IMG/VR virus record: IMGVR_UViG_3300043436_003813
Coordinates: 1-64,000 of that record
DNA: 64,000 bases
Source: a virus
Reading direction: 5' to 3' (one strand)
Shown here: positions 1-64,000 of the stretch, piece after piece
Position numbering within the stretch: position 1 is the stretch's first letter
How the letters are laid out: each line of letters begins with the position of its first letter
The notes under the pieces: model-generated
Told to the model about the DNA's origin: nothing
What the model saw: the letters and a program-made list of their open reading frames with translations, nothing else
Databases searched by the model: none
Program-made: the position numbers and the translations under genes

Positions 1-54
1 TTCCGAGCGGCGTGGAATCCGTGCGGAAACACACGGACTACGTCGCTCACCTGA
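1..54 (+). CDS. 3' end of an unidentified reading frame (partial)
   Basis: The frame beginning at base 1 runs to a TGA at 52-54, immediately before a strong terminator, so it is probably the tail of a gene lying mostly outside the window. Only 17 residues are visible and no family can be named. The position beside the first cassette core site would suit an integron integrase or another phage gene, but nothing visible supports either. Confidence 0.3.
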   Translation, partial: FRAAWNPCGNTRTTSLT

Positions 55-99
55 GCCCGACCGAAGCCTCCACGCCCTTCGGTCGGGCTTTTTGTTTTT
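55..99 (+). terminator. Rho-independent terminator
   Basis: A 12-bp perfect stem (55-66 with 77-88) is followed by an almost uninterrupted T tract (89-99). It separates whatever lies upstream from the first cassette core site at 101, so array transcription probably does not come from the left. Confidence 0.85.
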
Positions 100-100
100 C

Positions 101-107
101 GTTAGGC
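101..107 (+). other. Left boundary core site of array A (GTTAGGC)
   Basis: A canonical R' core directly follows the T tract of the terminator. The complementary inner arm seen in the other attC sites is absent, so this is either an attI-like or secondary insertion site, or the remnant of an eroded attC. Confidence 0.6.
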
Positions 108-118
108 TCATTTTCAAT

Positions 119-409
119 ATGGATTCCATCGACAACGCACTAATCGAAACCCGCCAAAAGCTGCGTGAAGCGCGAATCGCGAACGACAAGCTGCGCGGAT
201 CGCTCGCAATCATGGGCGACCAATACAAGGAGCTAGAGCGCGAGAATGCCCGGCTGCGTGCAATCTTCCCGCGCATCCTTGAGGCCCTGCAATCCGGTGC
301 CTGTGCGCCTGATTGCAGTGTCGAGTTTTTTGAGATGATTCCGAATGAAGTGGCGGGCGTCATGCGCAAACTCCGTATGCCTAACGCCAAAGATGAGGGA
401 CACGGCTGA
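119..409 (+). CDS. Cassette 1: small coiled-coil protein (96 aa)
   Basis: The first ATG after the core site is at 119; a longer frame would start before the core. The central part (ELERENARLR, around residues 40-50) is a charged leucine heptad region typical of small phage coiled-coil proteins. The same phrase occurs in the cassette 9 product. The last codons lie inside the attC site. Function unknown. Confidence 0.7.
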   Translation: MDSIDNALIETRQKLREARIANDKLRGSLAIMGDQYKELERENARLRAIFPRILEALQSGACAPDCSVEFFEMIPNEVAGVMRKLRMPNAKDEGHG

Positions 410-502
410 GAACGGCCCTCGCAAAAACTCTGAACTATGAAAAACCAAAACACATCGAATTCGCGGCGGCTAGCCGTGCTCCTCTCTATCGCCTTGTTAG
501 GC
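379..502 (+). repeat. attC site 1
   Basis: Starts GCCTAAC (379) and ends GTTAGGC (496-502). The inner arms around 391-410 and 468-490 pair imperfectly. 124 bp. Confidence 0.8.
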
Positions 503-523
503 TCATTCTTCATTTCTGATTTT

Positions 524-790
524 ATGACCACTGGAGAACTAATCATCGACGAAATCATCCGGCAGAAAATGGTGCGAACCGATGCCGAAAATCCGCTTGT
601 GCTCGTGTGGAGCGCCAACGCCGCAGAGCAACTGGAGGGCATCGTGGCCCAAGAAACCGCGGACATCATGCGAAAGTGGGCCAGCGACCGCCGGCTCATG
701 GGCGGCGCGTTCCAACTGCTCAAGGAAGCGGGCAAGATGCCGGGGTCGGAGGAACTCATTGCTGCGGCAGAGAGGGCTTCTTCTGCTTAA
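524..790 (+). CDS. Cassette 2: conserved small phage protein (88 aa), paralogue of the gene at 61028
   Basis: ATG at 524 is the first after the core site; an in-frame ATG at 437 would lie inside attC1. The product (IIDEIIRQ near the N-terminus, WSANAAEQL centrally, GSEELIAAA near the C-terminus) aligns end to end with the product at 61028-61303, with about 60 of 85 positions identical by eye. Function unknown. It shows that a gene of this phage's early operon, or a close relative, also exists as an integron-type cassette. Confidence 0.85.
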   Translation: MTTGELIIDEIIRQKMVRTDAENPLVLVWSANAAEQLEGIVAQETADIMRKWASDRRLMGGAFQLLKEAGKMPGSEELIAAAERASSA

Positions 791-873
791 CGACAAGATC
801 ACTCAGCCCGGCCAGTCGGTTCCGCTTGCCGGACGTGGCAGCGACCGGGCTTGAGTGCATCGCATGGTTAGCC
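785..873 (+). repeat. attC site 2
   Basis: Starts GCTTAAC (785) and ends GTTAGCC (867-873). A long internal GC-rich inverted repeat (about 808-852) forms the stem. 89 bp. Confidence 0.75.
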
Positions 874-884
874 TCCTTTTCTCT

Positions 885-1133
885 ATGAGCACCGAAATAA
901 AACAGACATGGGAATGCACCGCCCCCTCGCCGGACGCGTGGTCGCTCGGCCAGCGCGTGGGCGACAAACTCACGAATGCGGTGGCCATCGTGCAACGCCT
1001 CGAAAGCGGGGAGTGGGATTGGATCGCATACACGCGGGCCGGTAAACGGTGGGGCAAGGAGCCCAGCCGCGACACCGCAATGACCGCCGCCGAGTCCGCC
1101 TTGGCTAACGTCCAAGATGAGCCACGAAGGTAG
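885..1133 (+). CDS. Cassette 3: hypothetical protein (82 aa)
   Basis: Starts 12 nt after the core site and ends inside attC3. The middle reads as an antiparallel sheet (VAIVQRL, then WDWIAYTRAG), followed by a helix rich in Ala and Glu. No family recognised. Confidence 0.7.
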   Translation: MSTEIKQTWECTAPSPDAWSLGQRVGDKLTNAVAIVQRLESGEWDWIAYTRAGKRWGKEPSRDTAMTAAESALANVQDEPRR

Positions 1134-1201
1134 ATGGCACGACTTTCTGCGCAGCAGAAATCGTGACAGCTACCGGAGTTGGCTCCATCGCGTTGTTAGG
1201 C
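1103..1201 (+). repeat. attC site 3
   Basis: Starts GGCTAAC (1103) and ends GTTAGGC (1195-1201). The inner arms GATGAGCC (1117) and GGCTCCATC (1181) show the unpaired extra C. 99 bp; one of the clearest sites. Confidence 0.88.
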
Positions 1202-1419
1202 TCATCCTTCTCACTGAGTTTCATTCGCTCAAAAATGCTCATGACTTTCTGGGTAATGTTTGATCTGGAGGGGCTTCTGACGCTTCGCGCGCGTGCGAAG
1301 TCTGAGGAAACCCCAAATCTCTGAGCTTCGAGAACCCACATCGTCCATAACGCTTCGTCGTCACGGGGTTTTTGAGGTTTCGCCGGCTGGACAGCCAACA
1401 AATAGGTTTTCGGTTTTCA
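1202..1419 (+). other. Cassette 4: no convincing gene
   Basis: This cassette body holds only a 29-codon plus-strand frame (1235-1324) and a longer minus-strand frame (1105-1401) that runs through attC3. Neither resembles a known protein. It contains a short GC-rich inverted repeat around 1286-1301. It may be a non-coding or regulatory cassette. Confidence 0.4.
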
Positions 1420-1527
1420 GCCTAACGCACAAGAGGAGCCGATGCGGGCCAGCGAGCAACGCGATCGGACGGCTCCCGCGCCCGATCTGTGACAAGCAAC
1501 CGCATTGGCTCCCTCGCATTGTTAGCC
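1420..1527 (+). repeat. attC site 4
   Basis: Starts GCCTAAC (1420) and ends GTTAGCC (1521-1527), with inner arms GGAGCC and GGCTCCC. 108 bp. Confidence 0.82.
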
Positions 1528-1541
1528 TCCGTCTTCTTTTT

Positions 1542-2135
1542 ATGGATACTAAACTCTATCTCTTCCGCGACCTCCGCGACACCGCGCCGCGCTGGCATAG
1601 TGTCGGGCCGCATCACGAGCGACTCTCGCTCAACCTCATCGACCTCGTGGGATACGCCGGTAAAAACTGCGCCAACCATCCGCCCTATCACCTCTACAAC
1701 GCGGGCGGCTACGACACCGACCACGCGCATCTGCCGCTACCGGCCATCGACCAAAGCGTGGAGTATGCAACCGCTGAGGATGCGCGGGCGGCTGGCGAAG
1801 CCTACGCTCTCCGCTGGATTGAGGCAGCGGGTAACGCGCCGGTAATCTGGACGGCGAACAAAACAGGCGTGCACTGGCAGGCCAACGCCGACGGCGTCCA
1901 CATCGGCAACTACTACTACAGCACCGGCCGAAAGCATCGGATGCCGGATGGCACGCTGTGGCACAAAGGCTTTCGCGTCTGGTTCGGCGGAACGTATTAC
2001 ATCATCGACTTCGCGAGCCCGAAGGAAGCCCGCGCCCGCGTGGAGGCCACATGGCGTGAGTGGATGGCGCACGCGAAGTCTCTTCTTCTGGCTAACGCAA
2101 AAGTGAGCAATGCCCACGGGAACGAAGCTCAATAA
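1542..2135 (+). CDS. Cassette 5: hypothetical protein (197 aa)
   Basis: Starts 14 nt after the core site; an upstream in-frame extension would cross attC4 and is not credible. The C-terminal half is rich in aromatic residues (GNYYYSTGR, WFGGTYYIIDF) and ends in an Arg/Glu helix. The longest cassette gene without an assigned family. Stop lies within attC5. Confidence 0.75.
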   Translation: MDTKLYLFRDLRDTAPRWHSVGPHHERLSLNLIDLVGYAGKNCANHPPYHLYNAGGYDTDHAHLPLPAIDQSVEYATAEDARAAGEAYALRWIEAAGNAPVIWTANKTGVHWQANADGVHIGNYYYSTGRKHRMPDGTLWHKGFRVWFGGTYYIIDFASPKEARARVEATWREWMAHAKSLLLANAKVSNAHGNEAQ

Positions 2136-2209
2136 CTCTCCGACTCATGAATACTAAAACCGATAATTCGCAGGCAGCGGGGGGCATTGGCTCCACTGCT
2201 TCGTTGGGC
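2090..2209 (+). repeat. attC site 5
   Basis: Starts GGCTAAC (2090) and ends GTTGGGC (2203-2209). 120 bp. It contains an ATG (2147) in frame with the next gene. Confidence 0.8.
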
Positions 2210-2233
2210 GCATTCGCCTCTGGAACCGGACTC

Positions 2234-2479
2234 ATGGGAGCCACGGAACCCGGCCAAGAAGTCACCGCCGAGAACGTAGCCGAATTGCCGCCGGGAAGTG
2301 TTGTTCGCATCAAGGACGGCGCCCGGTTAATCCACCTGCACGACGGGCTGTGGCTTTGGTGCTGCGACTGCTCGTGGTGCTACGACCGAGTAACGCGCCT
2401 CGCTTGGCGGCTGAAAGAAGGTGCTACGCTCTGTCATTTGCCTCTGTCCAACGTAGCAGTCAGCAAGCCGAGCCCCTGA
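2234..2479 (+). CDS. Cassette 6: small Trp/Cys-rich protein (81 aa)
   Basis: ATG 2234 is the first after the core site. An in-frame ATG at 2147 inside attC5 would add 29 attC-encoded residues. The core reads LPPGSVVRIKDG (a beta hairpin), then LWLWCCDCSWC, a cluster of Trp and four Cys that could bind metal. Function unknown. Confidence 0.65.
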   Translation: MGATEPGQEVTAENVAELPPGSVVRIKDGARLIHLHDGLWLWCCDCSWCYDRVTRLAWRLKEGATLCHLPLSNVAVSKPSP

Positions 2480-2533
2480 GCAAAATTCGCAAACATGACA
2501 CACAATCGGCTTTGCTGGAGTGCTTGGTTAGGC
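2446..2533 (+). repeat. attC site 6
   Basis: Starts GTCCAAC (2446) and ends GTTAGGC (2527-2533). 88 bp, with the inner arms less conserved than in site 3. Confidence 0.72.
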
Positions 2534-2544
2534 CCGATCTTCCT

Positions 2545-2745
2545 ATGATAAAACGAATCCCAACTCCTGACATGCAACGCTGGCCCGTAAATAGCACGCG
2601 CTTTCTACTGCCATGCGTCGCCGTGAAAGGCTGGCCCGGCGGGGCGATAAACGTAATCCTCTGCTTTTGGGTGTGGCGCGTGGATTTTCAATACATGCCT
2701 AACGCCGGCAGTCAGCGGGCCGAGGCTGGCCGCCCAGCATCCTGA
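2545..2745 (+). CDS. Cassette 7: hypothetical protein (66 aa)
   Basis: Starts 12 nt after the core site. A moderately hydrophobic stretch (residues about 23-48, including VILCFWVW) could be a membrane segment or a buried strand. No family recognised. Confidence 0.55.
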   Translation: MIKRIPTPDMQRWPVNSTRFLLPCVAVKGWPGGAINVILCFWVWRVDFQYMPNAGSQRAEAGRPAS

Positions 2746-2784
2746 GCGACGAACAATCGGCTTCGCTGGAGTGCCTTGGTAGGC
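2697..2784 (+). repeat. attC site 7 (mutated core)
   Basis: Starts GCCTAAC (2697). The 3' core reads GGTAGGC (2778-2784) in place of GTTAGGC, a change at the conserved GTT where integrases cut, so the site may be inactive. Confidence 0.65.
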
Positions 2785-2803
2785 TCCTTTTATTTTTATA
2801 CCT

Positions 2804-3076
2804 ATGGCTACCGACGAAAAAATCTACGCTGAGCGCATCGCACACGCTAAAATCAGTCTCGATTTCTGGTGGGGGCAGTATGCAAAATATGCCGACGCAA
2901 ACGCCGAGGAGATGTTTTACCGGGCCAAGCGCCAATTGCGCGAACTGACCGAGTGGCGGGACGCTCGGCGGGCGGTGCCGTGCCTCCCAATTGCCCCATG
3001 CTACCTCCCAAGCACCCGCGACGGGGTGTTTCCGTCGCCTAACGACAAGTTCAGCGGTGAGCCGCGCGGCGAATAA
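2804..3076 (+). CDS. Cassette 8: small helical protein (90 aa)
   Basis: Starts 20 nt after the core. The first 55 residues are predicted helical with many charged residues and Trp/Tyr (FWWGQYAKYA); the C-terminal third is Pro-rich and runs into attC8. Function unknown. Confidence 0.65.
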   Translation: MATDEKIYAERIAHAKISLDFWWGQYAKYADANAEEMFYRAKRQLRELTEWRDARRAVPCLPIAPCYLPSTRDGVFPSPNDKFSGEPRGE

Positions 3077-3148
3077 CTCTATGGACACGATACCTGCAAA
3101 ACCTCCCGCCGACCAGTTGCCCGCGTTGGCTCCAGCGCCTTGCTAGGC
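3037..3148 (+). repeat. attC site 8 (mutated core)
   Basis: Starts GCCTAAC (3037). The 3' core reads GCTAGGC (3142-3148) in place of GTTAGGC. The inner arms (GGTGAGCC, GGCTCCAGC) are otherwise intact. Confidence 0.68.
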
Positions 3149-3167
3149 CCGATTTTCTTTTTTCGTT

Positions 3168-3470
3168 ATGAACTGGACACAATGCCCAAAGTGCAAGCGC
3201 CGGACATGCACGCCGAGCACGCATGAATGTGAGAAACCGCGTGCCGAGCTAGAGCGCGAGAACGCCCGGCTGCGGGAGCGGTGCGTGAAAATGAACGAAG
3301 CCGCCGAGAAACTGGTGGATGCCGTCAACTCGGTCCAAAGCTGGGAAGACACTTGGGTTGGCGAGTGCATCCAGTATATCGACGATCTGCGATATCAGCC
3401 TCTGCCTAGCGCGCCGTATCAGCCGCACGGCGGGAGCGTAGCCACCCCGCCTGACCAACCTACCAAATAA
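3168..3470 (+). CDS. Cassette 9: zinc-knuckle plus coiled-coil protein (100 aa)
   Basis: The N-terminus has CPKC, then a second Cys and HEC (residues 6-21), a likely small zinc site. It is followed by a leucine coiled coil (ELERENARLR) shared with cassette 1. The end of the gene runs through a degraded attC start (GCCTAGC, 3404) and no 3' core follows. Function unknown. Confidence 0.7.
   Translation: MNWTQCPKCKRRTCTPSTHECEKPRAELERENARLRERCVKMNEAAEKLVDAVNSVQSWEDTWVGECIQYIDDLRYQPLPSAPYQPHGGSVATPPDQPTK
3404..3410 (+). other. Remnant attC 5' core (GCCTAGC)
   Basis: Where attC9 should lie, only a mutated 5' core is seen and no GTTRRRY follows before the next start at 3478. The site has been lost, fusing cassettes 9 and 10 into one unit. 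Confidence 0.5.
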
Positions 3471-3477
3471 CCATTTT

Positions 3478-3807
3478 ATGAAACATACATATTCCGTAGA
3501 GGCGCTCCATTGCGAGCGGTGGGGCAAATTATTCGGGTCTGAAACCCGAGACTTTTGCGCGGGCTATTTGAGCCACGCTCAATACTGTCACCCCCGGCTG
3601 GCGCATCGCATCGTGCGCAGCGATGGAAAGGTCGTGCATGAGATGAAGGCCGATTCCGAAGTGCATATCGGCATGGTCGCGAGCTGGCCCACGCCTGAGC
3701 AATACGAAGAGGCCGCAAAGCGAGCCCTCGAACAGGCTGCGCGCATCCGTGAGCAGGCCGCGAAACAGGAAGAGCGTCGGCTCGCGAGGGTTTCATTTCA
3801 CGCCTAA
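3478..3807 (+). CDS. Cassette 10: hypothetical protein (109 aa)
   Basis: Starts 7 nt after the stop of the preceding gene. The N-terminal half (SVEALHCERWGKLF, HPRLAHRIVRSDGKVVHEM) looks globular; the C-terminal 40 residues are a charged Ala/Glu/Arg helix. Stop codon sits in the 5' core of attC10. Function unknown. Confidence 0.7.
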   Translation: MKHTYSVEALHCERWGKLFGSETRDFCAGYLSHAQYCHPRLAHRIVRSDGKVVHEMKADSEVHIGMVASWPTPEQYEEAAKRALEQAARIREQAAKQEERRLARVSFHA

Positions 3808-3889
3808 CGTCAAAGTTCAGACAGCCGAGCCCCAGACTCACGATAAACTATGAACGCTTCCGATCAATCTCTGCAACGCCTTGTTGGGC
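3802..3889 (+). repeat. attC site 10
   Basis: Starts GCCTAAC (3802) and ends GTTGGGC (3883-3889). 88 bp. It contains the ATG used by the next gene. Confidence 0.8.
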
Positions 3890-4128
3890 TCCGCTGGTAT
3901 TGCGGATGCTACGTCGGCGAGCCGAAGTGGCAAAACAGTGAGGACTTCGAACCTGACGAGTGTGGAGCCGAGTTCGACACCCGCGAGCACGACGAGGAAT
4001 CGTGGGCCGAGGGGATATGCTCCACGACATGCCCGGAGTGCGGAGCGGAGCTAACCCAGAAGCATGACGCTCCGGTTCTTCTGTCCAACGCCGTGGTGAG
4101 CAACACCGGGGCGAATACTAAAACATAA
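3850..4128 (+). CDS. Cassette 11: zinc-ribbon-like protein (92 aa), start inside attC
   Basis: No ATG, GTG or TTG in this frame follows the core site early enough to include the conserved WYCGC segment, so translation probably begins at 3850 within attC10. The first 14 residues are therefore attC-encoded. CGC (about 18-20) and CPEC (about 61-64), with an acidic region between, suggest a two-knuckle zinc ribbon. Function unknown. Confidence 0.7.
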   Translation: MNASDQSLQRLVGLRWYCGCYVGEPKWQNSEDFEPDECGAEFDTREHDEESWAEGICSTTCPECGAELTQKHDAPVLLSNAVVSNTGANTKT

Positions 4129-4212
4129 ACTCAAACACTCTATGCCTACGAATACACAAAACGATACGCCAGCCGGACAGTCCCCGGTGTTGGCTCCAGC
4201 ACATGGTTCGGC
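4083..4212 (+). repeat. attC site 11
   Basis: Starts GTCCAAC (4083) and ends GTTCGGC (4206-4212), with inner arm TTGGCTCCAGC. 130 bp. Confidence 0.72.
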
Positions 4213-4390
4213 TCCGTCGTCTTTTCCGTATTTCCACTCGGGCAACGAAAAACAGGACGTGGCATGCCTACTGGATATGGCAATCGACATCATCGAAATA
4301 TGGGACGTGAAGAATAGCCCGTATAACCAAGAGCTGAAACGCTGCTGGATGAAGCGAGCGCAAGAACTAGGGGCGAACATCTCGTGGTGA
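4142..4390 (+). CDS. Cassette 12: small helical protein (82 aa), start inside attC
   Basis: The ATG at 4142 lies within attC11; the next in-frame ATG (4268) would remove a plausible N-terminal helix. The C-terminal part (LLDMAIDIIEIWDVK) is amphipathic and helical. About 24 leading residues are attC-encoded. Function unknown. Confidence 0.6.
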   Translation: MPTNTQNDTPAGQSPVLAPAHGSAPSSFPYFHSGNEKQDVACLLDMAIDIIEIWDVKNSPYNQELKRCWMKRAQELGANISW

Positions 4391-4400
4391 TTCTTTCTCT

Positions 4401-4530
4401 GCCGAACGTCAAAGTTCAGACATCCGCGCCCGAAAACCAATAAACTCCTGACACCCTATGACCTCGCAAATCGCACTCGACACCCGCAAGCCGGACAGCA
4501 AGCGGATTGTTCTGCAACGCCTTGTTAGGC
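4401..4530 (+). repeat. attC site 12
   Basis: Starts GCCGAAC (4401) and ends GTTAGGC (4524-4530). 130 bp. The 5' arm resembles that of attC10 (CAAAGTTCAGACA). Confidence 0.75.
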
Positions 4531-4685
4531 ATTCTTCTCCGTCTTCTGTTTTGCCCCGCGCCACGCAAGCCAACCGCTCGCAGTTTATCGACGTATGCGT
4601 GTATCGCATGGGCATGTCGCTTTCCGAGGCTCAAGAATACTTCGTCCGCAAAAATCACGAACTCTGGCAAAGGCTCTGTGCCTAA
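4458..4685 (+). CDS. Cassette 13: small protein (75 aa), start inside attC
   Basis: Starts at 4458 in attC12; an internal ATG (4608) would leave only 25 residues. The C-terminal 40 residues (FIDVCVYRMGMSLSEAQEYF) look like a two-helix domain, possibly DNA-binding. Function unknown. Confidence 0.6.
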   Translation: MTSQIALDTRKPDSKRIVLQRLVRHSSPSSVLPRATQANRSQFIDVCVYRMGMSLSEAQEYFVRKNHELWQRLCA

Positions 4686-4811
4686 CGCCAGCGGTGAGCC
4701 GCGCCCCCTCGAAAAACCATGAACACCACGACAGCAGATTTTAGCCTCGAACAACCTGCACCGGACGCAGGCGTGACAAGCGGGGGCGTTGGCTCTAGCG
4801 CTTTGTTGGGC
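4680..4811 (+). repeat. attC site 13
   Basis: Starts GCCTAAC (4680) and ends GTTGGGC (4805-4811). 132 bp. Its middle (from 4719) is almost identical to the attC at 52980-53109 in the second array. Confidence 0.85.
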
Positions 4812-5432
4812 TCCGTAACTCTGAGCTGCGAGGACTGCATGGCGCTCATGGCACGCTATCCCGACAAGCACTTCGACCTCGCAATCGTCGATCCGCCCTA
4901 CGGGATCGGGCGCGACGGCTCGGCACGAACGACAAGTAGCCACGGCGGGCGCAAAGCGCACGAGTTTAAGGGATGGGACGCCGCGCCACCTAATGCTGCA
5001 TACTTCGCGGAGCTTCGGCGCGTGAGTCGGAACCAAATCATCTGGGGGGCGAACTACTACCCGCAGCACCTAGCGCCAAGCATGGGGTGGATCTTCTGGG
5101 ACAAGGGCCAGCGTATCTGCAACAGCGACGGCGAACTTGCCTTCAGCTCCTTCGACCGCGCTTTGCGTGTGATAGAAATGAACCGCGTCGAATTGCTGAA
5201 AGAAGGCACGATCCACCCGACACAGAAGCCGGTGGCGCTATACCGCTGGCTCCTCGAAAACTACGCCAAGCCAGGCCAGCGCATCCTCGACACGCACCTC
5301 GGATCCGGCTCGCACGCGATTGCGTGCCACTACGCGGGGATGCACCTGACCGCGTGCGAAATCGACGCGGACTACTTCGCGGCGGCGCAAGAACGCATCG
5401 CCCGCGAAACCCGCCAGACAACCCTGTTTTGA
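4719..5432 (+). CDS. Cassette 14: DNA methyltransferase (N6-adenine/N4-cytosine type)
   Basis: Motif IV DPPY (58-61) precedes HPTQKP (166-171) and the SAM-binding LDTHLGSGS (190-198), the order of beta-class amino-methyltransferases. It would methylate adenine or cytosine in DNA using SAM. At 237 aa it has little room for a large target-recognition domain, and no restriction partner is nearby, so it is probably an orphan modification enzyme, perhaps protecting phage DNA. The first 31 residues derive from attC13. A TTG inside the core site (4806) is an alternative in-frame start. Confidence 0.9.
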   Translation: MNTTTADFSLEQPAPDAGVTSGGVGSSALLGSVTLSCEDCMALMARYPDKHFDLAIVDPPYGIGRDGSARTTSSHGGRKAHEFKGWDAAPPNAAYFAELRRVSRNQIIWGANYYPQHLAPSMGWIFWDKGQRICNSDGELAFSSFDRALRVIEMNRVELLKEGTIHPTQKPVALYRWLLENYAKPGQRILDTHLGSGSHAIACHYAGMHLTACEIDADYFAAAQERIARETRQTTLF

Positions 5433-5441
5433 TTTCTGTAT

Positions 5442-5540
5442 GCCCAACGTCGAAGATGAGCCGCACGTATGCTTGGCGCAGGGCGTGCGTAAGCACGAAC
5501 TGTGACAAGCATACGTGTTGGCTCCATCGCTTTGTTAGGC
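5442..5540 (+). repeat. attC site 14
   Basis: Starts GCCCAAC (5442) and ends GTTAGGC (5534-5540). The inner arms GATGAGCC and GGCTCCATC carry an unpaired base and are followed by a long GC-rich stem. 99 bp. Confidence 0.88.
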
Positions 5541-5569
5541 CGGTTTTCTTTTTAATAACGCTACGAATT

Positions 5570-5824
5570 ATGAATAAAATCTATTTAGCTAAAATGCAGT
5601 GGTGCGAAGAGGAAGAGCTGATATGCGCAGGAACCAATAAGCGTAAGGTTGCACAAGCTGCGTTGCGCATCCTGAAGGAGGAGCACGGAACTGGTCCGGT
5701 ATCGCGTGGGCTAGCGATGTGTTCGGTTCCTATCACGATGTCAGACATTGCTATGGTCGAGATTCCGTTAATTCTGCCTAACGCGCCGATCAGGCACGCC
5801 GTCTCTGACCCTAAAAAACCATGA
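5570..5824 (+). CDS. Cassette 15: hypothetical protein (84 aa)
   Basis: Starts 29 nt after the core, with an AT-rich leader. A compact mixed alpha/beta pattern (KIYLAKMQW, then AQAALRILKEEHG, then AMVEIPL) suggests a small globular fold. Its stop overlaps the start of cassette 16 (ATGA), so the two are translationally coupled across an attC. Confidence 0.7.
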   Translation: MNKIYLAKMQWCEEEELICAGTNKRKVAQAALRILKEEHGTGPVSRGLAMCSVPITMSDIAMVEIPLILPNAPIRHAVSDPKKP

Positions 5825-5879
5825 CCTCTTGCGAAAAACCTGAACAGCTACCGGCGTTGCCTGCATCGACTGGTTGGGC
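5776..5879 (+). repeat. attC site 15
   Basis: Starts GCCTAAC (5776) and ends GTTGGGC (5873-5879). 104 bp. It contains the start codon of the next gene. Confidence 0.78.
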
Positions 5880-6420
5880 TCCGTCTCCATTTTCTTTCCG
5901 CCGCGTGTGGGCTATGCCAAACGCCGACACCTTCACGGTGCCGCCAATGGGTGAAATGGTGAAACGCTACCTCGCGCAAGGTGGCGTGAGCATCGACCCC
6001 TTCGCACGCAATAAACGCTGGGCAACGCACACGAACGACCTCAACCCAAAGACGGAAGCGGAGCACCACATGGAGGCCCGCGACTTCATGCGGATGCTCG
6101 TAGAACGTGGCGTCGTGGCGGATCTCGTAATTTTTGACCCGCCATATTCGCCGCGCCAAGTGGCCGAGGTGTATTCCGAAATCGGGCTAACGGCCACGAT
6201 GAAGGACACGCAGACGGCGGGCATGAAAAAGGAATGCCGCGACCTAATCCGCAAACTCTGCAAGCCGGGTTCCGCCGTGCTGTCTTTCGGATGGAACAGC
6301 GTCGGCATGGGGCCGGGCTTCGTGACCGAAGAGATTCTGATGGTCTGCCACGGTGGCGACCACAACGACACAATATGCCTCGCGGAGCGGATGACGATCA
6401 AGCAGGAGGAACTTTTCTGA
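5821..6420 (+). CDS. Cassette 16: adenine-specific DNA methyltransferase (phage type)
   Basis: The conserved N-terminal segment RVWAMPNADTF (28-38), then IDPFARNKRWATHTNDL (SAM region, about 58-74) and DPPYSP (106-111), match a family of small phage adenine methyltransferases. The RVWAMP segment lies before any internal ATG, so the start at 5821 inside attC15 is most likely real, giving about 20 attC-encoded leading residues. Second orphan methyltransferase of the array; no cognate nuclease is visible. Confidence 0.85.
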   Translation: MTSCEKPEQLPALPASTGWAPSPFSFRRVWAMPNADTFTVPPMGEMVKRYLAQGGVSIDPFARNKRWATHTNDLNPKTEAEHHMEARDFMRMLVERGVVADLVIFDPPYSPRQVAEVYSEIGLTATMKDTQTAGMKKECRDLIRKLCKPGSAVLSFGWNSVGMGPGFVTEEILMVCHGGDHNDTICLAERMTIKQEELF

Positions 6421-6424
6421 TTCT

Positions 6425-6431
6425 GCCCAAC
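6425..6431 (+). other. Right boundary of array A: half attC (GCCCAAC)
   Basis: The expected 5' core follows the stop of cassette 16, but no matching arm or GTTRRRY core appears before the next gene at 6472. The attC is cut off within its loop and joined to phage sequence. Confidence 0.65.
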
Positions 6432-6471
6432 AAGGCAAATAACCCGTAGCCGCTGAACATCACGCCCGCTA

Positions 6472-6801
6472 ATGCTCGCCCTAAAGCGCATCCCGTGGCG
6501 AAAGCGTCGCGCCAAAGCCCAAGAGTGGGCGCGGCTTTCTCACGCTGCCCGCCTCCGCAACAACGCCGAACGCGGACCTAGCAGCCGGGATGCCTACCTC
6601 TTGGCGCTTGAGGAATCACGTGGCATGGTGCTGCGTCATGGCGTGACCTATTCCGCCGCGCACCCAGACGGACAACCGTGGGCGATTCTGCGCAGCAAGG
6701 TGGGGCGCACGAACCAAGTTGATCTTCATCTAGGAGAAGACATGGCCTTTACTGGCTCGCTTCGCACCCTTGAGCGTGCCATGAGAAGGGCCAAGCTCTA
6801 G
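6472..6801 (+). CDS. Small basic hypothetical protein (109 aa)
   Basis: First gene after the cassette array. The N-terminal 50 residues are strongly basic and helical (KRIPWRKRRAKAQEW), which would suit nucleic-acid binding; the rest is mixed alpha/beta. Two nt separate it from the next gene, suggesting a two-gene operon. Confidence 0.7.
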   Translation: MLALKRIPWRKRRAKAQEWARLSHAARLRNNAERGPSSRDAYLLALEESRGMVLRHGVTYSAAHPDGQPWAILRSKVGRTNQVDLHLGEDMAFTGSLRTLERAMRRAKL

Positions 6802-6803
6802 CC

Positions 6804-7268
6804 ATGAATCTCATCCTTCCCCCCACGCGCACCGAACCCATTGACTCGGAGAAGGCCATTCTCTGGCGCTCACGTAGCCCGCAGGCGCGGGGACATGCCC
6901 GCAAGTATAGCGTGGAACTCTTGGACATTGCCGCGCGCATGGCTATAGAGAAGAACACGACGTATGCCGAGCAAAAGACAGGGGTGAGCCGCTGGTCCAT
7001 CAAGAAGCATCTGGCCCGCAAGCACAGGGACGGCACGCTCCCCATGCGTAGGCGTCCACGCAAGGACGGGGTGGCCCCGTGCTGCCGGCCAAAGTATGAC
7101 AAGCGCCAGATTGAGGCCATGCTGAAGGCAGCACTGCGGGAGTATGCCGCGAACCCGTGGAAGACGCTTCCCTCCATTGTCAGGCAGACAGCTAAGGCAT
7201 ACAACTTGCCCGGCGAATACATCTGGTCCCGCGTAATGGCGGGCCATGTCCCACTTCCCACCATATAA
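6804..7268 (+). CDS. Putative helix-turn-helix DNA-binding protein (154 aa)
   Basis: Residues about 40-75 (ARKYSVELLDIAARMAIEKN, then TYAEQKTGVSRWSIKKHLARK) fit a helix-turn-helix in which GVSRWSIKKHL would be the recognition helix. A Cys pair (CC) and basic patches follow. It sits between the cassette array and the convergent minus-strand operon, with a terminator directly after. It may be a phage regulator; no closer family recognised. Confidence 0.65.
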   Translation: MNLILPPTRTEPIDSEKAILWRSRSPQARGHARKYSVELLDIAARMAIEKNTTYAEQKTGVSRWSIKKHLARKHRDGTLPMRRRPRKDGVAPCCRPKYDKRQIEAMLKAALREYAANPWKTLPSIVRQTAKAYNLPGEYIWSRVMAGHVPLPTI

Positions 7269-7271
7269 GGA

Positions 7272-7299
7272 AGGCCAGCCTTTATCGGGCTGGCCTTTT
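7272..7299 (+). terminator. Terminator between convergent genes
   Basis: Stem GGCCAGCC (7273-7280) and GGCTGGCC (7288-7295) is followed by TTTT. It ends the 6472-7268 operon and, read on the other strand, could also stop the gene ending at 7311. Confidence 0.8.
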
Positions 7300-7310
7300 G
7301 CTTTGGCTCC

Positions 7311-7568
7311 TTACGCCGCCTTACGCCACGCAAGGAACCGGGCCTTCACGTCCAGTGCCCATTCATTTAGCCGTGGCTTCTTCGGCTTCGGCACGTAGGC
7401 GTAGGTCTTCCTTGGGTGCTTCGGCCTCCATCCCGTCCCGCGTCTGCGCTTGTTGTCGCATTGGCGTCGGGACTCACGGTGCTTCTCTGGGTGGCGTTCC
7501 CGGTAGGCTTGGCTGTTCTTACGCTGGCGCTCGCGCCTACGCTCGGCCTGTTCTGGGGTCTCGCTCAT
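7311..7568 (-). CDS. Small highly basic protein (85 aa)
   Basis: The first 45 residues are one charged helix (ERRRERQRKNSQAYRERHPEK), then a Lys/Pro-rich tail. This suggests DNA or RNA binding. Start chosen at 7568, 17 nt below the -10 of the promoter at 7585-7614. Last gene of the minus-strand early region. Confidence 0.65.
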   Translation of the reverse strand: MSETPEQAERRRERQRKNSQAYRERHPEKHRESRRQCDNKRRRGTGWRPKHPRKTYAYVPKPKKPRLNEWALDVKARFLAWRKAA

Positions 7569-7584
7569 GGTGTTTAGTTCCGCC

Positions 7585-7614
7585 AACGTAGCGAAAACGG
7601 GAGCCGTAGCTCAA
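7585..7614 (-). promoter_or_regulatory. Phage promoter P1 (TTG-N12-CGTTT-type)
   Basis: On the minus strand: TTGAGC (7609-7614), 18-nt spacer containing CGTTTT, then TACGTT (7585-7590). Same layout as the promoters near 9.0, 12.95, 16.55 and 52.2 kb. Confidence 0.6.
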
Positions 7615-7680
7615 GGGGATTCTCCGCTCTTACGTGGGGTTCACTCGGTCGTTGCCCTAGTTCACGGCAGAGGCAGACAT

Positions 7681-7717
7681 GAAAAGCCCCAAGGCGGGTG
7701 AGAAAACCTTGGGGGCT
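7681..7717 (-). terminator. Minus-strand terminator
   Basis: Stem AGCCCCCAAGG and CCTTGGGGCT (7707-7717 with 7685-7694) is followed on the minus strand by TTTTC. It lies about 100 nt downstream of the lipoprotein gene ending at 7817 and closes the prepilin/lipoprotein operon. Confidence 0.8.
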
Positions 7718-7816
7718 CAACAATCTGGATGGACCATCGCGAGCTAACTCGACAGTCCCACCCATCTAAGGTGGAGATAAGACCACTCGCCTTTTGTCCG
7801 CGTCAACAGGTTTCGC

Positions 7817-8275
7817 TCAGTTGTATGGAGTAAATTCACGGGGCATGGCCTCCGTTGCTCCGGCTGGAAGTTGCCCCACGTTCGTGAATCGCCAGTTGAT
7901 CTTAGACATCTGCGAGTTATACTCGGCAGCCAAGCTGTTGTAGCTGGCCTTCACTCCAAGCATCTCCGTTTGCCACAAACCCACCTGCTCAAAGACATGG
8001 CGGGGCATGTCTCGCCCAACATAGCGCCCCTCCGTATTTGCAAGGCGCTGCTCGTAGAGGGCGATGTCAGCACGCTTCTTATCGAGTTGGGCGCGGGCAT
8101 CCTTGAACCACTCGTAGCGGCGAAGCAGGGTGCGCGGGTCAATCTGCTCCTCGGCGGTGGACACCACCTTGCCTGCGTAGTCGGCGGCTTTCCCGCCGAC
8201 ATAGAGCATGGTGCAGCCAACGGGAAGTGCCACGCATCCAGCCAAGACCAAGGCGAAAACGGCGGCGGTCTTCAC
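7817..8275 (-). CDS. Putative lipoprotein 2 (152 aa)
   Basis: N-terminal signal with hydrophobic core and Cys residues (VLAGC at 10-14, GC at 20-21) suggests lipid anchoring. The rest is a helical protein; the C-terminal motif YNSLAAEYNSQM...NWRFTNV recalls a family of uncharacterised envelope proteins. Its start overlaps the stop of the upstream lipoprotein gene by 4 nt (8272-8275). Probable moron cargo acting in the cell envelope. Confidence 0.7.
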   Translation of the reverse strand: MKTAAVFALVLAGCVALPVGCTMLYVGGKAADYAGKVVSTAEEQIDPRTLLRRYEWFKDARAQLDKKRADIALYEQRLANTEGRYVGRDMPRHVFEQVGLWQTEMLGVKASYNSLAAEYNSQMSKINWRFTNVGQLPAGATEAMPREFTPYN

Positions 8276-8820
8276 TGAAGCACCTCCAAATTGAGCTTCA
8301 CGGAACGAACGGGAAGCGGATTATCGGAGACATGGATGATGGCGCTGCTGCCAACGAACTGCTGATGATAACGGCCTTGCACGTCCCACCAATAGAGGTA
8401 TTCGGAGGAATCGCCGTAAGTGCCGTCATCTTGGAGGACTTCGGATGTAAGGCGGGTAGCGCCGCCGATGTCCACGTCAAAGCCCCTGTCGGAACCTCCG
8501 GGGGTATAACCCGCCCAAACTGACTTGGGCGTCAGGCGCTTGCCGCCACTAGTCACCTTGCCCCGAACCGTGGAATAGATGAGGACATCACCGGACAGTG
8601 GGCTAATGACGTAGAGATGCTTGATGGAACCAGGAAGATTGTCCGTCTTGAGTCGATCACGGATGTTTCGCTGCTCAATGGTTAGCCCATCGGTGCCGGT
8701 TTGGACGACGGTGCTTGCCTTGGTGACGCCGGAGGCAGATTGGGGAGCGACGGGCTGCGGAAGATCGCAACCAGTGAGGAGTAACGAGGTGGCCAGGGCC
8801 GGGAATAGGAAGTGTTTCAT
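8272..8820 (-). CDS. Putative lipoprotein 1 (182 aa)
   Basis: Signal peptide with lipobox LLLTGC (residues 13-18) places the mature protein on a membrane. The body (IEQRNIRDRLKTDNLPGSIKHLYV, LSGDVLIYSTVRGKV) is mixed alpha/beta and looks like a secreted domain found in phage and bacterial genomes, usually beside a second lipoprotein as here. Function unknown; envelope modification or superinfection exclusion are possibilities only. Confidence 0.72.
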   Translation of the reverse strand: MKHFLFPALATSLLLTGCDLPQPVAPQSASGVTKASTVVQTGTDGLTIEQRNIRDRLKTDNLPGSIKHLYVISPLSGDVLIYSTVRGKVTSGGKRLTPKSVWAGYTPGGSDRGFDVDIGGATRLTSEVLQDDGTYGDSSEYLYWWDVQGRYHQQFVGSSAIIHVSDNPLPVRSVKLNLEVLQ

Positions 8821-8824
8821 GGGT

Positions 8825-8998
8825 TCAGGCGAAGAGTTGGGATGGTGCCGAGACTTGAACGCTGCCGACCTTCTTAAGTGATTGGCCGGAGCGGATTTGC
8901 TGCCACACAGGAATTAACATAGCCAACAAGAGGCCGATAATTACGATGACGATCATGGCTTCAAGAAGCGTGAAGCCCTTTGGTTTATTTTGTTTCAT
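8825..8998 (-). CDS. Prepilin-like peptide (57 aa) with GFTLLE motif
   Basis: Residues 8-13 are GFTLLE, with the conserved Glu at +5 after the cleavage site, followed by an unbroken hydrophobic helix (AMIVIVIIGLLLAMLIP). This is the type IV prepilin N-terminal signature recognised by prepilin peptidase. The protein then stops after about 27 residues, too short for a pilin head. It is first in an operon with two lipoproteins and lies just below promoter P2. A pilin-like peptide in a phage is unusual; it might interfere with host pili or be a minimal pseudopilin. Confidence 0.8.
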   Translation of the reverse strand: MKQNKPKGFTLLEAMIVIVIIGLLLAMLIPVWQQIRSGQSLKKVGSVQVSAPSQLFA

Positions 8999-9020
8999 GG
9001 TTTTGTTTTGGACGGAAAGA

Positions 9021-9050
9021 AGTGTAGCAGAAACGGGCGGTGATGCGCAA
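9021..9050 (-). promoter_or_regulatory. Phage promoter P2
   Basis: Minus strand: TTGCGC (9045-9050), 18-nt spacer containing CCCGTTTC, -10 TACACT (9021-9026). It would transcribe the prepilin/lipoprotein operon. Confidence 0.65.
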
Positions 9051-9137
9051 GGAAATCATGCCGCGTCCCCTGTCGATATGTTTGGCTCCGTGGATGGAGC
9101 GGCGATCAGGTCGGGGTGGGCTTAATGCTACGTGTGC

Positions 9138-9551
9138 CTAGGCGAACGGCTCAGTCCTGCCATATCTAGCGAGGTTATTGAGCGCCGCAATCTCCCGTGC
9201 TTGCCCGTCGGCTACGGCACAGGCTTCCTTGTGGAGGCGCTGGGATTCTGCTAGCTCCTTAGCCTGCTTAAACACGAGAGCAGCCAGCCGCTCCGTTTCT
9301 CTGTGGGATTCGGCTAACTGCTCCTCTAGGAGAGAGGCCCTTTCGTTGGCCTCATTCATCTCTTGTTGGTGCAGTAACACCATAGCCTTGAACATCTCGT
9401 TGCACGCTGTAAATTTGTGCTCTAATTCTCGGGCGTGGTCCCGCATGTCGATAGCGATGCAAGACAACTCGGGATGGTCGGTGCTGTCCGTCTGGTGCTT
9501 AGCCTCTTCCCAAGCAGCGTTCGTCAGTGGTGTGGGCATGGTGTCGTTCAT
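9138..9551 (-). CDS. Phage coiled-coil protein (137 aa)
   Basis: N-terminus PLTNAAWEEAK and the IDMRDHARELEHKFTACNEM segment recall a widespread uncharacterised phage family; residues 60-120 form a long coiled coil (LEEQLAESHRETERLAALV). No enzymatic motif. It sits in a run of small minus-strand early genes. Role unknown. Confidence 0.7.
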   Translation of the reverse strand: MNDTMPTPLTNAAWEEAKHQTDSTDHPELSCIAIDMRDHARELEHKFTACNEMFKAMVLLHQQEMNEANERASLLEEQLAESHRETERLAALVFKQAKELAESQRLHKEACAVADGQAREIAALNNLARYGRTEPFA

Positions 9552-9553
9552 GG

Positions 9554-9762
9554 TTACGGTTCGATGATGGATTGAAAGCCCGCGATCATGGAGGTGATGT
9601 ATGGATACCGGAGTTCTGGTTTCACCGCGTTTACGGGGTATCCCTGCGCCTCAAGTAGGGCATAGTTCCCTGCCTCAAGTCTTTTATGGCCGCGATGGCG
9701 CGCTCGGATGTGAGGTCGCCGGATGCCACTAGTTCATCCGCGACGGGGGTTGGTGTGTTCAT
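9554..9762 (-). pseudogene. Small phage gene with an apparent -1 frameshift
   Basis: From ATG at 9762 one frame gives about 28 residues (MNTPTPVADELVASGDLTSE...), then continues sensibly only in the -1 frame (RLEAGNYALLEAQGYPVNAV...) to a TAA at 9554-9556. The switch is at an AAAA run. Either an inactivating deletion, a base-call error, or programmed -1 slippage. Confidence 0.5.
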
Positions 9763-9767
9763 GGTTT

Positions 9768-10016
9768 CTATAGCGTGTATTTCCAAGGGTTGTTCTCTCT
9801 AAATTCATGGGCTAGTCTAATGAAGACGTTCCTGATCTGTAGGAAGGCTTCGTCCGCATGTCTGTCTCGAAGTTCTTGCGACCAATCGGGGTGCAGTCTG
9901 AGCATTTTCTCATCCTGCTCCTCTATGAGGTGGCGGTATTCGGGTTCCACCGGGACTCGCTTGTAGTCCCCGGTGGCGACTATCTCCTCTTGGAGCCGTG
10001 AGTAATAGCCGCTCAT
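9768..10016 (-). CDS. Hypothetical helical protein (82 aa)
   Basis: Acidic/basic helical protein with the conserved-looking core HPDWSQELRDRHADEAFL. No family recognised. Part of the minus-strand series of small early genes. Confidence 0.65.
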   Translation of the reverse strand: MSGYYSRLQEEIVATGDYKRVPVEPEYRHLIEEQDEKMLRLHPDWSQELRDRHADEAFLQIRNVFIRLAHEFRENNPWKYTL

Positions 10017-10035
10017 TTGTAGATTGGTTTCATGG

Positions 10036-10266
10036 TTAGGAATAGATGAGAGTGCGCTTCTTTTTGGAGGGCGAGAGTTTGTGCCATGCCGAAATTACAG
10101 CCCCGGTTTTTCGGCCAATGTTCCGCTTGCTTGGCTCCCCGTCCTTGCGGCAGAGGAGCGGGCCAAGGTAGTTGTGCCACTCAAAGGTGACGCCACGGTA
10201 GCGGTAGATGTTGGGGCAGTTGATGTGTGCCCCGCCTCCGTTGAATGGGATGAAGTGTCCGGCCAT
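10036..10266 (-). CDS. Conserved phage protein (76 aa)
   Basis: The motif HFIPFNGGGAHINCPNIYRYRG followed by VTFEWHNYLGP is characteristic of a small uncharacterised phage protein; Cys/His positions could hold a metal. The C-terminus is basic. It follows 3 nt after the stop of the helix-turn-helix gene. Confidence 0.65.
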   Translation of the reverse strand: MAGHFIPFNGGGAHINCPNIYRYRGVTFEWHNYLGPLLCRKDGEPSKRNIGRKTGAVISAWHKLSPSKKKRTLIYS

Positions 10267-10269
10267 TGG

Positions 10270-10758
10270 CTACGCCTCCAAGAGTTTCGCTGCGATGCCG
10301 TATGCCCGCACTTGCCCCGCCCGCTCGCGGCAGATGCCATACTTCTCCTGGATGAAGGCATTGTCCTTCCCGTCCTTCATGTCCCCAAGCATCTTCACGA
10401 TCCGGGGCATGTCTCGCCCGAGCCTGCGGTGGCCGATTTGCTTGGGTTGATAGGGAAAGCGCGGCCCCTTCGGCTTCTCGCCAAGCTGGAGCAGCCGGCG
10501 ATAGACGTGCTCCGGGCTCTTAAGCCCCATTTCCTTGGCAATAGAGACGCAATCGTGGCCCTCCCTATGCAGGGATACCATTCGCTGCTTCTTCGCCCCG
10601 GAAATGGAAATGTAGGGCACGTTATGGCGGCGCAAGATGGACTCCGCATACGGGACCCGCATCCCCACTTCACTTGCTAGCTCGCTTATGAGCCTGACTT
10701 CTTGCTTGGCTAGGGCGATGAGAGAAAGGCGGCGTTTGTGTGCGGAAGAATGTTCCAT
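10270..10758 (-). CDS. Putative HTH DNA-binding protein (162 aa)
   Basis: Two regions, LISELASEVGMRVPYAESILRR (about 22-43) and CVSIAKEMGLKSPEHVYRRL (about 66-86), look like tandem helix-turn-helix units of homeodomain or sigma-region-4 type. The start at 10758 drops a longer, unlikely N-terminus. Possible phage regulator or DNA-bending protein; specific role unknown. Confidence 0.6.
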   Translation of the reverse strand: MEHSSAHKRRLSLIALAKQEVRLISELASEVGMRVPYAESILRRHNVPYISISGAKKQRMVSLHREGHDCVSIAKEMGLKSPEHVYRRLLQLGEKPKGPRFPYQPKQIGHRRLGRDMPRIVKMLGDMKDGKDNAFIQEKYGICRERAGQVRAYGIAAKLLEA

Positions 10759-10906
10759 AGGTATCTTGTTTGCGGGTGTCTGGGTAGCGACGTTCCGACC
10801 GGACGCGCCGCATGGCGTCGTGCCAGTCAATGTCGGTGATGGTGTGGAATAGGGCGAAGGGGATGGGGCGCTTCACGCGGCATACACTTTCAGCTTCTTG
10901 AGCCAA
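10670..10906 (-). CDS. Possible small protein overlapping the HTH gene (78 aa)
   Basis: The N-terminal part (VKRPIPFALFHTITDIDWHDAMRRVR) reads like a real phage protein and fills the gap upstream of the HTH gene, but its last 30 residues overlap that gene in another frame. One of the two boundaries may be wrong. Confidence 0.4.
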   Translation of the reverse strand: MAQEAESVCRVKRPIPFALFHTITDIDWHDAMRRVRSERRYPDTRKQDTYGTFFRTQTPPFSHRPSQARSQAHKRASK

Positions 10907-11148
10907 CCCTCCAGCTTGGCTTCGGCGTCTAGTTCCGTGGCAAAGCAGCGGTCATAGAACTTGTTCTCATGGTTGGCGTCCAGCACCAGCACCGTAAAGC
11001 ACGTGCTCGCCCTGCCACCAACAAGCGATAGCTCAATGAAGTTCTTGCTTTGCCCCTTGATGATTTCGTTGTTCACCTGCGCGCATATCTCCGTCCATAG
11101 GCGGAGGAGGGCGATGCGGTGGCGGGCTTCGTCGTGATCGGGCTTCAT
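10873..11148 (-). CDS. Hypothetical protein (91 aa)
   Basis: Mixed alpha/beta composition with a central strand pair (STCFTVLVLDANHENKFYDRCF) and a C-terminal helix. Overlaps the start of the neighbouring genes by a few nt, as in a tight operon. Function unknown. Confidence 0.6.
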   Translation of the reverse strand: MKPDHDEARHRIALLRLWTEICAQVNNEIIKGQSKNFIELSLVGGRASTCFTVLVLDANHENKFYDRCFATELDAEAKLEGWLKKLKVYAA

Positions 11149-11369
11149 TTGATTTCCTCCAAGCGGACATCGCCATACTCATTGAGGACCACCCACTGAT
11201 GGGTGCCAGCGCGAACGAGGGCGGCGGAGCGTTCCTCGCGGCGGAGGTCGGCGTGGCGGCGGATAACGGTGTCGCGGTGCATGATCTTGGCGTAGTGGCT
11301 GTCGGCGCGTAGGCGGAGCGCGAGGTAAGCGCAGATCGCGAGGGCGATGATAAGGGCGGCGGCGGTCAT
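11145..11369 (-). CDS. Small single-pass membrane protein (74 aa)
   Basis: N-terminal hydrophobic helix (AALIIALAICAYLALRL, residues 3-19) is followed by a basic cytoplasmic-type region. The stop overlaps the next start by 4 nt. Could be an accessory membrane protein; no lysis motif is evident. Confidence 0.6.
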   Translation of the reverse strand: MTAAALIIALAICAYLALRLRADSHYAKIMHRDTVIRRHADLRREERSAALVRAGTHQWVVLNEYGDVRLEEIK

Positions 11370-11632
11370 TTCGCCTCCTTTGCGAAGTCGGGGTGAAGGG
11401 TGGCGAGGACGGCGCGGGCACACTTAGGCCCGCAGGTCTCAGCTGCCCGCTCCACCAGCGCCTCACGGCTCGCGGCATCGAAGGGGATGACGAGGACAGG
11501 CTCGACTGGATAGAAGCCACCGTAGTAGCGCGCATGACTCAGAGGCGTGGTGACATTATCCTTCCCGCATGTCCACATCTTGCGAGCATTTACCCGCTTG
11601 GTGCGCATTGGATTCTTTGATTTGGTTTTCAT
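11366..11632 (-). CDS. Hypothetical protein with Cys residues (88 aa)
   Basis: Start at 11632 (MKTKSKNPMR); longer frames lack support. Contains CGK near residue 22 and CGPKC near residue 68, possibly a metal site, then an Ala-rich helix. Function unknown. Confidence 0.6.
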   Translation of the reverse strand: MKTKSKNPMRTKRVNARKMWTCGKDNVTTPLSHARYYGGFYPVEPVLVIPFDAASREALVERAAETCGPKCARAVLATLHPDFAKEAK

Positions 11633-11672
11633 GGTTGAGCCCATACACCCAACCAGAAAAGCACACGAAACG

Positions 11673-11912
11673 TCAAGCGTCTTTTTCGGTGTAAGCCCAG
11701 CCCATCCGCTGCGCCAAGTCCTCACACGCCAGCCCCAGCGCCGTAGGCTTGTCCCATATCCACGCCTCACCCACCACTAACCCACGGGCAGACATCCACT
11801 CCCACGTGAAGTGATTGCTGGCCACTTGGGTCAGGCGCAGTTTCCAGCCTTGCTTGCTGGCTTGGGCGGTTATGGCTTCGCAGTAGTTTCGTAAGTTAAA
11901 CGTGGCGTGCAT
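11673..11912 (-). CDS. Hypothetical protein (79 aa)
   Basis: Pattern of a small alpha-beta-alpha domain: helix NYCEAITAQASKQGW, strands LRLTQVASNHFTWEWM and GLVVGEAWIWD, C-terminal helix. Partly overlaps the RuvC-like gene start region by 17 nt, consistent with the same operon. Confidence 0.62.
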   Translation of the reverse strand: MHATFNLRNYCEAITAQASKQGWKLRLTQVASNHFTWEWMSARGLVVGEAWIWDKPTALGLACEDLAQRMGWAYTEKDA

Positions 11913-12405
11913 AGTGATAGCTTATAAGCAAACCGTCGGCGTCCCCGTGCTTACGGATAGCCTCGGCGTATTGCGGAAAGAGTTGGATGCCGCGCAGCAT
12001 GGATGCCTTCTTCAATTCCGCGCTACCCTTGACGGCACCGAGCAACGCCTTCTGCCACTCGCCAGAATCCACCACCTCGTAGCCAATGCCCAAGTCCTCT
12101 AGGGTGATAATCGTGGCCTCGTAGAAAGAGCGAGCCGAGAGCATGGCGTTAATCATCATGGCCCCACCAGTAAACGGACGCTCCACGTAGGCGCGTGCCT
12201 TCACCTCTCCACTCATTGTGTTAATGTCGGCATGGTGAATCAGTAAGTTCCTTAGCGCACCACGATCAAGACGTTGGCTTATCTTGCCCCTCTTTCCGTA
12301 GTGCAGGGTGTCCGTCGTTGGGGTCTCCACGAAGCACACCGCCTGCCCGTCCCGCATAGCACCTATGGTGCCGGACTGGCCGTTATCTATCCCGATGATT
12401 GTCAT
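11896..12405 (-). CDS. RuvC-like Holliday junction resolvase (169 aa)
   Basis: GIDNGQSG (5-12) supplies the first catalytic Asp of the RNase H fold, VERPF (about 75-79) the Glu, and HGDADGLL near the C-terminus the final Asp pair, as in phage RuvC family nucleases. It would cut branched recombination or replication intermediates before packaging. The length is close to bacterial RuvC. It lies among replication/recombination genes. Confidence 0.8.
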   Translation of the reverse strand: MTIIGIDNGQSGTIGAMRDGQAVCFVETPTTDTLHYGKRGKISQRLDRGALRNLLIHHADINTMSGEVKARAYVERPFTGGAMMINAMLSARSFYEATIITLEDLGIGYEVVDSGEWQKALLGAVKGSAELKKASMLRGIQLFPQYAEAIRKHGDADGLLISYHYARHV

Positions 12406-12548
12406 TTCTTTGACCTCTTTACGGCAGCCTTCTTTACGAGCTTGCTGTTCTTCACGCGGCCCTGATCCAGCGCGCGCAGTTCTTTGTCTACCAACTCACA
12501 GATGCGAGCATAGTAGGCGGTGGCAGAGGCGATGGAGTCTTGGCTCAA
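12402..12548 (-). CDS. Small basic protein, TTG start (48 aa)
   Basis: No ATG fits the downstream end of the preceding gene; TTG at 12548 overlaps its stop (TTGA). The product is helical (SATAYYARICELVDKEL) with a Lys-rich tail and ends overlapping the RuvC start by 4 nt. Function unknown. Confidence 0.5.
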   Translation of the reverse strand: MSQDSIASATAYYARICELVDKELRALDQGRVKNSKLVKKAAVKRSKK

Positions 12549-12937
12549 GCGTCGCCCTCCTTCGCACTGCCGTTGTCGGCGAGGGCAGCGTCCCATGCGT
12601 TTGCTGCTCCGACACCATCCGTCCCATCGAGGCAGAGGTGCCGCAGGGCGTTGCGCATCTTCTCTCCCACTGCGACCAGCCGCGCGTTGCGGGCCTCAAA
12701 CTTAAGTGCGTCAAGGCGGTAGCGTTCGGCCTTCTCCTCTTGCTCGGCCACGCGAGCGCGGAGTGCGTCGCGCTCCTGCAACCCCTCGCGCAACATGGCA
12801 GCCTTTGTGCGCTCGTCTAGGGCGACCTGCGCACGCAGCCGCGTTAGCTCCGCAAGACGACGCCCGGCAAGCGCCGCCCATTCGCTAGTCTTCTCAATCA
12901 TCGCCGCCTCTAGTTCTTCGTATGTTGGCTTGTTCAT
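12545..12937 (-). CDS. Long coiled-coil protein (130 aa)
   Basis: Residues 25-95 are an almost continuous coiled coil (LTRLRAQVALDERTKAAM, LRARVAEQEEKAERY). First gene below promoter P3. Similar in style to the phage gene at 9138. No enzymatic motif. Confidence 0.65.
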   Translation of the reverse strand: MNKPTYEELEAAMIEKTSEWAALAGRRLAELTRLRAQVALDERTKAAMLREGLQERDALRARVAEQEEKAERYRLDALKFEARNARLVAVGEKMRNALRHLCLDGTDGVGAANAWDAALADNGSAKEGDA

Positions 12938-12947
12938 GGTCGCGTGT

Positions 12948-12977
12948 AAGCTATCAGAAACGTGGCGGGCTAGGCAA
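12948..12977 (-). promoter_or_regulatory. Phage promoter P3
   Basis: Minus strand: TTGCCT (12972-12977), 18-nt spacer containing CGTTTC, -10 TAGCTT (12948-12953). It starts within the end of the HNH gene and serves the coiled-coil gene at 12937. Confidence 0.6.
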
Positions 12978-13365
12978 GCCATCCTTCGCGGCGTGCCCAC
13001 GACATGCCGTAGGGCAGCCCATCGTAGGTGGATTGGCCCTCAATACGCTTGTGGTTAGCCGACGAAACGGCTAGCCATGTTTCAGTTCTAAGGTAGTTCT
13101 TCCCGCGTCTCTCCTTGTGGTGAACCTCCGTGGAAGCCTGCGCTCCACGATTAAGCAACCAAGCAGCAGGAATCTCCACGCCCATCTTCTTGTAAAGGCC
13201 ATTCCCCACCTCCGTAAACCCATGCTCCTTGAGCCATACTTGGCACACCGGATGGGCATCCAAGAAAGCCGTCCGTAGCTTGGAATACGTGGCCATGTCG
13301 GCCTTACGCTTCTTGCTCACGGGGTTCAGGCGGGTGCGACGAAGGGGCTTATTTCGTTTTAGCAT
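12970..13365 (-). CDS. HNH-type endonuclease (131 aa)
   Basis: The segment EVHHKERRGKNYL (about 92-104) followed by SANHKRIE (about 114-121) matches the HNH core in which the His pairs bind the metal and activate water. The basic N-terminus would contact DNA. Small phage HNH proteins act in recombination, packaging or as homing enzymes; its place among recombination genes favours the first. Confidence 0.75.
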   Translation of the reverse strand: MLKRNKPLRRTRLNPVSKKRKADMATYSKLRTAFLDAHPVCQVWLKEHGFTEVGNGLYKKMGVEIPAAWLLNRGAQASTEVHHKERRGKNYLRTETWLAVSSANHKRIEGQSTYDGLPYGMSWARREGWLA

Positions 13366-13618
13366 GGGTGTTCTTCTCTTGCTGGGCAAAAGCCTTTATC
13401 GCCCAATCGGTAAACTCCTCACGGGCGGCGGTGTAATGGTAGCAGAACTTTCGCGGCTTCTCGCCACGCCTGAGTGATGGGGCCACCGAAGTTTCCCACC
13501 AACGACAGCAGCATCTCGGCTCCCCTAGGTCCACAAGATAGGTCTCCCCGCCCACCGTGCGGGACGGAACAAGGAAGCGAAGCGGGCTATCCCCGTGGAC
13601 TATTCGCTGCTCGTCCAT
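13349..13618 (-). CDS. SWIM zinc-finger-like protein (89 aa)
   Basis: YLVDLGEPRCCCRWW followed by KFCYHYTAA gives the CxC-x(n)-CxH pattern of a SWIM zinc finger, a domain of DNA- or protein-binding factors. Overlaps the HNH gene start by 17 nt. Role in this phage unknown. Confidence 0.7.
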   Translation of the reverse strand: MDEQRIVHGDSPLRFLVPSRTVGGETYLVDLGEPRCCCRWWETSVAPSLRRGEKPRKFCYHYTAAREEFTDWAIKAFAQQEKNTHAKTK

Positions 13619-13812
13619 ACCACATCGCCGGCAGCGGGCAGTGCGTTGGCATCCAGATACAGGCGCATGGCCACGTATTTCGCGGCGCCAAACTCCTCCT
13701 TGGGGATGCCGTCCACGTTATGCCAGATGAGTCCACCTACGGTGAACTGTGCGTAGTAGCCGTCACGTGCCTTCACGACACGGACGCGGATGCTGTTGAT
13801 GGGGGATGGCAT
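13600..13812 (-). CDS. Hypothetical protein (70 aa)
   Basis: Mostly beta-strand pattern (SIRVRVVKARDGYYAQFTVGG), then a helix ending near the SWIM gene start, which it overlaps. No family recognised. Confidence 0.62.
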   Translation of the reverse strand: MPSPINSIRVRVVKARDGYYAQFTVGGLIWHNVDGIPKEEFGAAKYVAMRLYLDANALPAAGDVVWTSSE

Positions 13813-13814
13813 GG

Positions 13815-14015
13815 TTAGATTTTGAATGGCTTGAGCGCGTTCTTGAATCCATCGGCGTGCGCCTTAGCGCGGAACTCCATGTGGATATCGTCGCAACCGC
13901 CTGTAAGCTGGACCGGATAACCTTCAAACTCGGCGGCTAGGTTCTCTAGCTGCACCTCGTTCAAGCGGTAGTCGCGGGCCTTCACCACGATCACGAAAGG
14001 GTGTTCAGAGTTCAT
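13815..14015 (-). CDS. Hypothetical protein (66 aa)
   Basis: Start MNSEHPF at 14015 chosen over MTMNS 6 nt upstream. The N-terminal strand VIVVKARDY resembles the strand RVVKARDGY of the neighbour at 13600, so the two may be distant paralogues. Function unknown. Confidence 0.6.
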   Translation of the reverse strand: MNSEHPFVIVVKARDYRLNEVQLENLAAEFEGYPVQLTGGCDDIHMEFRAKAHADGFKNALKPFKI

Positions 14016-14211
14016 TGTCACAAGGCCAGAGGTCCGGGCGCTTGAGCCAGAAGTTCTTGTAGCGTTTCTTGAACTCCGCCTCGTAGTGCATTCGGTAGTA
14101 GTAGCCCCATCGCTTCCCGCCTCGGCTCACGTAAAGCCTGTATGCCTCAGATTCCATATCTGGGTTCTCCTCAAGCCAGCGTTCAAAAAAAGTGTAGCTA
14201 GTTTGGTTCAT
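14005..14211 (-). CDS. Hypothetical aromatic-rich protein (68 aa)
   Basis: Many Tyr/Trp/Arg residues (GKRWGYYYRMHYEAEF) in a predicted helical protein. The start at 14211 overlaps the stop of the RecB-like nuclease gene closely. No family recognised. Confidence 0.62.
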   Translation of the reverse strand: MNQTSYTFFERWLEENPDMESEAYRLYVSRGGKRWGYYYRMHYEAEFKKRYKNFWLKRPDLWPCDNEL

Positions 14212-14212
14212 G

Positions 14213-15013
14213 TTAGTAGGACCAGAGGGATGCGGGCGACCACTTGCCGTTACGGCCCGGGAAAAATCCACCCATAGGCTTGATTGATTGCCACGTATAG
14301 GCGGTGCAAAGAAAACGACGATAGCCCTCAATGGCCTCGTCCTCGGTCCAATACTTGGCCACCACGGGTGAGGGCTCGTCTGAGTCTATGACTGCGCTGA
14401 TAAGCCTGCATCGCTCCGGCATGGGGTTAGCTAGGCGATAGGCGGAATCATAGAAGGCAAGCTGCTCCACCCACTCAGGATAGAACGTCGGCTTTTTGCC
14501 CTTACAGGACTGGCCTTTCCAGTCTAGAATCGCGGGGTATCCGTCCTTATGCAGGCCAATGAGGTCCACGGTGCCGGCCACGCCAATGCGCCAGTCGGCC
14601 ACCTTCTTCTCCTGATACCAAACCGCAGTGAAGTTATCCTTAAGGAAGTCCATGCAGTAGTTTAGCCACGGTGAAATCTCTAGCTTAACCGGGAACCCTT
14701 GTTCCACCGAAGCATGGAGGGCGGTGCCGAACTGTGCTGCTCGGTTGCGCTTCCCGTCTGACACCGCTTCAACGCGAGAAAAGTAGCTATCATCTGACTC
14801 ACCCGGAGCTCGCGGAGTAATCTCCACGGCCCGGACGATGGCCTTCTTTATCCACCCGTCGAGTGCAGGCTTGGCCCGCATTTTCCCCACGGATGTGGCA
14901 GAGGTATAGAGTTTCTCTTTCCGAGCGATGGTGAGGTTCGCTTCATGGCGAGCAATAACCTGCCCGGAATCGAGCAACTGATACCAATGTCCTGACTGTT
15001 CAGCGAAGGCCAT
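14213..15013 (-). CDS. RecB-like PD-(D/E)XK exonuclease (266 aa)
   Basis: GTALH (96-100), GTVDLIG with Asp150, and ILDWKGQ (Asp164, Lys166) reproduce the His, Asp and D-x-K residues of RecB-family nucleases. Phage members degrade DNA ends during recombination or host DNA turnover. Adjacent downstream of a putative ssDNA-binding protein, as in phage recombination modules. Confidence 0.8.
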   Translation of the reverse strand: MAFAEQSGHWYQLLDSGQVIARHEANLTIARKEKLYTSATSVGKMRAKPALDGWIKKAIVRAVEITPRAPGESDDSYFSRVEAVSDGKRNRAAQFGTALHASVEQGFPVKLEISPWLNYCMDFLKDNFTAVWYQEKKVADWRIGVAGTVDLIGLHKDGYPAILDWKGQSCKGKKPTFYPEWVEQLAFYDSAYRLANPMPERCRLISAVIDSDEPSPVVAKYWTEDEAIEGYRRFLCTAYTWQSIKPMGGFFPGRNGKWSPASLWSY

Positions 15014-15025
15014 TGTCAGAAGGAC

Positions 15026-15664
15026 TTAGAATGGAACATCTTCGTCGCCGGCTTCGTTCTGGACGCCACCACCAGCCGACTGCGCGGGAGCAGGGGTGGG
15101 TTCGTTGAGCCGGGCCTGATACTCATGGCTCTTGGTGATAAGTTCCGCAATCCAACCGGGGATATTGTCGGGCGGGACGATGGGACCCGGAGGCTGCTCG
15201 TCAAACGTCCACTGAACCAGTGCGTTCTCGGGGGTGCGCTTGGTCATGCCCTTGGGCAGGGGGTTGATCGTGGTGACGTTGGCGTAGGTCTTTCCGTCCT
15301 TCGTTTCGTGGGTGATATTTACGTAGGCGTTGGCACCAAGGACCTTCGTGATATCGAAGCCCTTCAGCTCCTCGTCAGTGAAGGGACGACCACGCCAGCT
15401 TTGGAGGGCCGGACGCAGCTTGCTCTTGTCACCAAGAGACAGCGTGAACTTCGTGGACGTGCCACGAGGGAGGTCCTTGCCGTCGATGTTGATGCGCTCG
15501 TCGGGAAGCTCGAAGAGAAAGACCACCTTGCGGGATGGCTTGAACTGTGGATTGTTCGAGGGCTGGGTGCCCACGTCGATGATGCCGTAGCAGATGGCGT
15601 GATGGAGACCCGCTGGGATGGGGTCGAACTTGGCTCCTGATTGAGCTGATGCGGTGATGGCCAT
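15026..15664 (-). CDS. Putative ssDNA-binding/recombination protein (212 aa)
   Basis: Ends in an acidic, Pro-rich tail finishing DEDVPF, as in single-stranded DNA-binding proteins whose tails recruit partners. The N-terminal 150 residues are beta-rich with charged loops (KVVFLFELPDERI). Next to a RecB-like nuclease, it probably coats or anneals ssDNA. Exact family uncertain. Confidence 0.68.
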   Translation of the reverse strand: MAITASAQSGAKFDPIPAGLHHAICYGIIDVGTQPSNNPQFKPSRKVVFLFELPDERINIDGKDLPRGTSTKFTLSLGDKSKLRPALQSWRGRPFTDEELKGFDITKVLGANAYVNITHETKDGKTYANVTTINPLPKGMTKRTPENALVQWTFDEQPPGPIVPPDNIPGWIAELITKSHEYQARLNEPTPAPAQSAGGGVQNEAGDEDVPF

Positions 15665-15680
15665 GATGGGACTGATGGGT

Positions 15681-16082
15681 TTACTTGCGTTTGAACTCGG
15701 CGGGAACTCCGCCGCCCTCGGGCACCACTATGGCGTCCTTGGAAATTGATAGCTCCATGCGGGGCTCGCCGGAGCGCGGGTCTTTGCCTTGGCTCGTGGC
15801 CACGGGCGGAAACTTGTAGCGCCCACCTGGCGTGGACACAATCACCTCGCGTCCGGTGAACTGCTCCATGTTGAGGTCGGTGCGTCCCCATAGATTACAC
15901 ACCACCTCGTTCTTGCCGTCCGTGAGGACGAAGCCTTGGCGGTGCCACGGGTAGCCGGTCTTTACGGACGTGCCAGACTTGGGTGGGAATGCCACCTTCA
16001 GCTTGCCCGTGAGGCGGGCAATAGCCGTGCCAGCGGGCAGGTCTGCGATGTCGGAGATGGGCGTGGTTTCGGTGTCGGTCAT
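15681..16082 (-). CDS. Putative OB-fold protein (133 aa)
   Basis: Strand-rich sequence with VIVSTPGGRYKFPPVA and CNLWGRTDLN suggests a small OB-fold nucleic-acid-binding protein. First of three linked genes with an SSB-like protein and nuclease. No closer family recognised. Confidence 0.55.
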   Translation of the reverse strand: MTDTETTPISDIADLPAGTAIARLTGKLKVAFPPKSGTSVKTGYPWHRQGFVLTDGKNEVVCNLWGRTDLNMEQFTGREVIVSTPGGRYKFPPVATSQGKDPRSGEPRMELSISKDAIVVPEGGGVPAEFKRK

Positions 16083-16083
16083 A

Positions 16084-16263
16084 TCAGGAGACGAAAGTGG
16101 TGATGATCCATGCGAGGGCTACGAAACCAATCAGCATGGGGGCGGTCTTGACCGTGAGCTTTGCCCTAGGCGTGAACATGCAGAGCGTGAACACAAGACC
16201 AGCCCACCCGAAGTAGGCGACCGCGTAAATCCAAGCAAGGACGGTGATGAATGTAGTGAGCAC
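16084..16263 (-). CDS. Two-helix membrane protein, GTG start (59 aa)
   Basis: GTG at 16263 opens a frame with two hydrophobic helices (TVLAWIYAVAYFGWAGLVF and PMLIGFVALAWIITTF) separated by a basic loop, the layout of a small class II holin. The frame exactly fills the gap between neighbours. It is far from the lysis-like genes at 36 kb, so a holin role is only a possibility. Confidence 0.55.
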   Translation of the reverse strand: MLTTFITVLAWIYAVAYFGWAGLVFTLCMFTPRAKLTVKTAPMLIGFVALAWIITTFVS

Positions 16264-16287
16264 GATGTGTTTTGGTTGAGGGGAAAA

Positions 16288-16536
16288 TCAGTCCCAGCTA
16301 AGGGGAGAGGGCTTCTTGCCACGCGCCATAGCCAGCCATTGCTCCACGTCGCACGCGGGGATGCCCCATTCGCATACCGTGCATACCGTGGCCCCTTCAG
16401 AGAGCCTGTCCATCAGCGCCTTGTTCTCGGGGTTGGCACGCCAAGCATTCCACACGGACCACGATACGTAGTCATTTGGCTCCACGTAGATGCCGTGCTC
16501 GGCGCACAGCGGATAGTCGGGCTTGGTTCGCGGCAT
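16288..16536 (-). CDS. Cys-containing hypothetical protein (82 aa)
   Basis: CTVCEWGIPACDV (about 51-63) plus an earlier Cys/His pair (CAEHG) suggest a small zinc site. First gene below promoter P4. Function unknown. Confidence 0.65.
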   Translation of the reverse strand: MPRTKPDYPLCAEHGIYVEPNDYVSWSVWNAWRANPENKALMDRLSEGATVCTVCEWGIPACDVEQWLAMARGKKPSPLSWD

Positions 16537-16545
16537 TGTCCCGTC

Positions 16546-16574
16546 AAGCTACGGGAAACGGACGGGGGAATCAA
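16546..16574 (-). promoter_or_regulatory. Phage promoter P4
   Basis: Minus strand: TTGATT (16569-16574), 17-nt spacer containing CCGTTTC, -10 TAGCTT (16546-16551). It lies at the end of the giant virion gene and starts the early/middle region. Confidence 0.6.
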
Positions 16575-19500
16575 GGAGATTCTGGCTGGTTCTGAAGCAC
16601 CTTCAGGAGCGCGGCCTCAAACACCTCATCGTTAATGACATCCTTGCCGTATTGTGACATCTTCCCGACGTATTCCATGATGGCCCCCATGTCCTCGGTG
16701 TAGAGCTTGGCAAACTGACGGGCGTAGTATTCGGCCTTTGCGTTGTTGTCTCGCAAGTTACCCACCATTCGGGCCTCAGAACTCGTGCCCATAGCAGCAG
16801 ACTCAAGCCGGTTCTCTAGCCGCTTGGCTGCACGTTCGCTACCAGCAACCACGGACATGGCCGCTTCGGCTCGGCGTGCTAATTCGGGGTCGTTGGACGG
16901 GGCAAGCATCTCGCTCAACACCATCTCCACGGCGGCATTCTCGTCGGCTGTGATGTCGGCAGAGACGCGCTCGGACTCCTTGGCCTCATCCCGCTTTTCG
17001 CCAAGCTCAACGTAGTTTGGCCGACCAGCCACCGCCCCAAGAATCGGAATCTTATCCTGAATACTACCCTCTCGGTAGTTCGGGGCATTGAGCAATCGAG
17101 CGCCACCGAAGAAGGACTCGGTAATGTAGCGTAGGGATTGCGGGCTACGCAGCGCATTGGGGGCTGATTCAGGAAGCGCCCCCGCCAACTGCCGATAAAA
17201 CTCAGGGTCCTTGTTCGGATCAAACTGCTTCCCAGGGGACGCCTCTGGGTTGGCCGAGACCACTGGGCGGTTATCGTAAAGGCTGGTGTTGGTCATCAAC
17301 TCCGGGATGAGGCGAACACCCGGCTGCATAGAGGAAATCAAGGACCGTCCGCGTTCCATCAATGTCTCGCCCTCAATGTTGATGGGGCTGTGCCGCCAGA
17401 GAAAGTCCTCGGCAACACTCGCCCACCCCGGGTTCTCGGAAGAAGCCTGCTTCACCGTAGCCTCCGCCATGTCACGCGCCAGCATGGCGTGCGGGCCTTG
17501 AATGCGGACACGGAAATACTCGCGGATTGGACGGCCCTCCTCCTTGCTAAATGTCTTGTATGGCACCATCTGGATGCCAAGGTAGTCTGCTGTTTCTTGC
17601 GGCATAGCCGGCATAATCTTCCGTGATCCGTCCGGGAAGGTGTATTCCGACAGGGGGATGGCTATGCCATTTGTCTTCCATCGATCGCTCAGTTCCTCGT
17701 AGTCCTCTCGGTTTTCAGGCAGATAGTTCAGCGCCATCACACCGGCGGTGACTAGCCCGAACTGGCCAAGCACGGAGGCAGCGGACAGCGCAGACTTCAC
17801 TCGTTGCTTATCGTATGGCTTGCCAGCCACCATGTTGGCGAAGTCAGCCAGTGGCATTGCTCTGCGCGCATCCGTTTCAATCGAGCGGATGGCCGCATTT
17901 GCGAAGGTGTAGAACATGCTTAGGCTATTCAAGTCCGCTGCCTTCTTTGCGAAGTTGGGGGAGCCGTAGTAGTTGGCTACGTCATAGGACGCCCGCGCGA
18001 TGGCCGCACGAAGGTCATCCGGGTTTACATTCGGGTCGGTCATCGCCTTCTTGAGCGAGATGTATTTAGTGACTTGGGTAGGCCCGTTGTTCGTTACGAC
18101 AGGAACCTTTTCTTGCATGAGCGCCTGCTGCCAACCGACTAGCTTGGTAGTCTGCTCAAGTGCGGAACTTCCGCGAACCGGAACGTCAATGAAGCTAGAC
18201 AGCACGCGCGAGGGAGAGAACACCTCTCCAATAGCCCCAGAAAGCGGGGCTCGCCGCTCAAACGTCTTCGGGTTTACGTCCATGAAGAAGCTGCCTGGCA
18301 TGGCGTTGTTCTTAATGGCGGAGTCAACCAGTCCATCCATCTGGTCCGCGAGGTTCAGACGGGTGGCGCTAAAAAGGGCGCGGGGATAATGCCACGCAAG
18401 GGCGAGCGCGGGGGCCAACTTAACTCCCACCGTTGGCTTAATCACCCGGTAGTTGCTCATGGTCTGCGCGCGTATCGGGTCAAGCATCGTGAACTGACCT
18501 GCGGCGAACGTGGGGCTGAGTGCCGCTTGGCCCAAGCGGGCCACGGCATTCGTCCAACGGAGGGGGGTCAGCACACCAGCGGACCTGTTGGCGCTTCCGT
18601 TTATGGTGAGTGCAACGTCATTCGGCACCTCAACGAACATCTTCTCTCCGTCGTCAAAGTAACTGACGACGCTATGACCGGGGCGCGGGGAGTGGTCGGA
18701 CTTAACGCGGCGGAAATACACGCCATTTACATCGTCATCCACCAGCTTCCCAAACGTATCCCGGAGGAACTTATTGGCCTCCATCCGCTGTGTTGAGTTG
18801 TAAATGCGTTGGCGCGCAGTTTCAAAGATGTCGGCCAACTTGAAGTCATCACGGTTGATGCCCTTGCGCGCCTTCACGACTGCCTCGGTCCCGCCAAAGC
18901 TACCATATCCAGCAGGTCCAACCGTAGGCTCCTCGCGCAGGACATTGAATGGAGCATAGAAGTCGTTCTTAGCCTTGATGTCGGCCACTTGCTGTGCCGA
19001 CAACATACCAGCGTCCTGCATCTGGCGCAGATTCCAGTCCATGACACCACTGAAGTTCTGGACGGAATCCTCGATGTTCTTTGCGGAATCAGGGCCAAGG
19101 TCGCGGAGTATCTTCGCCCGCATTTCCTGAACCGCTAGCGGGGCCTCTTGCTCCGTAATGCTGCCAGTTCGGAACAGATCGTATTCCTCCTTGATGTCGT
19201 TCTCTGCCTGCTTGAGCTTCTTTTGCGCGGCCCCTAGCTTCTTGGACAGCGCGAGCGTGTCGTCCCGCTTTTGCGCTGCCGCATCGTAATCCAACTTAGC
19301 TTGCTGAGCTTGAGGAAGTTTCGCCGGGTCTTTCGCTGCGGCGGTCTTTGCTTTAGCAAGCGCCAGCTTTGCGTTCTCGGCGTCACGAATAACCTTCTTT
19401 AGGGACTTGTTCGCTTGGTCGGCGGCAATGAACTCGGCTTGCGCGGCTTGCAGGGAGGCATCCAGCTCCGCCTGATTGGCCACACGATTCTTGGCGTAGT

Positions 19501-22500
19501 CTTCAATACGGAGGGCGCGCAAAAGCATTTCCGAATAGGCGTGCTCCTTGCTTGATAGAGCATCGCGGACATTGGTTAGATTGGCCGTGGCTCGCGCGGC
19601 CTTCATGTGGCTGGCCTTGGCGCGGTCAAATTCAGCCGCCACATCGGCCACGCTGCCCTCCTCAATCGCTAACCCCTGCCCCTTTAGAATGTCACGCTGG
19701 ATAGAGCGGAACACATCGGACGCCGCAATGTTCTTTCCCCGGAACGCGCGGATGCCATCCGTCAGCTTCTTCCACGGACCAACCGAACTAGCGACGTTGC
19801 CCTCGGTGGCGGCTAGCTTCTTGATGAGTGGACCATCCGCTGGCTTAACCGGCATGGATAGACGGGAGCGGGCAATAGATGAGGCGGCGGACCCAGCAAT
19901 CGTGCCGCCAACCACACCTCCAAGCGTGGCCATAATGCGGCGGGCCTCGAACTCCTCCTCAGTTTCACCCTCCTGTTTTTCAACACTAAAGTATCCCGTA
20001 GCACCGCCGGCAACGGAGCCGCCCACCATAGGGATGGCTGCCGTGTTGATGAAGCCCGCCTCTGCTGCACCCGGCTTGCCCATCAAGCGTATCCGCTCTG
20101 CATCCTCGGCGGCGGAGATGGTGCCACGGGCAAACTTGTTGTCCAAGAAGCGGAGGCGGTCCCTGTCTTTAATGGAAAGGGCGGGTTTAATGGCCGGTGA
20201 AGATGGCGTTTCCGTTGAGATTGCGGGCGTTTCTCCAGCCGGGGCTATGTCGGGTAGGGGCTGTGCCGGGATGGGCTCAGGAAGCGGGCTAGACGGCACG
20301 CGGCGGGTCATGCCACGGGCGCGGGCAAGCTCGGCTATCTTGGCGCGGCGGTCTGCCGTGATGGGCTGGCGGGCTGGTGCGGCGGGCTGCTCCTTGAAAA
20401 ACAGAGGGCGATACTTCGCCATTAGTTCTTCCCTGCGTGCCTTCTGCTTTGCCGTCAACTTATACGGGGCATAGCCAGTCTCGGGACCCTGACGCGCTGC
20501 CGACTTGTAAATCAAGTCCTCAAGTTCGTCCACCTCCTTGTTTTGGGCAGCAGTCAACAGATTCCTGCCCTCCTCTATACTGCCTACACCAACGATCTCA
20601 GGGATGGGCTGGCGGGCTACTTGCGCTTGCGGGGCTTCTTGGACGGCCTCTTGTAGCCGGACTTGCTGCGGCTCAGGGAGAGTTTGGACGCTTGTTGGGG
20701 TTGGCTCTGGTATGGCATTGGAAAGAGGGGGGAGTTCAGGGGTAGCAGCGGGGGTGATGCCCACGGCTTCGGGGGTGAGTTCGTCTAGCGAAGTGAGGCG
20801 GGTGGGCTGTGGACGGGCGGGCGTCTTTGGCTCAAGGTTCTTCACCGGAGCGAAGCGGGCCAACGCGCCCTCGTAGATAAGCTGGTATTCCTGCGGGTTG
20901 GTAGTGCCGGCTAGTGCGCGGGCAACCTGACGAGCCTCTTTAACCGGCACACCCTTCTCGCGTAGCGCCTCAAACGAATCCGTCTGACGCTTATTGAACG
21001 CCTCGGTCTCGGCTTGGGGCGTAGCTCGGCGTTCTTGTGTGGTCGGGCGAACCTCTGCCACGGGGGGCGGTGTGCTCTCTTCGATGCGCGTGGTGAGATT
21101 TTGGATAGCCCCGTCCACGTCATCACCGAACTCTCTGCGAACGGCCAAGACCCGACGCCGGGCACGCTCCGTGATGTCGGAATTTACCTCCACGCCAATA
21201 CGGTCGGCCGCACGCTTTGCCTCAGCCAGCGAAACATCATCCACCAACTGCTGAAGGATACGCTCCTTGGCGGCGGGGCTACGGTTCTCGGCTGCGGTGA
21301 CAGCACGCGAGGCAATCAGGTTATCAACCGGCGACGGCTCAGCGGCGGGCGGCACAATCTCACGCAGGCCAGCATCAGCTTGCCCCGTGGAAAGCTGGGT
21401 GAGCGTAGCCTGCGCATTCGCCCCCTTAGATTCCTTGATGGCGTTGGCCGCTTGGGCTGCTTGATTAGCGGCTTTCCCCTTGGGGGCGGCGGGCTTCGGT
21501 GCTTGCCTTGCTACCCCTAGCCCACCACGCAAGCCCCCGCCAAGGACGCCTGCTCCAGCTACGGTCAGGGCATCGGCGGGCGTAAGTGACACGTCCTCAC
21601 CACGGGAAAGTTCGTCTAGCTTCTGTGCGCCAACCATGCCCACACCCTGTAGCCCACCCTCAATCGTTCCAGCGAGCGCCTCTTGCCCCACGCGCCGAAG
21701 AAGACCTGACGCCGGGCGAGCCGCCCCAAATGTAATCAAGTTAAGGGGGCCGGATGCAGCTAGTTCAACTGGAGAGAACCGTTCATTTATTGCCTGCTCC
21801 GTAACGCCAGCCGCGTAACCACCAGTAAGTAGCGCGGGTGTGCCAGTAAGGCCAAGCGCAGGCGGGGCGGCAACGGCGGCACCAAGAGATGCCAAAACGC
21901 TAGGAGCAGCCATTGCAACCTGCCCCGGAATTGTCTGCGCCCTATCAGTTGAACGAAGACCAGCGACACCGGCCCCAGTTGACTCCGTTTGGATAAGGGC
22001 CTGTTCCGCAATTTGGGCCATGCGTGCGCGAACCCCGGCCAACTCACTAGTGTTTCGCTCCACGTCCGCCCTTGATTGCAGCGCGGCTGGGAGGGCGAGG
22101 CTCTGTGACAAAATCCGCTCGCTCTGCTGTAGCTGCGCGTATTCCCGGGCTGCTCCACCCAAAATCTCCGGGAGTCTGTTGGCCGCGATGCTTTCAAACT
22201 GAGCCCCCGCAAGCTCCATCAGTCCCGGGGACGAGTCTCGCCGCTCAATAAACGATTCTCCGGCCAATTGCGCAACTCGTCCTGCTGCATCAGGCGCAAG
22301 TCCGGCTGACATTGCTTTCCGTGCAGCGGACTGCTGCACTTGCCCGACGACATCACCCCTTTGGCGTGCGAGATCAAGACGCGCTGCGCGATTCTGTTCA
22401 TCGGCAATGGCCGACAAACTCTCCGCTGCCTGAAGTCCGGCGGCTCGGCTTGCTGCATCGTTGACCTGCCCCGCATTACGCCTTGCGCGAGCGAGCAACC

Positions 22501-22651
22501 CCTCGTCGGCAATAACAGGCAGCCCCCCCGTAGGCGACGGGGCAAACTTCGGCCCCATCAATGCATCGATCTCTGCCTTGCTTGGCGGGCGCTCCCCCTC
22601 GAACTCAACTACGGAACCATCGGGAAGCTCAAACTCGTAAATGTTGGCCAT
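16571..22651 (-). CDS. Giant internal virion / DNA-ejection protein (2026 aa)
   Basis: Begins with a beta-rich motif (YEFELPDGSVVEFEG), then long Ala/Pro/Gln-rich low-complexity regions (residues about 380-880), a Gly/Ala hydrophobic stretch that could cross a membrane, coiled coils (about 1010-1200), and a C-terminal domain resembling the large polyvalent-protein domains of podovirus internal virion proteins. Such proteins leave the capsid with the DNA and build a channel across the envelope. Start at 22651 rather than 22672 because it follows the upstream stop by 8 nt. No transglycosylase motif was identified by eye. Confidence 0.78.
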   Translation of the reverse strand: MANIYEFELPDGSVVEFEGERPPSKAEIDALMGPKFAPSPTGGLPVIADEGLLARARRNAGQVNDAASRAAGLQAAESLSAIADEQNRAARLDLARQRGDVVGQVQQSAARKAMSAGLAPDAAGRVAQLAGESFIERRDSSPGLMELAGAQFESIAANRLPEILGGAAREYAQLQQSERILSQSLALPAALQSRADVERNTSELAGVRARMAQIAEQALIQTESTGAGVAGLRSTDRAQTIPGQVAMAAPSVLASLGAAVAAPPALGLTGTPALLTGGYAAGVTEQAINERFSPVELAASGPLNLITFGAARPASGLLRRVGQEALAGTIEGGLQGVGMVGAQKLDELSRGEDVSLTPADALTVAGAGVLGGGLRGGLGVARQAPKPAAPKGKAANQAAQAANAIKESKGANAQATLTQLSTGQADAGLREIVPPAAEPSPVDNLIASRAVTAAENRSPAAKERILQQLVDDVSLAEAKRAADRIGVEVNSDITERARRRVLAVRREFGDDVDGAIQNLTTRIEESTPPPVAEVRPTTQERRATPQAETEAFNKRQTDSFEALREKGVPVKEARQVARALAGTTNPQEYQLIYEGALARFAPVKNLEPKTPARPQPTRLTSLDELTPEAVGITPAATPELPPLSNAIPEPTPTSVQTLPEPQQVRLQEAVQEAPQAQVARQPIPEIVGVGSIEEGRNLLTAAQNKEVDELEDLIYKSAARQGPETGYAPYKLTAKQKARREELMAKYRPLFFKEQPAAPARQPITADRRAKIAELARARGMTRRVPSSPLPEPIPAQPLPDIAPAGETPAISTETPSSPAIKPALSIKDRDRLRFLDNKFARGTISAAEDAERIRLMGKPGAAEAGFINTAAIPMVGGSVAGGATGYFSVEKQEGETEEEFEARRIMATLGGVVGGTIAGSAASSIARSRLSMPVKPADGPLIKKLAATEGNVASSVGPWKKLTDGIRAFRGKNIAASDVFRSIQRDILKGQGLAIEEGSVADVAAEFDRAKASHMKAARATANLTNVRDALSSKEHAYSEMLLRALRIEDYAKNRVANQAELDASLQAAQAEFIAADQANKSLKKVIRDAENAKLALAKAKTAAAKDPAKLPQAQQAKLDYDAAAQKRDDTLALSKKLGAAQKKLKQAENDIKEEYDLFRTGSITEQEAPLAVQEMRAKILRDLGPDSAKNIEDSVQNFSGVMDWNLRQMQDAGMLSAQQVADIKAKNDFYAPFNVLREEPTVGPAGYGSFGGTEAVVKARKGINRDDFKLADIFETARQRIYNSTQRMEANKFLRDTFGKLVDDDVNGVYFRRVKSDHSPRPGHSVVSYFDDGEKMFVEVPNDVALTINGSANRSAGVLTPLRWTNAVARLGQAALSPTFAAGQFTMLDPIRAQTMSNYRVIKPTVGVKLAPALALAWHYPRALFSATRLNLADQMDGLVDSAIKNNAMPGSFFMDVNPKTFERRAPLSGAIGEVFSPSRVLSSFIDVPVRGSSALEQTTKLVGWQQALMQEKVPVVTNNGPTQVTKYISLKKAMTDPNVNPDDLRAAIARASYDVANYYGSPNFAKKAADLNSLSMFYTFANAAIRSIETDARRAMPLADFANMVAGKPYDKQRVKSALSAASVLGQFGLVTAGVMALNYLPENREDYEELSDRWKTNGIAIPLSEYTFPDGSRKIMPAMPQETADYLGIQMVPYKTFSKEEGRPIREYFRVRIQGPHAMLARDMAEATVKQASSENPGWASVAEDFLWRHSPINIEGETLMERGRSLISSMQPGVRLIPELMTNTSLYDNRPVVSANPEASPGKQFDPNKDPEFYRQLAGALPESAPNALRSPQSLRYITESFFGGARLLNAPNYREGSIQDKIPILGAVAGRPNYVELGEKRDEAKESERVSADITADENAAVEMVLSEMLAPSNDPELARRAEAAMSVVAGSERAAKRLENRLESAAMGTSSEARMVGNLRDNNAKAEYYARQFAKLYTEDMGAIMEYVGKMSQYGKDVINDEVFEAALLKVLQNQPESP

Positions 22652-22661
22652 GCCCGTATAC

Positions 22662-23603
22662 TCACTGTCCATCAGAAGGTTTCAACCCCCAAGTTCCGGT
22701 GGCAGAATCATAGCCATAGCGGATGCGATTAGGGGCGGGCGAGGAAACTGGGCCTGGCTGCGTGCCAGCGCCAACGAATGGGCTAGTTGCGGCAACTGGC
22801 TCGGGGGACCACTCCGCGAACGCAACGGGTTTTCTTCCGGCTGCGCGCTCGGCAGCAGCATACTTGGCATAAGCCGAAGCCCGCTCAATTAGACCACCGG
22901 CATTCTTCTCGGGCTTGCTTGCCCCACGGAACGGCGTCCAAGCGTTGCTATACGGATCAAACACCTCCATGTCGCCGGATGAAGTGATTCGCGATGCAGC
23001 CATGAAGGGCTTACCGTCTGGACCAGTAACCTCGATTGGACTGCCGGGCTTTGTCTCTGGCTTCGGCAGCATGGACGTGGGCGGGAGAACACCCTCCACC
23101 GATCCGATCACCTTGCCGGCAGACAGGGGGTCTCGACTGAAAATGACGCGCTCCCACGTTCCATCTGGACGCTGGCGATAGTCTTCTCCGGGAGCAAAGC
23201 CACGCGCCTCCGCGTCCATTCGTTGCTTGCGTTGCGCTGCCGTCTCAAGCACGCGGGAGCGGCGGCTGAATCTAGAGGGGGTTCCATTCACGCCGATGGA
23301 CTCAATAACCTCTGTGCCAAACACGCCCTCTGGGGTCTCTTCAATGCCAATGTCTGCCACGCGCTCAACGGGCATAGACGCCTCTAGCATCTGACGCTCC
23401 GCGAGAATGTCGCGCAGGGGGCGGCGGGCTTGATCCTCGGCAATGATGTCACGCAAGCGGCGGGCTTGCTGCGCTTGCTCCACGAGGCCGAGCCCTTGCG
23501 AGAAGCCACGACCAATGCCAGAGGCATCAATGGCCGTATTCGATGGGGTGAATTGCGGCATCACGCTCACTTGCGCGCCGCCTACATTTAGTCCGGGAAG
23601 CAT
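22662..23603 (-). CDS. Putative virion protein (313 aa)
   Basis: N-terminal Gln/Ala/Arg-rich helical region (EQAQQARRLRDIIAEDQ), then a low-complexity Pro/Gly-rich body with repeated short beta motifs. Its place between two internal virion genes suggests an ejection-complex component. No enzyme motif. Confidence 0.65.
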   Translation of the reverse strand: MLPGLNVGGAQVSVMPQFTPSNTAIDASGIGRGFSQGLGLVEQAQQARRLRDIIAEDQARRPLRDILAERQMLEASMPVERVADIGIEETPEGVFGTEVIESIGVNGTPSRFSRRSRVLETAAQRKQRMDAEARGFAPGEDYRQRPDGTWERVIFSRDPLSAGKVIGSVEGVLPPTSMLPKPETKPGSPIEVTGPDGKPFMAASRITSSGDMEVFDPYSNAWTPFRGASKPEKNAGGLIERASAYAKYAAAERAAGRKPVAFAEWSPEPVAATSPFVGAGTQPGPVSSPAPNRIRYGYDSATGTWGLKPSDGQ

Positions 23604-23608
23604 AGTGG

Positions 23609-24574
23609 TTAAAGTCCGAATGATACGGTTGATCCACCAAACCCACTCCCGCCAAACGCCCCGTTAAACTGAGACGACGCGGGTGCGGATGGAGCCGGAG
23701 CAGGCATGGGGCTTGGAGATGGCTGCGCTTGTGGCCTTGACATATAAGCACCAAGGGCGGCACCGCCAAGTTGCCCACCGAGCGTAAGTAGGCTGTTACC
23801 AAAGGCAGCTTGGTTGCTGGCCTTGTTCGCTGCCGCAGCTTGCGCGGCGTTCTGGTTGCCGACCATAAGATTCACCACGCTATCCGGCGTAAGCCCGGAC
23901 TCGGGGCGTGCGATGCTCTGCCCGAACTGAGCAATAGCCAGACGGCGGCTAAGCTCAGCCTGCCCGAGGTCATTCACCGAGCCAGCCAAACCCTGCTGTG
24001 CCTGAAGTTGGGCCAAGAGGTTCTGGTCATACGCCTGCCCAAACTGCTGCGCTTGGTTCAACCGCTGCTGCTGCACTGCCATCGACGCCAGCCCAAGGTC
24101 ACGCGCGCTGACATCCCGACCGAGGCCAAGGTTGCCCGTCGTGCCAGCCGTGCGAGAAAGGGCAGCACGGGTGACGGCGTTTTGCGTCTCGCGGTCAAGC
24201 TGTCCACCAAGAGCCAACTCGGCCTGCGCGCGGTCATACGCGGCTTGCGATAGGGCAGACGGAGCGAAGCCTTGGCGGTAGCGGTCCATCAACGACGCCT
24301 GCAACTCTGCCGTATTCGTCGGGCGTCCAGCCTCGTCCAATAGTGCTTGCGTGCTTTGCTGGCGAAGCCGGAAGGTCTCTGGACTATACTGCTGCTCCAG
24401 ACGAATGGCGTCTTGGATGTTCTTCTCTGCGTAGCGGCGCGCGGCAGCGTCCGCCCCGGAAATACTCACCGTGCTCGCCTTGCCGCCCTTGCCTGCCTTG
24501 GACGCAGAGTAGATGCCCGCTCCGGCTGAAGCCACCGCCGCTCCCGCCATGATTGTTCCAGTTGCAACGGCCAT
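23609..24574 (-). CDS. Internal virion protein, T7 gp14-like (321 aa)
   Basis: Starts with a small-residue hydrophobic helix (GTIMAGAAVASAGAGIYSASKA), a long Gln/Ala-rich helical core, then a Pro/Ser/Gly tail. This composition is usual for the small ejection protein that inserts in the outer membrane. It precedes the giant protein in transcription order, as expected. Confidence 0.7.
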   Translation of the reverse strand: MAVATGTIMAGAAVASAGAGIYSASKAGKGGKASTVSISGADAAARRYAEKNIQDAIRLEQQYSPETFRLRQQSTQALLDEAGRPTNTAELQASLMDRYRQGFAPSALSQAAYDRAQAELALGGQLDRETQNAVTRAALSRTAGTTGNLGLGRDVSARDLGLASMAVQQQRLNQAQQFGQAYDQNLLAQLQAQQGLAGSVNDLGQAELSRRLAIAQFGQSIARPESGLTPDSVVNLMVGNQNAAQAAAANKASNQAAFGNSLLTLGGQLGGAALGAYMSRPQAQPSPSPMPAPAPSAPASSQFNGAFGGSGFGGSTVSFGL

Positions 24575-25014
24575 TATTTTATCTCCTTGAAGTAGTGGGT
24601 TTCAGTCGGGACGTATCCCATTCGCTCGTATAGCGCGGAAAGTTTGTCTGCCTTCAGGGCGGAGAGATGCACCATGCCGATGCGCTTGCATCCCTGTTCG
24701 CGCGCCAACTTCTCGTAAGCCAAGAGTAGGCGCACTCCATTGCCGCGATGCTCTTCCTTCACATACCAAAATGCTTCCGTAGCCACCAATTCTCCGTCGT
24801 TGATGTCCGGCCACATGAAGAAGCCAAGGATGCCCACCAACTTGCCCTCACTCCATTGACCAAGGATGCCGCCGGAACCGTTGGCCGTAGCACGCTTCCA
24901 CGTCCCTACAAACTTGGCGGGGACAAACGAGCCCGGCAACTTGCCCTCGGCCCAAAACAGCGAGCCGAACTCAACCGCAAGCGGAACCTGCTCAACTGTG
25001 AGTTGGGTAATCAT
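24574..25014 (-). CDS. GNAT-family acetyltransferase (146 aa)
   Basis: WYVKEEHRGNGVRLLLAYEKLAREQG gives the acetyl-CoA-binding R/QxxGxG/A-type loop (RGNGV) of GNAT enzymes, followed by HLSALKADKLSALYERMGY, the typical C-terminal segment. Overlaps its neighbours by 1-4 nt in the tail operon. The substrate is unknown; phage acetyltransferases can modify virion or host proteins. Confidence 0.8.
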   Translation of the reverse strand: MITQLTVEQVPLAVEFGSLFWAEGKLPGSFVPAKFVGTWKRATANGSGGILGQWSEGKLVGILGFFMWPDINDGELVATEAFWYVKEEHRGNGVRLLLAYEKLAREQGCKRIGMVHLSALKADKLSALYERMGYVPTETHYFKEIK

Positions 25015-25607
25015 CGCTTGTTGAAGAAGCCCACCCAGATGAGCCGGCCATCCGAGGCGTCATTGCCCCATGCGTCACGGGGGAACCGGGCATGGAACAT
25101 CGCAGTCTCATAGACCACGAGACGATTGAACTTCTGCGGCAAGAGGCCGATCATGTCCCACTTGCTATCATCGTTTCCGTCCGCGTTCAGATTGTCCACA
25201 AAGGTCTGTTCGTCATAGCCCTTGGCGTCCATCCACTCCTTCGTTACCATGCGGTCAATGCCTAGCTTCTTGTGGCGATAGAGGCCGGTTCCGGCCACGG
25301 TGCCAGCAGGGGGCTCCGACAGATACCAGACACATGCGTGCGTGGCGCAATCCCCGTCCGCATGGATGTGCGTAGTGGGCTTTTCCTCCTTAGTGCCGAG
25401 CCGGAAGTATTGGATGCGAAGGTCAATCGGGCACCCAATCGCAGCGCCAACATATCCATCTATCAACTCAGGCAACCATTCCGTGGACATGCCCGTATAA
25501 CTATGACCAAGGAACTCCTTCGTGCCGTAGTTGAGGTGCATGGCTGCACGACGCACCGCCTCTGGGGCAGGGTAGAAGTCGTCAACGATGAGGGTGGTGG
25601 TTCGCAT
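25011..25607 (-). CDS. DUF6445-like / 2OG-Fe(II) oxygenase-like protein (198 aa)
   Basis: THIHADGD (about 108-115) supplies an HxD-type metal pair and YETAMFHARFPRDAW (about 166-180) the distal His and Arg, consistent with a double-stranded beta-helix iron/2-oxoglutarate enzyme. Such genes are common in marine and freshwater phages; the substrate is unknown. Co-transcribed with collar and acetyltransferase genes. Confidence 0.7.
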   Translation of the reverse strand: MRTTTLIVDDFYPAPEAVRRAAMHLNYGTKEFLGHSYTGMSTEWLPELIDGYVGAAIGCPIDLRIQYFRLGTKEEKPTTHIHADGDCATHACVWYLSEPPAGTVAGTGLYRHKKLGIDRMVTKEWMDAKGYDEQTFVDNLNADGNDDSKWDMIGLLPQKFNRLVVYETAMFHARFPRDAWGNDASDGRLIWVGFFNKR

Positions 25608-26527
25608 TATTGATAGCGGATGATTTTGTTTACTGTCAGAGAGGGCTGGAGATTAGCATGCGCCGCGCCCGTGCCAGACGTAGCGGTGGTGCCGGCGTCG
25701 GGTTCGCCCGTGGCCTTGGCCAGCGCGTAGGACCGGTCGCCAACGTCGCGACCAGTTGCGAGATATTCAGTGGAAAGCAGAAGTGGGCCAGCAGCAGACA
25801 CCTCTTGCTTGGCCAGCAAATGCCCGTGGGGGCCGTTCTGCGTGGCGGTGAGGGACACCCCCTCGGTTCCTCGCTTCGAGCCCAAGGACCATGCCGTAGC
25901 GTCCGTAGCGTCGCCCGTGCCCGATCCCACGGCCACGCGGCCACGGAAGTCCGGTAGATTGAATGTCGTGCTGCCGTCGCCCACGCCGTAGGTGGTGCCG
26001 ATGACGGCAAAGAGGGCGGCGTATTGGCCACGAAGCACAGCCGCGCCGTTACAAATCAGGAAGTCTTGGGGGGCCGTGTTCGTCGGCCAGTCGTGCATCA
26101 CGCCCACCGGGGCCAGGTTGGGCTTGTTCGTGATGTTGGCGTAGTCAGTGGGGAAGGCCACCCACTGAGAGGCTTGCCACTTGCGGACATCAAGAGGGGT
26201 GCCGTCTGCCGCGATGCGAAACCAGATGTCGTAGTCCGCGCTGGACGGGGTGACATCCGTAACGATGTAGCGCAGGCTCTTTTGGGCTAGCTTTTGCGGC
26301 TGGTAGTTGCCGGTATCGTAGTCAAAGTAATACCACGTGCTCTCCGTCGTCAGGAAGTGGGGGCCGGTATCAGAAGAGGGGAGGACCGCGCCGGACGTGA
26401 ACAGGCTATACGACTGGCTTGTTGAGGCAGAGAGACGTTGCGCGATGGCATCTGCGATGCCTTGTGGGGTATAACTCTGGTCCAGCGGCAGAGCGCCAAC
26501 TGTAAACGTGATGGGGAGGTCTGGCAT
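25607..26527 (-). CDS. Tail collar domain protein (306 aa)
   Basis: The segment DFLICNGAAVLRGQYAALFAVIG followed by TTFNLPDFRGRVAVGSG is the phage tail collar domain, found at the ends of fibres and short tails. The N-terminal half would anchor to the tail. No Shine-Dalgarno; a conserved motif lies 25 nt upstream (see 26528-26563). Confidence 0.85.
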   Translation of the reverse strand: MPDLPITFTVGALPLDQSYTPQGIADAIAQRLSASTSQSYSLFTSGAVLPSSDTGPHFLTTESTWYYFDYDTGNYQPQKLAQKSLRYIVTDVTPSSADYDIWFRIAADGTPLDVRKWQASQWVAFPTDYANITNKPNLAPVGVMHDWPTNTAPQDFLICNGAAVLRGQYAALFAVIGTTYGVGDGSTTFNLPDFRGRVAVGSGTGDATDATAWSLGSKRGTEGVSLTATQNGPHGHLLAKQEVSAAGPLLLSTEYLATGRDVGDRSYALAKATGEPDAGTTATSGTGAAHANLQPSLTVNKIIRYQ

Positions 26528-26563
26528 GACGTTTAGCGTTTGGGTGTGCTGTGCTTGGCAAGC
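26528..26563 (-). promoter_or_regulatory. Palindromic start-proximal element (copy 1)
   Basis: GCTTGCCAAGC (26553-26563), an 11-bp palindrome, lies exactly 25 nt before the ATG of the collar gene. The same element, at the same distance, precedes the gene at 37506. TTGCCA could be a -35 box and CGCTAA, 18 nt on, a -10, giving a leaderless or very short-leader transcript. Confidence 0.5.
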
Positions 26564-26698
26564 CTAAACTACAATGGCTTGTGAGATACCGTCGCTTGTG
26601 TCGCTCGTATCAGATACGCAGTCGCACACGGGGGCGCGGTAGTCGATGTCCAAGATTTGGACCGTGTAGGGAAGGAGGCTGGCGAAGGGGAGCGGCAT
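26564..26698 (-). CDS. Small protein with SDTSD motif (44 aa)
   Basis: Encodes VQILDIDYRAPVCDCVSDTSDTSDG and ends AIVV. The SDTSDG stretch echoes the C-terminus of the nozzle-like protein (CTSDTSDGGGEAIEV), two genes upstream. It starts 1 nt after the preceding stop. Possibly a detached or duplicated tail-protein end that docks to the same partner. Confidence 0.55.
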   Translation of the reverse strand: MPLPFASLLPYTVQILDIDYRAPVCDCVSDTSDTSDGISQAIVV

Positions 26699-26699
26699 A

Positions 26700-27041
26700 T
26701 TATTCGTGTTCCATGCCCCACTTGGCGAGGGGGCAGATTGATGTCTTCCACGTGAGCTTGATGCCCGAGCACCCGCATTGCTTGCAGCGCCCCATCCCGC
26801 CCCAGCCGCTCGGTTCCCAGCTCGTGCATTGAGCGCAGATGGCTAGACGGGCCTCGTGGGTTTCCTTGCGCACGGTCTTAAAGCCGGAGGAGGCGTGGGC
26901 ATAGATGGCCTTCGCCAGCCCGCGCGCCTGCTCATACATGCTTGGCCCCATGTCCATCTCCCGCTTGGCGTTTAGAGCAACTTGAGACGGCGGCACCTTG
27001 GGGACGTGGACGGGGTGGGTAATCTTTACTATCTTGGCCAT
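26700..27041 (-). CDS. Zinc-ribbon-like protein (113 aa)
   Basis: CAQC (about 69-72), CKQCGC (about 86-91) and a final Cys before the end (SICPLAKW) resemble a four-Cys zinc ribbon found in small phage tail-operon proteins. Start MAKIVKITHP at 27041, 1 nt from the upstream stop. Function unknown. Confidence 0.7.
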   Translation of the reverse strand: MAKIVKITHPVHVPKVPPSQVALNAKREMDMGPSMYEQARGLAKAIYAHASSGFKTVRKETHEARLAICAQCTSWEPSGWGGMGRCKQCGCSGIKLTWKTSICPLAKWGMEHE

Positions 27042-27042
27042 G

Positions 27043-30000
27043 TTACACCTCAATCGCTTCGCCGCCACCATCGGACGTATCTGACGTGCAATCCACCAAG
27101 GACTCCGCTTGGGCTAGCGCGGCGGCAAGGGCTAGCGTATCGGCATCCATCTGGCTGATAGCAGAGTTGTAGGTGTTGAAGGCCACCGTGGCAGACGCAC
27201 AGCGGTCGGGGATGAACTCACAGCAGTAGGTGGCGCTTTGTTCCGTGTTGGTCCAGAAGCAATCAAGGGCATCCGTGGCCTGTTCCGTGGCGTCCGCGAG
27301 GGCGAGCGCGTTGGCCTCCGATACGGTGTCAGCCGTGTAGGTGCCAGCCGGAATCGCGACGGTGACAGGGTTGCCGATGGCCGAGCCCGGAGGAACCACG
27401 CCGTCAAGGACGAGGGTGCCGGGGCAGGTGGCCGTATAGGACTGCGCCTCGTTACCGTAGATGCACTCAAGCTGGGCTTGCGCCGCTGCTGTGGCCTGAG
27501 CCAAGGCGTAGTCGTAGGCGAGGCGGTCGGCCTGCACTTGTGAGCGGGCGGTGAACGCACACTCGGGCACAGTGAAGGAGGAGGTTACGTCGCCGTCACA
27601 GGGGATGTCGCCAGAAAGCACCTCGACATTACTGATTTGGACAGTGAAACCTTGATATGCGGGAAGCGTGTATTCAATCGTATCAATGGCTGAGTCCGCC
27701 ACGAACTCAATGTTCACCGTTTCAATCACCACATCTCCGCCCGCATTCGGCGCCTTGCTTAGGGACACAGTGGCCGTGTAGGTGTTGCCCGGCGTCAGTG
27801 GCTCTCCGACCGTGCCTATCGTAAGGGTCGTGATTACTGCGGTGCCCGTGAAGGTAAATGACGAAATAGATTCGGGCGGCTGGTTGCCGGTGAATGTTAC
27901 GCTTGAGACACAGGAGGTTCCCGGGGTGCCAGACAGAACAAGGACATCCGCAATGTGGACCTCATCGAGAAGTTCCTCTGAGCCGGTTCCAGACCACGTT
28001 CTATCAGGGCACCCCGAGTAGGTGGCCGTGGTAAGGCTAGTAAGTGTCTTCGACACTTTGTTTCCGGTGCCACAAAAACTGGCTGCATTTACCTCTAGGT
28101 TCACCCCCAGGCTTAGCCTAGACGTTGTTTTACCAATACCCCACTCGTTTTGGATAAACGGTGCCCCATCAGCGCAAGCCGGAGGCACTTGAAAAGCGCG
28201 GGAATAAGTGGTGAATTGTCCGTATTGCGTGAAGCCTCCGCAGCCAAGAATGGCAGAACCCCCAAGGGTGTAGCGGTATTCGTATCCACAGCCAACGAAC
28301 GTGCTCGAAAGAAACTCGCCAGACATGGAGCGCGTGCTCCACTTGCGGTATTGGCCAGACCAGGTGGCTGGGCTTCCGGCGCTATACGTTCCGTCGTCAA
28401 AGGCCGAGAACCCGCAAAGTTGTCCGCTGCCGGTATAGCTAGCACACCCAATGGACACGGGGATACTGCCGTCGCACACACGGATGCCGTTGCCGCAATT
28501 CACGGAGGCCGTCACCGTCTGCTCCACATTGCAGAACAGGGGCTCGCCACATTGGCCGTCCGCGTAGCATTGAGCCTTCGTCAGCGCGGCACACGCCGCC
28601 TTGTTGTCCGCATCCGTCTGGCTGATGATGGACGTAGCATTGGCCGTAAATAGAGCCGTTCCTCCGCAAGTCGTATTGGACGACGAGAATGACCCCGTGC
28701 CTGTAATGGCAGGGAATGGCTCACAAGACAGGAAGAACGAGAAGTCGCTGGCCCCGTTGTCCGCCACGGAGCGCGGCCCCTCTTCATCCGCCTCGCAACG
28801 TCCAGAAAGATATTCCACCGGCTCGGGGTCTGCGAAGATGCGATAACCGTAGATGCCGGCCCGCCCACTCCACACCATGAGGAGACTGAAAGCGCGATCC
28901 ACCCATGCAGGCTTGCCGTCGTCCTCCACGCCGCACTCTTGGCACGTGGACTCGGTGCTGTTGGCCTCAGACGTGCGGAGCGTGCGAGACTGCGGACGGT
29001 TGCCCGCGAACTTGTTGCCAGTCTCGCTATACTGTCCGTCTTCGTAAATCTGCCCAGCCGTGGCCTCCATCTGCTTGGTCATCACTCGCGTCCAGCCACC
29101 CTTCGTGGACTTATACGCAACCATCATGGCGACCGAGCCATACACCTCCTTCAAATACATCTCGGCGTAGCGGAATCGCTTGTATTCCATGTTGCCGAAA
29201 TTGTGCTCGCGGGTTTGCAGGGCGCACGTAATCGGGCACCCGTTGTCCGTCCGCTCGGGCAGCATGGCCTCCCACACGCGGCACTTGCCGTCGTAGTCTT
29301 TGGAGAGAAAGAACAGGCGTTCGTTTCCGTCAACGATAGCCCGCGCCCACTCCACCGGACGCCACCCCATCCACCAGCTATTCCAGCTATTGGCCGAAAC
29401 CCCCGAGGCAGGGAAGGGGTCTTGGTCGAGCACCCACGTATGGCGGTTCCACACGTCGCCAGAGGGCACGGACATCAGCAGGTAGTTCTCATAGAACGCC
29501 CCGCATATCATGGACAGGTCGGGCGAGAGATTGCTCTTACTGCCCATCACTTCCATGTCCTGAAGCAATAGCTTGGACGTGATGTTCTGCCGGAGCGCGG
29601 CATCAAGGCTGGTGATGCCCTTGGTGGAGAACCACCAGATGAGCCCGTATTGCACCTCAATGGAGCGGGGTGCCACGCAACCGATCTTGGGGAGAATGAG
29701 CTTCTGGAAGTCCGGCGTATTCAGCCATTGCGTTCTATCAGTGATAGACGAGCGAATGAGCGTGCCGGTGTCTGAGGTGAAGACGAGGATGCCAGACTGG
29801 TCAGAAAGCTCCACCATGCCCGTGCAATCGTCGGGGAGATAGAACGCTCGCCCCTCATTGAGATACTGGCTTTCCGTGAACTTGAGGGGGTTGCCGATGT
29901 CAGAGGCAAACACCTGCCCGTCCTTGGCCACCCACAAGCGGTTATTCGACCACTCCATCCAGAGGCCAATCTTGGTTTCGTCAAAGCCTTCCTTGGTGCC

Positions 30001-30705
30001 GGGCTCGGGAATGTCCACGGACCAGCCGGTGCCCTCGGGGTCAGTGGGTGCGGACGGCAGCGTATCCGAGCGGAGGTAGCGCACGCGCACGGTGTCGGTC
30101 CCGTAGGCGGTTGGGGCATCGTAATCGCCCGAGGCGAGGTCAACGGGACTGGACCAACTCTGAACGAAGGTGCCGTTGGAGGCGATGACTGCCGCCGTCA
30201 CCCATAGCGTGGTCGGGGTGGACTGCGTGGGGTTGAGGTGGCGGGCGGTGTTGCCGTCCCAATAGGCGGCGCGGGTCTGCCCATCCTGCATGACGAGGAC
30301 AGACTTCGGGGCGGCGAGCGGGAACAATACCCCGTCCTTGTCGTAGTCCGTGCTCTGAAGGCAGGTGACGAAGGAGACGTATTTGGCCTGCGGGGAGAAC
30401 GCGATGCCCTCCAGCCGCGTCCATTCCGCGAACGGGGCTTGCGAGACATACACGTAGCCGTCCACTGCGAGGACGTGGGAGGTGACGCCGCCCGTAGGCT
30501 GGAAGATGTAGAAGCCCTGTGGGTTATCGTGCGTCGGGGCGCAAGCTGTCACGCGCGTGCCGGGGCGTGTCTGCACGATGCCGCCACGGCTCACAGTGTT
30601 CATGGAGGCAACGTATTCATTGCGCTCTAGCGACTGCGGATCAGAGAATGAATCCAGCCCAAAGAAGGAGCCGGAGCCATCCAGAAGTGGTTGCAGCTCA
30701 GCCAT
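27043..30705 (-). CDS. Tail nozzle/stabilisation-like protein with C-terminal DUF5977 repeats (1220 aa)
   Basis: The N-terminal 600 residues contain repeated strands typical of the beta-propeller nozzle (tubular protein B-type) of podovirus tails (GGIVQTRPGTRV near the start). Residues about 640-1220 are Cys-rich and contain four copies of an Ala-rich helix ending in Cys (for example ADTLALAAALAQAESLVDC), the DUF5977 pattern. It follows the adaptor gene by 2 nt. The long repeat extension is not part of ordinary nozzle proteins and may present a receptor-binding or decoration surface. Confidence 0.75.
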   Translation of the reverse strand: MAELQPLLDGSGSFFGLDSFSDPQSLERNEYVASMNTVSRGGIVQTRPGTRVTACAPTHDNPQGFYIFQPTGGVTSHVLAVDGYVYVSQAPFAEWTRLEGIAFSPQAKYVSFVTCLQSTDYDKDGVLFPLAAPKSVLVMQDGQTRAAYWDGNTARHLNPTQSTPTTLWVTAAVIASNGTFVQSWSSPVDLASGDYDAPTAYGTDTVRVRYLRSDTLPSAPTDPEGTGWSVDIPEPGTKEGFDETKIGLWMEWSNNRLWVAKDGQVFASDIGNPLKFTESQYLNEGRAFYLPDDCTGMVELSDQSGILVFTSDTGTLIRSSITDRTQWLNTPDFQKLILPKIGCVAPRSIEVQYGLIWWFSTKGITSLDAALRQNITSKLLLQDMEVMGSKSNLSPDLSMICGAFYENYLLMSVPSGDVWNRHTWVLDQDPFPASGVSANSWNSWWMGWRPVEWARAIVDGNERLFFLSKDYDGKCRVWEAMLPERTDNGCPITCALQTREHNFGNMEYKRFRYAEMYLKEVYGSVAMMVAYKSTKGGWTRVMTKQMEATAGQIYEDGQYSETGNKFAGNRPQSRTLRTSEANSTESTCQECGVEDDGKPAWVDRAFSLLMVWSGRAGIYGYRIFADPEPVEYLSGRCEADEEGPRSVADNGASDFSFFLSCEPFPAITGTGSFSSSNTTCGGTALFTANATSIISQTDADNKAACAALTKAQCYADGQCGEPLFCNVEQTVTASVNCGNGIRVCDGSIPVSIGCASYTGSGQLCGFSAFDDGTYSAGSPATWSGQYRKWSTRSMSGEFLSSTFVGCGYEYRYTLGGSAILGCGGFTQYGQFTTYSRAFQVPPACADGAPFIQNEWGIGKTTSRLSLGVNLEVNAASFCGTGNKVSKTLTSLTTATYSGCPDRTWSGTGSEELLDEVHIADVLVLSGTPGTSCVSSVTFTGNQPPESISSFTFTGTAVITTLTIGTVGEPLTPGNTYTATVSLSKAPNAGGDVVIETVNIEFVADSAIDTIEYTLPAYQGFTVQISNVEVLSGDIPCDGDVTSSFTVPECAFTARSQVQADRLAYDYALAQATAAAQAQLECIYGNEAQSYTATCPGTLVLDGVVPPGSAIGNPVTVAIPAGTYTADTVSEANALALADATEQATDALDCFWTNTEQSATYCCEFIPDRCASATVAFNTYNSAISQMDADTLALAAALAQAESLVDCTSDTSDGGGEAIEV

Positions 30706-30707
30706 TT

Positions 30708-31661
30708 TCAGTAGTAAAGGCGGTCTTCTTCGTCGTTGTTAGACTGCGAGGTATAGATTACAGTAATGCCATCGGACGTGACGGGACGCCCCGCCTCCAC
30801 GGCATCATTCAGGATGCGCACTGCTTCGGCCTCCGCGCTGCGGGCAAGCTCGTATTGGTTGGCCTCGCGGAACTTCACTGCCTTGCACATCTGCAAGAGG
30901 GCTTCCCGGTTATCAACGTTGATCCAGTCGTTCGGGCCACGAAGCTCCAAGTCCTTGCGGCGATACTTTACGCGCACCCACGACTTGGCGGAGACGCGCA
31001 GGCGGCGGTAGCGGGGGGCGGTCTCGTAGGGCTGGTAGTAGCCAATCTGCGTGACGCTCGTGCTGTCGGCTGGGTCAATGGCCACGAGGCGGATAAACCC
31101 CTTGGTCTCGTCCTTGGTCACGTAGTCAATCTTGGCGATGGCCGGAACGTCTGGATTGCGGTTATGGAAGCCGTAGATGGTAGGGACAAGGAAGCCGTCT
31201 TGCGGATTGCCGTTAGCGTCCAGCGTGTAGATGCGCTTGCCGTTTGCATCCCAGCCATAGACGCGGAGCTTCTTGCTGTTGTCTGATACGGTCTCCGTCT
31301 GTGCCACGAGATAGACAGGGATGCTCGGGTCACGGTAGGTGGAGACGAGGCCGAGTTCGTCGCTGTATCCGCAGGGCGTGCATTTCTGGTAGCCCGCGCC
31401 GGAGAGGCTATACTGAAACCACTGCGAGCGGGTGAACGTGGGCTGGCCATCCACCGTGACGGCTTGCACGGCGTCCACCTCCATTGGGAGAGTGACGAGC
31501 CCGCCATACACACAGAAGTCTGCCTCCGCCAACTGGAGGTCAACGACACCCTTGTTGTTCAGCGCGCGGACAGCATCGGTGAGACGGCGGTAGAGCTTCG
31601 CGTCGGCGCAGCTCCCCATGACATCTTTTACGTCTTCTATCAGCTCGGAAACAAGGGGCAT
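30708..31661 (-). CDS. Tail adaptor (tubular protein A-like), 317 aa
   Basis: An N-terminal helical region (LYRRLTDAVRALNNKG), a beta-rich middle and a C-terminal helix (ALLQMCKAVKFREANQYELA) match the head-tail adaptor of podoviruses that docks on the portal and carries the nozzle. The order adaptor then nozzle, 2 nt apart, supports this. Confidence 0.72.
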   Translation of the reverse strand: MPLVSELIEDVKDVMGSCADAKLYRRLTDAVRALNNKGVVDLQLAEADFCVYGGLVTLPMEVDAVQAVTVDGQPTFTRSQWFQYSLSGAGYQKCTPCGYSDELGLVSTYRDPSIPVYLVAQTETVSDNSKKLRVYGWDANGKRIYTLDANGNPQDGFLVPTIYGFHNRNPDVPAIAKIDYVTKDETKGFIRLVAIDPADSTSVTQIGYYQPYETAPRYRRLRVSAKSWVRVKYRRKDLELRGPNDWINVDNREALLQMCKAVKFREANQYELARSAEAEAVRILNDAVEAGRPVTSDGITVIYTSQSNNDEEDRLYY

Positions 31662-31664
31662 AGA

Positions 31665-32024
31665 TTAGTCCTCGTAGTCGGTGTCTTTGCCCATAACGGC
31701 ACGCTCAAGGGCAGCGGCGGTGTCCACCACTTCAATCTCCTCAGACTCTTCCTCGTCTTCGACTTCACCCATAGGCTTCATGGACTTCACCTCAAGCTCC
31801 ATGCTCACCTTGGTTTCGTCATCCCGCGTGCTCTTGGTCATGGAGCACACCTTCACTTTGGCGAGGATGTAGAAGTCGCCCTCGGGGAGGTCGGGGATGT
31901 CTTCAAGGTCGCTGATGTAGAGCGATGGGTAGGACTTCTTGCCCTTCTCCTTCTTGTCGGGGGGCGGGCAGCAGGGGCCGGAGTCATACTCGCGGCCAAG
32001 ATCAATCATGTCGGTGGTATCCAT
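31665..32024 (-). CDS. Capsid-staple-like small virion protein (119 aa)
   Basis: YPSLYISDLEDIPDLPEGDFYILAKVKVCSMT is the type of N-terminal segment seen in proteins annotated as capsid staple or decoration proteins; a strand-rich core and an acidic tail follow. Lies just upstream of the adaptor. Assignment is by resemblance only. Confidence 0.5.
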   Translation of the reverse strand: MDTTDMIDLGREYDSGPCCPPPDKKEKGKKSYPSLYISDLEDIPDLPEGDFYILAKVKVCSMTKSTRDDETKVSMELEVKSMKPMGEVEDEEESEEIEVVDTAAALERAVMGKDTDYED

Positions 32025-32031
32025 AAGGCTT

Positions 32032-32151
32032 TCAGAGTAGAATTGCTACGAGGGCGGCAAGGGTAAATAGAGCCAAGGCCACGTGCCAAAGCTCGATCTT
32101 GGCGCGCGGACTCAGGCCGCGACGGGTGGGGGGTGTAGGGTCGGCGGGCAT
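32032..32151 (-). CDS. Single-pass membrane peptide (39 aa)
   Basis: Basic, Pro-rich N-terminus (ADPTPPTRRGLSPRAK), then one hydrophobic helix to the end (VALALFTLAALVAILL). Fits exactly between its neighbours (8 and 12 nt gaps). Possible accessory lysis or tail-associated peptide; unknown. Confidence 0.55.
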   Translation of the reverse strand: MPADPTPPTRRGLSPRAKIELWHVALALFTLAALVAILL

Positions 32152-32163
32152 GGCGCGTATCCG

Positions 32164-34077
32164 CTAGGCCGATACCTCGATGGTCCAGTATTGCGCGGGC
32201 GGGTCGATGGCACCGCCGGTCGTATTGAGCACGCGCAGCTCAACGTTGTCGGTCGTGAGCACCGGCGGCAGCACGACGAGGCCGGACGGAAGGGCGCTGG
32301 TCGGGGTGGCCCGAACACTCATGCCGACAGAAACCAGCGGCACGGTGACGTTCACGCTGCCCTCAGCGCCCGCCGCGATGCTGCCGAAATCTACGCTCAG
32401 GCGCCGGTAGCGGATGCCGTTGAGCACGCGGATCAATTGGTCTCGGATCATCTGGTGGCCGAGGGTGGAGAAATGCACGCCGTCGCCCTGCAACGTGGTC
32501 GAGGGGCTAGCAATGTCGGAGAATAAATAATAGGCGTCCGCGTAATCCACGCCAGCGGTTCGCGCGGCAGCGATGCCGGCGTTTGAGTAGGCGGTGTTCT
32601 TAGTGCTATTCACGCTCGAGCAATAAGGGACGCCAAGAATCACCACGCGCCGGCCCGTCGCGAGCACAGCGGTCGCAACGTTGCCGATGTTTGTTTGATA
32701 GTTTGTGATGACAGTCGCGTTTCCGTTCGTGGTCGCGTCAGTCAAAATCATATCGTTAGTCCCGGTTGCGAGAATAACGACACTGGCACTCGGTCGATTT
32801 ACCGCATTAACTTGGATATCCACCAAGCGCGGAATAATTGCCACCGTATCGCTAGTTCGTCGTCCGGGCATGGAGCCGTTCACCTCACGGAGCCCAAGCC
32901 GGCGGCTCAACAACACCGACCAGCGAGTAGCGTTCGCCCCTAGCCCGAATCCGTTTGAGTCGCCTACTACATTTAGCGCGGCAGAGCAGGGCTGCGGACG
33001 GACCGCGTTGACGAAATCCATCGCGGCGCGATTCAGAGAAAGCGCCTGAGCGTCGGTAAGGGCAGAGCCGACGCTGAAAAAATGCAGGGTGCCGGTCGTG
33101 GTGTATGGATTGTTGTCCGGGGCGTGCCCACGGAGCAGTAGGATTTCCGCGTTGAGATTTACAGAGGTAGGCGTCGAAGACCCGCTAGATTGAATCGACC
33201 CATCGGCGCACGCGACCAATCCGCCCACCCGCCCAGACCACGTGATCGCCCGCACGGTGGTATCCGCAGCGCGACCGTAGGTATTGCCGTCATATCGGGT
33301 GAGGCCATAGGAATCGCCCGGCGACCACACGGGTTTCGAGTCTGCACCAGCGGGCGTGGACCCGATGATGTTTGCGACGTTGGAGAAACCGCCGGCAGCA
33401 ACGCAGCAAAAAGAGAGGTTGCTGCTAGAAAGACCGAGCGCGGTAGGTATCACTCCAGTGGATACGAACTGAGTTCCGGTGCCGACTAGGCCACCCTCTT
33501 GGGTGTAGTTCCCGGGGACAAAATTGGTGCCGGCGGTCGTCACCCCATCCGTGTTGATCGCCTGCGCCAACGCGACCGCAAGGCTACTGCCGCAAAACGG
33601 GAGGATGAGCTTTTGAAGCGCGAACCATCCATCACGCTTTCCGGTCACAACAAGGCGGTCATAAGCCTCCAAGACAAAGGCGTCGATGGATGATCCTGCC
33701 GCAATCACGCGCGCCTCGTAATCGAGCGTCTCGACCTGAAAGCCGCGCACCTGAGCGGCGACATGCCGCCCCGTGGAGCCGAGCGTCGCCACGCCGTTCG
33801 CGGCGCCTTTCTCGGAGGCGGGGATGGCGCCGATGGCGGAGAGCGCAGTGGCTTGATCCTCGGACGCAAGAACCTCAAGACCGACTGTCCCGGTCGTTAG
33901 GTCTGTTCCTCCCTCTTGGGCTAGCTGATTGTTGTTTGCCGCGACTCGCGCAGCAATCGCATCAACCGGATCAGAGGCGACGTAGGCAGCCGCAGTAGCA
34001 CCAGCTTCAACCTGATCGGCAAGGGTGAGGCGAAGGTTTTCCGCCGGGGATTTGAGGGGGTTATAGACGTAGGACAT
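32164..34077 (-). CDS. Tail fibre/spike with SGNH (GDSL) esterase domain (637 aa)
   Basis: Residues 1-130 resemble a fibre attachment module. A beta-rich middle precedes the hydrolase: GDSN (372-375, nucleophile Ser), GTND (439-442) and D532-x-x-H535, the SGNH blocks I, III and V. Such phage spikes remove acetyl groups from surface polysaccharide, so the host probably has an O-acetylated capsule or LPS. The last 80 residues form a separate beta domain. Confidence 0.85.
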   Translation of the reverse strand: MSYVYNPLKSPAENLRLTLADQVEAGATAAAYVASDPVDAIAARVAANNNQLAQEGGTDLTTGTVGLEVLASEDQATALSAIGAIPASEKGAANGVATLGSTGRHVAAQVRGFQVETLDYEARVIAAGSSIDAFVLEAYDRLVVTGKRDGWFALQKLILPFCGSSLAVALAQAINTDGVTTAGTNFVPGNYTQEGGLVGTGTQFVSTGVIPTALGLSSSNLSFCCVAAGGFSNVANIIGSTPAGADSKPVWSPGDSYGLTRYDGNTYGRAADTTVRAITWSGRVGGLVACADGSIQSSGSSTPTSVNLNAEILLLRGHAPDNNPYTTTGTLHFFSVGSALTDAQALSLNRAAMDFVNAVRPQPCSAALNVVGDSNGFGLGANATRWSVLLSRRLGLREVNGSMPGRRTSDTVAIIPRLVDIQVNAVNRPSASVVILATGTNDMILTDATTNGNATVITNYQTNIGNVATAVLATGRRVVILGVPYCSSVNSTKNTAYSNAGIAAARTAGVDYADAYYLFSDIASPSTTLQGDGVHFSTLGHQMIRDQLIRVLNGIRYRRLSVDFGSIAAGAEGSVNVTVPLVSVGMSVRATPTSALPSGLVVLPPVLTTDNVELRVLNTTGGAIDPPAQYWTIEVSA

Positions 34078-34098
34078 TTGAATCAGAAGGGACGAGGG

Positions 34099-34253
34099 TT
34101 ATGGAGAGTCAACCACCCACACGGGCTCACCGTTTACATACGTGAGAACGGCGGGATAGGGAGCGCGCCAGCCGGTGCCGTCGTAGCGCCATGAGCGGTC
34201 GCCGGACGTGAAACTTGGTCGAGGACCGGGGAGCTTGGGAAGTTTAGGGCCAT
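34099..34253 (-). pseudogene. Small fibre-type gene with apparent frameshift
   Basis: ATG at 34253 gives MALNFPSSPVLDQ, the usual start of small fibre-attachment proteins, but the expected continuation (SFTSGDRSWRYDGTGWR) is only in the -1 frame, to a stop at 34099. It ends in VLTYVNGEPVWV, a phrase shared with the neighbouring fibre because of a 50-bp direct repeat. A one-base deletion or base-call error is likely. Confidence 0.55.
34114..34163 (-). repeat. 50-bp direct repeat, copy 1
   Basis: Matches 36104-36153 at 48 of 50 positions by eye. The two copies flank almost the whole of the collagen-like fibre gene and encode PAVLTYVNGEPVWV in both. Confidence 0.85.
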
Positions 34254-34255
34254 GA

Positions 34256-36268
34256 TTAGTAATCCGAAGAGATGTAAACTTTTGCAAAGTCGAGGTTGTC
34301 CTCAGTCGAAACGCCGTTGCGCGCCTCGCCCTTGAACGCCAGCGCAGTGCCCTCGGCAGGAATGTTCGTGGATACGCTCGAATCATAAACCACCACTCCG
34401 GTGCGGATGTTCACGATTAGAACGAAAATCTGCGAGCTAGGCCCCGGAGGGCAGAACATAATCAGATCGTATCCATCGGTCGTGTTGCGGGCAGCGTTGG
34501 TGCCGAGGTCAACCTTGGTGGCTGTGCCCGATCCGTCGTTGTGCATCAGGAACCAGTTGCCTGTGGTCGCATCGGTCGAGTCGTGGCCCATTCCAATCAT
34601 GTGAACAAGGAGCGACGGCTCGTTATTCAACGTGGTGATCTGCTGACAAAGGCCGATGAACTTATGGCTACTGGCCGCGTTGATATTGGTGCCGAACTGC
34701 GCGCGAAAAAACCACCCGCCCGCGCCCGCCGTGGCCGAGCGCACCCATTGGGTGTAAGCCGTGCGCATACCCGTCGCATTGCCCGCCGTGGTGTTAGTCT
34801 GGAACCGCTTCTTCAAAACGGTAAACCAGAGGTTAGTCGAGTTCGCCACTTGGGCGACCGACACCGTATTCAACGTGGTGATCGTGCCTCCGAGGACCGT
34901 AGGAGCATTGGAGCCTGAGGACGCAGAGACGATAAATACCGCGTTACCCGATAGCGACTCTTGCAGGATCGCGCTGATACCAGACGGCCCGATGAACTTC
35001 GGCATGAGCCTCCCCGCCAGCGACCGAGCATAGAGTAGCAGGCCACCGGCAGCCGGTGCCGAAGGCTCAGAGGCGACGGCGACGAGTCGCAGGTTGCCGC
35101 TTTCGATCTCGACGTTGGCAGCACCACCAAAGGCGCCAGCGTTGTTAAATTGGATTTCCCCGGTCGTGCCGCCCGGCGAACCGCCGCCGCCACCCGGAGG
35201 CGCTGCGAAGGTGCCGTCCGCGCGCAGGAAGTTGGTGGTGCCGCCGCCAGAAGCGGGGACCAAGCCCGCGTTGCCGCTGCTCATTAGCGGGAGCGTCGCG
35301 TCCGTGCCGGTGTCGCTGGCGATTACGCGGGTGGCCGCGTCGTAGGTCAGATTAGTCCCTGCACCGCCACCCGCCGCCGCAATCGTGAGCGTCCGGGTTG
35401 CGCCTGATCCAGCGGGCGTGATCGTGATATTCGTGCCAGCCACAAGCGCCGCCTCGGTCTGCGCTCGGGATGCGCTGTTGAAATCCGTGCTGTCAGCGGC
35501 GACGTGAGTGTGCGAGGTGTTGGCCTTGCCCGCGAGGCCCGAGTCGAGTTCCGCCTGCGTGGCCATGTCCACGGCGAATCCCGGATTCGGATATGTGCCC
35601 GAGAGCACGCCACCCGCTCCGCCAGAGGGAGGCAGCGAAGAGGGAGCGCCGCTAAGGTCGGAATACGCACCAGAGGTGGCCACGGTGGCCAGCCCGGTGA
35701 TCGTGCTAACCGCCTGCGTGCCGGTGTGGTTCGCGCGGGCGAGGAGGGTCGCGTCGGGCGAGTTGGCCGTGGCGCCGGTAGCGATGCCATCCAGCTTCGT
35801 TTTATCCGCCCCCGTCAGCACACCCGCCAAAGAGGTGGTGGCCGCAGGCAAAACGGCGTCCGTCCCGGTGCTGCTTTCAACGGTTACGGTAGTGCCACCT
35901 CTGGTAAATGTAAGGTTGGTCGCTCCGCTGCCCCCGCCAGTCTGGTCCACCCACGCCGTCGCGTAGTCAGCCCCGCTAGTCTTGGCCAACACCTGCCCCG
36001 TAGTGCCGCCCGTAGGCACGCCAGCCGGGCACTGAGGGCCAGCGGGGCATTGAGGACCCGCTGGACCAGCAGGGCCGGCAACGCAGACCTGGTTCACCGC
36101 GCTCACCCACACGGGCTCACCGTTTACATACGTGAGAACGACGGGACAGGGAGAAATGGAAACGGAGGGCGGGGTGCAGGTGATGGGCACGGGCTGGGGC
36201 TGGGTGCCGCCACGGTCGGTGCAGTCGCAATCAGGCTGGCCGGTAGAACTATTGCACCCGCAGCTCAT
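34256..36268 (-). CDS. Collagen-like tail fibre (670 aa)
   Basis: Starts with a Cys-rich segment (MSCGCNSSTGQPDCDC), then Gly-Pro-x triplets (about 77-100), a Gly/Ala/Thr-rich shaft with repeated TGADKTKLDGI-type blocks common in trimeric fibres, and a C-terminal beta-rich domain (from about 450) likely to be the receptor-binding head. Start at 36268 overlaps the holin-like stop (ATGA). Flanked by 50-bp direct repeats, suggesting past module exchange. Confidence 0.82.
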   Translation of the reverse strand: MSCGCNSSTGQPDCDCTDRGGTQPQPVPITCTPPSVSISPCPVVLTYVNGEPVWVSAVNQVCVAGPAGPAGPQCPAGPQCPAGVPTGGTTGQVLAKTSGADYATAWVDQTGGGSGATNLTFTRGGTTVTVESSTGTDAVLPAATTSLAGVLTGADKTKLDGIATGATANSPDATLLARANHTGTQAVSTITGLATVATSGAYSDLSGAPSSLPPSGGAGGVLSGTYPNPGFAVDMATQAELDSGLAGKANTSHTHVAADSTDFNSASRAQTEAALVAGTNITITPAGSGATRTLTIAAAGGGAGTNLTYDAATRVIASDTGTDATLPLMSSGNAGLVPASGGGTTNFLRADGTFAAPPGGGGGSPGGTTGEIQFNNAGAFGGAANVEIESGNLRLVAVASEPSAPAAGGLLLYARSLAGRLMPKFIGPSGISAILQESLSGNAVFIVSASSGSNAPTVLGGTITTLNTVSVAQVANSTNLWFTVLKKRFQTNTTAGNATGMRTAYTQWVRSATAGAGGWFFRAQFGTNINAASSHKFIGLCQQITTLNNEPSLLVHMIGMGHDSTDATTGNWFLMHNDGSGTATKVDLGTNAARNTTDGYDLIMFCPPGPSSQIFVLIVNIRTGVVVYDSSVSTNIPAEGTALAFKGEARNGVSTEDNLDFAKVYISSDY
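36104..36153 (-). repeat. 50-bp direct repeat, copy 2
   Basis: Second copy of the repeat at 34114-34163, inside the N-terminal part of the collagen-like fibre gene. Confidence 0.85.
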
Positions 36269-36480
36269 TCGCCCTCCCTCTTCACCTTCCGAATAGCTTT
36301 TACCACCCAGTAAACCCCATAGGCAACGCCACCCACGGCAGCTCCAAGAGCGGCGATGCAACCGAACAAGGTAGTCGCGCGCTCAATAAGAACGAAAATC
36401 CCCGTGGCACCGGAGGCGGCTCCGACAGCATGGGCGGCTTGTGGGGGAACGGTGTCGATCATTTGCTGGATGCGGCTCAT
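36265..36480 (-). CDS. Candidate holin (71 aa)
   Basis: Two hydrophobic helices (AVGAASGATGIFVLIERAT, and ALGAAVGGVAYGVYWVV) and a charged basic tail (KAIRKVKREGE) give a class II holin profile. The next gene upstream is a membrane lipoprotein, as in a lysis block. No endolysin is recognisable beside it, so the call rests on topology alone. Confidence 0.55.
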   Translation of the reverse strand: MSRIQQMIDTVPPQAAHAVGAASGATGIFVLIERATTLFGCIAALGAAVGGVAYGVYWVVKAIRKVKREGE

Positions 36481-36499
36481 CGTTGCGGGAGGATAGGGT

Positions 36500-37147
36500 T
36501 TACAAGACTTTTTTCACATCACGGATGTAATTGCTGTGGGCGTAGACACCGGCAATCACAACGAATAGGAGGGCCACGCCCACCACCCACGGATGCTGCT
36601 TGGTGAAATCGTAGGCTTGCATCATGGCGAAGACTGATCCGCCAGCCGCAATCAGCGCAAAGCCGATGCGCGGGCCAAGGAAGGGCACTTGCGCCGCGAG
36701 GAAGAACGAGGCCACACCAGCCGCCACCAAGAGAGCGGAAAGCCCGTATCCGCCAAGTCGCAGGTAGCGGTCAGTCTTTTCCAGCGCATCCTTCAGTTGC
36801 TTGGCCAGCGAAGCGTTCTCTTGCTTTAGCCCGGCAATCACCCCGTCCCGCGATTTTAAGGCCACCTCATACTCAGCCACTATCTTCTCCACGTCCACTG
36901 CCGGATTGGCCGCTATTGCGGCGCGTTGGGCGTCTGTGTGCGGCTTGGCCAACGGGGCCACGGCATCAATCTTATCCGCCTCCTTGAGCACCACCTCATC
37001 CTTGGCCTTCTGCCCAGCCACCACGGGGCCGGAGACGGGGAGCGGCACGGGTTCTGGTATGGGCTTGCGTCCATTGCAGCCGGACAGCGAGAACGCTATC
37101 AGCGCCATCACGGCAAGAAAGAAGACAGTGAAGGCGGGGCGTGGCAT
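36500..37147 (-). CDS. Membrane lipoprotein, possible spanin-like (215 aa)
   Basis: Signal peptide with lipobox FSLSGC (about 18-23), Pro-rich linker, a coiled coil (about 80-120), then three hydrophobic helices near the C-terminus. Lipoprotein plus coiled coil plus membrane anchor is compatible with a one-gene spanin, though the multiple C-terminal helices are atypical. Next to the holin candidate. Confidence 0.55.
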   Translation of the reverse strand: MPRPAFTVFFLAVMALIAFSLSGCNGRKPIPEPVPLPVSGPVVAGQKAKDEVVLKEADKIDAVAPLAKPHTDAQRAAIAANPAVDVEKIVAEYEVALKSRDGVIAGLKQENASLAKQLKDALEKTDRYLRLGGYGLSALLVAAGVASFFLAAQVPFLGPRIGFALIAAGGSVFAMMQAYDFTKQHPWVVGVALLFVVIAGVYAHSNYIRDVKKVL

Positions 37148-37149
37148 AC

Positions 37150-37506
37150 TCAAGCGGTGTATTGGCAGAGCGCCCGGACGCGGGCGTGATGGGTTCCAAA
37201 TCCGCCCGTTGGGACACCAAGCGAAACAAGCAACTTTTCCAGCGCAGCACTCTCTGTGTCCGTGCTCAAAATGCCGGGATCTGGCGCGCCAACCTCCGAC
37301 GCATAGAGGATGCAAAACTCCTTTACAATCTCCCCGCCCGGCCCCTGTGCATCCCCGCCCAACTCCACCAACATCTGCCGCACGTAGAACTGCCACGGAC
37401 ACCCGCCAAGCACTGCCTGCGTAGAGCCCATGTCAGACAACAAATTACTCGCCGTCTTCATCCAGAGGACAGGCGTAGTATCTGAAGGCGTTGGCGACAG
37501 TGACAT
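37150..37506 (-). CDS. Hypothetical protein (118 aa)
   Basis: Start at 37506 preceded at 25 nt by the palindromic element shared with the collar gene. Globular composition (LGGCPWQFYVRQMLVELGG); no lysozyme, amidase or peptidase motif visible, so an endolysin assignment is not supported. Confidence 0.6.
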   Translation of the reverse strand: MSLSPTPSDTTPVLWMKTASNLLSDMGSTQAVLGGCPWQFYVRQMLVELGGDAQGPGGEIVKEFCILYASEVGAPDPGILSTDTESAALEKLLVSLGVPTGGFGTHHARVRALCQYTA

Positions 37507-37542
37507 TGCACCTAGCGTCCACACATCGCGTGCTTGGCAAGC
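37507..37542 (-). promoter_or_regulatory. Palindromic start-proximal element (copy 2)
   Basis: GCTTGCCAAGC (37532-37542) at exactly 25 nt before the ATG at 37506, with ACGCTA between, the same arrangement as copy 1. No Shine-Dalgarno is present. Confidence 0.5.
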
Positions 37543-37566
37543 ATAAAGTGCGGGCGAGGGCAGCAA

Positions 37567-37594
37567 AAGAAAAAGGGGCTCCCGAAGGAGCCCC
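37567..37594 (-). terminator. Terminator after the major capsid gene
   Basis: Perfect 8-bp stem GGGGCTCC/GGAGCCCC (37575-37582, 37587-37594) with tetraloop; on the minus strand it is followed by TTTTTCTTTT. It lies 29 nt below the capsid stop, so capsid mRNA can be produced separately and in excess. Confidence 0.88.
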
Positions 37595-37622
37595 AGAAAT
37601 GCCTACCTCAACTATTTCTAGT

Positions 37623-38834
37623 TTAGGCGCTGACAGTCTCGCACGGCTGCGAACTCGCCCAGCCTCCGCCGCAGCGTTGGATCATGATCGGCACCACGGC
37701 ATGGGGCGTGACGGGGTGAATCGAGCGGGCAATTCGGTAAATAAAATTACCGACATCGCCGAATTTGTTGCAGTCGCTCTTGACGTTGAACCACTCAATC
37801 TGGCCGCTCCAGAACTGCGGGCCAAACTTCATAAGAGCCTCACCGGCATACTGCTTGGGGATGTTGTATTTGAAGGCACCCTTGTAAACAAGGAAGCCAA
37901 GCTCATACGGAGCATCAACCCAAGCCTGATTGGCGGTGCGGATAACACCATTGTCAGTGACGGTATTAACGTAGGGCTCAATGAAGATCGGATTGCCGTT
38001 ACCATCAAGGGTGGCGAACCGCTTATTCTTGTGGTCGATGGCGAACTTGATGCCGCGATAGCTGGTCTCCACGAAGGCAAATTTCCAGAGGTCGGACTTC
38101 TCCTTGCCGAAGGAGCCCTGAACCGCGAGGTTGTAATCGCCCTTGAGGGACGTATCGTTACGCAGAGTCTCGACAGCATCCGAGGAGCCGATGAAAACCG
38201 AGTGGGCCTCATTGCCAGCACCAAAGAGCTGAACCTGCATGTTCTCCTTGATGTAGGTGTCGATCTTGCGTAGGAGGGGCCACGAGAGATAGCCGGTGGG
38301 GAGACCGCCCGGATAGTTCACATCAACCTGCCACTCACCGCCAGTGGCGATGTCGGCCAGAGAGGTGGCCGTAGCCGAAAGGCGCACCTTGAAGCCGGAA
38401 CGCTGGGAATAGACATTGGAGATGTCCTGGCCCTTGATTTCGGTGATGGCCTCCCTCAGACGAATCTCCGCGTCGCGATACATGCCGATGACGGTGGAGC
38501 GTGCGTTGGCGAGACAGATTTTCGGCCCCTCACCAGCAAGCTGCTGGAGGACGGAATCGTATTGAGTGGAACCAAACTCGGCAACGGGGCCGGTGGGGTT
38601 ACAGCCGCCGAGAAGGGTCTCGAACTCGGGGGCGGCGTAAGACTGATTCGTGACCATGCGGCCCGGAGTCAGCGTGCGGAGGGTGTCACCTTGGTTGTTC
38701 TCAACGGTGCCACCTTCGATGGTGTTGGTCCAAGGGGAATTGACTTTTTCGTAAGCGGAAACGGTCAGTTGATACTGAGGAATCTGATGGGGGATTTGCG
38801 TGTTAAACACGTCGGGGGTGCAATCAGCGGCCAT
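37623..38834 (-). CDS. Major capsid protein (403 aa)
   Basis: Length, position in the head region after scaffold and portal, its own strong terminator, and a globular beta-rich sequence without enzyme motifs fit a major capsid protein. Segments such as YLSWPLLRKIDTYIKENMQ (a long spine-type helix) and the WVDAPYELGFLVYKGAF region near the C-terminus are compatible with the HK97 fold. Transcribed alone, with a 180-nt leader. Confidence 0.75.
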   Translation of the reverse strand: MAADCTPDVFNTQIPHQIPQYQLTVSAYEKVNSPWTNTIEGGTVENNQGDTLRTLTPGRMVTNQSYAAPEFETLLGGCNPTGPVAEFGSTQYDSVLQQLAGEGPKICLANARSTVIGMYRDAEIRLREAITEIKGQDISNVYSQRSGFKVRLSATATSLADIATGGEWQVDVNYPGGLPTGYLSWPLLRKIDTYIKENMQVQLFGAGNEAHSVFIGSSDAVETLRNDTSLKGDYNLAVQGSFGKEKSDLWKFAFVETSYRGIKFAIDHKNKRFATLDGNGNPIFIEPYVNTVTDNGVIRTANQAWVDAPYELGFLVYKGAFKYNIPKQYAGEALMKFGPQFWSGQIEWFNVKSDCNKFGDVGNFIYRIARSIHPVTPHAVVPIMIQRCGGGWASSQPCETVSA

Positions 38835-39016
38835 TGTGGGAAGAATCTAACGTATCTCTTCCGCGACTCCCATTCAGAGGAAACACAGCACAGAGCGGAG
38901 CGCGGGCTTTGACTCTCTTGCGCTGCTTTGCTCTGTGCGGGGGAGCTGTCTATCGCACGTCTTACTGGAACGACTCGTAAGGGTTTTTTACGTTCCTATG
39001 TGTGCCGACTTTAGGG
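38835..39016 (-). other. Capsid leader / intergenic region
   Basis: No gene. It holds a 9-bp inverted repeat, GCACAGAGC with GCTCTGTGC, about 50 bp across near 38888-38938, and is probably the untranslated leader of the capsid mRNA. Confidence 0.5.
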
Positions 39017-39034
39017 CTAGGTTGCCGCTGTCAA
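39008..39034 (-). promoter_or_regulatory. Possible capsid-gene promoter
   Basis: Minus strand TTGACA (39029-39034) with TAAAGT at 39008-39013 (15-nt spacer, short). The preceding AGTTG is shared with sites near 50.3 and 59.0 kb. Weak by spacing. Confidence 0.3.
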
Positions 39035-39787
39035 CAACTTTTTACGGACATCTTGCTGAATGATTTCCAGCTTTGCGCCATGAACAAGCGCCGGGTAAAT
39101 GTCTTGGCCGTAAAGCGGATTGGATGGGCCGGGATAACGCTTCGGTTCCCATATCTGCTCCGGGCCAGTGTAGGGGTTCTCGGGCATACCCCAGCGGTAG
39201 CAGGACATGATGAGGCGGGATGCGTGGCCGTCTCGTTGCATGGCGGGGCCGAACTTGGCGTCCCAACCTATGCGGCCCGGTGGCGTGAAGATGTCTCGGT
39301 TCTTGCGCCAGAAGTCTCGGTGGAGGAGACAGTTTCCGTTGATGTGCTTGCAGCCGTAGTCGTCGGCCTCAAACCACGATCCATTCACCATCTTGCCCGA
39401 GGCGTAGGTCTCTTGGACTATCTCCTCTAACCATGTCAGGCGCGTGGGGAGGCAGTCGGCTTCGGTGAGGAAAAGGTAGTCGTAGTCCCAGCCGTCTTTG
39501 TGGGCGCGGTTCTTTTCCACGAAGAAGGTGTAGATGTCCGCAAACATGGCGTTGCACCCAGCAGGCCAGTTTACTACACGCCTACGTGTGGTGTGTGTCC
39601 AAACATTAAAGCGCCTTGCGCAATACAGCTCCAATTCATTATCGCGAGGCACGTCAAAGCGGTAGGCGATGAGCAAGTCGGCCACCTCGCACTTGTTCCC
39701 ACGAAGGTCCGCGTAGAGGCGGAGGAGGCTCTTGCCCAGCGTTACGTCGTGGGGGGAGAGTTGGACGCAGAGCAATACCTTCTTCAT
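39017..39787 (-). CDS. Glycosyltransferase-like protein (256 aa)
   Basis: Strand VLLCVQLSPHD at the N-terminus and DYLFLTEADCLPTRL (about 116-130) resemble the nucleotide-sugar site of GT-A enzymes, with EAD in the DxD position. Start at 39787 overlaps the previous stop (ATGA). Last gene of the sugar cluster. Acceptor unknown; virion or capsid glycosylation is an inference. Confidence 0.6.
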   Translation of the reverse strand: MKKVLLCVQLSPHDVTLGKSLLRLYADLRGNKCEVADLLIAYRFDVPRDNELELYCARRFNVWTHTTRRRVVNWPAGCNAMFADIYTFFVEKNRAHKDGWDYDYLFLTEADCLPTRLTWLEEIVQETYASGKMVNGSWFEADDYGCKHINGNCLLHRDFWRKNRDIFTPPGRIGWDAKFGPAMQRDGHASRLIMSCYRWGMPENPYTGPEQIWEPKRYPGPSNPLYGQDIYPALVHGAKLEIIQQDVRKKLLTAAT

Positions 39788-40530
39788 TGCTTGGAAAGAT
39801 ACTCTTTGCGTGCCGCGATGCACATGTCACGTGCAACGGGGGTCTTGATGGCATGCACCATCATTGCCCCGTTCTCGGCAATTTGCTGGCGCATTACGGC
39901 GATTCCGTGGGCGGTCTTAGTCTCACACGAGGCTCCGTGACGGAATGGCTTTAATTCAACGCCCGCGTTCACGGCCATTGTCACCATCGACCAATCAATG
40001 AATGGGGTGATTGGGCAAACGCGGTTCTTGCCGTAGTTGTCCACCATCGCTTGCAGGGCTTTTCGGCCAAGGAAGTAGGGCGGCTGACTGGCGAGAATCG
40101 GGTAGCCGGCATGATAATCCTTAGGCCACGTAATGCCTTCCCGCGTTTCGCCCGGCTTGCGAAAGTCGTCCACGAGGTTGGACCAGAGCACGTTCTCTTC
40201 GGCGTAAAGGTAATCGGGCAGCTTGGCATCAAGGCACACGCTGTCCGAATCATTCATCAGGAAAAACTCAAAGGGCGTTCCGTCCGTTTGCTTAAACTCA
40301 AGGAGCTGGCGCATCTGAATGAACTGGCGGTCAAGACTTGCTTGGCCGATGTAGGCGCGTTGTCCCGACTCAAACCAGCACCAATGCAGACCGAAGCCGG
40401 TGATTGGCGCGTCCGAAGGCGACATCACCACCACTGGACATTGGTGGTGCTCATACAGTTTTTGCAGGGTGAGCAACTGGTCTTTATCGCCCGCGTAACC
40501 GTGAACGGAAACTAACGTGTTGGGATTCAT
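39784..40530 (-). CDS. Glycosyltransferase-like protein (248 aa)
   Basis: FEFFLMNDSDSVCLD (about 90-104) carries a DSD metal/nucleotide-sugar motif in a GT-A-like context; the N-terminal VSVHGYAGDKDQLLTLQKLYEHH is the expected first strand-helix. Follows directly (1 nt) after the GDP-fucose synthase-like gene, suggesting use of the sugar nucleotide it makes. Confidence 0.65.
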   Translation of the reverse strand: MNPNTLVSVHGYAGDKDQLLTLQKLYEHHQCPVVVMSPSDAPITGFGLHWCWFESGQRAYIGQASLDRQFIQMRQLLEFKQTDGTPFEFFLMNDSDSVCLDAKLPDYLYAEENVLWSNLVDDFRKPGETREGITWPKDYHAGYPILASQPPYFLGRKALQAMVDNYGKNRVCPITPFIDWSMVTMAVNAGVELKPFRHGASCETKTAHGIAVMRQQIAENGAMMVHAIKTPVARDMCIAARKEYLSKQ

Positions 40531-41442
40531 TCAGGCGTTTTGGCTGGCGACGTAGGCTTGCCAAGTCTTTTTGAGACCGTCCTCAATGCTTATCTTAGGT
40601 TCCCAATCGGTAATGGATTTCAGTCGCTTTGTGCAGAAGGTCTTTTTTTCGATTCCGACTGGGGCATCATGCCTCCACACCACAACGGGCGGGGTGCCGG
40701 CGACGGAGAACAGGGTGGCCACAAGCTCGGCTATGGTAGTGCCTTGGCCCGGACCGATGTTCACAAGGTCATGGAGTGTCTTGCTCGCAAGGACAGCGTG
40801 GATGGCGGAGGCGGCATCGTCCGCGTGCAAAAACTCACGGAGTTGATTCCCGCTTCCCCAAACAACGAATGGCTCACCCGTGGCCTTGCTTCGGTAGAGT
40901 TTGTTGATGAGTGCCGGGATGACGTGGGCGCGGTCTAGGCCATAGCTGTCGTTGTGCTCGGCATATAGGTTGCATGGAGCAACGGTCGTCCAGTTGAGCC
41001 CGTGCTTCTCCTTGTATGCCTTTACTAGTCGCCACCCCGCAATCTTTGCGATGGCGTAGGCTTCCACATCAGGCTCCAGTGGCCCATGCATCACCCACTG
41101 TTCACTTACTGGAACCGGAGCCGTCTTCGGATACATACAGGATGTTCCGACGAAGATGAGGTTTTGCACCCCATGCTCAAAGGCTGCCGCGAAGACTGCG
41201 TTCTGTATCTTGAGGTTTTCGTGCAGGAAGCCAATGGGGTCGGCCTTGTTGGCCGCGATGCCCCCTACCTTGGCAGCGCAATGAATGACGGCCTCCGGCC
41301 GAAGTTCGGCCATTGCGTAACGGGCGTTCGCCAGTGAATCGAGTCGGAGGTTGGTGGTGACTACCTCGTGCCCGGTGTTCTCGTAGAAGCGAACGCAGGC
41401 TGATCCGAGAAGTCCGCGATGGCCAGTAATAAAAATTCGCAT
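40531..41442 (-). CDS. GDP-L-fucose synthase-like NAD(P)-dependent epimerase/reductase (303 aa)
   Basis: Rossmann motif GHRGLLG (7-13), the GTSCMYPK block (99-106) and Y129-x3-K133 match the active site of GDP-4-keto-6-deoxymannose 3,5-epimerase/4-reductase. Length (303 aa) is close to the family norm. It would make GDP-L-fucose from GDP-4-keto-6-deoxymannose, but no GDP-mannose dehydratase is in the window, so the precursor must come from the host. Confidence 0.88.
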   Translation of the reverse strand: MRIFITGHRGLLGSACVRFYENTGHEVVTTNLRLDSLANARYAMAELRPEAVIHCAAKVGGIAANKADPIGFLHENLKIQNAVFAAAFEHGVQNLIFVGTSCMYPKTAPVPVSEQWVMHGPLEPDVEAYAIAKIAGWRLVKAYKEKHGLNWTTVAPCNLYAEHNDSYGLDRAHVIPALINKLYRSKATGEPFVVWGSGNQLREFLHADDAASAIHAVLASKTLHDLVNIGPGQGTTIAELVATLFSVAGTPPVVVWRHDAPVGIEKKTFCTKRLKSITDWEPKISIEDGLKKTWQAYVASQNA

Positions 41443-41443
41443 G

Positions 41444-42127
41444 TTAGACGTAGCGTTTGACTGGACCCTTCATCTTGAGCGGAGCCTCGGGGTTTGCGGG
41501 GTCTTTCTTCCGCTGGGGCTGCCAGAACGGGGAGATGCCCTCGATGTCGTGGTAGCGGTTGTGCTGGATGTGGTCAGTCAAGAACTTGGCCACCCACTGA
41601 TGGGCTTCGGGGGTGCCGCCGACGATGGAGCCGGGGCAGGCTTTCTCCATCGCCGTCCATGCGGGGTGCGTGGTGATGAAGGTGTTGTAGCCGGTGCCGA
41701 GGCCGGTTTGTGTGAAGGTCTCTGTCTTCCCGTAGGTGCCGGGATGATATTCCTTGCAGCGGGACGTAGCCGCCCATGCGTTGCCAAGGGAGTTTTTCTT
41801 GCTCACTTCCATCACCTTTACGGCGTCGGGCTGTATGAACACGTCTTCGTGGGCAAGGATACCGATGCCGTCACCGCGCGTGGCCCACGCCAACTTGGCC
41901 AGCATCTCTTTGAGGGAGGCCGGGTTGTTCTGCGGCGTGATGAAGTCCACGTTCGCCACCTCGCCAGCAAGGTCGCTGGAGCGGTTGAAGAGGAAGACAG
42001 AGCGTGAGACGGCCCGCCAACTCTGCGTGGCATTGAGCACAGACTTGCTGGCCGACGTAACGACGGACACCGTGGCCGCGAACTTGGGCTCGGGCTTGAC
42101 GGGAAGATAGGGTTGGAATGGGGTCAT
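41444..42127 (-). CDS. Possible glycosyltransferase (227 aa)
   Basis: WATRGDGIGILAHEDVFIQPDAVKVMEV (about 82-109) has the strand-ED-hydrophobic pattern of GT-A fold enzymes in the DxD position; the rest is mixed alpha/beta. Between a fucose synthase-like gene and a small helical protein. Weak family evidence. Confidence 0.5.
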   Translation of the reverse strand: MTPFQPYLPVKPEPKFAATVSVVTSASKSVLNATQSWRAVSRSVFLFNRSSDLAGEVANVDFITPQNNPASLKEMLAKLAWATRGDGIGILAHEDVFIQPDAVKVMEVSKKNSLGNAWAATSRCKEYHPGTYGKTETFTQTGLGTGYNTFITTHPAWTAMEKACPGSIVGGTPEAHQWVAKFLTDHIQHNRYHDIEGISPFWQPQRKKDPANPEAPLKMKGPVKRYV

Positions 42128-42459
42128 TTTGAAATTGATGCTCGAATTACATTCTTGAGGTCACGCATACTGCACCAAAGACCATTATCTGCGCGCTCGG
42201 TGTCATCTCTGGCCAAGACTTGCCGGATGACCTCCTCCTCGGAAACCACCCCCAAAACGCGCAGGCGAGATACGCTCATTGAGAATGGAAACATTCCATA
42301 GTGCCAGCGATAGGTGAGTTCGGCTAATAGCTTGGAAAACGAGAGAACTTGCTTCGCGCCTGCGGTTGTGCGGAGCGGCGTAACCGCACTCCAAATTACA
42401 AAATACAGCGATTGCTTTTCACTAAGCCACTGACGAATGGCTTTTCTGATTCTTTTCAT
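42124..42459 (-). CDS. Hypothetical basic protein (111 aa)
   Basis: Start MKRIRKAIRQWL at 42459 follows 4 nt below the upstream stop. Helical, basic, with one hydrophobic segment (LYFVIWSAVTPL). AT-richer than its neighbours, so it may be recently acquired. Function unknown. Confidence 0.55.
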   Translation of the reverse strand: MKRIRKAIRQWLSEKQSLYFVIWSAVTPLRTTAGAKQVLSFSKLLAELTYRWHYGMFPFSMSVSRLRVLGVVSEEEVIRQVLARDDTERADNGLWCSMRDLKNVIRASISK

Positions 42460-42463
42460 GATG

Positions 42464-43234
42464 TTATTGGCCGGGCATATATACATATTCGCCTACGTGC
42501 CCGCATTTGATGTCTGAGTCGAGATAGCACTTCACGCCCACTTCTTTGGCACGTGAGCAAAACGCCGAGTCCTCGCCCTGATGGTTTAGGCGGGGGAGGA
42601 AGTAGCCGTAGTAGTCGCCCGGACCACCAGCCTGGCCACGTGGCATGATGTCCTTGAAGCGAGTGGGCGCGGCGTCCTTGATCTTCTGGAACACTGAGCG
42701 GTGGACGCGGATGAAGCCCGTGGCAATCCAGTCTACTTCATGCAGACCAGTGAGCGTGCCGTTCTTTGCTTGGTCTCGGGTGAAGTTGCCGCCGAACACC
42801 ATCGGGTTGCGCCCCTTTCCGCGTGCCGTGTAGAGCCCACCCACGATGCCGATTTCGGGGCCGTGGGACATGAGCTTGCCGATACCGTGAACACGCCCCA
42901 ATCCAGCAGGAACACCCTCCCCGCAGAGGTCTAGGACGTGGCGCTCGTAGGCTCCTTCGTTTCCGTAGGGGATGAGCATGTCGTCATCCACCATGATGAG
43001 GTATTCGGCGTCTCCGCGCATGAAGACGTTGGCCACTTGGGAGCGGGCGCGGTGTATCTCCGTGGCCTTGGGGGCGCGGATGAGCCCAATCTTGTCGGGG
43101 CCATACGAGGCGTAGTTGGCGTAGAGCGCGAAGTGAACATCGGCGTTGATGTTCCGGTAGGCCATGAGTGCCACGGCTACCTTCTTGCCCTTCCACTGTG
43201 TAAGCGGAAGGGCGTCTGGTTCTTGGTCGGACAT
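42464..43234 (-). CDS. GT-A family glycosyltransferase (256 aa)
   Basis: AEYLIMVDDDMLIPYGNE (about 76-93) is a classic DxD-containing nucleotide-sugar site; VAVALMAYRNIN at the N-terminus is the first Rossmann-like strand. RSQVANVFMRGD supports a family-2-like or phage glycosyltransferase. It immediately follows the scaffold gene (3 nt), tying sugar transfer to capsid-assembly transcription. Confidence 0.78.
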   Translation of the reverse strand: MSDQEPDALPLTQWKGKKVAVALMAYRNINADVHFALYANYASYGPDKIGLIRAPKATEIHRARSQVANVFMRGDAEYLIMVDDDMLIPYGNEGAYERHVLDLCGEGVPAGLGRVHGIGKLMSHGPEIGIVGGLYTARGKGRNPMVFGGNFTRDQAKNGTLTGLHEVDWIATGFIRVHRSVFQKIKDAAPTRFKDIMPRGQAGGPGDYYGYFLPRLNHQGEDSAFCSRAKEVGVKCYLDSDIKCGHVGEYVYMPGQ

Positions 43235-43237
43235 GGT

Positions 43238-44617
43238 TTACTCTCCGCTGCCAATCGCAGCATCAAGGGCGCTGCCGCCGTCGCGGGTGAGGAGGGATTG
43301 CAGGTCAAGGGCCTGCTTCTTGGCCGGGGGCGTGGCACCGACAGCGCGGGCGTTCGTAGCGGGCGTGGAGCGTCCACCATTGCGCACCTTGTCCAACTCT
43401 GCCTCGCGCTCTTTAAGCTGTGTCTGAAGCTGGGCAATGAGGGCATCCTTGGCCGCGAGGCGCTTGGCCGTCACGGGAGCCTTCGCAGCCACCTTCGCAG
43501 CCTCAAGCAACTCCTCTTGCGTCGCCGTAGAGAGGAACTTGACGAGGCGGTTGCGGGCTTCCGCACGCTCGGCTTTGTCCTCACCCTCTACGTCCTTGAG
43601 GTCTTCGTCGTTTGCGAACTGCGCATCCACCCAATCCTTCACCTTCTTCTTGTTCGCCTCTTGGGCGGCGGTGAGCTGGGCTTGCTCCTCTTGCTGCTTC
43701 TTGGAGAGGCTGGCGAAGTGGTCCTTGGCGCGGGCGCGTTCGGATTCAAGGTAGGCTTGCTTCTGGATTTCCAGCTTGGACTGCTCGCCCACGAGGGATT
43801 TGACGGTCTCGCGGTCGGTGAAGTTCATGCGCTTCAGCCAATCGTCCACGACTTCGGAGGCGGAGATGGTGACGGATTCGCCGTTCTCGTCCTTGACCTG
43901 ATAGGTCTTAGGGCTTTTGGCGAACGCAGCTAAACCGCCGTGCTTCTGGATTTCAGCAAGCGTGGCGTCACCGAGTCCGTAGCCCTTCAGCGTGGAGGCA
44001 ATGCGCTCCTCTGCCAACTTGGCGGGCTTCACAAACCGCTCCTCAATCTCGGGCAGACGCTCCACCTCGTAGAGGCGCTTGTATTGCAGGAGTTCGTCCT
44101 CAATCACCTTGGCCTTGGCGGCGGTTTCCTCGCGGGCTTTCTTGAGGTCTTCGAGTTCCTGCGTGGCGGCGGGGGTGAGCTTGGACTTCTCCTCCAACTC
44201 CTTGATGCGGGCCTCGCGCTCGGACGCCGCCTTCTCCATCGCGGCAGCCTTTTCCTCGGCAGTCTTCCACTTGGAATGAAGGGCCTTGAAGCGGGCCTGC
44301 GTCTTGGGCTTGTCGTGGGGCGAGGGAGCAAGCTCCTCATCTGTCACGGTGTCCTCGGGCTTGGGGCCTGCCGGTTTGGCGTCGGCGGGCTTGGCCTCGG
44401 GGGCGGGCGTCTCAGCCTTCGGCTTCTCCTCGGCTACGGGGGGCTGCTCCTTCTCCTTCTCGGCGGCGGCGGTAATCGCGGCATCCAATGCACCAGCGAG
44501 GTCAAAGGAGATTTCGGGGGACGAGCCCTGTTCAGACGCGGGAGGCGTGTTGGCGTTGTCCACTTGGGCGACTGGCGGGGGCGCGTCGGTGGGTTCGGTG
44601 ATGATGGGGTCTGCCAT
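43238..44617 (-). CDS. Scaffolding protein (459 aa)
   Basis: Acidic Pro/Glu/Lys-rich N-terminus, long coiled coils (about 120-200 and 290-400), low-complexity sequence and position downstream of portal are characteristic of phage scaffolding proteins, which shape the procapsid and are removed. In most related phages the capsid gene comes directly after; here sugar genes intervene. Confidence 0.82.
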   Translation of the reverse strand: MADPIITEPTDAPPPVAQVDNANTPPASEQGSSPEISFDLAGALDAAITAAAEKEKEQPPVAEEKPKAETPAPEAKPADAKPAGPKPEDTVTDEELAPSPHDKPKTQARFKALHSKWKTAEEKAAAMEKAASEREARIKELEEKSKLTPAATQELEDLKKAREETAAKAKVIEDELLQYKRLYEVERLPEIEERFVKPAKLAEERIASTLKGYGLGDATLAEIQKHGGLAAFAKSPKTYQVKDENGESVTISASEVVDDWLKRMNFTDRETVKSLVGEQSKLEIQKQAYLESERARAKDHFASLSKKQQEEQAQLTAAQEANKKKVKDWVDAQFANDEDLKDVEGEDKAERAEARNRLVKFLSTATQEELLEAAKVAAKAPVTAKRLAAKDALIAQLQTQLKEREAELDKVRNGGRSTPATNARAVGATPPAKKQALDLQSLLTRDGGSALDAAIGSGE

Positions 44618-44626
44618 AAAAGTGTC

Positions 44627-44899
44627 TTACTGTTCGCGGGGCGCTTGGCGCTCTAGGGTTTGCGTGGCGTCGGGGTCTTCCTTCTTCACCGGATGGGTGG
44701 CGAGGGCTTCCCATATCATGCGGAGGCTGTAGCGGTAGCCGTCCACCATGCCGGCGTGGTAGGTCATAATGTGAGCGGAGGGGTCAAGCGCCGTGATTGG
44801 CATGAGGTCATTTAACGCCTCAAGACCCTCTTGGCCTTCCTTGCTGAGAAGGAACTTGCGCCAAGCGTCGATGGTTTTACGCGGGAGTTCTGTTGCCAT
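44627..44899 (-). CDS. Small head-region protein (90 aa)
   Basis: Start MATELPRKTIDAW at 44899. Helical, with no strong motif; lies between portal-side genes and the scaffold, as small head-assembly proteins do. Function unknown. Confidence 0.6.
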   Translation of the reverse strand: MATELPRKTIDAWRKFLLSKEGQEGLEALNDLMPITALDPSAHIMTYHAGMVDGYRYSLRMIWEALATHPVKKEDPDATQTLERQAPREQ

Positions 44900-44910
44900 G
44901 GTTATGCGTA

Positions 44911-45123
44911 TTAAGCCCAAGGGTTCTTTGCGCGAGCCGGAGCCTTTGTCTTGAACAATAGGCTAAACGCGGTGGGGACCCATGCCCACAAACAAAGCAA
45001 CAAGTAGTCGTCGCAATAAATCAGGCGACAAGTCCCGTTTTCCTGACGATACAGGTGGGACACTTTCATACGAAGCAAGCCGGTGCTCCAGTCCCAAATG
45101 AAGTTGGTTTCCTTGAATCTCAT
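44911..45123 (-). CDS. Hypothetical protein (70 aa)
   Basis: Contains YLLLCLWAWVPTAFSLLF, probably a membrane helix, after a strand-rich start. Function unknown. Confidence 0.55.
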   Translation of the reverse strand: MRFKETNFIWDWSTGLLRMKVSHLYRQENGTCRLIYCDDYLLLCLWAWVPTAFSLLFKTKAPARAKNPWA

Positions 45124-45173
45124 GGTTATTGTGCCGGCGAGTTTGCTGTTCTCGCGCGGCCTGTCAACGGGGT

Positions 45174-45377
45174 TTATGCTCGAAAGAATGGCAGGCGCTC
45201 AAGCTGCCTCAGCACCCATCGCTTTCGACGGAAAACAACCATCTTACGCTGCATAGCGGGATGAACCTTCGGCATTGCGTGAGCAGTTGCCGTTGTTTCC
45301 GATATCGGGGCGGGGCATTCGCCGTGCATCCAGTGAGTCTGCCCGCATTTGTAGCAACGGGTGTGTCCGCTATACAT
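45174..45377 (-). CDS. Small zinc-knuckle protein (67 aa)
   Basis: CYKCGQTHWMHGEC (about 8-21) is a CxxC-x(n)-HxxxC zinc knuckle, followed by a very basic tail (RRKRWVLRQLERL). Likely nucleic-acid binding. It follows the portal gene by 7 nt. Confidence 0.65.
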   Translation of the reverse strand: MYSGHTRCYKCGQTHWMHGECPAPISETTATAHAMPKVHPAMQRKMVVFRRKRWVLRQLERLPFFRA

Positions 45378-45384
45378 GGTAAAG

Positions 45385-47487
45385 CTATGGCTGTGGCTGA
45401 GCCTGCTGCTCCATAGGCATGCCTTGCCGCGCCATAGCTTGCTGCTGGACGGCGAGTGCCTGTTGCTGCGCAGCCAGAGACTCCTGAATGGCCTTGTCCA
45501 CCGTGGCGATGAAAGACTTCTCTTCGTTGCCTTCGTTGCCGCCCCACAGCTTGTTTGCCGTAGCTGCTGCCCAGTGTGCGGATAGATGATCCAGTCCTAG
45601 CTTGAGGTTTTGCGGGGCGACGGAGTTCGTCTCCATAGCCTTAACCATGAGGCCCTTTAGCACACGATAGTGGGGAATGTGTGGGTCGGAGGGAGCCACC
45701 GGAACCGGCACGCCATTGAGGAAGCTGTTGGCCTCAAGGATTTGTGCCCGCTCTGCGACCACCATCTGCTCGTTATTGGCGGAATCGTCCATGACGATGG
45801 CTTGGGCGAAAGAGGCCCCGAGCGGGCTGGCCATAGTCTGTGCCGCGAACTGTTGGTTGAAGAGTTGGTTGCCGAGCACGGAACCGGCGAACTGCGCGCG
45901 CTGGACGGCGCGATACTCCGTGAAGTCAATCACCGTCTGGACAGCGGGCTGGTCACGGAGCACGTCAATCTCCTCCTCGGTGAGGCGGAGTAATAGCTTC
46001 TTGCGTAGCTTCTTCACCTCTGGGAGGGGGCTGTCTTTGCGTGTAGCGCGGCGCGTCATAGCGTGCGCGAGCACGGCGAACTGCGTAAGCCAGTTATCGA
46101 GGTTGGTGTTCTTCACCTCCTCCTCTTTCTGCATGGCCGCGTTCACCTGTGCGGCCTTGATGTCCGACGCCTGAAGCGGGATGGGGGGCACGTATTGCCC
46201 GACCTTCTCCGTGGCGTAGCGTTCCATCTCGGCGGAGAGGCGGATGTAGGCTTCGGGGCTCGGGGCGATGCCGCCGACGTTCTGCGCGAAGTTGGCCCCC
46301 GTCACCACGATCATGTCGTCAAGGTTCTGCACCTTCACCTGATTGATGTTCTTGGCCTCCGGCACCTGCAACCGCTGCTTGTTCGTAAGCCGCATGTTGT
46401 CGATGGAGTCGTTGCGCAGCTTCTCCACCTGCTGGGCCATGTCGAAAAGGAGTTGGCCCGCGCCCCACGCACCGTGAATCGTGCCGTCCCCGTAGGCGAA
46501 AACGATGGGCACGCAACTATCAAACATCGTGTCCGTCTCGTCCAGCTTCTCAAAGAGCAAGCCGTCGCCGCCGTCTGTCATTGCCACGCCGTTCTGGCTG
46601 TCGTCCCACAAAACGTAGTGGCTAACCTTCCCCGTCACTTCCTTGGCGAAGAGGTGGATGGTTTCGATGACCTTGTAGCCCTTGTTGTAGTCGTAGCGGT
46701 AGGCACCCTGCCGGACTAGTTCTGCGAAGGTGCGGTATTCCGGCTCCTCTGTGTTTGTGGTGGCCGGGGCGCTGGCGTTGTTGATGGCCTTGACGCAGGC
46801 TTCTTCTTTCCATTCTTTGCGCCCGGCGTCCTTGTTGGCCTTTAGGAGGGCTAGGAGTTCGTGGGGCTTATACTGCCATCGCACCATGAAGAACTGCGGC
46901 TCATCCATTACCTCCGTGCCCTTGGGGACAAAGCCCTTGTCCTGACGCACCAGCTTCGGCTTCCACTCGTATTCGTCAAAGTAGGCGTTGAAGCAGTAGC
47001 CGAGTTCAGCCACCTCTTGGGCCATGCCCTGAACGTAGAAGTTCCATTGAGGCCACGAGCGGATGAAGTCCGTCATGCACTCACGGAACCATTCCGTCTT
47101 CTTGGCACCATCCGGCCACGGGGAGCCGTCTTCTTTGTAGGCGGGGAGGCTGGCGGCGGTGAGATACTTGGCGGTCTTTACCGGCTGGATGAAGCGGGGG
47201 ACGAGGCGCGCAATCTGCGTGGCCATGAAGCCCGTGGAGACGTTGGACTTCCACCCCTTGTTCTGGTTATTGAGCTTTTTCTGGTCTTGTGGCCGTCGCC
47301 CATTTCTTAGTTCAATAATCTTGGCGGCATTGGCTACGAGAACCTTTGCGTCCTCACGCAGGTTCTCCGCTACGGCGTAGGCTTGGCCGGGGGAGGTGAT
47401 GACGCGCTGCTCCGATTCTAGGGAGGGCGTGATTTCGGGTTCGTTGCCTAGGGCTTCGCCTTGCGCACCAATCGTGTCGAGTTCCAT
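45385..47487 (-). CDS. Portal protein (700 aa)
   Basis: Size, position before the scaffold gene, and features such as GYCFNAYFDEYEWKPKLVRQ, the central wing and long stem-type helices (MAQQVEKLRNDSIDNMRL), and a Gln-rich C-terminus match podovirus head-tail connectors. It forms the dodecameric DNA gate used by terminase. Start MELDTIGAQ at 47487, 9 nt inside a longer frame. Confidence 0.82.
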   Translation of the reverse strand: MELDTIGAQGEALGNEPEITPSLESEQRVITSPGQAYAVAENLREDAKVLVANAAKIIELRNGRRPQDQKKLNNQNKGWKSNVSTGFMATQIARLVPRFIQPVKTAKYLTAASLPAYKEDGSPWPDGAKKTEWFRECMTDFIRSWPQWNFYVQGMAQEVAELGYCFNAYFDEYEWKPKLVRQDKGFVPKGTEVMDEPQFFMVRWQYKPHELLALLKANKDAGRKEWKEEACVKAINNASAPATTNTEEPEYRTFAELVRQGAYRYDYNKGYKVIETIHLFAKEVTGKVSHYVLWDDSQNGVAMTDGGDGLLFEKLDETDTMFDSCVPIVFAYGDGTIHGAWGAGQLLFDMAQQVEKLRNDSIDNMRLTNKQRLQVPEAKNINQVKVQNLDDMIVVTGANFAQNVGGIAPSPEAYIRLSAEMERYATEKVGQYVPPIPLQASDIKAAQVNAAMQKEEEVKNTNLDNWLTQFAVLAHAMTRRATRKDSPLPEVKKLRKKLLLRLTEEEIDVLRDQPAVQTVIDFTEYRAVQRAQFAGSVLGNQLFNQQFAAQTMASPLGASFAQAIVMDDSANNEQMVVAERAQILEANSFLNGVPVPVAPSDPHIPHYRVLKGLMVKAMETNSVAPQNLKLGLDHLSAHWAAATANKLWGGNEGNEEKSFIATVDKAIQESLAAQQQALAVQQQAMARQGMPMEQQAQPQP

Positions 47488-47542
47488 AGCCACCAAATTG
47501 TGGGTTTAGTGGCTCTGGCAAGGGGAAATTGCTACGTTTCCC

Positions 47543-49324
47543 TTAGTCGAAAGCGGAATATGTGCGGGACGGGGCGTGGTAGCGCAGCTTCTTGAAGCAA
47601 ATCTTCTGCCCGATTCGGTTCTTGAAGAGATACATGATGGCGTCGTGGTCGCCAGCCTTCTGCAATGCGTTCATGTCTCCCTCTTGATTGGCCCTCTCCT
47701 TCGATTTGTTTCGCCAGATGGATATGCCGTTGTGTGCCGCCGCCACGATGCCTTGCCCGCCAAGGATATTGTGGCCCTCTGGAACGTTCTCCTCACCCTT
47801 CCCACCCTTGGCGTCGGCGTGCGCAACAAGAACGTGGTGGCAGTTGTTGCGAACCGAGAACTTGGCCCCCATCTTAGCCACGTCTTCCTGCCCGCCCCAA
47901 TCGTCTTTTTGGACGAGGAACATCAAGGAGTCGGTGACGAACCGCTTGCAGTCAAAACGGCGAAGGGCGTAAGCGTAGTCGTCAAATAGCTCCGTGTAAG
48001 ACATCTTCCGGTCGTCGCACGCTTCAATAAACCACAGCTTCTCCGCGAACCACTGAATCTCTATGGCCACCTCGTCTGGTTTTGGCGGGCGTCCCAGCTT
48101 GATTGCCAGCAACTCAAAGAGCATATCGTGCGGAGGAATCTCAAACGAGGCGATGCACACCCGCTGGCCCTTCTTCATCTCCGCAAGCATGGCTCCGTAT
48201 AACCACGCAGACTTCCCATGGAACGGATAGCCCGTCAGAACCGTGCTTTCACCGTCTCGAAAGTCCCACGGCACCCCTCGGATAAAGAAGTCGGGCTGCT
48301 GCTCGACGGAGTGGAATCGTTCAGCGCGTGCGATGAGCCCCTTCTGGTAGGCCGTCGCGGCTTGAATCGTGGGCGGGTCAAAGGTCTTGGCCTCTGCTAT
48401 CCATGCGCCCACCTCAATGGCCCGCTCGTCCCCGCAGTTCAGCGCCTCGTTGGCATCCTTGCTGGGGGCTGGAACACGAAGCCGGAAGCAGCGGGCGCGG
48501 CCAAGACGTTTCGCAGCCTCCTCTGCTCCTTTGTCCCCGGCATCGTCGTTGTCGAACAGCAGGTAAATCACCTCAAACTGAAGCAGGGCGTCAAAGTCGT
48601 TGTCGATCCACGTCATGTTGGACGCGCCAGCGGGAAGACTCAGGACCGGGTATGGCGCCCCCATCTGCGCCACGGACATGGCATCCCATTCGCCCTCGGT
48701 GATGATGATGCCTCGCGTCTCCTGCGTGACCAGCCACCAGCCCCAAAGGGTGTAGAATGGGGGCGTGCTCCAAATGTCCTTTTTTCCCTTCTCGTCTTTC
48801 TTGATGCCCGTGCTTTTGAGGAAGGCGGGCTCGCCAGCGGGCGTGTAGAACTGAAAGCCAACAAAGTCGGTGTTGATCGCGCTCTTTCGCTCGTGGCTGC
48901 GAACTCGGTAGGTCTTCAGCGTCTCATCCTTTATGCCGCGCTCCTCGTTGGCGTATTTAACCGCAGGCGTCTTGGAGATTGGCTTTAGTTCCGCCTTGTT
49001 GAACCCCGTAGGCTTAGCCCGTGCCACTGCCGGTTTCACGGACGTTACCCCAAGGAACTTTCGTGCCTCGTCCAGCGCGTCTTTAAAGGAGCATCCGCGA
49101 ACGGCCATGACTAAATCGAAGATGCCGCCTTTTCCGAAACCACCGAACTCTTGCCAAAGGCCCGCCTTCTGACCGGAAAGCACGATTTTAAGCGATTCTC
49201 CGGGTGCCCCCGTCAAATCACCCACACACCACTCATTGCCCTTCTTTTTGCCGTTTGGCAGCAAATGACCGAGGAAGGCCAGCATTTGTCCGTTCAAGCG
49301 ATTTCTTACTTCTTGTGCATCCAT
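47543..49324 (-). CDS. Primase-helicase (TOPRIM plus RecA-like), 593 aa
   Basis: TOPRIM core ITEGEWDA (208-215) and LFDNDDAG (256-263), then a RecA/DnaB-type helicase with Walker A GYPFHGKS (365-372) and RFVTDSLMF (461-469) as Walker B. No N-terminal Cys zinc finger is visible, so priming activity is uncertain. It would unwind DNA at the phage fork. It follows an initiator-like gene by 6 nt. Confidence 0.85.
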   Translation of the reverse strand: MDAQEVRNRLNGQMLAFLGHLLPNGKKKGNEWCVGDLTGAPGESLKIVLSGQKAGLWQEFGGFGKGGIFDLVMAVRGCSFKDALDEARKFLGVTSVKPAVARAKPTGFNKAELKPISKTPAVKYANEERGIKDETLKTYRVRSHERKSAINTDFVGFQFYTPAGEPAFLKSTGIKKDEKGKKDIWSTPPFYTLWGWWLVTQETRGIIITEGEWDAMSVAQMGAPYPVLSLPAGASNMTWIDNDFDALLQFEVIYLLFDNDDAGDKGAEEAAKRLGRARCFRLRVPAPSKDANEALNCGDERAIEVGAWIAEAKTFDPPTIQAATAYQKGLIARAERFHSVEQQPDFFIRGVPWDFRDGESTVLTGYPFHGKSAWLYGAMLAEMKKGQRVCIASFEIPPHDMLFELLAIKLGRPPKPDEVAIEIQWFAEKLWFIEACDDRKMSYTELFDDYAYALRRFDCKRFVTDSLMFLVQKDDWGGQEDVAKMGAKFSVRNNCHHVLVAHADAKGGKGEENVPEGHNILGGQGIVAAAHNGISIWRNKSKERANQEGDMNALQKAGDHDAIMYLFKNRIGQKICFKKLRYHAPSRTYSAFD

Positions 49325-49330
49325 GTTGGG

Positions 49331-49996
49331 TTATTCGTCAAAGTTGTTGCCACGAAGCGCGTGCCAGCGAACGGCACCAGAAACGTCACGCGGAGGCGAG
49401 GACATTGTGAGGAGCTGCTTGTCACTGTATGTTTTGCTGGCGGTTATTTCGATTTCCATAGGTTCCTTGCGCCCGCGTTTGGGATGAAGTTCCGTGGCCG
49501 AAGGCGAAGGGATTGAAACTCCGATGACCTTCTGAGGGATTGGCTCTCTGTCATAGTCTTCTTTGTTGTTTGTCTTCTTTGTTCTGGAAGCCGCCAATTT
49601 GGCGGGATGGTATGCCGCCAATTTGGCGGCATGGTCCTTTTCCGCCTCTTGGATGCGCTCGCTAGTGAGGTGAAGGATACCGCCCTCGTTCAATCGGTAG
49701 CTTTTCTTCCGGCTAAACTTGCCCTCAAGTTGCGCAGACACAATCAGGCTGCCTTGTTCAAGTTCCACGAAAATGCGCTCAATCGTTCTCTCACTGAGGA
49801 ACGGGAAGAAGTCATCCCGCCACTCCTTGTAACTGTTGTAAATCCAACGATGCCCCTCGTGAACCTTCCCATTCTTTGGGTCGTTAAGAAGGTAGGTAAG
49901 TTGCTGAAGCACGATGGCCTTCTCCAAGCCAAGGACTTTAGCGAGGGTGCGCTGGAAGCACATGGGCGACTCCGCCAGCAGCATGGAGCTATTCAT
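49331..49996 (-). CDS. Replication initiator / replisome-organiser-like protein (221 aa)
   Basis: Residues about 10-85 (FQRTLAKVLGLEKAIVLQQL, EWRDDFFPFLSERTIERIFVELEQGSL) form the winged-helix pattern of phage replication initiators; the C-terminal half is charged and disordered, as in loaders. Direct neighbour of the helicase supports the role. Start at 49996. Confidence 0.7.
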   Translation of the reverse strand: MNSSMLLAESPMCFQRTLAKVLGLEKAIVLQQLTYLLNDPKNGKVHEGHRWIYNSYKEWRDDFFPFLSERTIERIFVELEQGSLIVSAQLEGKFSRKKSYRLNEGGILHLTSERIQEAEKDHAAKLAAYHPAKLAASRTKKTNNKEDYDREPIPQKVIGVSIPSPSATELHPKRGRKEPMEIEITASKTYSDKQLLTMSSPPRDVSGAVRWHALRGNNFDE

Positions 49997-50129
49997 GGCG
50001 GGACCACTCCTCAAACAGTCGGAAGCGAAGGCAAGTAACCGTCAGCGCCAGCCATGCGGCAGCGTTCTCGACGGCGAGTAAAAGGCGGAAGATTATCCGC
50101 CCGATGTATTTTCTGCCACTGGGAATCAT
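49989..50129 (-). CDS. Small membrane-associated protein (46 aa)
   Basis: Starts at MIPSGRKYIGR (50129), directly below a terminator, and overlaps the initiator start by 8 nt. Contains a hydrophobic helix (NAAAWLALTVTCL). Function unknown. Confidence 0.45.
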   Translation of the reverse strand: MIPSGRKYIGRIIFRLLLAVENAAAWLALTVTCLRFRLFEEWSRHE

Positions 50130-50142
50130 AGGGAAACAAGAA

Positions 50143-50172
50143 GGCCCCGAGAGGTGGTAGTCTCTCGGGGCC
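50143..50172 (-). terminator. Minus-strand terminator
   Basis: 11-bp perfect stem GGCCCCGAGAG/CTCTCGGGGCC with an 8-nt loop, followed on the minus strand by TTCTTGTTT. It stops transcription from the 50.3-52.2 kb unit, so replication genes below need their own promoter or readthrough. Confidence 0.75.
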
Positions 50173-50325
50173 AAGTTCCCGAATGAACTTTGACTCGCCC
50201 AAACGCGAATTGGGCGCAGGAAATACCTACCGGAAGTGCTACCACGCACTCAAGAAAAAACTAACAACTAAGCTGAGAAATGACTCAGCCAACGGTGCAG
50301 ACCGCTAGCGACTGTCAACAACTAT

Positions 50326-50532
50326 CTACGCCCTCTCTCGCCATTTTACGCAGACCATTTCCGGGCCGCACTGCTGTGAATGAAGCGGGTGACGCGGATA
50401 GGGTGCCGACTTCCCGTCATCATCCTCGTAGCGCCATACGTTATCGGCACACAGTTTCTTCGGATGGCAGCAATAATTCTCCGCATCGGCGTAGAGGCAG
50501 TTGGTGCAGCGGCGGTCTTGGTATGGAATCAT
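50326..50532 (-). CDS. Cys-rich small protein (68 aa)
   Basis: Seven Cys, including CTNCLYADAENYCC (about 9-22) and a late CGPEMVC, suggest one or two zinc sites. The 150 bases downstream, up to the terminator, hold no gene. Confidence 0.65.
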   Translation of the reverse strand: MIPYQDRRCTNCLYADAENYCCHPKKLCADNVWRYEDDDGKSAPYPRHPLHSQQCGPEMVCVKWRERA

Positions 50533-50536
50533 AAAG

Positions 50537-50749
50537 TCATTGCATCCATCGCGGATATTTCACTGGCTCAATGTCCAGCACCTTGCCGGTCTTGATGGCT
50601 GGGGTGATGCGGATGTTGCCGCGCTCGTCTGTGTCCATGCTGCGCGCGTCGCGCTGATGGTCCGGGGCAACCCATGCGAGATTTGGGCCGTGGAAGCGTT
50701 TTGCGGGGCGGGGGCGGCCTTGGGGTTGGTCAGGGAAGAAACTGCGCAT
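50537..50749 (-). CDS. Hypothetical protein (70 aa)
   Basis: Pro/Arg-rich N-terminus and a strand-like C-terminus (GNIRITPAIKTGKVLDIEPV). Four nt from its neighbour. Function unknown. Confidence 0.55.
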   Translation of the reverse strand: MRSFFPDQPQGRPRPAKRFHGPNLAWVAPDHQRDARSMDTDERGNIRITPAIKTGKVLDIEPVKYPRWMQ

Positions 50750-50779
50750 AAACGGACGCTAGGGCCATTTGCGGGCCTG

Positions 50780-51169
50780 TCACCATGAAAACGTCATCCC
50801 GTCCCAGTCGAACGCTCCCTCGGACCGGAACTTACTCACCCCAAGAATCTCAAGTCCGCTTTTGGTTAAGCCCCATAAGCCGCCAGATGGATGCAGCAAG
50901 GAGCAGTAAACGGGGGCCTCTTTCGCTCCCCATGCCTCAATGGCACCCGAGATTACCTGAGTCGATGGCGTTTCGGGCTTGGTTTTAGAACAGAGGAAGA
51001 TGCCTTTCCGATACTCCCTAATGGACCCGTCCTTCATTTGCTCCTTAACGCGAAGGGGCTGTGGCTCGAAGCCGGTGATGAAATACTTCGTGTGCCCGTC
51101 TGGTCTTTCCAGAAGGGGCAAGAGGTCATTAACCTCGATGCAGAACAGGGGGCATGCTTTTTTTGTCAT
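50780..51169 (-). CDS. Hypothetical protein (129 aa)
   Basis: Balanced globular composition with several strands and Trp residues (GGLWGLTKSGLEILGVSKF, possibly a winged-helix-like end). No family recognised. First protein gene after tRNA-Arg. Confidence 0.6.
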   Translation of the reverse strand: MTKKACPLFCIEVNDLLPLLERPDGHTKYFITGFEPQPLRVKEQMKDGSIREYRKGIFLCSKTKPETPSTQVISGAIEAWGAKEAPVYCSLLHPSGGLWGLTKSGLEILGVSKFRSEGAFDWDGMTFSW

Positions 51170-51205
51170 AGGGAAATTACTTGCGGGCCTGTGTCAGTAA
51201 GGAAG

Positions 51206-51282
51206 TGGCGTCTCCGGCTGGACTTGAACCAGCAGCCACCGACTTAGAATGACGGTGCTCTGTCCGATTGAGCTACGAAGAC
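51206..51282 (-). tRNA. tRNA-Arg (anticodon TCT)
   Basis: Complete cloverleaf on the minus strand: 7-bp acceptor (GTCTTCG/CGGAGAC), D arm GCTC/GAGC, anticodon loop ATTCTAA (anticodon TCT), T arm GCTGG/CCAGC with loop TTCAAGT, discriminator G and encoded CCA. One T-T mismatch in the anticodon stem. It reads AGA, a codon usually rare in GC-rich hosts, so it may aid phage translation. Confidence 0.92.
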
Positions 51283-51322
51283 GAAATCGCCCGCAAGCGC
51301 GGAGCATAGCGGGCGAAACGAA

Positions 51323-51493
51323 CTAACGATCAAAGTCGGCCTTGTCCACGATGTTTCCCGTAACGGTGTCACGGAACTTCGGGGGCATGTCTTTGCCGGT
51401 CTTGACGGGGTTGAGGACACGAACATTCTGACCGTAAACTCGGTCTTGGTATTCGTGGGGCTTGGTCTTTTCGGGTTTCAGTTTTTGGATCAT
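51323..51493 (-). CDS. Small basic protein between tRNA genes (56 aa)
   Basis: Starts MIQKLKPEKTKPHEY at 51493. Lys/Arg-rich and probably disordered with short strands. Located between the tRNA-like element and tRNA-Arg in one transcript. Function unknown. Confidence 0.55.
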   Translation of the reverse strand: MIQKLKPEKTKPHEYQDRVYGQNVRVLNPVKTGKDMPPKFRDTVTGNIVDKADFDR

Positions 51494-51693
51494 GGTTTTA
51501 GATTCCCTGATTGGGAAAGTGTATCCCCCGCTGCGAGTGTCCGGCAGCGTAACCGCTGCGCTAGGCGTTGGCCTCGGATGTTGCACACACTCGCACTATG
51601 CCTTCGTATCTCAAGCCAGCATTTGAGCATTGCCCATTGGGCTAGAGGCGTAGGCTTGCGTTTCTGGCTCGGGCTGTGCAGCCACGGGGAAAT

Positions 51694-51767
51694 TGGTGAG
51701 CCCGCTGAGATTTGAACTCAGCCTGTAAGCCGTTTCAGGCGTCTTCGTGGGCCGTAAGGCCGGGCTC
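51694..51767 (-). ncRNA. tRNA-like element without a normal anticodon arm
   Basis: Minus strand: acceptor GAGCCCG/CGGGCTC, T arm CTGAG/CTCAG with loop TTCAAAT, discriminator A and encoded CCA, all canonical. The D region is reduced to GGCC/GGCC and no 5-bp anticodon stem with a 7-nt loop can be drawn; GCCTG/CAGGC would leave a 10-nt loop. 74 nt. A degenerate tRNA or a tRNA-like domain capping the upstream RNA. Confidence 0.65.
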
Positions 51768-52221
51768 GTAATTGGGAAAGAACAAAAGGATTCCATCTGT
51801 GCCTACGGAGCCGGTCTCCTATCCCACGACAGGCGTGGGGCTTCGGCCAGATAGAAATGGTATCCGCGTCCCCCTACCTGTTTCACTGGCCACACACATC
51901 CACATGAACAACACACAATCGTAGGCCGTCCGTAGGTCTCCTACGGCACCATGACGGGGAACGCGGAAAGGGTTGGGTGGGCCAGATTGGCTACTGGCTT
52001 TGTGGTCGATAGGCGTGTGCCGACGCCTCGTTTTAGTGCCCGCAGGTCAGTGTCGCCCCCTTTCACTCCCCCGTATCTGCTGGTCGGCAGGTAACACCTT
52101 TCGGCCTAGGGAGGGGCTATCGCTACGTTACCCCTGCTCTCCATTACGCGGATCACCGGAATGGCTCTCGATTCACTGATTAACGGCTCAACTCCGTCGC
52201 CACCCAAAAGATCAAAGAACA
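51768..52221 (-). ncRNA. Candidate large structured phage RNA
   Basis: About 450 nt below promoter P5 and above the tRNA-like element contains no credible ORF but many strong hairpins: 51930-51946 (7-bp stem), 51823-51839 (6-bp stem), GGCGT/ACGCC and CTGC/GCAG near 52010-52090, and a GAAA tetraloop near 52110. Large non-coding RNAs next to tRNA genes (GOLLD, ROOL types) are known in phages and prophages; membership cannot be shown without a covariance search. Confidence 0.55.
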
Positions 52222-52227
52222 GGCCAC

Positions 52228-52257
52228 ACCATAGGGGAAACGGGCACGCGAGAACAA
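52228..52257 (-). promoter_or_regulatory. Phage promoter P5
   Basis: Minus strand TTGTTC (52252-52257), 18-nt spacer with CCCGTTTC, -10 TATGGT (52228-52233). Drives the candidate RNA and tRNA unit. Divergent from P6, 27 bp away. Confidence 0.68.
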
Positions 52258-52283
52258 GAACATTCGCGTGGGAAACTTCTCAC

Positions 52284-52313
52284 TTGCTTTCCTTGGGGCG
52301 TTTCCGATAGGGT
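52284..52313 (+). promoter_or_regulatory. Phage promoter P6
   Basis: TTGCTT (52284-52289), 18-nt spacer with GCGTTTC, -10 TAGGGT (52308-52313). A GGAGGGG Shine-Dalgarno follows before ATG 52323. It can transcribe into the second cassette block. Confidence 0.65.
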
Positions 52314-52322
52314 GGAGGGGAC

Positions 52323-52547
52323 ATGAGAATCACTATCTTATCCGCTCATCCGGCGTCCTGCTTTTTGCCAGCCTCGCCAGCCCATCTCCGCCTCATAGCC
52401 GAGAACGCGGCAGAGGAAGATCAAATCAAATCCCTGCTGGCCAATCTCAAGCAGGGCGGGGCTACCGTCTCCCAATACGGCCAGCCCACCAGCGCAGACT
52501 ACATGGCCGTGGGGCTGGAAGTGGAGTTGGCTCCATCGCGTTGTTAG
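52323..52547 (+). CDS. Small phage protein ending in a half attC (74 aa)
   Basis: Good Shine-Dalgarno and promoter. N-terminus MRITILSAHPAS resembles a Rossmann-type strand; the middle is helical (AAEEDQIKSLLANLKQGG). The last residues (ELAPSRC) and the stop codon are encoded by the 3' half of an attC, so cassette insertion probably replaced the original C-terminus. Confidence 0.6.
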   Translation: MRITILSAHPASCFLPASPAHLRLIAENAAEEDQIKSLLANLKQGGATVSQYGQPTSADYMAVGLEVELAPSRC

Positions 52548-52549
52548 GC
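52525..52549 (+). other. Left boundary of array B: 3' half attC
   Basis: GTTGGCTCCATCGCG followed by core GTTAGGC (52543-52549) is the complete L'-R' arm seen in array A, but the 5' arm is missing and phage coding sequence precedes it. Confidence 0.75.
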
Positions 52550-52563
52550 CTCTTTTTTATATT

Positions 52564-52962
52564 TCATAAAGGCTTTCCGTCCGGTCCCAGTAGGCCGTCA
52601 TCCCAATCACAATTCGTAGTGCTATCAATAATCTGAATCCCGTCACTCTTATGACGCCCTTCCATCTCCTCAATCCTGCTCATCAATTCAGAAACCTTCG
52701 CCTTTTCTACTTTAAGATCAGCGTCCGACTTCTCCAATTCAGAAAGTCTCGCTTGGAGCGATATAACAAGCTGCTTCTGCTGCGCCAAGTCCGTGTGCAA
52801 ATGGAGACATTCCTTCTCGATGCGAAAATAATCCGCTTGGAAACGCGCAGCAAGCTCTTGGATGGCGTGAATATCCGCGAGGAACTTGCGGTCCTTATGG
52901 CTCGCTGCGAGAGACTGAGTGAGCGCAATGAGTGCACTGATAGTGGTAACGGGTTCGGGCAT
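52564..52962 (-). CDS. Cassette B1: coiled-coil protein, reverse orientation (132 aa)
   Basis: Encoded opposite to the attC direction. Start MPEPVTTISALIALTQSLAA at 52962; residues 45-105 are a coiled coil (LAQQKQLVISLQARLSELEK). Reverse genes in cassettes generally bring their own promoter; none is obvious. GC content is lower than in neighbouring phage genes. Function unknown. Confidence 0.68.
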   Translation of the reverse strand: MPEPVTTISALIALTQSLAASHKDRKFLADIHAIQELAARFQADYFRIEKECLHLHTDLAQQKQLVISLQARLSELEKSDADLKVEKAKVSELMSRIEEMEGRHKSDGIQIIDSTTNCDWDDGLLGPDGKPL

Positions 52963-52979
52963 GGTATTGGTTTGGTTCC

Positions 52980-53109
52980 GCCTAACAACCAAGCTGAGCC
53001 GCGCCGGTAAAATACTATGAACACCACGACAGCAGATTTTAGCCTCGAACAACCTGCCCCGAACGCCTGCGTGACCAGCGTAGGCGTTGGCTCTAGCGCC
53101 TTGTTGGGC
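52980..53109 (+). repeat. attC site B1
   Basis: Starts GCCTAAC (52980) and ends GTTGGGC (53103-53109). 130 bp. From 53017 the first 41 nt equal those at 4719 in attC13, and most of the remaining arm matches as well. Confidence 0.87.
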
Positions 53110-53132
53110 TCAGTTTTCATTTCTTATTTCTT

Positions 53133-53372
53133 ATGGATACCAAAACACAAGCAAGCCCCGCACTTCGGGAGTTTACCATGCGAGTCTCGAAAGACCTGTT
53201 GAAGACCGGATGGACTATCCGCGACGACGGAGCCGCTGGGATGCCGGATGATGTGATGGAATCGGATCTGGGTCGGTCGGTAGCGTCCCACGCCCACCTC
53301 CTAGAGCCGGACGACTGGAAGAAACTGCGCATCGAAATACTGAAGCGGGAACTTGATGCTCTTTCTACCTAA
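53133..53372 (+). CDS. Cassette B2: hypothetical protein (79 aa)
   Basis: Starts 24 nt after the core. Charged helical protein (REFTMRVSKDLLKTGW, DDWKKLRIEILKRELDAL). The stop codon lies in the 5' core of the broken terminal attC. Function unknown. Confidence 0.68.
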   Translation: MDTKTQASPALREFTMRVSKDLLKTGWTIRDDGAAGMPDDVMESDLGRSVASHAHLLEPDDWKKLRIEILKRELDALST

Positions 53373-53373
53373 C
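53367..53373 (+). other. Right boundary of array B: 5' half attC (ACCTAAC)
   Basis: A 5' core followed by AACCAAGCTCA, the usual L'' arm, then immediately the end of a phage gene (stop at 53382). Joined end to end with the left half site, a complete attC would be rebuilt. Confidence 0.65.
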
Positions 53374-53381
53374 AACCAAGC

Positions 53382-53906
53382 TCACTCCCACTCGGCACAC
53401 TTAGCATCCGGCAGCAGCACCGCCACCCTGTTGTGCCACCCGTGCACCGAGCAACATCCCAGCTTCTTGGGTAGTTCTAGGCCACGGGACAGCAATAGGG
53501 CTCGGCGCTCCACATCCTCCATGCCCGGCGCATCCTTGGCCAGCTTCTCATTAAATGGACACGCAGCACACTTCTCGTAGCGGGACTCCGCCTCTTTCTT
53601 CCCAAGCAACTTTATGGGTGGCTTTTTCCAAAGACCAAGCAGCCATTCTCGAACGTCAGAGGAAAGCAATGACTCCTCTTCGCTTGGTCCCTGTTCCGCG
53701 CGCTGCACCGCCCACGGGCTGTTCTCCGCCCACGCTTGGGCAAGATCGCCAGAAACATCGCCAAGGGGGATGCCGTTGTTCAGGCGGTAGTCGGTGATGC
53801 GCTTTACGAGGGCATCCTTGCCATTCGCCTCAAGCAGCGCATTACCCTCCTTCCATTTCCACCCGCCCAGCGGGGGGCGTCCGATGTCCTTACGCAGTTT
53901 CCACAT
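53382..53906 (-). CDS. Hypothetical protein with Cys motifs (174 aa)
   Basis: CAACPF (about 128-133) and CCSVHGWHN (about 156-164) suggest a metal site in the C-terminal half; the N-terminus is basic and Trp-rich. The start at 53906 removes an unlikely extension. In the packaging operon, last gene before the cassettes. Function unknown. Confidence 0.65.
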   Translation of the reverse strand: MWKLRKDIGRPPLGGWKWKEGNALLEANGKDALVKRITDYRLNNGIPLGDVSGDLAQAWAENSPWAVQRAEQGPSEEESLLSSDVREWLLGLWKKPPIKLLGKKEAESRYEKCAACPFNEKLAKDAPGMEDVERRALLLSRGLELPKKLGCCSVHGWHNRVAVLLPDAKCAEWE

Positions 53907-53908
53907 GG

Positions 53909-54142
53909 CTAAGTTATCGTGACAATAAACTCGGCGGGCAAGCCCTTGATGATGACGATGTGGCAGTCTTGCTCGTAGCCACCGAGGCATCCCATAGCTA
54001 TCGCGGCAAACCCAGCCGGGGCCACGGCAATACGCTTGGGCATGGCGCTGTGGTTCTCGATGTGGCGCACTACGGCCTCCTCCACCATCTTGGCCGCGCG
54101 CTCCACGTCCTTCTCGTCCACCTCTAGCTCAATGTCGCTCAT
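53909..54142 (-). CDS. Hypothetical protein (77 aa)
   Basis: Acidic N-terminal helix, then two or three strands (RIAVAPAGFAAIAMGCLGG, CHIVIIKGLPAEFIVTIT). Overlaps the neighbour's stop by 4 nt. No family recognised. Confidence 0.65.
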   Translation of the reverse strand: MSDIELEVDEKDVERAAKMVEEAVVRHIENHSAMPKRIAVAPAGFAAIAMGCLGGYEQDCHIVIIKGLPAEFIVTIT

Positions 54143-54357
54143 AAGCGTTTCGTGGCCTCTTTCGCGTCAGCAGTAAGTTCAAACTCGTAGTGCTCCGTCT
54201 CATCCATGTCCTGCCAGACCACCATGTAAATCACGCCATTCGGGCGGAAGAGGATGCCCGTAATCATACCCTCGTTCTCGTCGTTTAGCGCAAACCACAC
54301 CCGCTGCCCGAGAGAGAATCGAAGGGTGTCTGGGCTATTCTTCGAGGGACTGTTCAC
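54139..54357 (-). CDS. Small beta-rich protein, GTG start (72 aa)
   Basis: GTG at 54357 overlaps the end of the terminase gene in another frame. The sequence LGQRVWFALNDENEGMITGIL resembles an SH3-like small domain used in hypothetical phage proteins. Function unknown. Confidence 0.55.
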   Translation of the reverse strand: MNSPSKNSPDTLRFSLGQRVWFALNDENEGMITGILFRPNGVIYMVVWQDMDETEHYEFELTADAKEATKRL

Positions 54358-56248
54358 CCCCGGAGACTCCGCCCAATTCCTCCATCGTGTCAACGGATTC
54401 CATCTTGGCCACGTTCTGCTCCTCGGCACGTTCATCAGAGCCCACTTGCTCCACAAGGCCGGGCAGCACATTCATGCGGAGGCGAACCAGAAGCGGTCCC
54501 ATCACCACGCTATCCGCCTCGTCGGGCGATAAGCCCTGATGTCGGGCCTTCCATTCATCCTTCTTCTCCACGCGCTGCCTGCCTTCTTTGGCCCACTTGT
54601 AGCGGCGGGTCGTAAGCTGGGTGTTCAATGGGTGGTTGGGCACAATGGGGTTGATGAGGAGCACGCTCACCGTGGGGTCCATCCAGCGCCGCACCGTGAA
54701 CCACATTTCGCTAATGATGCCGTCGTATTGCTCTTTTGCCGAGCGAATATCCTCCGACAGTAGCGGCTTATCCGTGGCACCAGAGCCCCAATCCACGGCC
54801 AGCACGTCACCCCAATACATGCGTAGGTGGGATGCCGTGCCAAGGCCAGCTCCCGTGGAGTCAATGGCCACGTTCTCCGGCCTCACCTGCATCTCGTTAC
54901 ACCGTCCCTGTATCTCCTCGGCGGCAGAGATGGTTTGGTCGGCCTTCTCTAGGTAGATGATCTGGTCGAGTTGAAGGATGTAGCGCGGCGTCTCCTTCAT
55001 GGTCTGACGGTGGCGGAAGGTGACGTATTGCCCGTCCTGCTTGCGCCAGCCAATAGCCTTGCCCCAGCGCCACACGCACATCGTAGGCTTGTCGATGCCG
55101 GCGTAGGCCATGTCCGTCGTTACAAGCGTTTCCACGCCGGGCAGGAACGTGGCCTCACCACGGCACTCTGTCACCCACGCGGGCGGGATGACGCAGGAGG
55201 ATGAGCCCTTGAGCGGAGGAAATCCACGGCACGCCCACGCATACTTCTCACCGAAGTCGCCGGACTCCTTTAGGATTTTCATAAATCCCTCGTAGGTCTG
55301 GAATCCGTGATAAACCTTCTTGCGCTGAACTACGTTTTCCAGCTTAGCGGCATCTAGGCGTATTACCCGCCAACCAGACTTTGATTGCCAGTCGTAGATC
55401 ACGTCAATGTCGTCCGGCACCCACCCCTGCTCCGGCTCTGCAAGGACTACCACTGGGCGGGCGGTTGAGTCTGGGTTGAAGCAGAGAGTGGCCTTAATGA
55501 CACCGGACTCGTCTATTGAAGAGAGCGTCGAGCCGAAGTCAGAAAACGGACCAGCGCCCCATTGCTGGGCCTCGTCTCCAAGCACGCGAACCCGAATGTA
55601 GCTACCGAGCGTCTTGTGCTTATGCATGGTGGGCTTTGGCTTGTAGCCCTTAAAGTGCCCTGTGCCCAAGTGGCCTTTCTGGAACGCCACGCCGGAGAAG
55701 CCAACAGAATCACCGCCCTCCTCACTGCCAAGGAAAAGGTCTGTTTCCTTTATTTTCTGGACCATCGGTATGGTCATTTGGGCTGCTCTGTGAAAGTCCG
55801 AGATGTGGGCAAATACGTTCTTGCGCAGGTGGTCTTCCGATAGCGCAGCCACCTTAACCATTGTTCCATTAGGCCATCTACGCCAGTCAATGTAGTGCCA
55901 AGCCGCTGCTGAGTAGGTCTTACTGGAACTCGTAGAGCCCATCAGGAGGAGTTGATGATCCTTGCTGTGGAGTGCGGCGAAAATGCGCTTAACGAAGTCG
56001 GGCTCGGCGTTGAACAAATGCCCACCAAGCAGAAGCGTTGCGGCGAAGCGATAGTCGCCACACTCCATCAGTTCGTCCTCCAACTGCCTCAACACCGTCA
56101 GGGCATCCTCATGCCGCTGGATGGTGATGCTGTGCCCGCGTATGGCTAGGATGGCGTTTGCGGCCTCAATGCGGCCCTGTTCGATGTCGGAGGCACCCGT
56201 GATGGCCTCATTCAGTAAACGAAGCTGTTCCAGCGTGAATTGGCTCAT
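54335..56248 (-). CDS. Terminase large subunit (637 aa)
   Basis: ATPase: Walker A GSTSSSKTY (104-112) and Walker B VLGDEAQ (about 222-228). Nuclease: VTTDMAYAGID with Asp379 and VAIDSTGAGLG with Asp463 as metal ligands. It pumps and cuts DNA at the portal. Size is normal. Overlaps the small-subunit-like gene by 4 nt. Confidence 0.9.
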   Translation of the reverse strand: MSQFTLEQLRLLNEAITGASDIEQGRIEAANAILAIRGHSITIQRHEDALTVLRQLEDELMECGDYRFAATLLLGGHLFNAEPDFVKRIFAALHSKDHQLLLMGSTSSSKTYSAAAWHYIDWRRWPNGTMVKVAALSEDHLRKNVFAHISDFHRAAQMTIPMVQKIKETDLFLGSEEGGDSVGFSGVAFQKGHLGTGHFKGYKPKPTMHKHKTLGSYIRVRVLGDEAQQWGAGPFSDFGSTLSSIDESGVIKATLCFNPDSTARPVVVLAEPEQGWVPDDIDVIYDWQSKSGWRVIRLDAAKLENVVQRKKVYHGFQTYEGFMKILKESGDFGEKYAWACRGFPPLKGSSSCVIPPAWVTECRGEATFLPGVETLVTTDMAYAGIDKPTMCVWRWGKAIGWRKQDGQYVTFRHRQTMKETPRYILQLDQIIYLEKADQTISAAEEIQGRCNEMQVRPENVAIDSTGAGLGTASHLRMYWGDVLAVDWGSGATDKPLLSEDIRSAKEQYDGIISEMWFTVRRWMDPTVSVLLINPIVPNHPLNTQLTTRRYKWAKEGRQRVEKKDEWKARHQGLSPDEADSVVMGPLLVRLRMNVLPGLVEQVGSDERAEEQNVAKMESVDTMEELGGVSGGEQSLEE

Positions 56249-56712
56249 TTGTCAGAGGGGATGTCCACGACTGGCTTGGCGGCTTCCGCACGTCCTGCGC
56301 GAGCCAGCTTCTCCATCAGGTCATTCGGCTTCGCGCCCCCATCACGTATGGCTTCCGTGAGCGCCTGTCCGATGCCTTGTCCGATGGCCGTAGCCGTGCT
56401 GCCAATCGGGGGGAGGTTGGCTGGGCGGTCATTGCTGTATGCCAGCGCCCGCATCTCCACGATCACCTTGGCCGCGTCCACCATGTCCTTGATTTCCTTG
56501 GGCGTTACCTCGCGCTTGTTCACCATGCGGACGGCCACGGAGTCCCACGCCTTCTGCGCGATGGCCACCGTCAGATGGGTTTGGGAAATGGCTGCGTTCC
56601 GGTCAACAGGGATGAACAGTTGCTCGTCACCCATAGGGGTAGGCAACACTACCTCGGAGGAGGGAACGTAGTCGCGGGCAGCAAGTATTTTGGCTACGGG
56701 CAAGTCTGACAT
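56245..56712 (-). CDS. Putative terminase small subunit (155 aa)
   Basis: Position just upstream of the large subunit with an ATGA overlap. Helical N-terminus and a central EVTPKEIKDMVDAAKVIVEM region; no clear HTH. Start MSDLPVAKIL at 56712. Assignment mainly from context. Confidence 0.55.
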   Translation of the reverse strand: MSDLPVAKILAARDYVPSSEVVLPTPMGDEQLFIPVDRNAAISQTHLTVAIAQKAWDSVAVRMVNKREVTPKEIKDMVDAAKVIVEMRALAYSNDRPANLPPIGSTATAIGQGIGQALTEAIRDGGAKPNDLMEKLARAGRAEAAKPVVDIPSDK

Positions 56713-56723
56713 GATGATTTTTC

Positions 56724-56752
56724 TTGTTTTGGTGAGACGTTTCCTACTAGAT
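56724..56752 (+). promoter_or_regulatory. Phage promoter P7 (early operon)
   Basis: TTGTTT (56724-56729), 17-nt spacer with GAGACGTTTC, -10 CTAGAT (56747-56752) or TACTAG (56745-56750). The 14-nt GGTGAGACGTTTCC is repeated at 59.03 kb. Starts the plus-strand operon, divergent from terminase. Confidence 0.55.
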
Positions 56753-56762
56753 AGGCTGCACG

Positions 56763-57059
56763 ATGGAAGACACCACACCTGTTGGCAAGAAGACTATCTC
56801 CGGCAAACGCAGCCGCTACCAGACCTATGTGTTTGACTCGGGCTTTGACGCTGATGAGACCACCAACAAAAAATGGCGCGATGTTCTCGGCCCCGAGCGC
56901 CTTGCGCTCGGTCTCTATCCCAGCGGGGAAATAGATTATGGGCTTGTGTTGGTGGGGTTCCGTCATACTTGGTTCAAAAAACGTTTCCGCAAGCTATCCG
57001 AAATAAAGGCCGAGAACGCAGCCAAACGGGCAGAGTTCGGGTGCGGCAAACAATCCTAA
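56763..57059 (+). CDS. Hypothetical early protein (98 aa)
   Basis: First gene of the plus-strand operon. Globular, aromatic-rich (YQTYVFDSGFDADETT, YGLVLVGFRHTWFKKRF) with a basic C-terminus. Early genes of this size often reprogramme the host; no family recognised. Confidence 0.65.
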   Translation: MEDTTPVGKKTISGKRSRYQTYVFDSGFDADETTNKKWRDVLGPERLALGLYPSGEIDYGLVLVGFRHTWFKKRFRKLSEIKAENAAKRAEFGCGKQS

Positions 57060-57061
57060 CC

Positions 57062-57430
57062 ATGAACGACATCCTCACACCAATTACCGACTCGAACACA
57101 TATTGGGCCTCAAATGAAGATGGAGAGAAGTGGCTAGTGGTTGATGCCAAGATCGCCCGCCAGCTTGAGCGCGAACTCCACCTCGAACGCGCCCGCACCG
57201 CCCGCGCCATCACCATCCTCAAGCAATGCGTCCTCAAGAAAGACGAGACCGACACGCTGGATGTGCTGGCCAATACGGTGATGTGCAACCTGAAAGAGTT
57301 GGCGGACGCGGCTTGCGATGCTCTACATGAAACCGTGGACGCTCACGCGTATCCAGATGGTCCGTGCATGGACCGAGAAATACGCAGGCGTCTACGCGAA
57401 GTCCTCCGCAACATTCCCGATGACCTTTGA
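57062..57430 (+). CDS. Hypothetical helical protein (122 aa)
   Basis: Long amphipathic helix (KIARQLERELHLERARTARAI), a Cys-containing middle, and a C-terminal basic helix. Two nt after the previous stop. Function unknown. Confidence 0.62.
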   Translation: MNDILTPITDSNTYWASNEDGEKWLVVDAKIARQLERELHLERARTARAITILKQCVLKKDETDTLDVLANTVMCNLKELADAACDALHETVDAHAYPDGPCMDREIRRRLREVLRNIPDDL

Positions 57431-57509
57431 CGCCATCAACCCCATCTCGCTTGCCTTGCCCGTCCTTGCCACGCTCATCGTTGCGCGGCTTATCGCCAAT
57501 CTCCCATGA
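57420..57509 (+). CDS. Small membrane peptide (29 aa)
   Basis: Overlaps the previous gene by 11 nt and the next by 4 nt. It is mostly one hydrophobic helix (ISLALPVLATLIVARLI). Coupled start and stop codons argue for translation. Function unknown. Confidence 0.42.
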   Translation: MTFDAINPISLALPVLATLIVARLIANLP

Positions 57510-57661
57510 AGTCCAAAATCTCCGTGTCTCTCGACCACGACCTCATTGAGGCGGCGCAGGCACAGAACAAACAAACGCAGGCCCCCGTGTCTGCCGTCAT
57601 CAATCGCTGGGCTCGCGCCGGCAAGGAGCAAGAAGAGAAAGCAAAGCCTAAGTCCAAATGA
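57506..57661 (+). CDS. Ribbon-helix-helix-like protein (51 aa)
   Basis: KISVSLDHDLIEAAQAQ then SAVINRWAR follows the strand-helix-helix pattern of small Arc/CopG-type DNA-binding proteins, with a Lys-rich tail. Possibly an operon autoregulator. Confidence 0.58.
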   Translation: MKSKISVSLDHDLIEAAQAQNKQTQAPVSAVINRWARAGKEQEEKAKPKSK

Positions 57662-57843
57662 AGAACCCCAATGTAATGCTGGTTGTCGCGGTGCTGATAA
57701 GCCCGCTGTTTGCCGTCGCAGCCCTAATTGCAAACACGGTGAGCGGCATCATCGACGCTGCCTACACCCTCTATGACTTCCCGCGCCACGCCTATGAAGA
57801 GGCCCGCGCTGAACAAGCCCAACAGGAGGTGGACGGTGAGTAA
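57658..57843 (+). CDS. Small membrane protein (61 aa)
   Basis: N-terminal hydrophobic helix (VMLVVAVLISPLFAVAALIA), then an acidic Gln/Glu tail. ATGA overlap with the preceding gene. Function unknown. Confidence 0.6.
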   Translation: MKNPNVMLVVAVLISPLFAVAALIANTVSGIIDAAYTLYDFPRHAYEEARAEQAQQEVDGE

Positions 57844-58657
57844 GCCAAGCCGCCCCCGCCTCGTGTTCGTTGTCTCTGACATACATGCCGGCTCTACGTT
57901 GGCGCTAATGCCCCCTGGATTCACTACCCTTGAGGGAGTAGTCCTCTATCAGAACCCCCTTCAAAAATGGCTCTGGGCTTGCTGGTTGGATTCCATGAAT
58001 TGGGTTAAGCAAGTTTCTGGCAACGATCCTCACGTTCTGGTAGTCAACGGAGACGCCATTGACGGATACCACCATAAGACCACGCAGGTAATTAGCACGG
58101 ACACGGGCGATCACGTTGAGTGCGCGATACATATTCTTCGCGACATGGTTGCCCGCGCCAACAAAACCTTCTTCATAAAGGGCACGGAATGCCATACCCA
58201 CAACACCGAGACTGTCCTCGGGAAGGCGCTCAAGACGGAGATAAACCCAGAGACGAAGCTGCCATCGTGGGATAAGCTCTATATGGACGTGGCGGGCGTT
58301 CGCTGCGTGTTTCGCCACCACATCGGCACATCCACCCGGCGCGGCCTCGCTGGCACGCAACTTTCCATGCAGCTATCCGAAGAGCAAGTGGAGGCGGCGA
58401 ATGCTGGAGAGCCCATCCCGCGCGTCCTCTGCTGCGCTCATCGCCACAAGTTCGGCATGTATCAGGACAACAACGGGCTCTGCTTGGTGAGTGCGCCGTG
58501 GCAGGGACTCAGCCGCTTTGCGTGGAAAGTCGTGCCGACCGCCCGCACCAATCCTGGAATCTATGCTCTGGATTGGCGCGGACTAAAGGACGGAGAATTA
58601 CCACGGGTCCACTCCCGAGTTTATGACTGCGAGAAGTCAAAGGCCATTGAGATTTAA
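57836..58657 (+). CDS. Calcineurin-like metallophosphoesterase, GTG start (273 aa)
   Basis: Metal motifs SDIHAG (14-19), NGDAIDG, GTECHTHN in the place of GNHE, FRHHIG and AHRHKFG supply the two-metal site. The enzyme would hydrolyse phosphoesters such as nucleotides or nucleic-acid ends. GTG at 57836 follows AGGAGG and overlaps the previous stop. Largest protein of the early operon. Confidence 0.85.
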   Translation: MSKPSRPRLVFVVSDIHAGSTLALMPPGFTTLEGVVLYQNPLQKWLWACWLDSMNWVKQVSGNDPHVLVVNGDAIDGYHHKTTQVISTDTGDHVECAIHILRDMVARANKTFFIKGTECHTHNTETVLGKALKTEINPETKLPSWDKLYMDVAGVRCVFRHHIGTSTRRGLAGTQLSMQLSEEQVEAANAGEPIPRVLCCAHRHKFGMYQDNNGLCLVSAPWQGLSRFAWKVVPTARTNPGIYALDWRGLKDGELPRVHSRVYDCEKSKAIEI

Positions 58658-58660
58658 CCC

Positions 58661-58984
58661 ATGCACACAATCAAAATCATCACAGCCCCCGACCTCGCGG
58701 AGATGCTGGCCGCGCTACAGACTAACGAACGTGGGCACCCCGGCCCCGGCTGGTTTACCGCCGCAGAACTAACGCAGGGCGGAAGCCCGCATAACACGAA
58801 AAAGAAGGCAGATAAACTCGTGGATCAGGGCGTGTATGAGAAATGCCAGCGCCTGGTCAACAGGAACCTGACCACCTTCTACAGAAAGCGCCCGAGTGGT
58901 GTTCAACAGCGGCGAACCATGAACCGCGTCCGGGACTCTCTCGCCGGCTCTATTCCCTCGGGCAAGGGCAAGCGTGCCAAGTAA
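58661..58984 (+). CDS. Basic winged-helix-like protein (107 aa)
   Basis: PGWFTAAELTQGGSPHNTKKKADKLVDQGVYEK (about 29-61) has the helix-turn-helix plus wing spacing of small DNA-binding domains; the C-terminus is strongly basic. Likely DNA-binding; target unknown. Confidence 0.6.
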   Translation: MHTIKIITAPDLAEMLAALQTNERGHPGPGWFTAAELTQGGSPHNTKKKADKLVDQGVYEKCQRLVNRNLTTFYRKRPSGVQQRRTMNRVRDSLAGSIPSGKGKRAK

Positions 58985-59019
58985 ACGAACGTGTCAACAA
59001 CTCCGTAGCAGAAACAGCA

Positions 59020-59048
59020 TTGACAAGGTGAGACGTTTCCCACTTCCC
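59020..59048 (+). promoter_or_regulatory. Possible phage promoter P8
   Basis: TTGACA (59020-59025) followed by GGTGAGACGTTTCC as in P7. The expected -10 (CTTCCC) is poor, so activity is uncertain. Confidence 0.4.
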
Positions 59049-59055
59049 TTATGTC

Positions 59056-59286
59056 ATGCAGCCTCTCTTCGCTCCCGCTCCCTCCTACGCGCAGCTAGCC
59101 CGGCTTGACCGACTCTCCAACGCCATCTTCCGCGACCAAGACCGCAAGCGCCTGGCGTGGCTCTACGATAACCCCGTCCGCGCAGAATACCTGCGCAGCG
59201 TCTCCCATGACCTCCAAGACTTTAGAGAACTGCTTGACCAAGAGATTGCGTCGGGCACCCCCGCCTTCGACAGCGAACTGGAATAA
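59056..59286 (+). CDS. Hypothetical protein (76 aa)
   Basis: Helical, charged (LDRLSNAIFRDQDRKRLAWL, HDLQDFRELLDQEI). First gene after P8. Function unknown. Confidence 0.6.
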   Translation: MQPLFAPAPSYAQLARLDRLSNAIFRDQDRKRLAWLYDNPVRAEYLRSVSHDLQDFRELLDQEIASGTPAFDSELE

Positions 59287-59536
59287 GCGCGTCGTCTGCA
59301 TCATCCGCGAGTTCCACGGCTCGCATCTCAATCGTGGCCTAGGCTATTGGATCACGCTGCGTCCGGCGTTTTTGTTTAGCGGTAAGCGACTGGCGGACGA
59401 CATGCTCAACCATCCACTCTATACATGGTGCTTTGACAGCGAAGCCGTCGATACCATCGGCCAAGCCGAGAAGCTGGCACGACACTACGCCAAGGCACTA
59501 GGTGTGAAGATAGCGCGCTACGACGAACGTATCTAA
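59234..59536 (+). CDS. Hypothetical protein, probable TTG start (100 aa)
   Basis: No ATG fits the conserved-looking segment KRVVCIIREFHGSHLNRG; TTG at 59234 overlaps the preceding gene by 53 nt. The rest is globular with Trp/Tyr (LYTWCFDSEAVDTIGQAEKL). Start uncertain. Confidence 0.5.
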   Translation: MTKRLRRAPPPSTANWNKRVVCIIREFHGSHLNRGLGYWITLRPAFLFSGKRLADDMLNHPLYTWCFDSEAVDTIGQAEKLARHYAKALGVKIARYDERI

Positions 59537-59542
59537 CTTTGA

Positions 59543-59764
59543 ATGAACCCAACCCCGTTCGACACTCTCATCCAGGAACTCCACGACATGGCCGACGAAC
59601 GCAAGCAAATAGCCGACAAGTATGATGGAGACGATCCCGATTTTGCCTGCCTCATGCGCAACCAAGCCGCCTGCTACACGGACGCGGCCACCATCGTATG
59701 GGCACACGCACGCCAATATCCTTGCGCTGGCACGCCCGTTTCCGATACACAGAACCCAAGCTAA
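59543..59764 (+). CDS. Hypothetical protein (73 aa)
   Basis: Acidic helical protein (DTLIQELHDMADERKQIADKY, NQAACYTDAATIVWAHA). No family recognised. The following 156 bases carry no gene. Confidence 0.62.
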   Translation: MNPTPFDTLIQELHDMADERKQIADKYDGDDPDFACLMRNQAACYTDAATIVWAHARQYPCAGTPVSDTQNPS

Positions 59765-59920
59765 CGGGTAATCCATTGCCCCGTATGTAGCCAAACAGCC
59801 CATTTAGGGTAGTTTAACGCCCACTATGTAATGCACAGTTTTGCGCACGGTTACGGCCAGCAAAACTCGCATAGCATCAACAATAAACAAAACCAACACA
59901 GCGCATATCGCGCAGATAAC

Positions 59921-60223
59921 ATGAGCACCGACTTCCCCCGACGCCCTCCTGACCAAGCCAAGATCAAGCTCCGCGCTGACGACGAAATCCAGCAGGCGCG
60001 CCTCTGGCTTATCGAGCACCCCGACTACACCATCCGCTTCGACATCTGCAACCGCTACGGCGGCATCACGGTGCAGGGCATCTGGCATAAGTCAGAGGAG
60101 CGCGGCAAGGTTGTCACCTACTCCACTGGTCAGAACCTCGGGAAACACGTCCTTAGGGTGCTTCGCCGGCTGGAGAAGCACGTGGAAACTGGCAGCGTAT
60201 GGAACAACGAGGAGCACGACTAA
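59921..60223 (+). CDS. Hypothetical protein (100 aa)
   Basis: Start MSTDFPRRPPDQ at 59921 is the first well-placed ATG. Mixed alpha/beta with a central YTIRFDICNRYGGITVQGIW strand pair. Function unknown. Confidence 0.62.
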   Translation: MSTDFPRRPPDQAKIKLRADDEIQQARLWLIEHPDYTIRFDICNRYGGITVQGIWHKSEERGKVVTYSTGQNLGKHVLRVLRRLEKHVETGSVWNNEEHD

Positions 60224-60224
60224 C

Positions 60225-60431
60225 ATGAAAACCCCGCACGAACTAGACCAAGAAGTTGAGGTATCCATGCGCGAGTGGTCGGCCAAATGCACTCGCTGGT
60301 ATGCCGCCCACCAGCGAGCCACCTACCTGCGCGATGCAACCGACGCCCAGCTTCGCCTTCAGTTTGGAGAACTTACGGCGCAGGAAATCCGCACCATGCG
60401 CGCGGCACTCAACCACATCATCGGGCCATGA
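60225..60431 (+). CDS. Hypothetical helical protein (68 aa)
   Basis: Almost wholly helical (RWYAAHQRATYLRDATDAQL, LTAQEIRTMRAALNHI). One nt after the preceding stop; the stop overlaps the next start. Function unknown. Confidence 0.62.
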   Translation: MKTPHELDQEVEVSMREWSAKCTRWYAAHQRATYLRDATDAQLRLQFGELTAQEIRTMRAALNHIIGP

Positions 60432-60556
60432 CCATCCTATTCATCCTTGGCATGGTCCTGCTTGCGGGCGCGGCAATCTTCACCCTCGGTTGCTTGTGCC
60501 TCATCGTCCTTTTCCTTATCCTTGATCGCATCGTGGACAAGAAGCCAAGTAAATGA
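60428..60556 (+). CDS. Small membrane peptide (42 aa)
   Basis: Two merged hydrophobic segments (ILFILGMVLLAGAAIFTLG and CLIVLFLIL), then a short basic tail. ATGA overlap on both sides. Function unknown; holin-like topology but in the early operon. Confidence 0.55.
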   Translation: MTILFILGMVLLAGAAIFTLGCLCLIVLFLILDRIVDKKPSK

Positions 60557-60759
60557 GACCCGCCAAGCACAGAGACGCAGAGATAGCGTCCGACGACCAG
60601 AAGCACGTAGCCCGCACTCCGGGCCACCGGCGCAACATCACCGGCCTCTGCCACGCCGACGAAGACCGTGCCACCTATCGCGGCACCATGAAACTCAACC
60701 TCGGCCTCAACGAAGACTGCCGAACCAAAGAAGAACAAGAACTCTACGGAGAAGACTAA
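60553..60759 (+). CDS. Hypothetical protein (68 aa)
   Basis: Charged, His/Arg-rich (RPAKHRDAEIASDDQKHVARTP), probably disordered. Coupled to the upstream peptide by overlap. Function unknown. Confidence 0.55.
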   Translation: MRPAKHRDAEIASDDQKHVARTPGHRRNITGLCHADEDRATYRGTMKLNLGLNEDCRTKEEQELYGED

Positions 60760-60761
60760 CC

Positions 60762-61031
60762 ATGAAACATACCCCTTGGTATCCGCTGCACTTGCAAATC
60801 ATGCTGCATTACACGCATGAGTCCGTGACGCCAATTGCTTGGACCGATCCAGCCGGCGGGACGTTTTACCACGACCTCATCGCCGCCGGCCTCCTCATCG
60901 AGAAGAACCTAGACCCCGGCACCCCCTCCAACATCGTCATCACCCCACGTGGCAAAGCCTTCGTGGATATGCTCTGCCAGACCCCCATCCCCGTTCAGCG
61001 TTGGACAGACCCACGGGAGGGTATGGCATGA
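60762..61031 (+). CDS. Winged-helix-like protein (89 aa)
   Basis: Helix LQIMLHYTHESVTPI, then FYHDLIAAGLLIEKN and IVITPRGKAFVDML, matches the pattern of small winged-helix domains of phage regulators. Ends overlapping the next start. Confidence 0.58.
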   Translation: MKHTPWYPLHLQIMLHYTHESVTPIAWTDPAGGTFYHDLIAAGLLIEKNLDPGTPSNIVITPRGKAFVDMLCQTPIPVQRWTDPREGMA

Positions 61032-61303
61032 CCATCGGCCAAGACATCATAGACGAAATCATCAGGCAGGGCATGGTGCGCTCAGACGACGTGGAGCCCA
61101 CGGTCCTTATCTGGTCTGCTAACGCCGCCGAGCAGCTAGACGCTCTCGTGGCCCAAGAAGCCGCAGACATCATGCGCAAGTGGGACTCCGACAGGTATAT
61201 CTTTGCTGGCGCGCTCCAGCTCCTCAAGGAGGCCGGGCTGGCTCCGGGTTCAGAGGAACTGATTGCAGCAGCCAAGCGGGCAGACCAAAACAAAAGCGCC
61301 TAA
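61028..61303 (+). CDS. Conserved small phage protein (91 aa), paralogue of cassette 2
   Basis: Shares IIDEIIRQ, SANAAEQL, ADIMRKW, QLLKEAG and GSEELIAAA with the cassette 2 product at 524-790, about 70 percent identical by eye. Helical, acidic. Function unknown. This phage copy is embedded in the early operon by an ATGA overlap and has no attC beside it. Confidence 0.8.
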   Translation: MTIGQDIIDEIIRQGMVRSDDVEPTVLIWSANAAEQLDALVAQEAADIMRKWDSDRYIFAGALQLLKEAGLAPGSEELIAAAKRADQNKSA

Positions 61304-61358
61304 GCCATACTCAGTATGGCAATCGCGTAAAACCAAGGTTATCAGTATAGACAAACTC

Positions 61359-61631
61359 ATGAAACTCACCCAAATCAAAGAAACCTACGAACAGGAGATG
61401 CACACCTGCGGGCCAGAGGACATCGGAACCTATCACCAAGGCGTCCCGGCCACCCTCATGGTCCGCACCGAATCCCCAGATGGCTTCGGCTCCTACGTGG
61501 TAATCAACGTCACGGAATGGTCTTTTGGCGACGACGCCGAAATAGACGCATTTGCGGCCAAGATAAAGGAAGTGCTAGTCAAGGGTAACGCGCCCCACAA
61601 AACCCCGCCAAATCCAAGGGAAACGGCATAG
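61359..61631 (+). CDS. Hypothetical protein (90 aa)
   Basis: Start MKLTQIKETYEQEM at 61359. Beta-rich centre (GFGSYVVINVTEWSFGDDAEI), then a helix. Separated from the upstream gene by 55 nt. Function unknown. Confidence 0.6.
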   Translation: MKLTQIKETYEQEMHTCGPEDIGTYHQGVPATLMVRTESPDGFGSYVVINVTEWSFGDDAEIDAFAAKIKEVLVKGNAPHKTPPNPRETA

Positions 61632-61688
61632 GCGTGCGGAATAGCCAAGCGGATGGACAGATCGCGGCACACCAACACCCAACTCACC

Positions 61689-61907
61689 ATGCACGCCAAC
61701 ATAAACAAAGATACAGCCAGAGAAAGAGCCGAAGCCCTAATGGCACAACTCAACGAAACCCTCCGCTATACGCAAAGAGACGAAACCGAACACCGCATCT
61801 CCTTGCACAGCCAAATGGAACGCTGCCAGCAAGTTATCTCTCTCGCCGACAACACCTGCGATGACCACATCACCCTAGACGGGGAAACCTGCGAATGGCT
61901 CTTCTGA
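61689..61907 (+). CDS. Hypothetical coiled-coil protein (72 aa)
   Basis: Start MHANINKDTARER at 61689. Helical and charged throughout. Last gene of the early operon before the terminator at 62056. Confidence 0.58.
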   Translation: MHANINKDTARERAEALMAQLNETLRYTQRDETEHRISLHSQMERCQQVISLADNTCDDHITLDGETCEWLF

Positions 61908-62055
61908 CCACCCAAAACCCAAACACACTTACGTAACTTCGCCTTTCCTTCCGCCCGGTGAGCACAGGACACTTTCTACCTATAAAACGGCAATAACGCC
62001 ACCAATCTGCAAAATAACGTAAGTAGGGTTTCGCTCGCACTCAACCCCTCCCTCC

Positions 62056-62087
62056 GCCCCCTCGCTCACCCAGCAGGGGGCTTTTTC
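62056..62087 (+). terminator. Early operon terminator
   Basis: Stem GCCCCCT (62056-62062) with AGGGGGC (62075-62081), then TTTTT. Ends the 56.7-61.9 kb operon. Confidence 0.8.
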
Positions 62088-62240
62088 GCGGCCCCACAAA
62101 ACCATAAATAGCCCCCACCACCCATGCCAAAGGGGATAGCCACCAATAACCAACACAGGGGGTAGCGGGCAAAACCATAGGGGGTCTAGCCCATATCCAC
62201 AACCAAGGGGTGCCATTATCTCCCGTAGGGGGCACTTTAC

Positions 62241-62357
62241 TTCCTCGTGCGCATGGGGACAGAGAGGGCCTTCCCGTGTGTGCAGGGAGTGAGTAATCAG
62301 TTTCTCGTGCATGTAGGGACTAGACAGCTCCTTGCGCGTGCAGGGACTGGCTAAGGG
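62241..62357. repeat. Four imperfect 28-30 bp tandem repeats (iteron-like)
   Basis: Units begin near 62241, 62271, 62301 and 62329. Each contains CGTGC/CGTG..GCA followed by (G/T)AGGGA(C/G)T. The two outer copies differ most. Direct repeats with helical phasing are typical of initiator-binding or regulatory regions. Confidence 0.7.
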
Positions 62358-62371
62358 TCTTTTTAAAGTAT

Positions 62372-62392
62372 ACGCGTCCGCGCCGGACGCGT
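62372..62392. promoter_or_regulatory. Perfect inverted repeat (possible operator)
   Basis: ACGCGTCCG (62372-62380), 3-nt centre, CGGACGCGT (62384-62392). Followed by G/C-rich 10-bp repeats (about 62450-62472). Fits a dimer-binding site. Confidence 0.5.
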
Positions 62393-62541
62393 GGTCGAGG
62401 GGGTGGTGCATCCCCCGCCTGCCGTGCTGCGCCCTACCGGGACACCCCGCCGCACCCCGCCGCACCCCGCAGGATCGAGCACCGGGAGAGGGGGAGACTG
62501 CTCCACCGTAGGCAGGGCGGATGGGGGAGGGCTTGCGCACT

Positions 62542-62550
62542 GTGCTACAA
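62542..62550 (+). promoter_or_regulatory. Extended -10 promoter
   Basis: TGCTACAAT, an extended -10 element, lies 24 nt before ATG 62574. No matching -35. Confidence 0.55.
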
Positions 62551-62573
62551 TGGTGGCGAACTCACAAAAAACC

Positions 62574-62822
62574 ATGAACCAAGTCACCCTTGCCCACTCC
62601 GCTCACTCTTTTAATGGAGTCGATTTCTCCTCCCGCTCCACTTTCATCGAAAGCTTCAAAGCGGCCCACCCGATCCGGCAAAATAGATCAACTGGGTATT
62701 GGGGTTTTGAGCGCGTGTGCGACTGCCTCAATCTCAACCGCTGCGTATTCAAGTCCAAGCAGGCGGCCAGCCGCTACCGCAACGAAGCCGCCGAAAATGC
62801 CGCTACTGACTGTGCCTTATGA
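62574..62822 (+). CDS. Hypothetical protein (82 aa)
   Basis: Start MNQVTLAHSAHSFNG (62574); an in-frame ATG at 62550 would fall on the -10 box. Globular, basic, with CDCLNLNRC in the middle and a basic helix near the end. Single gene flanked by promoter and terminator. Function unknown. Confidence 0.62.
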   Translation: MNQVTLAHSAHSFNGVDFSSRSTFIESFKAAHPIRQNRSTGYWGFERVCDCLNLNRCVFKSKQAASRYRNEAAENAATDCAL

Positions 62823-62850
62823 GTCCGCCTCGGGCTCGAACCGCCCACAG

Positions 62851-62878
62851 GCCCCAGCCTAGCCCGCTGGGGCTTTTT
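62851..62878 (+). terminator. Terminator
   Basis: Perfect 8-bp stem GCCCCAGC/GCTGGGGC (62851-62858, 62866-62873), then TTTTT. Confidence 0.9.
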
Positions 62879-63144
62879 CGTGCCGTGCTCACTAGCGCGA
62901 AGGCACGGGGCAACGGAGGCGATCCTAGGGCATCGGAGCGTGAGGGGGAGCGTGGGTATGGGGAGAGGCGGGAAAGGGCGGGAAAGGGGGCGGAAGTGTC
63001 GCGTTTTGCGACATATCAACATATCTGTATATGTTGTATGGCACCAGTTCGCCTCTCCATCCCTTTATCCTAAGTCAGTTACCTATGATAAGCGTTCTTA
63101 TCTTTAGTCGCTTTGCCGTTAGTCCCCATCCCTCCCCCTATTGT

Positions 63145-63174
63145 CCCCACCCTTTAACGGCGTGGGGCTTTTTT
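63145..63174 (+). terminator. Terminator
   Basis: Stem CCCCAC/GTGGGG (63145-63150, 63162-63167) followed by C and six T. Isolates the downstream promoter. Confidence 0.75.
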
Positions 63175-63220
63175 GCGCCTTGCTTGGGATGCTCGCACAC
63201 GGAAAAGCACAAGCGCAGGC

Positions 63221-63249
63221 TTGACAAATCCTCGTCCTGGTGCGATACT
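63221..63249 (+). promoter_or_regulatory. Consensus-like sigma-70 promoter
   Basis: TTGACA (63221-63226), 17-nt spacer ending TGC, GATACT (63244-63249). The best match to a bacterial housekeeping promoter in the window; 24 nt before ATG 63273. Confidence 0.8.
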
Positions 63250-63272
63250 GTGGGCGCAATCAAAAAACACCC

Positions 63273-63863
63273 ATGAAAACAAGCCAACCCATGAAAGCCG
63301 AGATCATCATCCCTGACTTCCTCAACGCCAAACCCTTTTCCGTGGTCGCCCGGTATCGCGGCCTAGAAATTAAGCGCACCACTATGGCTCATTGGTGCGG
63401 CCCCCTCGAATTTTGCCGGAATCTAATCACCCCCACCGGGGGGGCTGGTTGGTGGTCGATCAACTCGATTGAGTCGGCGATCCGCGAAATCGATGAGGCC
63501 GCGAGCAAAGCCGGAAAGCCCGATGGGTGGGAATACGCATTCTCAGATATTCCCCCGGCAGGGAGCGAGCAAATCTCAATTTCGGCAGAGGAGCTTTTGA
63601 GAATTGCCGGTCGCGATTCCAAAAAGATCCATCGGTTGATCGAAGCGGTGAACAACCCGGCGCTTCAGATGATCGAAGGCTGGCCCTTGATGAGCTGGCG
63701 AGTGAGCAGTTGCGGTGATGCGGCGAGATTCTGCCGGCTCGATGATGAGGGAAAGGTTCAGTGCGCGGTTGGGTTTGTGAATGCTCCGGAATCCCGGCGG
63801 GCGGAGTTCATACCGCCCGCGGATGAACTCCCCTTTCCCACCACCGTTGTTTTCATCGGATAA
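63273..63863 (+). CDS. Hypothetical protein (196 aa)
   Basis: Start MKTSQPMKAEIIIP at 63273. N-terminal strand-rich part (FSVVARYRGLEIKRTTM), a helical middle (INSIESAIREIDEAASKAG) and a C-terminal domain with Cys residues. Strong own promoter suggests immediate-early or constitutive expression. No family recognised. Confidence 0.7.
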   Translation: MKTSQPMKAEIIIPDFLNAKPFSVVARYRGLEIKRTTMAHWCGPLEFCRNLITPTGGAGWWSINSIESAIREIDEAASKAGKPDGWEYAFSDIPPAGSEQISISAEELLRIAGRDSKKIHRLIEAVNNPALQMIEGWPLMSWRVSSCGDAARFCRLDDEGKVQCAVGFVNAPESRRAEFIPPADELPFPTTVVFIG

Positions 63864-63880
63864 CCTTCCCACCCCCTCCG

Positions 63881-63910
63881 CCCCGCTCTCCTTAGTTGGA
63901 AGCGGGGTTT
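63881..63910 (+). terminator. Probable terminator
   Basis: Stem CCCCGCT (63881-63887) with AGCGGGG (63901-63907), followed by only TTT. Confidence 0.55.
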
Positions 63911-63924
63911 CAGGGTGCCTAACC

Positions 63925-64000
63925 ATGAAAAATGAGCTATTGTTTGAGAAAATCCACTGCGTTGGCCGCGACGACAAAGCGCGCCGGCGCCTGAATGTCG
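63925..64000 (+). CDS. 5' end of a hypothetical gene (partial)
   Basis: ATG at 63925 opens a frame to the window end (MKNELLFEKIHCVGRDDKARRR). Too short to identify. Confidence 0.5.
   Translation, partial: MKNELLFEKIHCVGRDDKARRRLNV

Follow-up and report, generated by a model that had tools for sequence, protein, structure and literature searches.

Integrons are usually studied as bacterial devices, and where new cassettes come from has yet to be settled. The viral contig IMGVR_UViG_3300043436_003813, the first 64,000 nucleotides of which form the window analysed here, carries near its left end a series of short genes separated by attC-like sites. This raises the question of whether these sites form a true cassette array within a phage genome and, if so, how the cassettes came to be there.

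Identification of the attC sites

The initial annotation had read positions 101-6431 as at least 14 attC-like sites in one orientation, with complementary hairpin arms and an unpaired base, and had proposed a covariance-model search as a check. Two models were run: R1, built from window and bacterial attC sites, and R2, trained solely on bacterial MAG attC sites, mostly from Verrucomicrobiota. With R1, the array yielded 14 sites and the region 52980-53109 a further one; the bacterial-only R2 recovered the same sites, all 14 of the array on the + strand and flanked by orphan boxes, R' on the left and R'' on the right (Table 1), and matched nowhere else at E ≤ 1 in the 71,354 bp searched on both strands. 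Two strong sites also scored on the opposite strand with R2, as hairpins do, and the lowest-scoring sites under this model were 2446-2533 and 4083-4212. Furthermore, when R''/R' boxes with complementary arms were sought by a custom scan, 9 strong sites appeared in 1-6600, with none in the remaining contig and none in ten dinucleotide shuffles. The RNAalifold consensus contained an R''/R' stem, an L''/L' stem and one unpaired base on the 3' side, in agreement with the hairpin architecture first described.

The array sites are 88-132 bp long (sd 16), and degenerate cores were present at 2778 (GGTAGGC), 3142 (GCTAGGC), 4206 (GTTCGGC) and both 867 and 1521 (GTTAGCC). Cassette intervals measure 251-741 bp and most hold one ORF; one cassette carries two, and in the cassettes at ~1202-1419 and 2534-2696 an ORF is weak or absent on the + strand. 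A search upstream of position 101 found no RYYYAAC/R'' box; a terminator-like hairpin (GAGCCCGACCGAAG/CTTCGGTCGGGC) followed by a T-run lies upstream of the R' box at 101-107, and ORFs 6472-6801 and 6804-7268 lie directly 3' of the R'' box at 6425-6431. An Rfam search matched no family except a tRNA-Arg, and blastn with two attC sites gave no match among 50,697 phage records. The G001/L002 match, located inside coding sequence and lacking an attC partner, was set aside as likely due to chance.

Table 1. Features of the cassette array and of the second cassette locus; all are on the + strand.
Position	Feature	Remark	Support
101-107	Orphan R' box GTTAGGC	Left array edge	Sequence
379-502	attC, 124 bp	Internal ATG at 437	R1 48 bits, R2 E = 6e-7
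437-790	Cassette ORF	Start inside attC 379-502	
785-873	attC, 89 bp		R1, R2
885-1133	Cassette ORF, 82 aa	Own ATG	
1103-1201	attC, 99 bp	Host type	R1, R2
1420-1527	attC, 108 bp	Within block common to Mu-like phage G006	R1, R2
1542-2135	Cassette ORF, 197 aa		
2090-2209	attC, 120 bp	Internal ATG at 2147	R1, R2
2147-2479	Cassette ORF	Start inside attC 2090-2209	
2446-2533	attC, 88 bp	Weakest site	R1 E = 2e-5, R2 E = 0.22
2697-2784	attC, 88 bp	R' box is assembly branch point	R1, R2
2804-3076	Cassette ORF, 90 aa	Own ATG	
3037-3148	attC, 112 bp	First within predicted closed circle	R1, R2
3168-3470	Cassette ORF, 100 aa		
3478-3807	Cassette ORF, 109 aa		
3802-3889	attC, 88 bp	Internal ATG at 3850	R1, R2
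3850-4128	Cassette ORF	Start inside attC 3802-3889; Zn-ribbon-like (weak)	
4083-4212	attC, 130 bp	Internal ATG at 4142	R1, R2 (E = 0.04)
4142-4390	Cassette ORF	Start inside attC 4083-4212	
4401-4530	attC, 130 bp	Internal ATG at 4458	R1, R2
4458-4685	Cassette ORF	Start inside attC 4401-4530	
4680-4811	attC, 132 bp	Phage type; internal ATG at 4719	R1, R2
4719-5432	N6/N4-type DNA methyltransferase		PF01555 2e-14, phrog_67 6e-42
5442-5540	attC, 99 bp	Host type; best site	R2 102.7 bits
5776-5879	attC, 104 bp	Internal ATG at 5821	R1, R2
5821-6420	Phage-type DNA methyltransferase		phrog_11619
6425-6431	Orphan R'' box GCCCAAC	Right array edge	Sequence
52523-52549	attC 3' half (L'-R')	Same sequence as 1175-1201	
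52980-53109	15th attC, deep in phage	85% identity to 4680-4811, same type	R1, R2
53133-53372	Mini-array cassette ORF	Orphan R'' box 53367-53373 at end	

The array in its phage context

The genes around the array belong to primase-helicase (phrog_239, 9e-72), tail collar, tail fibre, exonuclease and internal virion protein families, hallmarks of a tailed phage that is known here from a metagenomic contig; no terminase or capsid gene was recognised on the contig. Neither the integron integrase IntI (TIGR02249) nor a tyrosine recombinase (PF00589) was found in the 70,354-bp record, and the contig holds no large serine recombinase. Because the contig lacks IntI or any other tyrosine recombinase, the array, with well over two hairpin attC sites in one orientation and no integron integrase nearby, counts as a phage CALIN rather than as a complete integron, which has an intI gene; it is of a known kind, but long and heterogeneous. 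A scan for consensus-type promoters found no more of them than in shuffles.

Because the last 127 bp of the contig (70228-70354) recur exactly at 2780-2906, we infer a circular phage genome of 67.4 kb with 8 full attC sites, on the basis of this overlap and not of reads; terminal overlaps of 127 bp also close the phage contigs G002 and G003. The repeat opens at base 3 of an R' box, and the first 34 codons of ORF 2804-3076 are found again at the right end of the contig (70252-70353). Positions 1-2779 would accordingly be an alternative branch joined at the IntI crossover point. The claim that the array sits on a phage stands for seven array sites (3037 to 5879) and the site at 52980, which fall within the predicted circle, while the linkage of the other seven (379 to 2784), on the left branch, is unproven; the array-phage junction at 6.43 kb, which had been flagged as a possible assembly artefact, falls inside the apparently closed circle. 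It is a serious possibility, if short of an even one, that the branch is not a longer array of this phage but a different molecule, for instance a second phage or an integron of the host, and shares the cassette at 2804 by chance: the first bases of the contig recur nowhere in the contig or in other IMG/VR contigs, and this tail holds the block of a Mu-like phage described below. Against this, cassette types, lengths and starts within attC are similar on both sides of 2780.

Half sites lie at both ends of the array and of a second cassette locus at 52.5-53.4 kb, where the half attC at 52523-52549 makes up the end of the phage ORF 52323-52547. Candidate entry sites are the attC-like 3' halves at 52523 and ~70188-70232 and the single R' box at 101. 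When relatives with an empty site were sought by protein search, the region near 54-56 kb gave none, and 8272-8820 returned 13 loci that share essentially just two genes with the window phage.

Start codons within attC sites

An internal start codon with a frame open across R' was present in 9 of the 15 attC sites of this contig, against 3.9 expected from shuffled sites (P = 0.01). The same held for other viral attC sites (18/44; 7.5 expected, P < 1/300), whereas bacterial sites did not exceed chance (6/43; 5.0 expected, P = 0.37). In ORF 3850-4128, the first 203 nt past R' contain no in-frame start codon. The cassette at 4142-4390 also occurs in viral contig G008, where it follows a different attC and has a different leader; from residue 21 on, the two proteins are 95% identical, and their codons differ by 9 synonymous and 2 other changes. 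Likewise, attC encodes the first ~32 residues of the methyltransferase at 4719-5432; 64 of its 81 homologues start at or beyond residue 20, with no start possible before it, many of them near residue 32, where the window methyltransferase has GTA and no start codon. These data suggest that cassettes seem to borrow start codons from neighbouring attC sites. The ATGs and read-through frames could instead reflect chance or termination-reinitiation, with the true starts after R': an ATG of their own lies 21-34 nt past R' in some cassettes, some read-through ORFs also contain, close to R', an in-frame ATG or TTG, the leader peptide displayed no clear protein-level selection, and short ORFs in the attC of class 1 integrons are known to help reinitiation (PMC8876359). 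This alternative is rather unlikely given the excess in phages but not in bacteria, the start-free stretch in 3850-4128, the differing leaders of the 4142 cassette and the methyltransferase homologues.

Cassette cargo and exchange between phages

The 676-bp block at 1422-2097 is 100% identical to a block in the Mu-like phage G006, which has a Mu Gam gene, and this lends weight to the idea in the initial annotation that such a phage is a vehicle for cassettes. The limits of the block are two R'' boxes, one in the upstream attC and the other in its own attC; since single-cassette excision predicts R'-R' and not R''-R'' limits, homologous recombination or strand switching at attC may contribute. 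The 1542-2135 protein shares 64% amino acid identity with the product of an ordinary, non-cassette phage gene in L103, and its predicted structure, of low confidence (pLDDT 64), gave no useful fold match. Residues 30-114 of ORF 437-790 are 73% identical to a native gene of the same phage (~61028-61303), and attC 4680-4811 is 84% identical to attC sites in phages G002, G004 and G005; tblastx between contigs gave mostly noise. By homology, the cargo is mostly of phage type, comprising two DNA methyltransferases, the native-gene paralogue and the G006 block, which suggests that phages may trade genes via integron machinery.

Relation to integrons of Verrucomicrobiota

A neutral 24-nt pattern derived from the array attC sites matched 26 loci in bacteria, of which 21 are named Verrucomicrobiota, and 12 of 20 genomes from these loci encode an IntI above the family cut-off. 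In addition, attC 1103-1201 is 97% identical to an attC in the Verrucomicrobiaceae MAG contig L015. Judged by sequence, the array sites are shown to be true attC sites of the Verrucomicrobiota type, and the phage host is probably a member of this phylum.

The array might then be a fragment of a host chromosomal integron, captured once and carried as passenger DNA. The host-type attC sites, one matching a host site at 97% identity and two having the exact host length, and the half sites at both array ends would fit such a capture, but we consider it improbable: host arrays have uniform attC sites (97-100 bp, sd ≤ 0.7), unlike the mixed lengths found here, the phage-type cargo is common to other phages, the 1542-2135 protein is absent from 289 Verrucomicrobiota genomes (a sample only), and a single capture accounts for neither the second insertion at 52.5-53.4 kb nor the assembly branch at an R' crossover. 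An assembly or binning artefact that fused a host or plasmid cassette contig to a phage contig is more improbable still, for although the left 2.78 kb is a branch through a 127-bp node, hence of unproven phage linkage, the right half of the array forms part of the phage circle, closing via the other contig end, an attC of the same type lies within the phage at 52980, phages G002, G003 and G005 bear this attC type, and the GC content of the array (0.577) matches that of the phage (0.58-0.59).

Discussion

Taken together, the locus is in all likelihood an integrase-less array (CALIN) in a probable Verrucomicrobiota phage, whose cassettes would be moved by IntI acting in trans. Either the host or a co-infecting phage would provide this IntI, which would cut out and insert cassettes at attC sites in the phage DNA; an example of such a phage is G002, a complete phage (39.3-kb circle, head and tail genes) with an intact IntI (TIGR02249, 354 bits). 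Through this turnover the phage may sample small accessory genes, such as DNA methyltransferases, and many array attC sites would supply the translation start of the next cassette. A newly arrived cassette would then be translated across the crossover from the ATG of its neighbour, provided that the two frames agree. A broader proposal, which we hold tentatively and regard as somewhat doubtful, is that Verrucomicrobiota phages run an integron economy of their own, with phage-specific cassettes, start-bearing attC sites, an integrase encoded by at least one phage, exchange between unrelated phages and swapping of N-termini.

The phage-type cargo, the native paralogue and the cassette found in two unrelated phages point to phages as organisms that both make and carry cassettes, which renders the question of cassette origin testable. 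If the starts truly lie in attC, each insertion would also give a protein a new N-terminus, and no prior description of such exchange as a regular feature was found in the searchable literature.

The chromosomal integrons found in Verrucomicrobiota and in pond MAGs (L008, L010, L028 and L031) use the same attC family as the array, and most genomes with this family have intI; the host sites, however, are uniform in length, show no excess of internal starts and accompany cargo unlike that of the phage array. Translation signals within a recombination site that assist the following cassette are likewise found in ORF-11/ORF-17 of attI1, in class 1 attC ORFs (PMC8876359) and in fused cassettes (PMC4670013), but there the small ORF stops and translation restarts, whereas in many cassettes of the phage array no stop interrupts the frame at the crossover, and it would form the N-terminus of the next protein. 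The initial annotation had expected cassette arrays on chromosomes or plasmids; phage-borne arrays are, however, already known, 17 CALINs and 3 complete integrons having been described among 10,705 phage genomes (Qi et al. 2023, PMC9892861). The temperate phages with integron parts (Vibrio anguillarum p16, a P1 isolate and Shewanella M16-3; PMC9892861) resemble the window phage in this respect, but their complete integrons have intI, which the window phage lacks and G002, with the same attC type, has. The phage CALINs of TJE1, P12002L and PH101 are likewise attC clusters without intI that carry methyltransferase cassettes (PMC9892861). Those described are short (TJE1: 3 sites; PMC9892861), whereas the contig studied here has 14 sites and one more; it further differs in its host group, Verrucomicrobiota by inference, in having cassettes that can be followed from phage to phage with identities as high as 100%, and in the starts inside its attC sites.

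The attC array on the phage record

The window covers bases 1-64000 of an IMG/VR record of 70,354 bp, the remaining 6.35 kb of which was also examined. A simple scan, which looked for R''/R' cores whose arms are complementary, identified 9 strong sites within 1-6600, but none in shuffled sequences or in the remainder of the record. A covariance model built on 38 sites from the window and from bacteria found 14 attC in the array and a fifteenth at 52980-53109, within a second, shorter cassette stretch (mini-array, ~52.5-53.4 kb); a second model, built solely on 31 bacterial sites, recovered the same 15 sites and nothing further at E<=1 across 71 kb. The consensus fold shows both stems of an attC as well as its one unpaired base. 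The integron-type array of at least 14 attC-like sites that the initial annotation described at 101-6431 is upheld. That this array is carried by a phage is likewise borne out by the gene content of the record, which includes a phage primase-helicase and a tail collar protein together with an exonuclease and a member of an internal virion protein family. The families used for detection revealed no integron integrase (IntI), other tyrosine recombinase or large serine recombinase on the record.

Additional features of the record
Feature	Coordinates	Strand	Remark
Cassette	1202-1419		No clear + strand ORF; may be non-coding
Tail-fibre-like protein	32164-34077	-	GDSL lipase/acylhydrolase domain
tRNA-Arg (tct)	51206-51282	-	~1.2 kb from the mini-array
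12-bp tandem repeat	69521-69743 of full contig (L001:6521-6743)		Encodes Ser-Ala-Ala-Arg/Glu/Trp repeats of a 202-aa protein close to the contig's right end

The last 127 bp of the record are an exact copy of 2780-2906. In G002 and G003, phage contigs with the same attC type, exact repeats of 127 bp likewise lie at the two ends, and contig G004 reads through the join of G002. We take 127 bp to be the assembler's overlap length, as in SPAdes, so that 2780-70227 would close into a circle of 67,448 bp; the array-phage junction at 6.43 kb would then fall within the circle, and 1-2779 would be a second route into the same node. The repeat starts at the third base of an R' box, which reads GTTAGGC in the phage arm (70226) and GGTAGGC in the array (2778), and this position would coincide with the expected IntI crossover point, G|TT. 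Either arrays of two lengths, one shorter and one longer, coexist in the phage population or, at somewhat less than even chances, a different molecule has cassette 2804 and the downstream sequence in common.

Origin of the sites and cassettes

A 24-nt pattern from the L'-R' half of attC, with an estimated chance expectation of ~0.1 matches, matched 26 bacterial loci, 21 of them named Verrucomicrobiota; the other matches include three from one Oxalobacteraceae MAG and one from Aminicenantes. Similarity to the window spans the attC and ends near its borders, and attC 1103-1201 is 97% identical to one attC in a Verrucomicrobiaceae MAG. An IntI above the TIGR02249 cut-off is encoded in 12 of 20 of the genomes with pattern-matching loci. 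The host, judged from attC type alone, is probably a Verrucomicrobiota bacterium. The attC sites range from 88 to 132 bp in the window array and hardly vary in length in host arrays.

Two cassettes encode DNA methyltransferases of phage families. Residues 30-114 of cassette 437-790 share 73% identity with a gene located at 61 kb in this same phage, where it stands in an ordinary string of overlapping genes. Cassette 1542-2135 shares 64% identity with an ordinary gene of a 95-kb viral contig, at a locus without attC, and its protein was not found among 289 Verrucomicrobiota genomes. Block 1422-2097 is identical throughout its 676 bp to G006, a Mu-like phage contig that has five attC and a truncated IntI alongside its Mu Gam gene; cassette 4142-4390 recurs in viral contig G008 (95% aa) and methyltransferase cassette 4719-5432 in G022 (76% aa). 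The picture is of an array built up piecewise from the phage gene pool, not of a slice of a host integron, and cassettes may be mobile in this phage. Since the block shared with G006 extends from R'' to R'' and the ends of the array are half sites, IntI may not be the sole agent of cassette traffic.

Integron elements also occur in other viral contigs. G002 (IMGVR_UViG_3300034096_000737) is a complete circular phage genome of 39.3 kb with major head protein and tape-measure-like genes, and its intact IntI (L033:4087-5091), the sole tyrosine recombinase found in the genome, adjoins an attC and two methyltransferase genes; IntI may serve this phage as its own integrase. In contig G004, which is the same phage, IntI is split over two frames, and the IntI of G016 carries one stop. 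Further viral contigs with attC arrays are L089 (G012), L088 (G018), L137 and L086 (G016), in some of which identical leaders precede different cassettes (L089, 15.0-15.5 kb).

Probable translation starts inside attC

In many attC sites, the hairpin loop contains an ATG whose frame continues over R' into the next gene. Such open-frame ATGs were present in 9 of 15 sites in the window (3.9 expected from shuffled loops, P=0.01), in 18 of 44 sites of other viral contigs (7.5 expected, P<1/300), and in 6 of 43 sites of bacterial arrays (5.0 expected, P=0.37), these P values being rough because the viral set was selected by patterns from the window and the test sets include related sites. Gene 3850-4128 has no alternative in-frame start for 203 nt. 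Cassette 4142-4390 follows different attC sites in the window and in G008, so that its two leaders differ but share one frame, and changes in its body are mostly synonymous. Among the 81 homologues of the methyltransferase, 64 are unable to start before residue 20; the proteins of the window and G022 are predicted to begin in attC, ~32 residues ahead of the usual start. In G002, G004 and G005, a near-identical leader stands before a different methyltransferase. The leader shows no clear conservation of its own sequence as protein. Translation start sites probably lie inside many of these attC.

A methyltransferase without a detected attC (L144 and L146) starts with MNTTTETFSLES, resembling the attC-borne leader, and an F-S/T/N-LE motif recurs close to the N-terminus of several other methyltransferases; the leader may be the fossil remnant of a methyltransferase gene of this sort.

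Comparison with known integrons

No description of a frame open over the crossover in many cassettes was found in the literature searched. In class 1 integrons, short ORFs in attI1 and attC assist the next cassette, but there the small ORF terminates and translation restarts (PMC8876359), whereas in this phage the frame stays open over the crossover in many cassettes. The array is real and phage-borne, as the initial annotation held, and belongs to a known kind, the phage CALIN (an attC cluster lacking IntI); what is new is its length, the phage-type cargo shared between phages, the probable starts inside attC and the branch at the crossover point.
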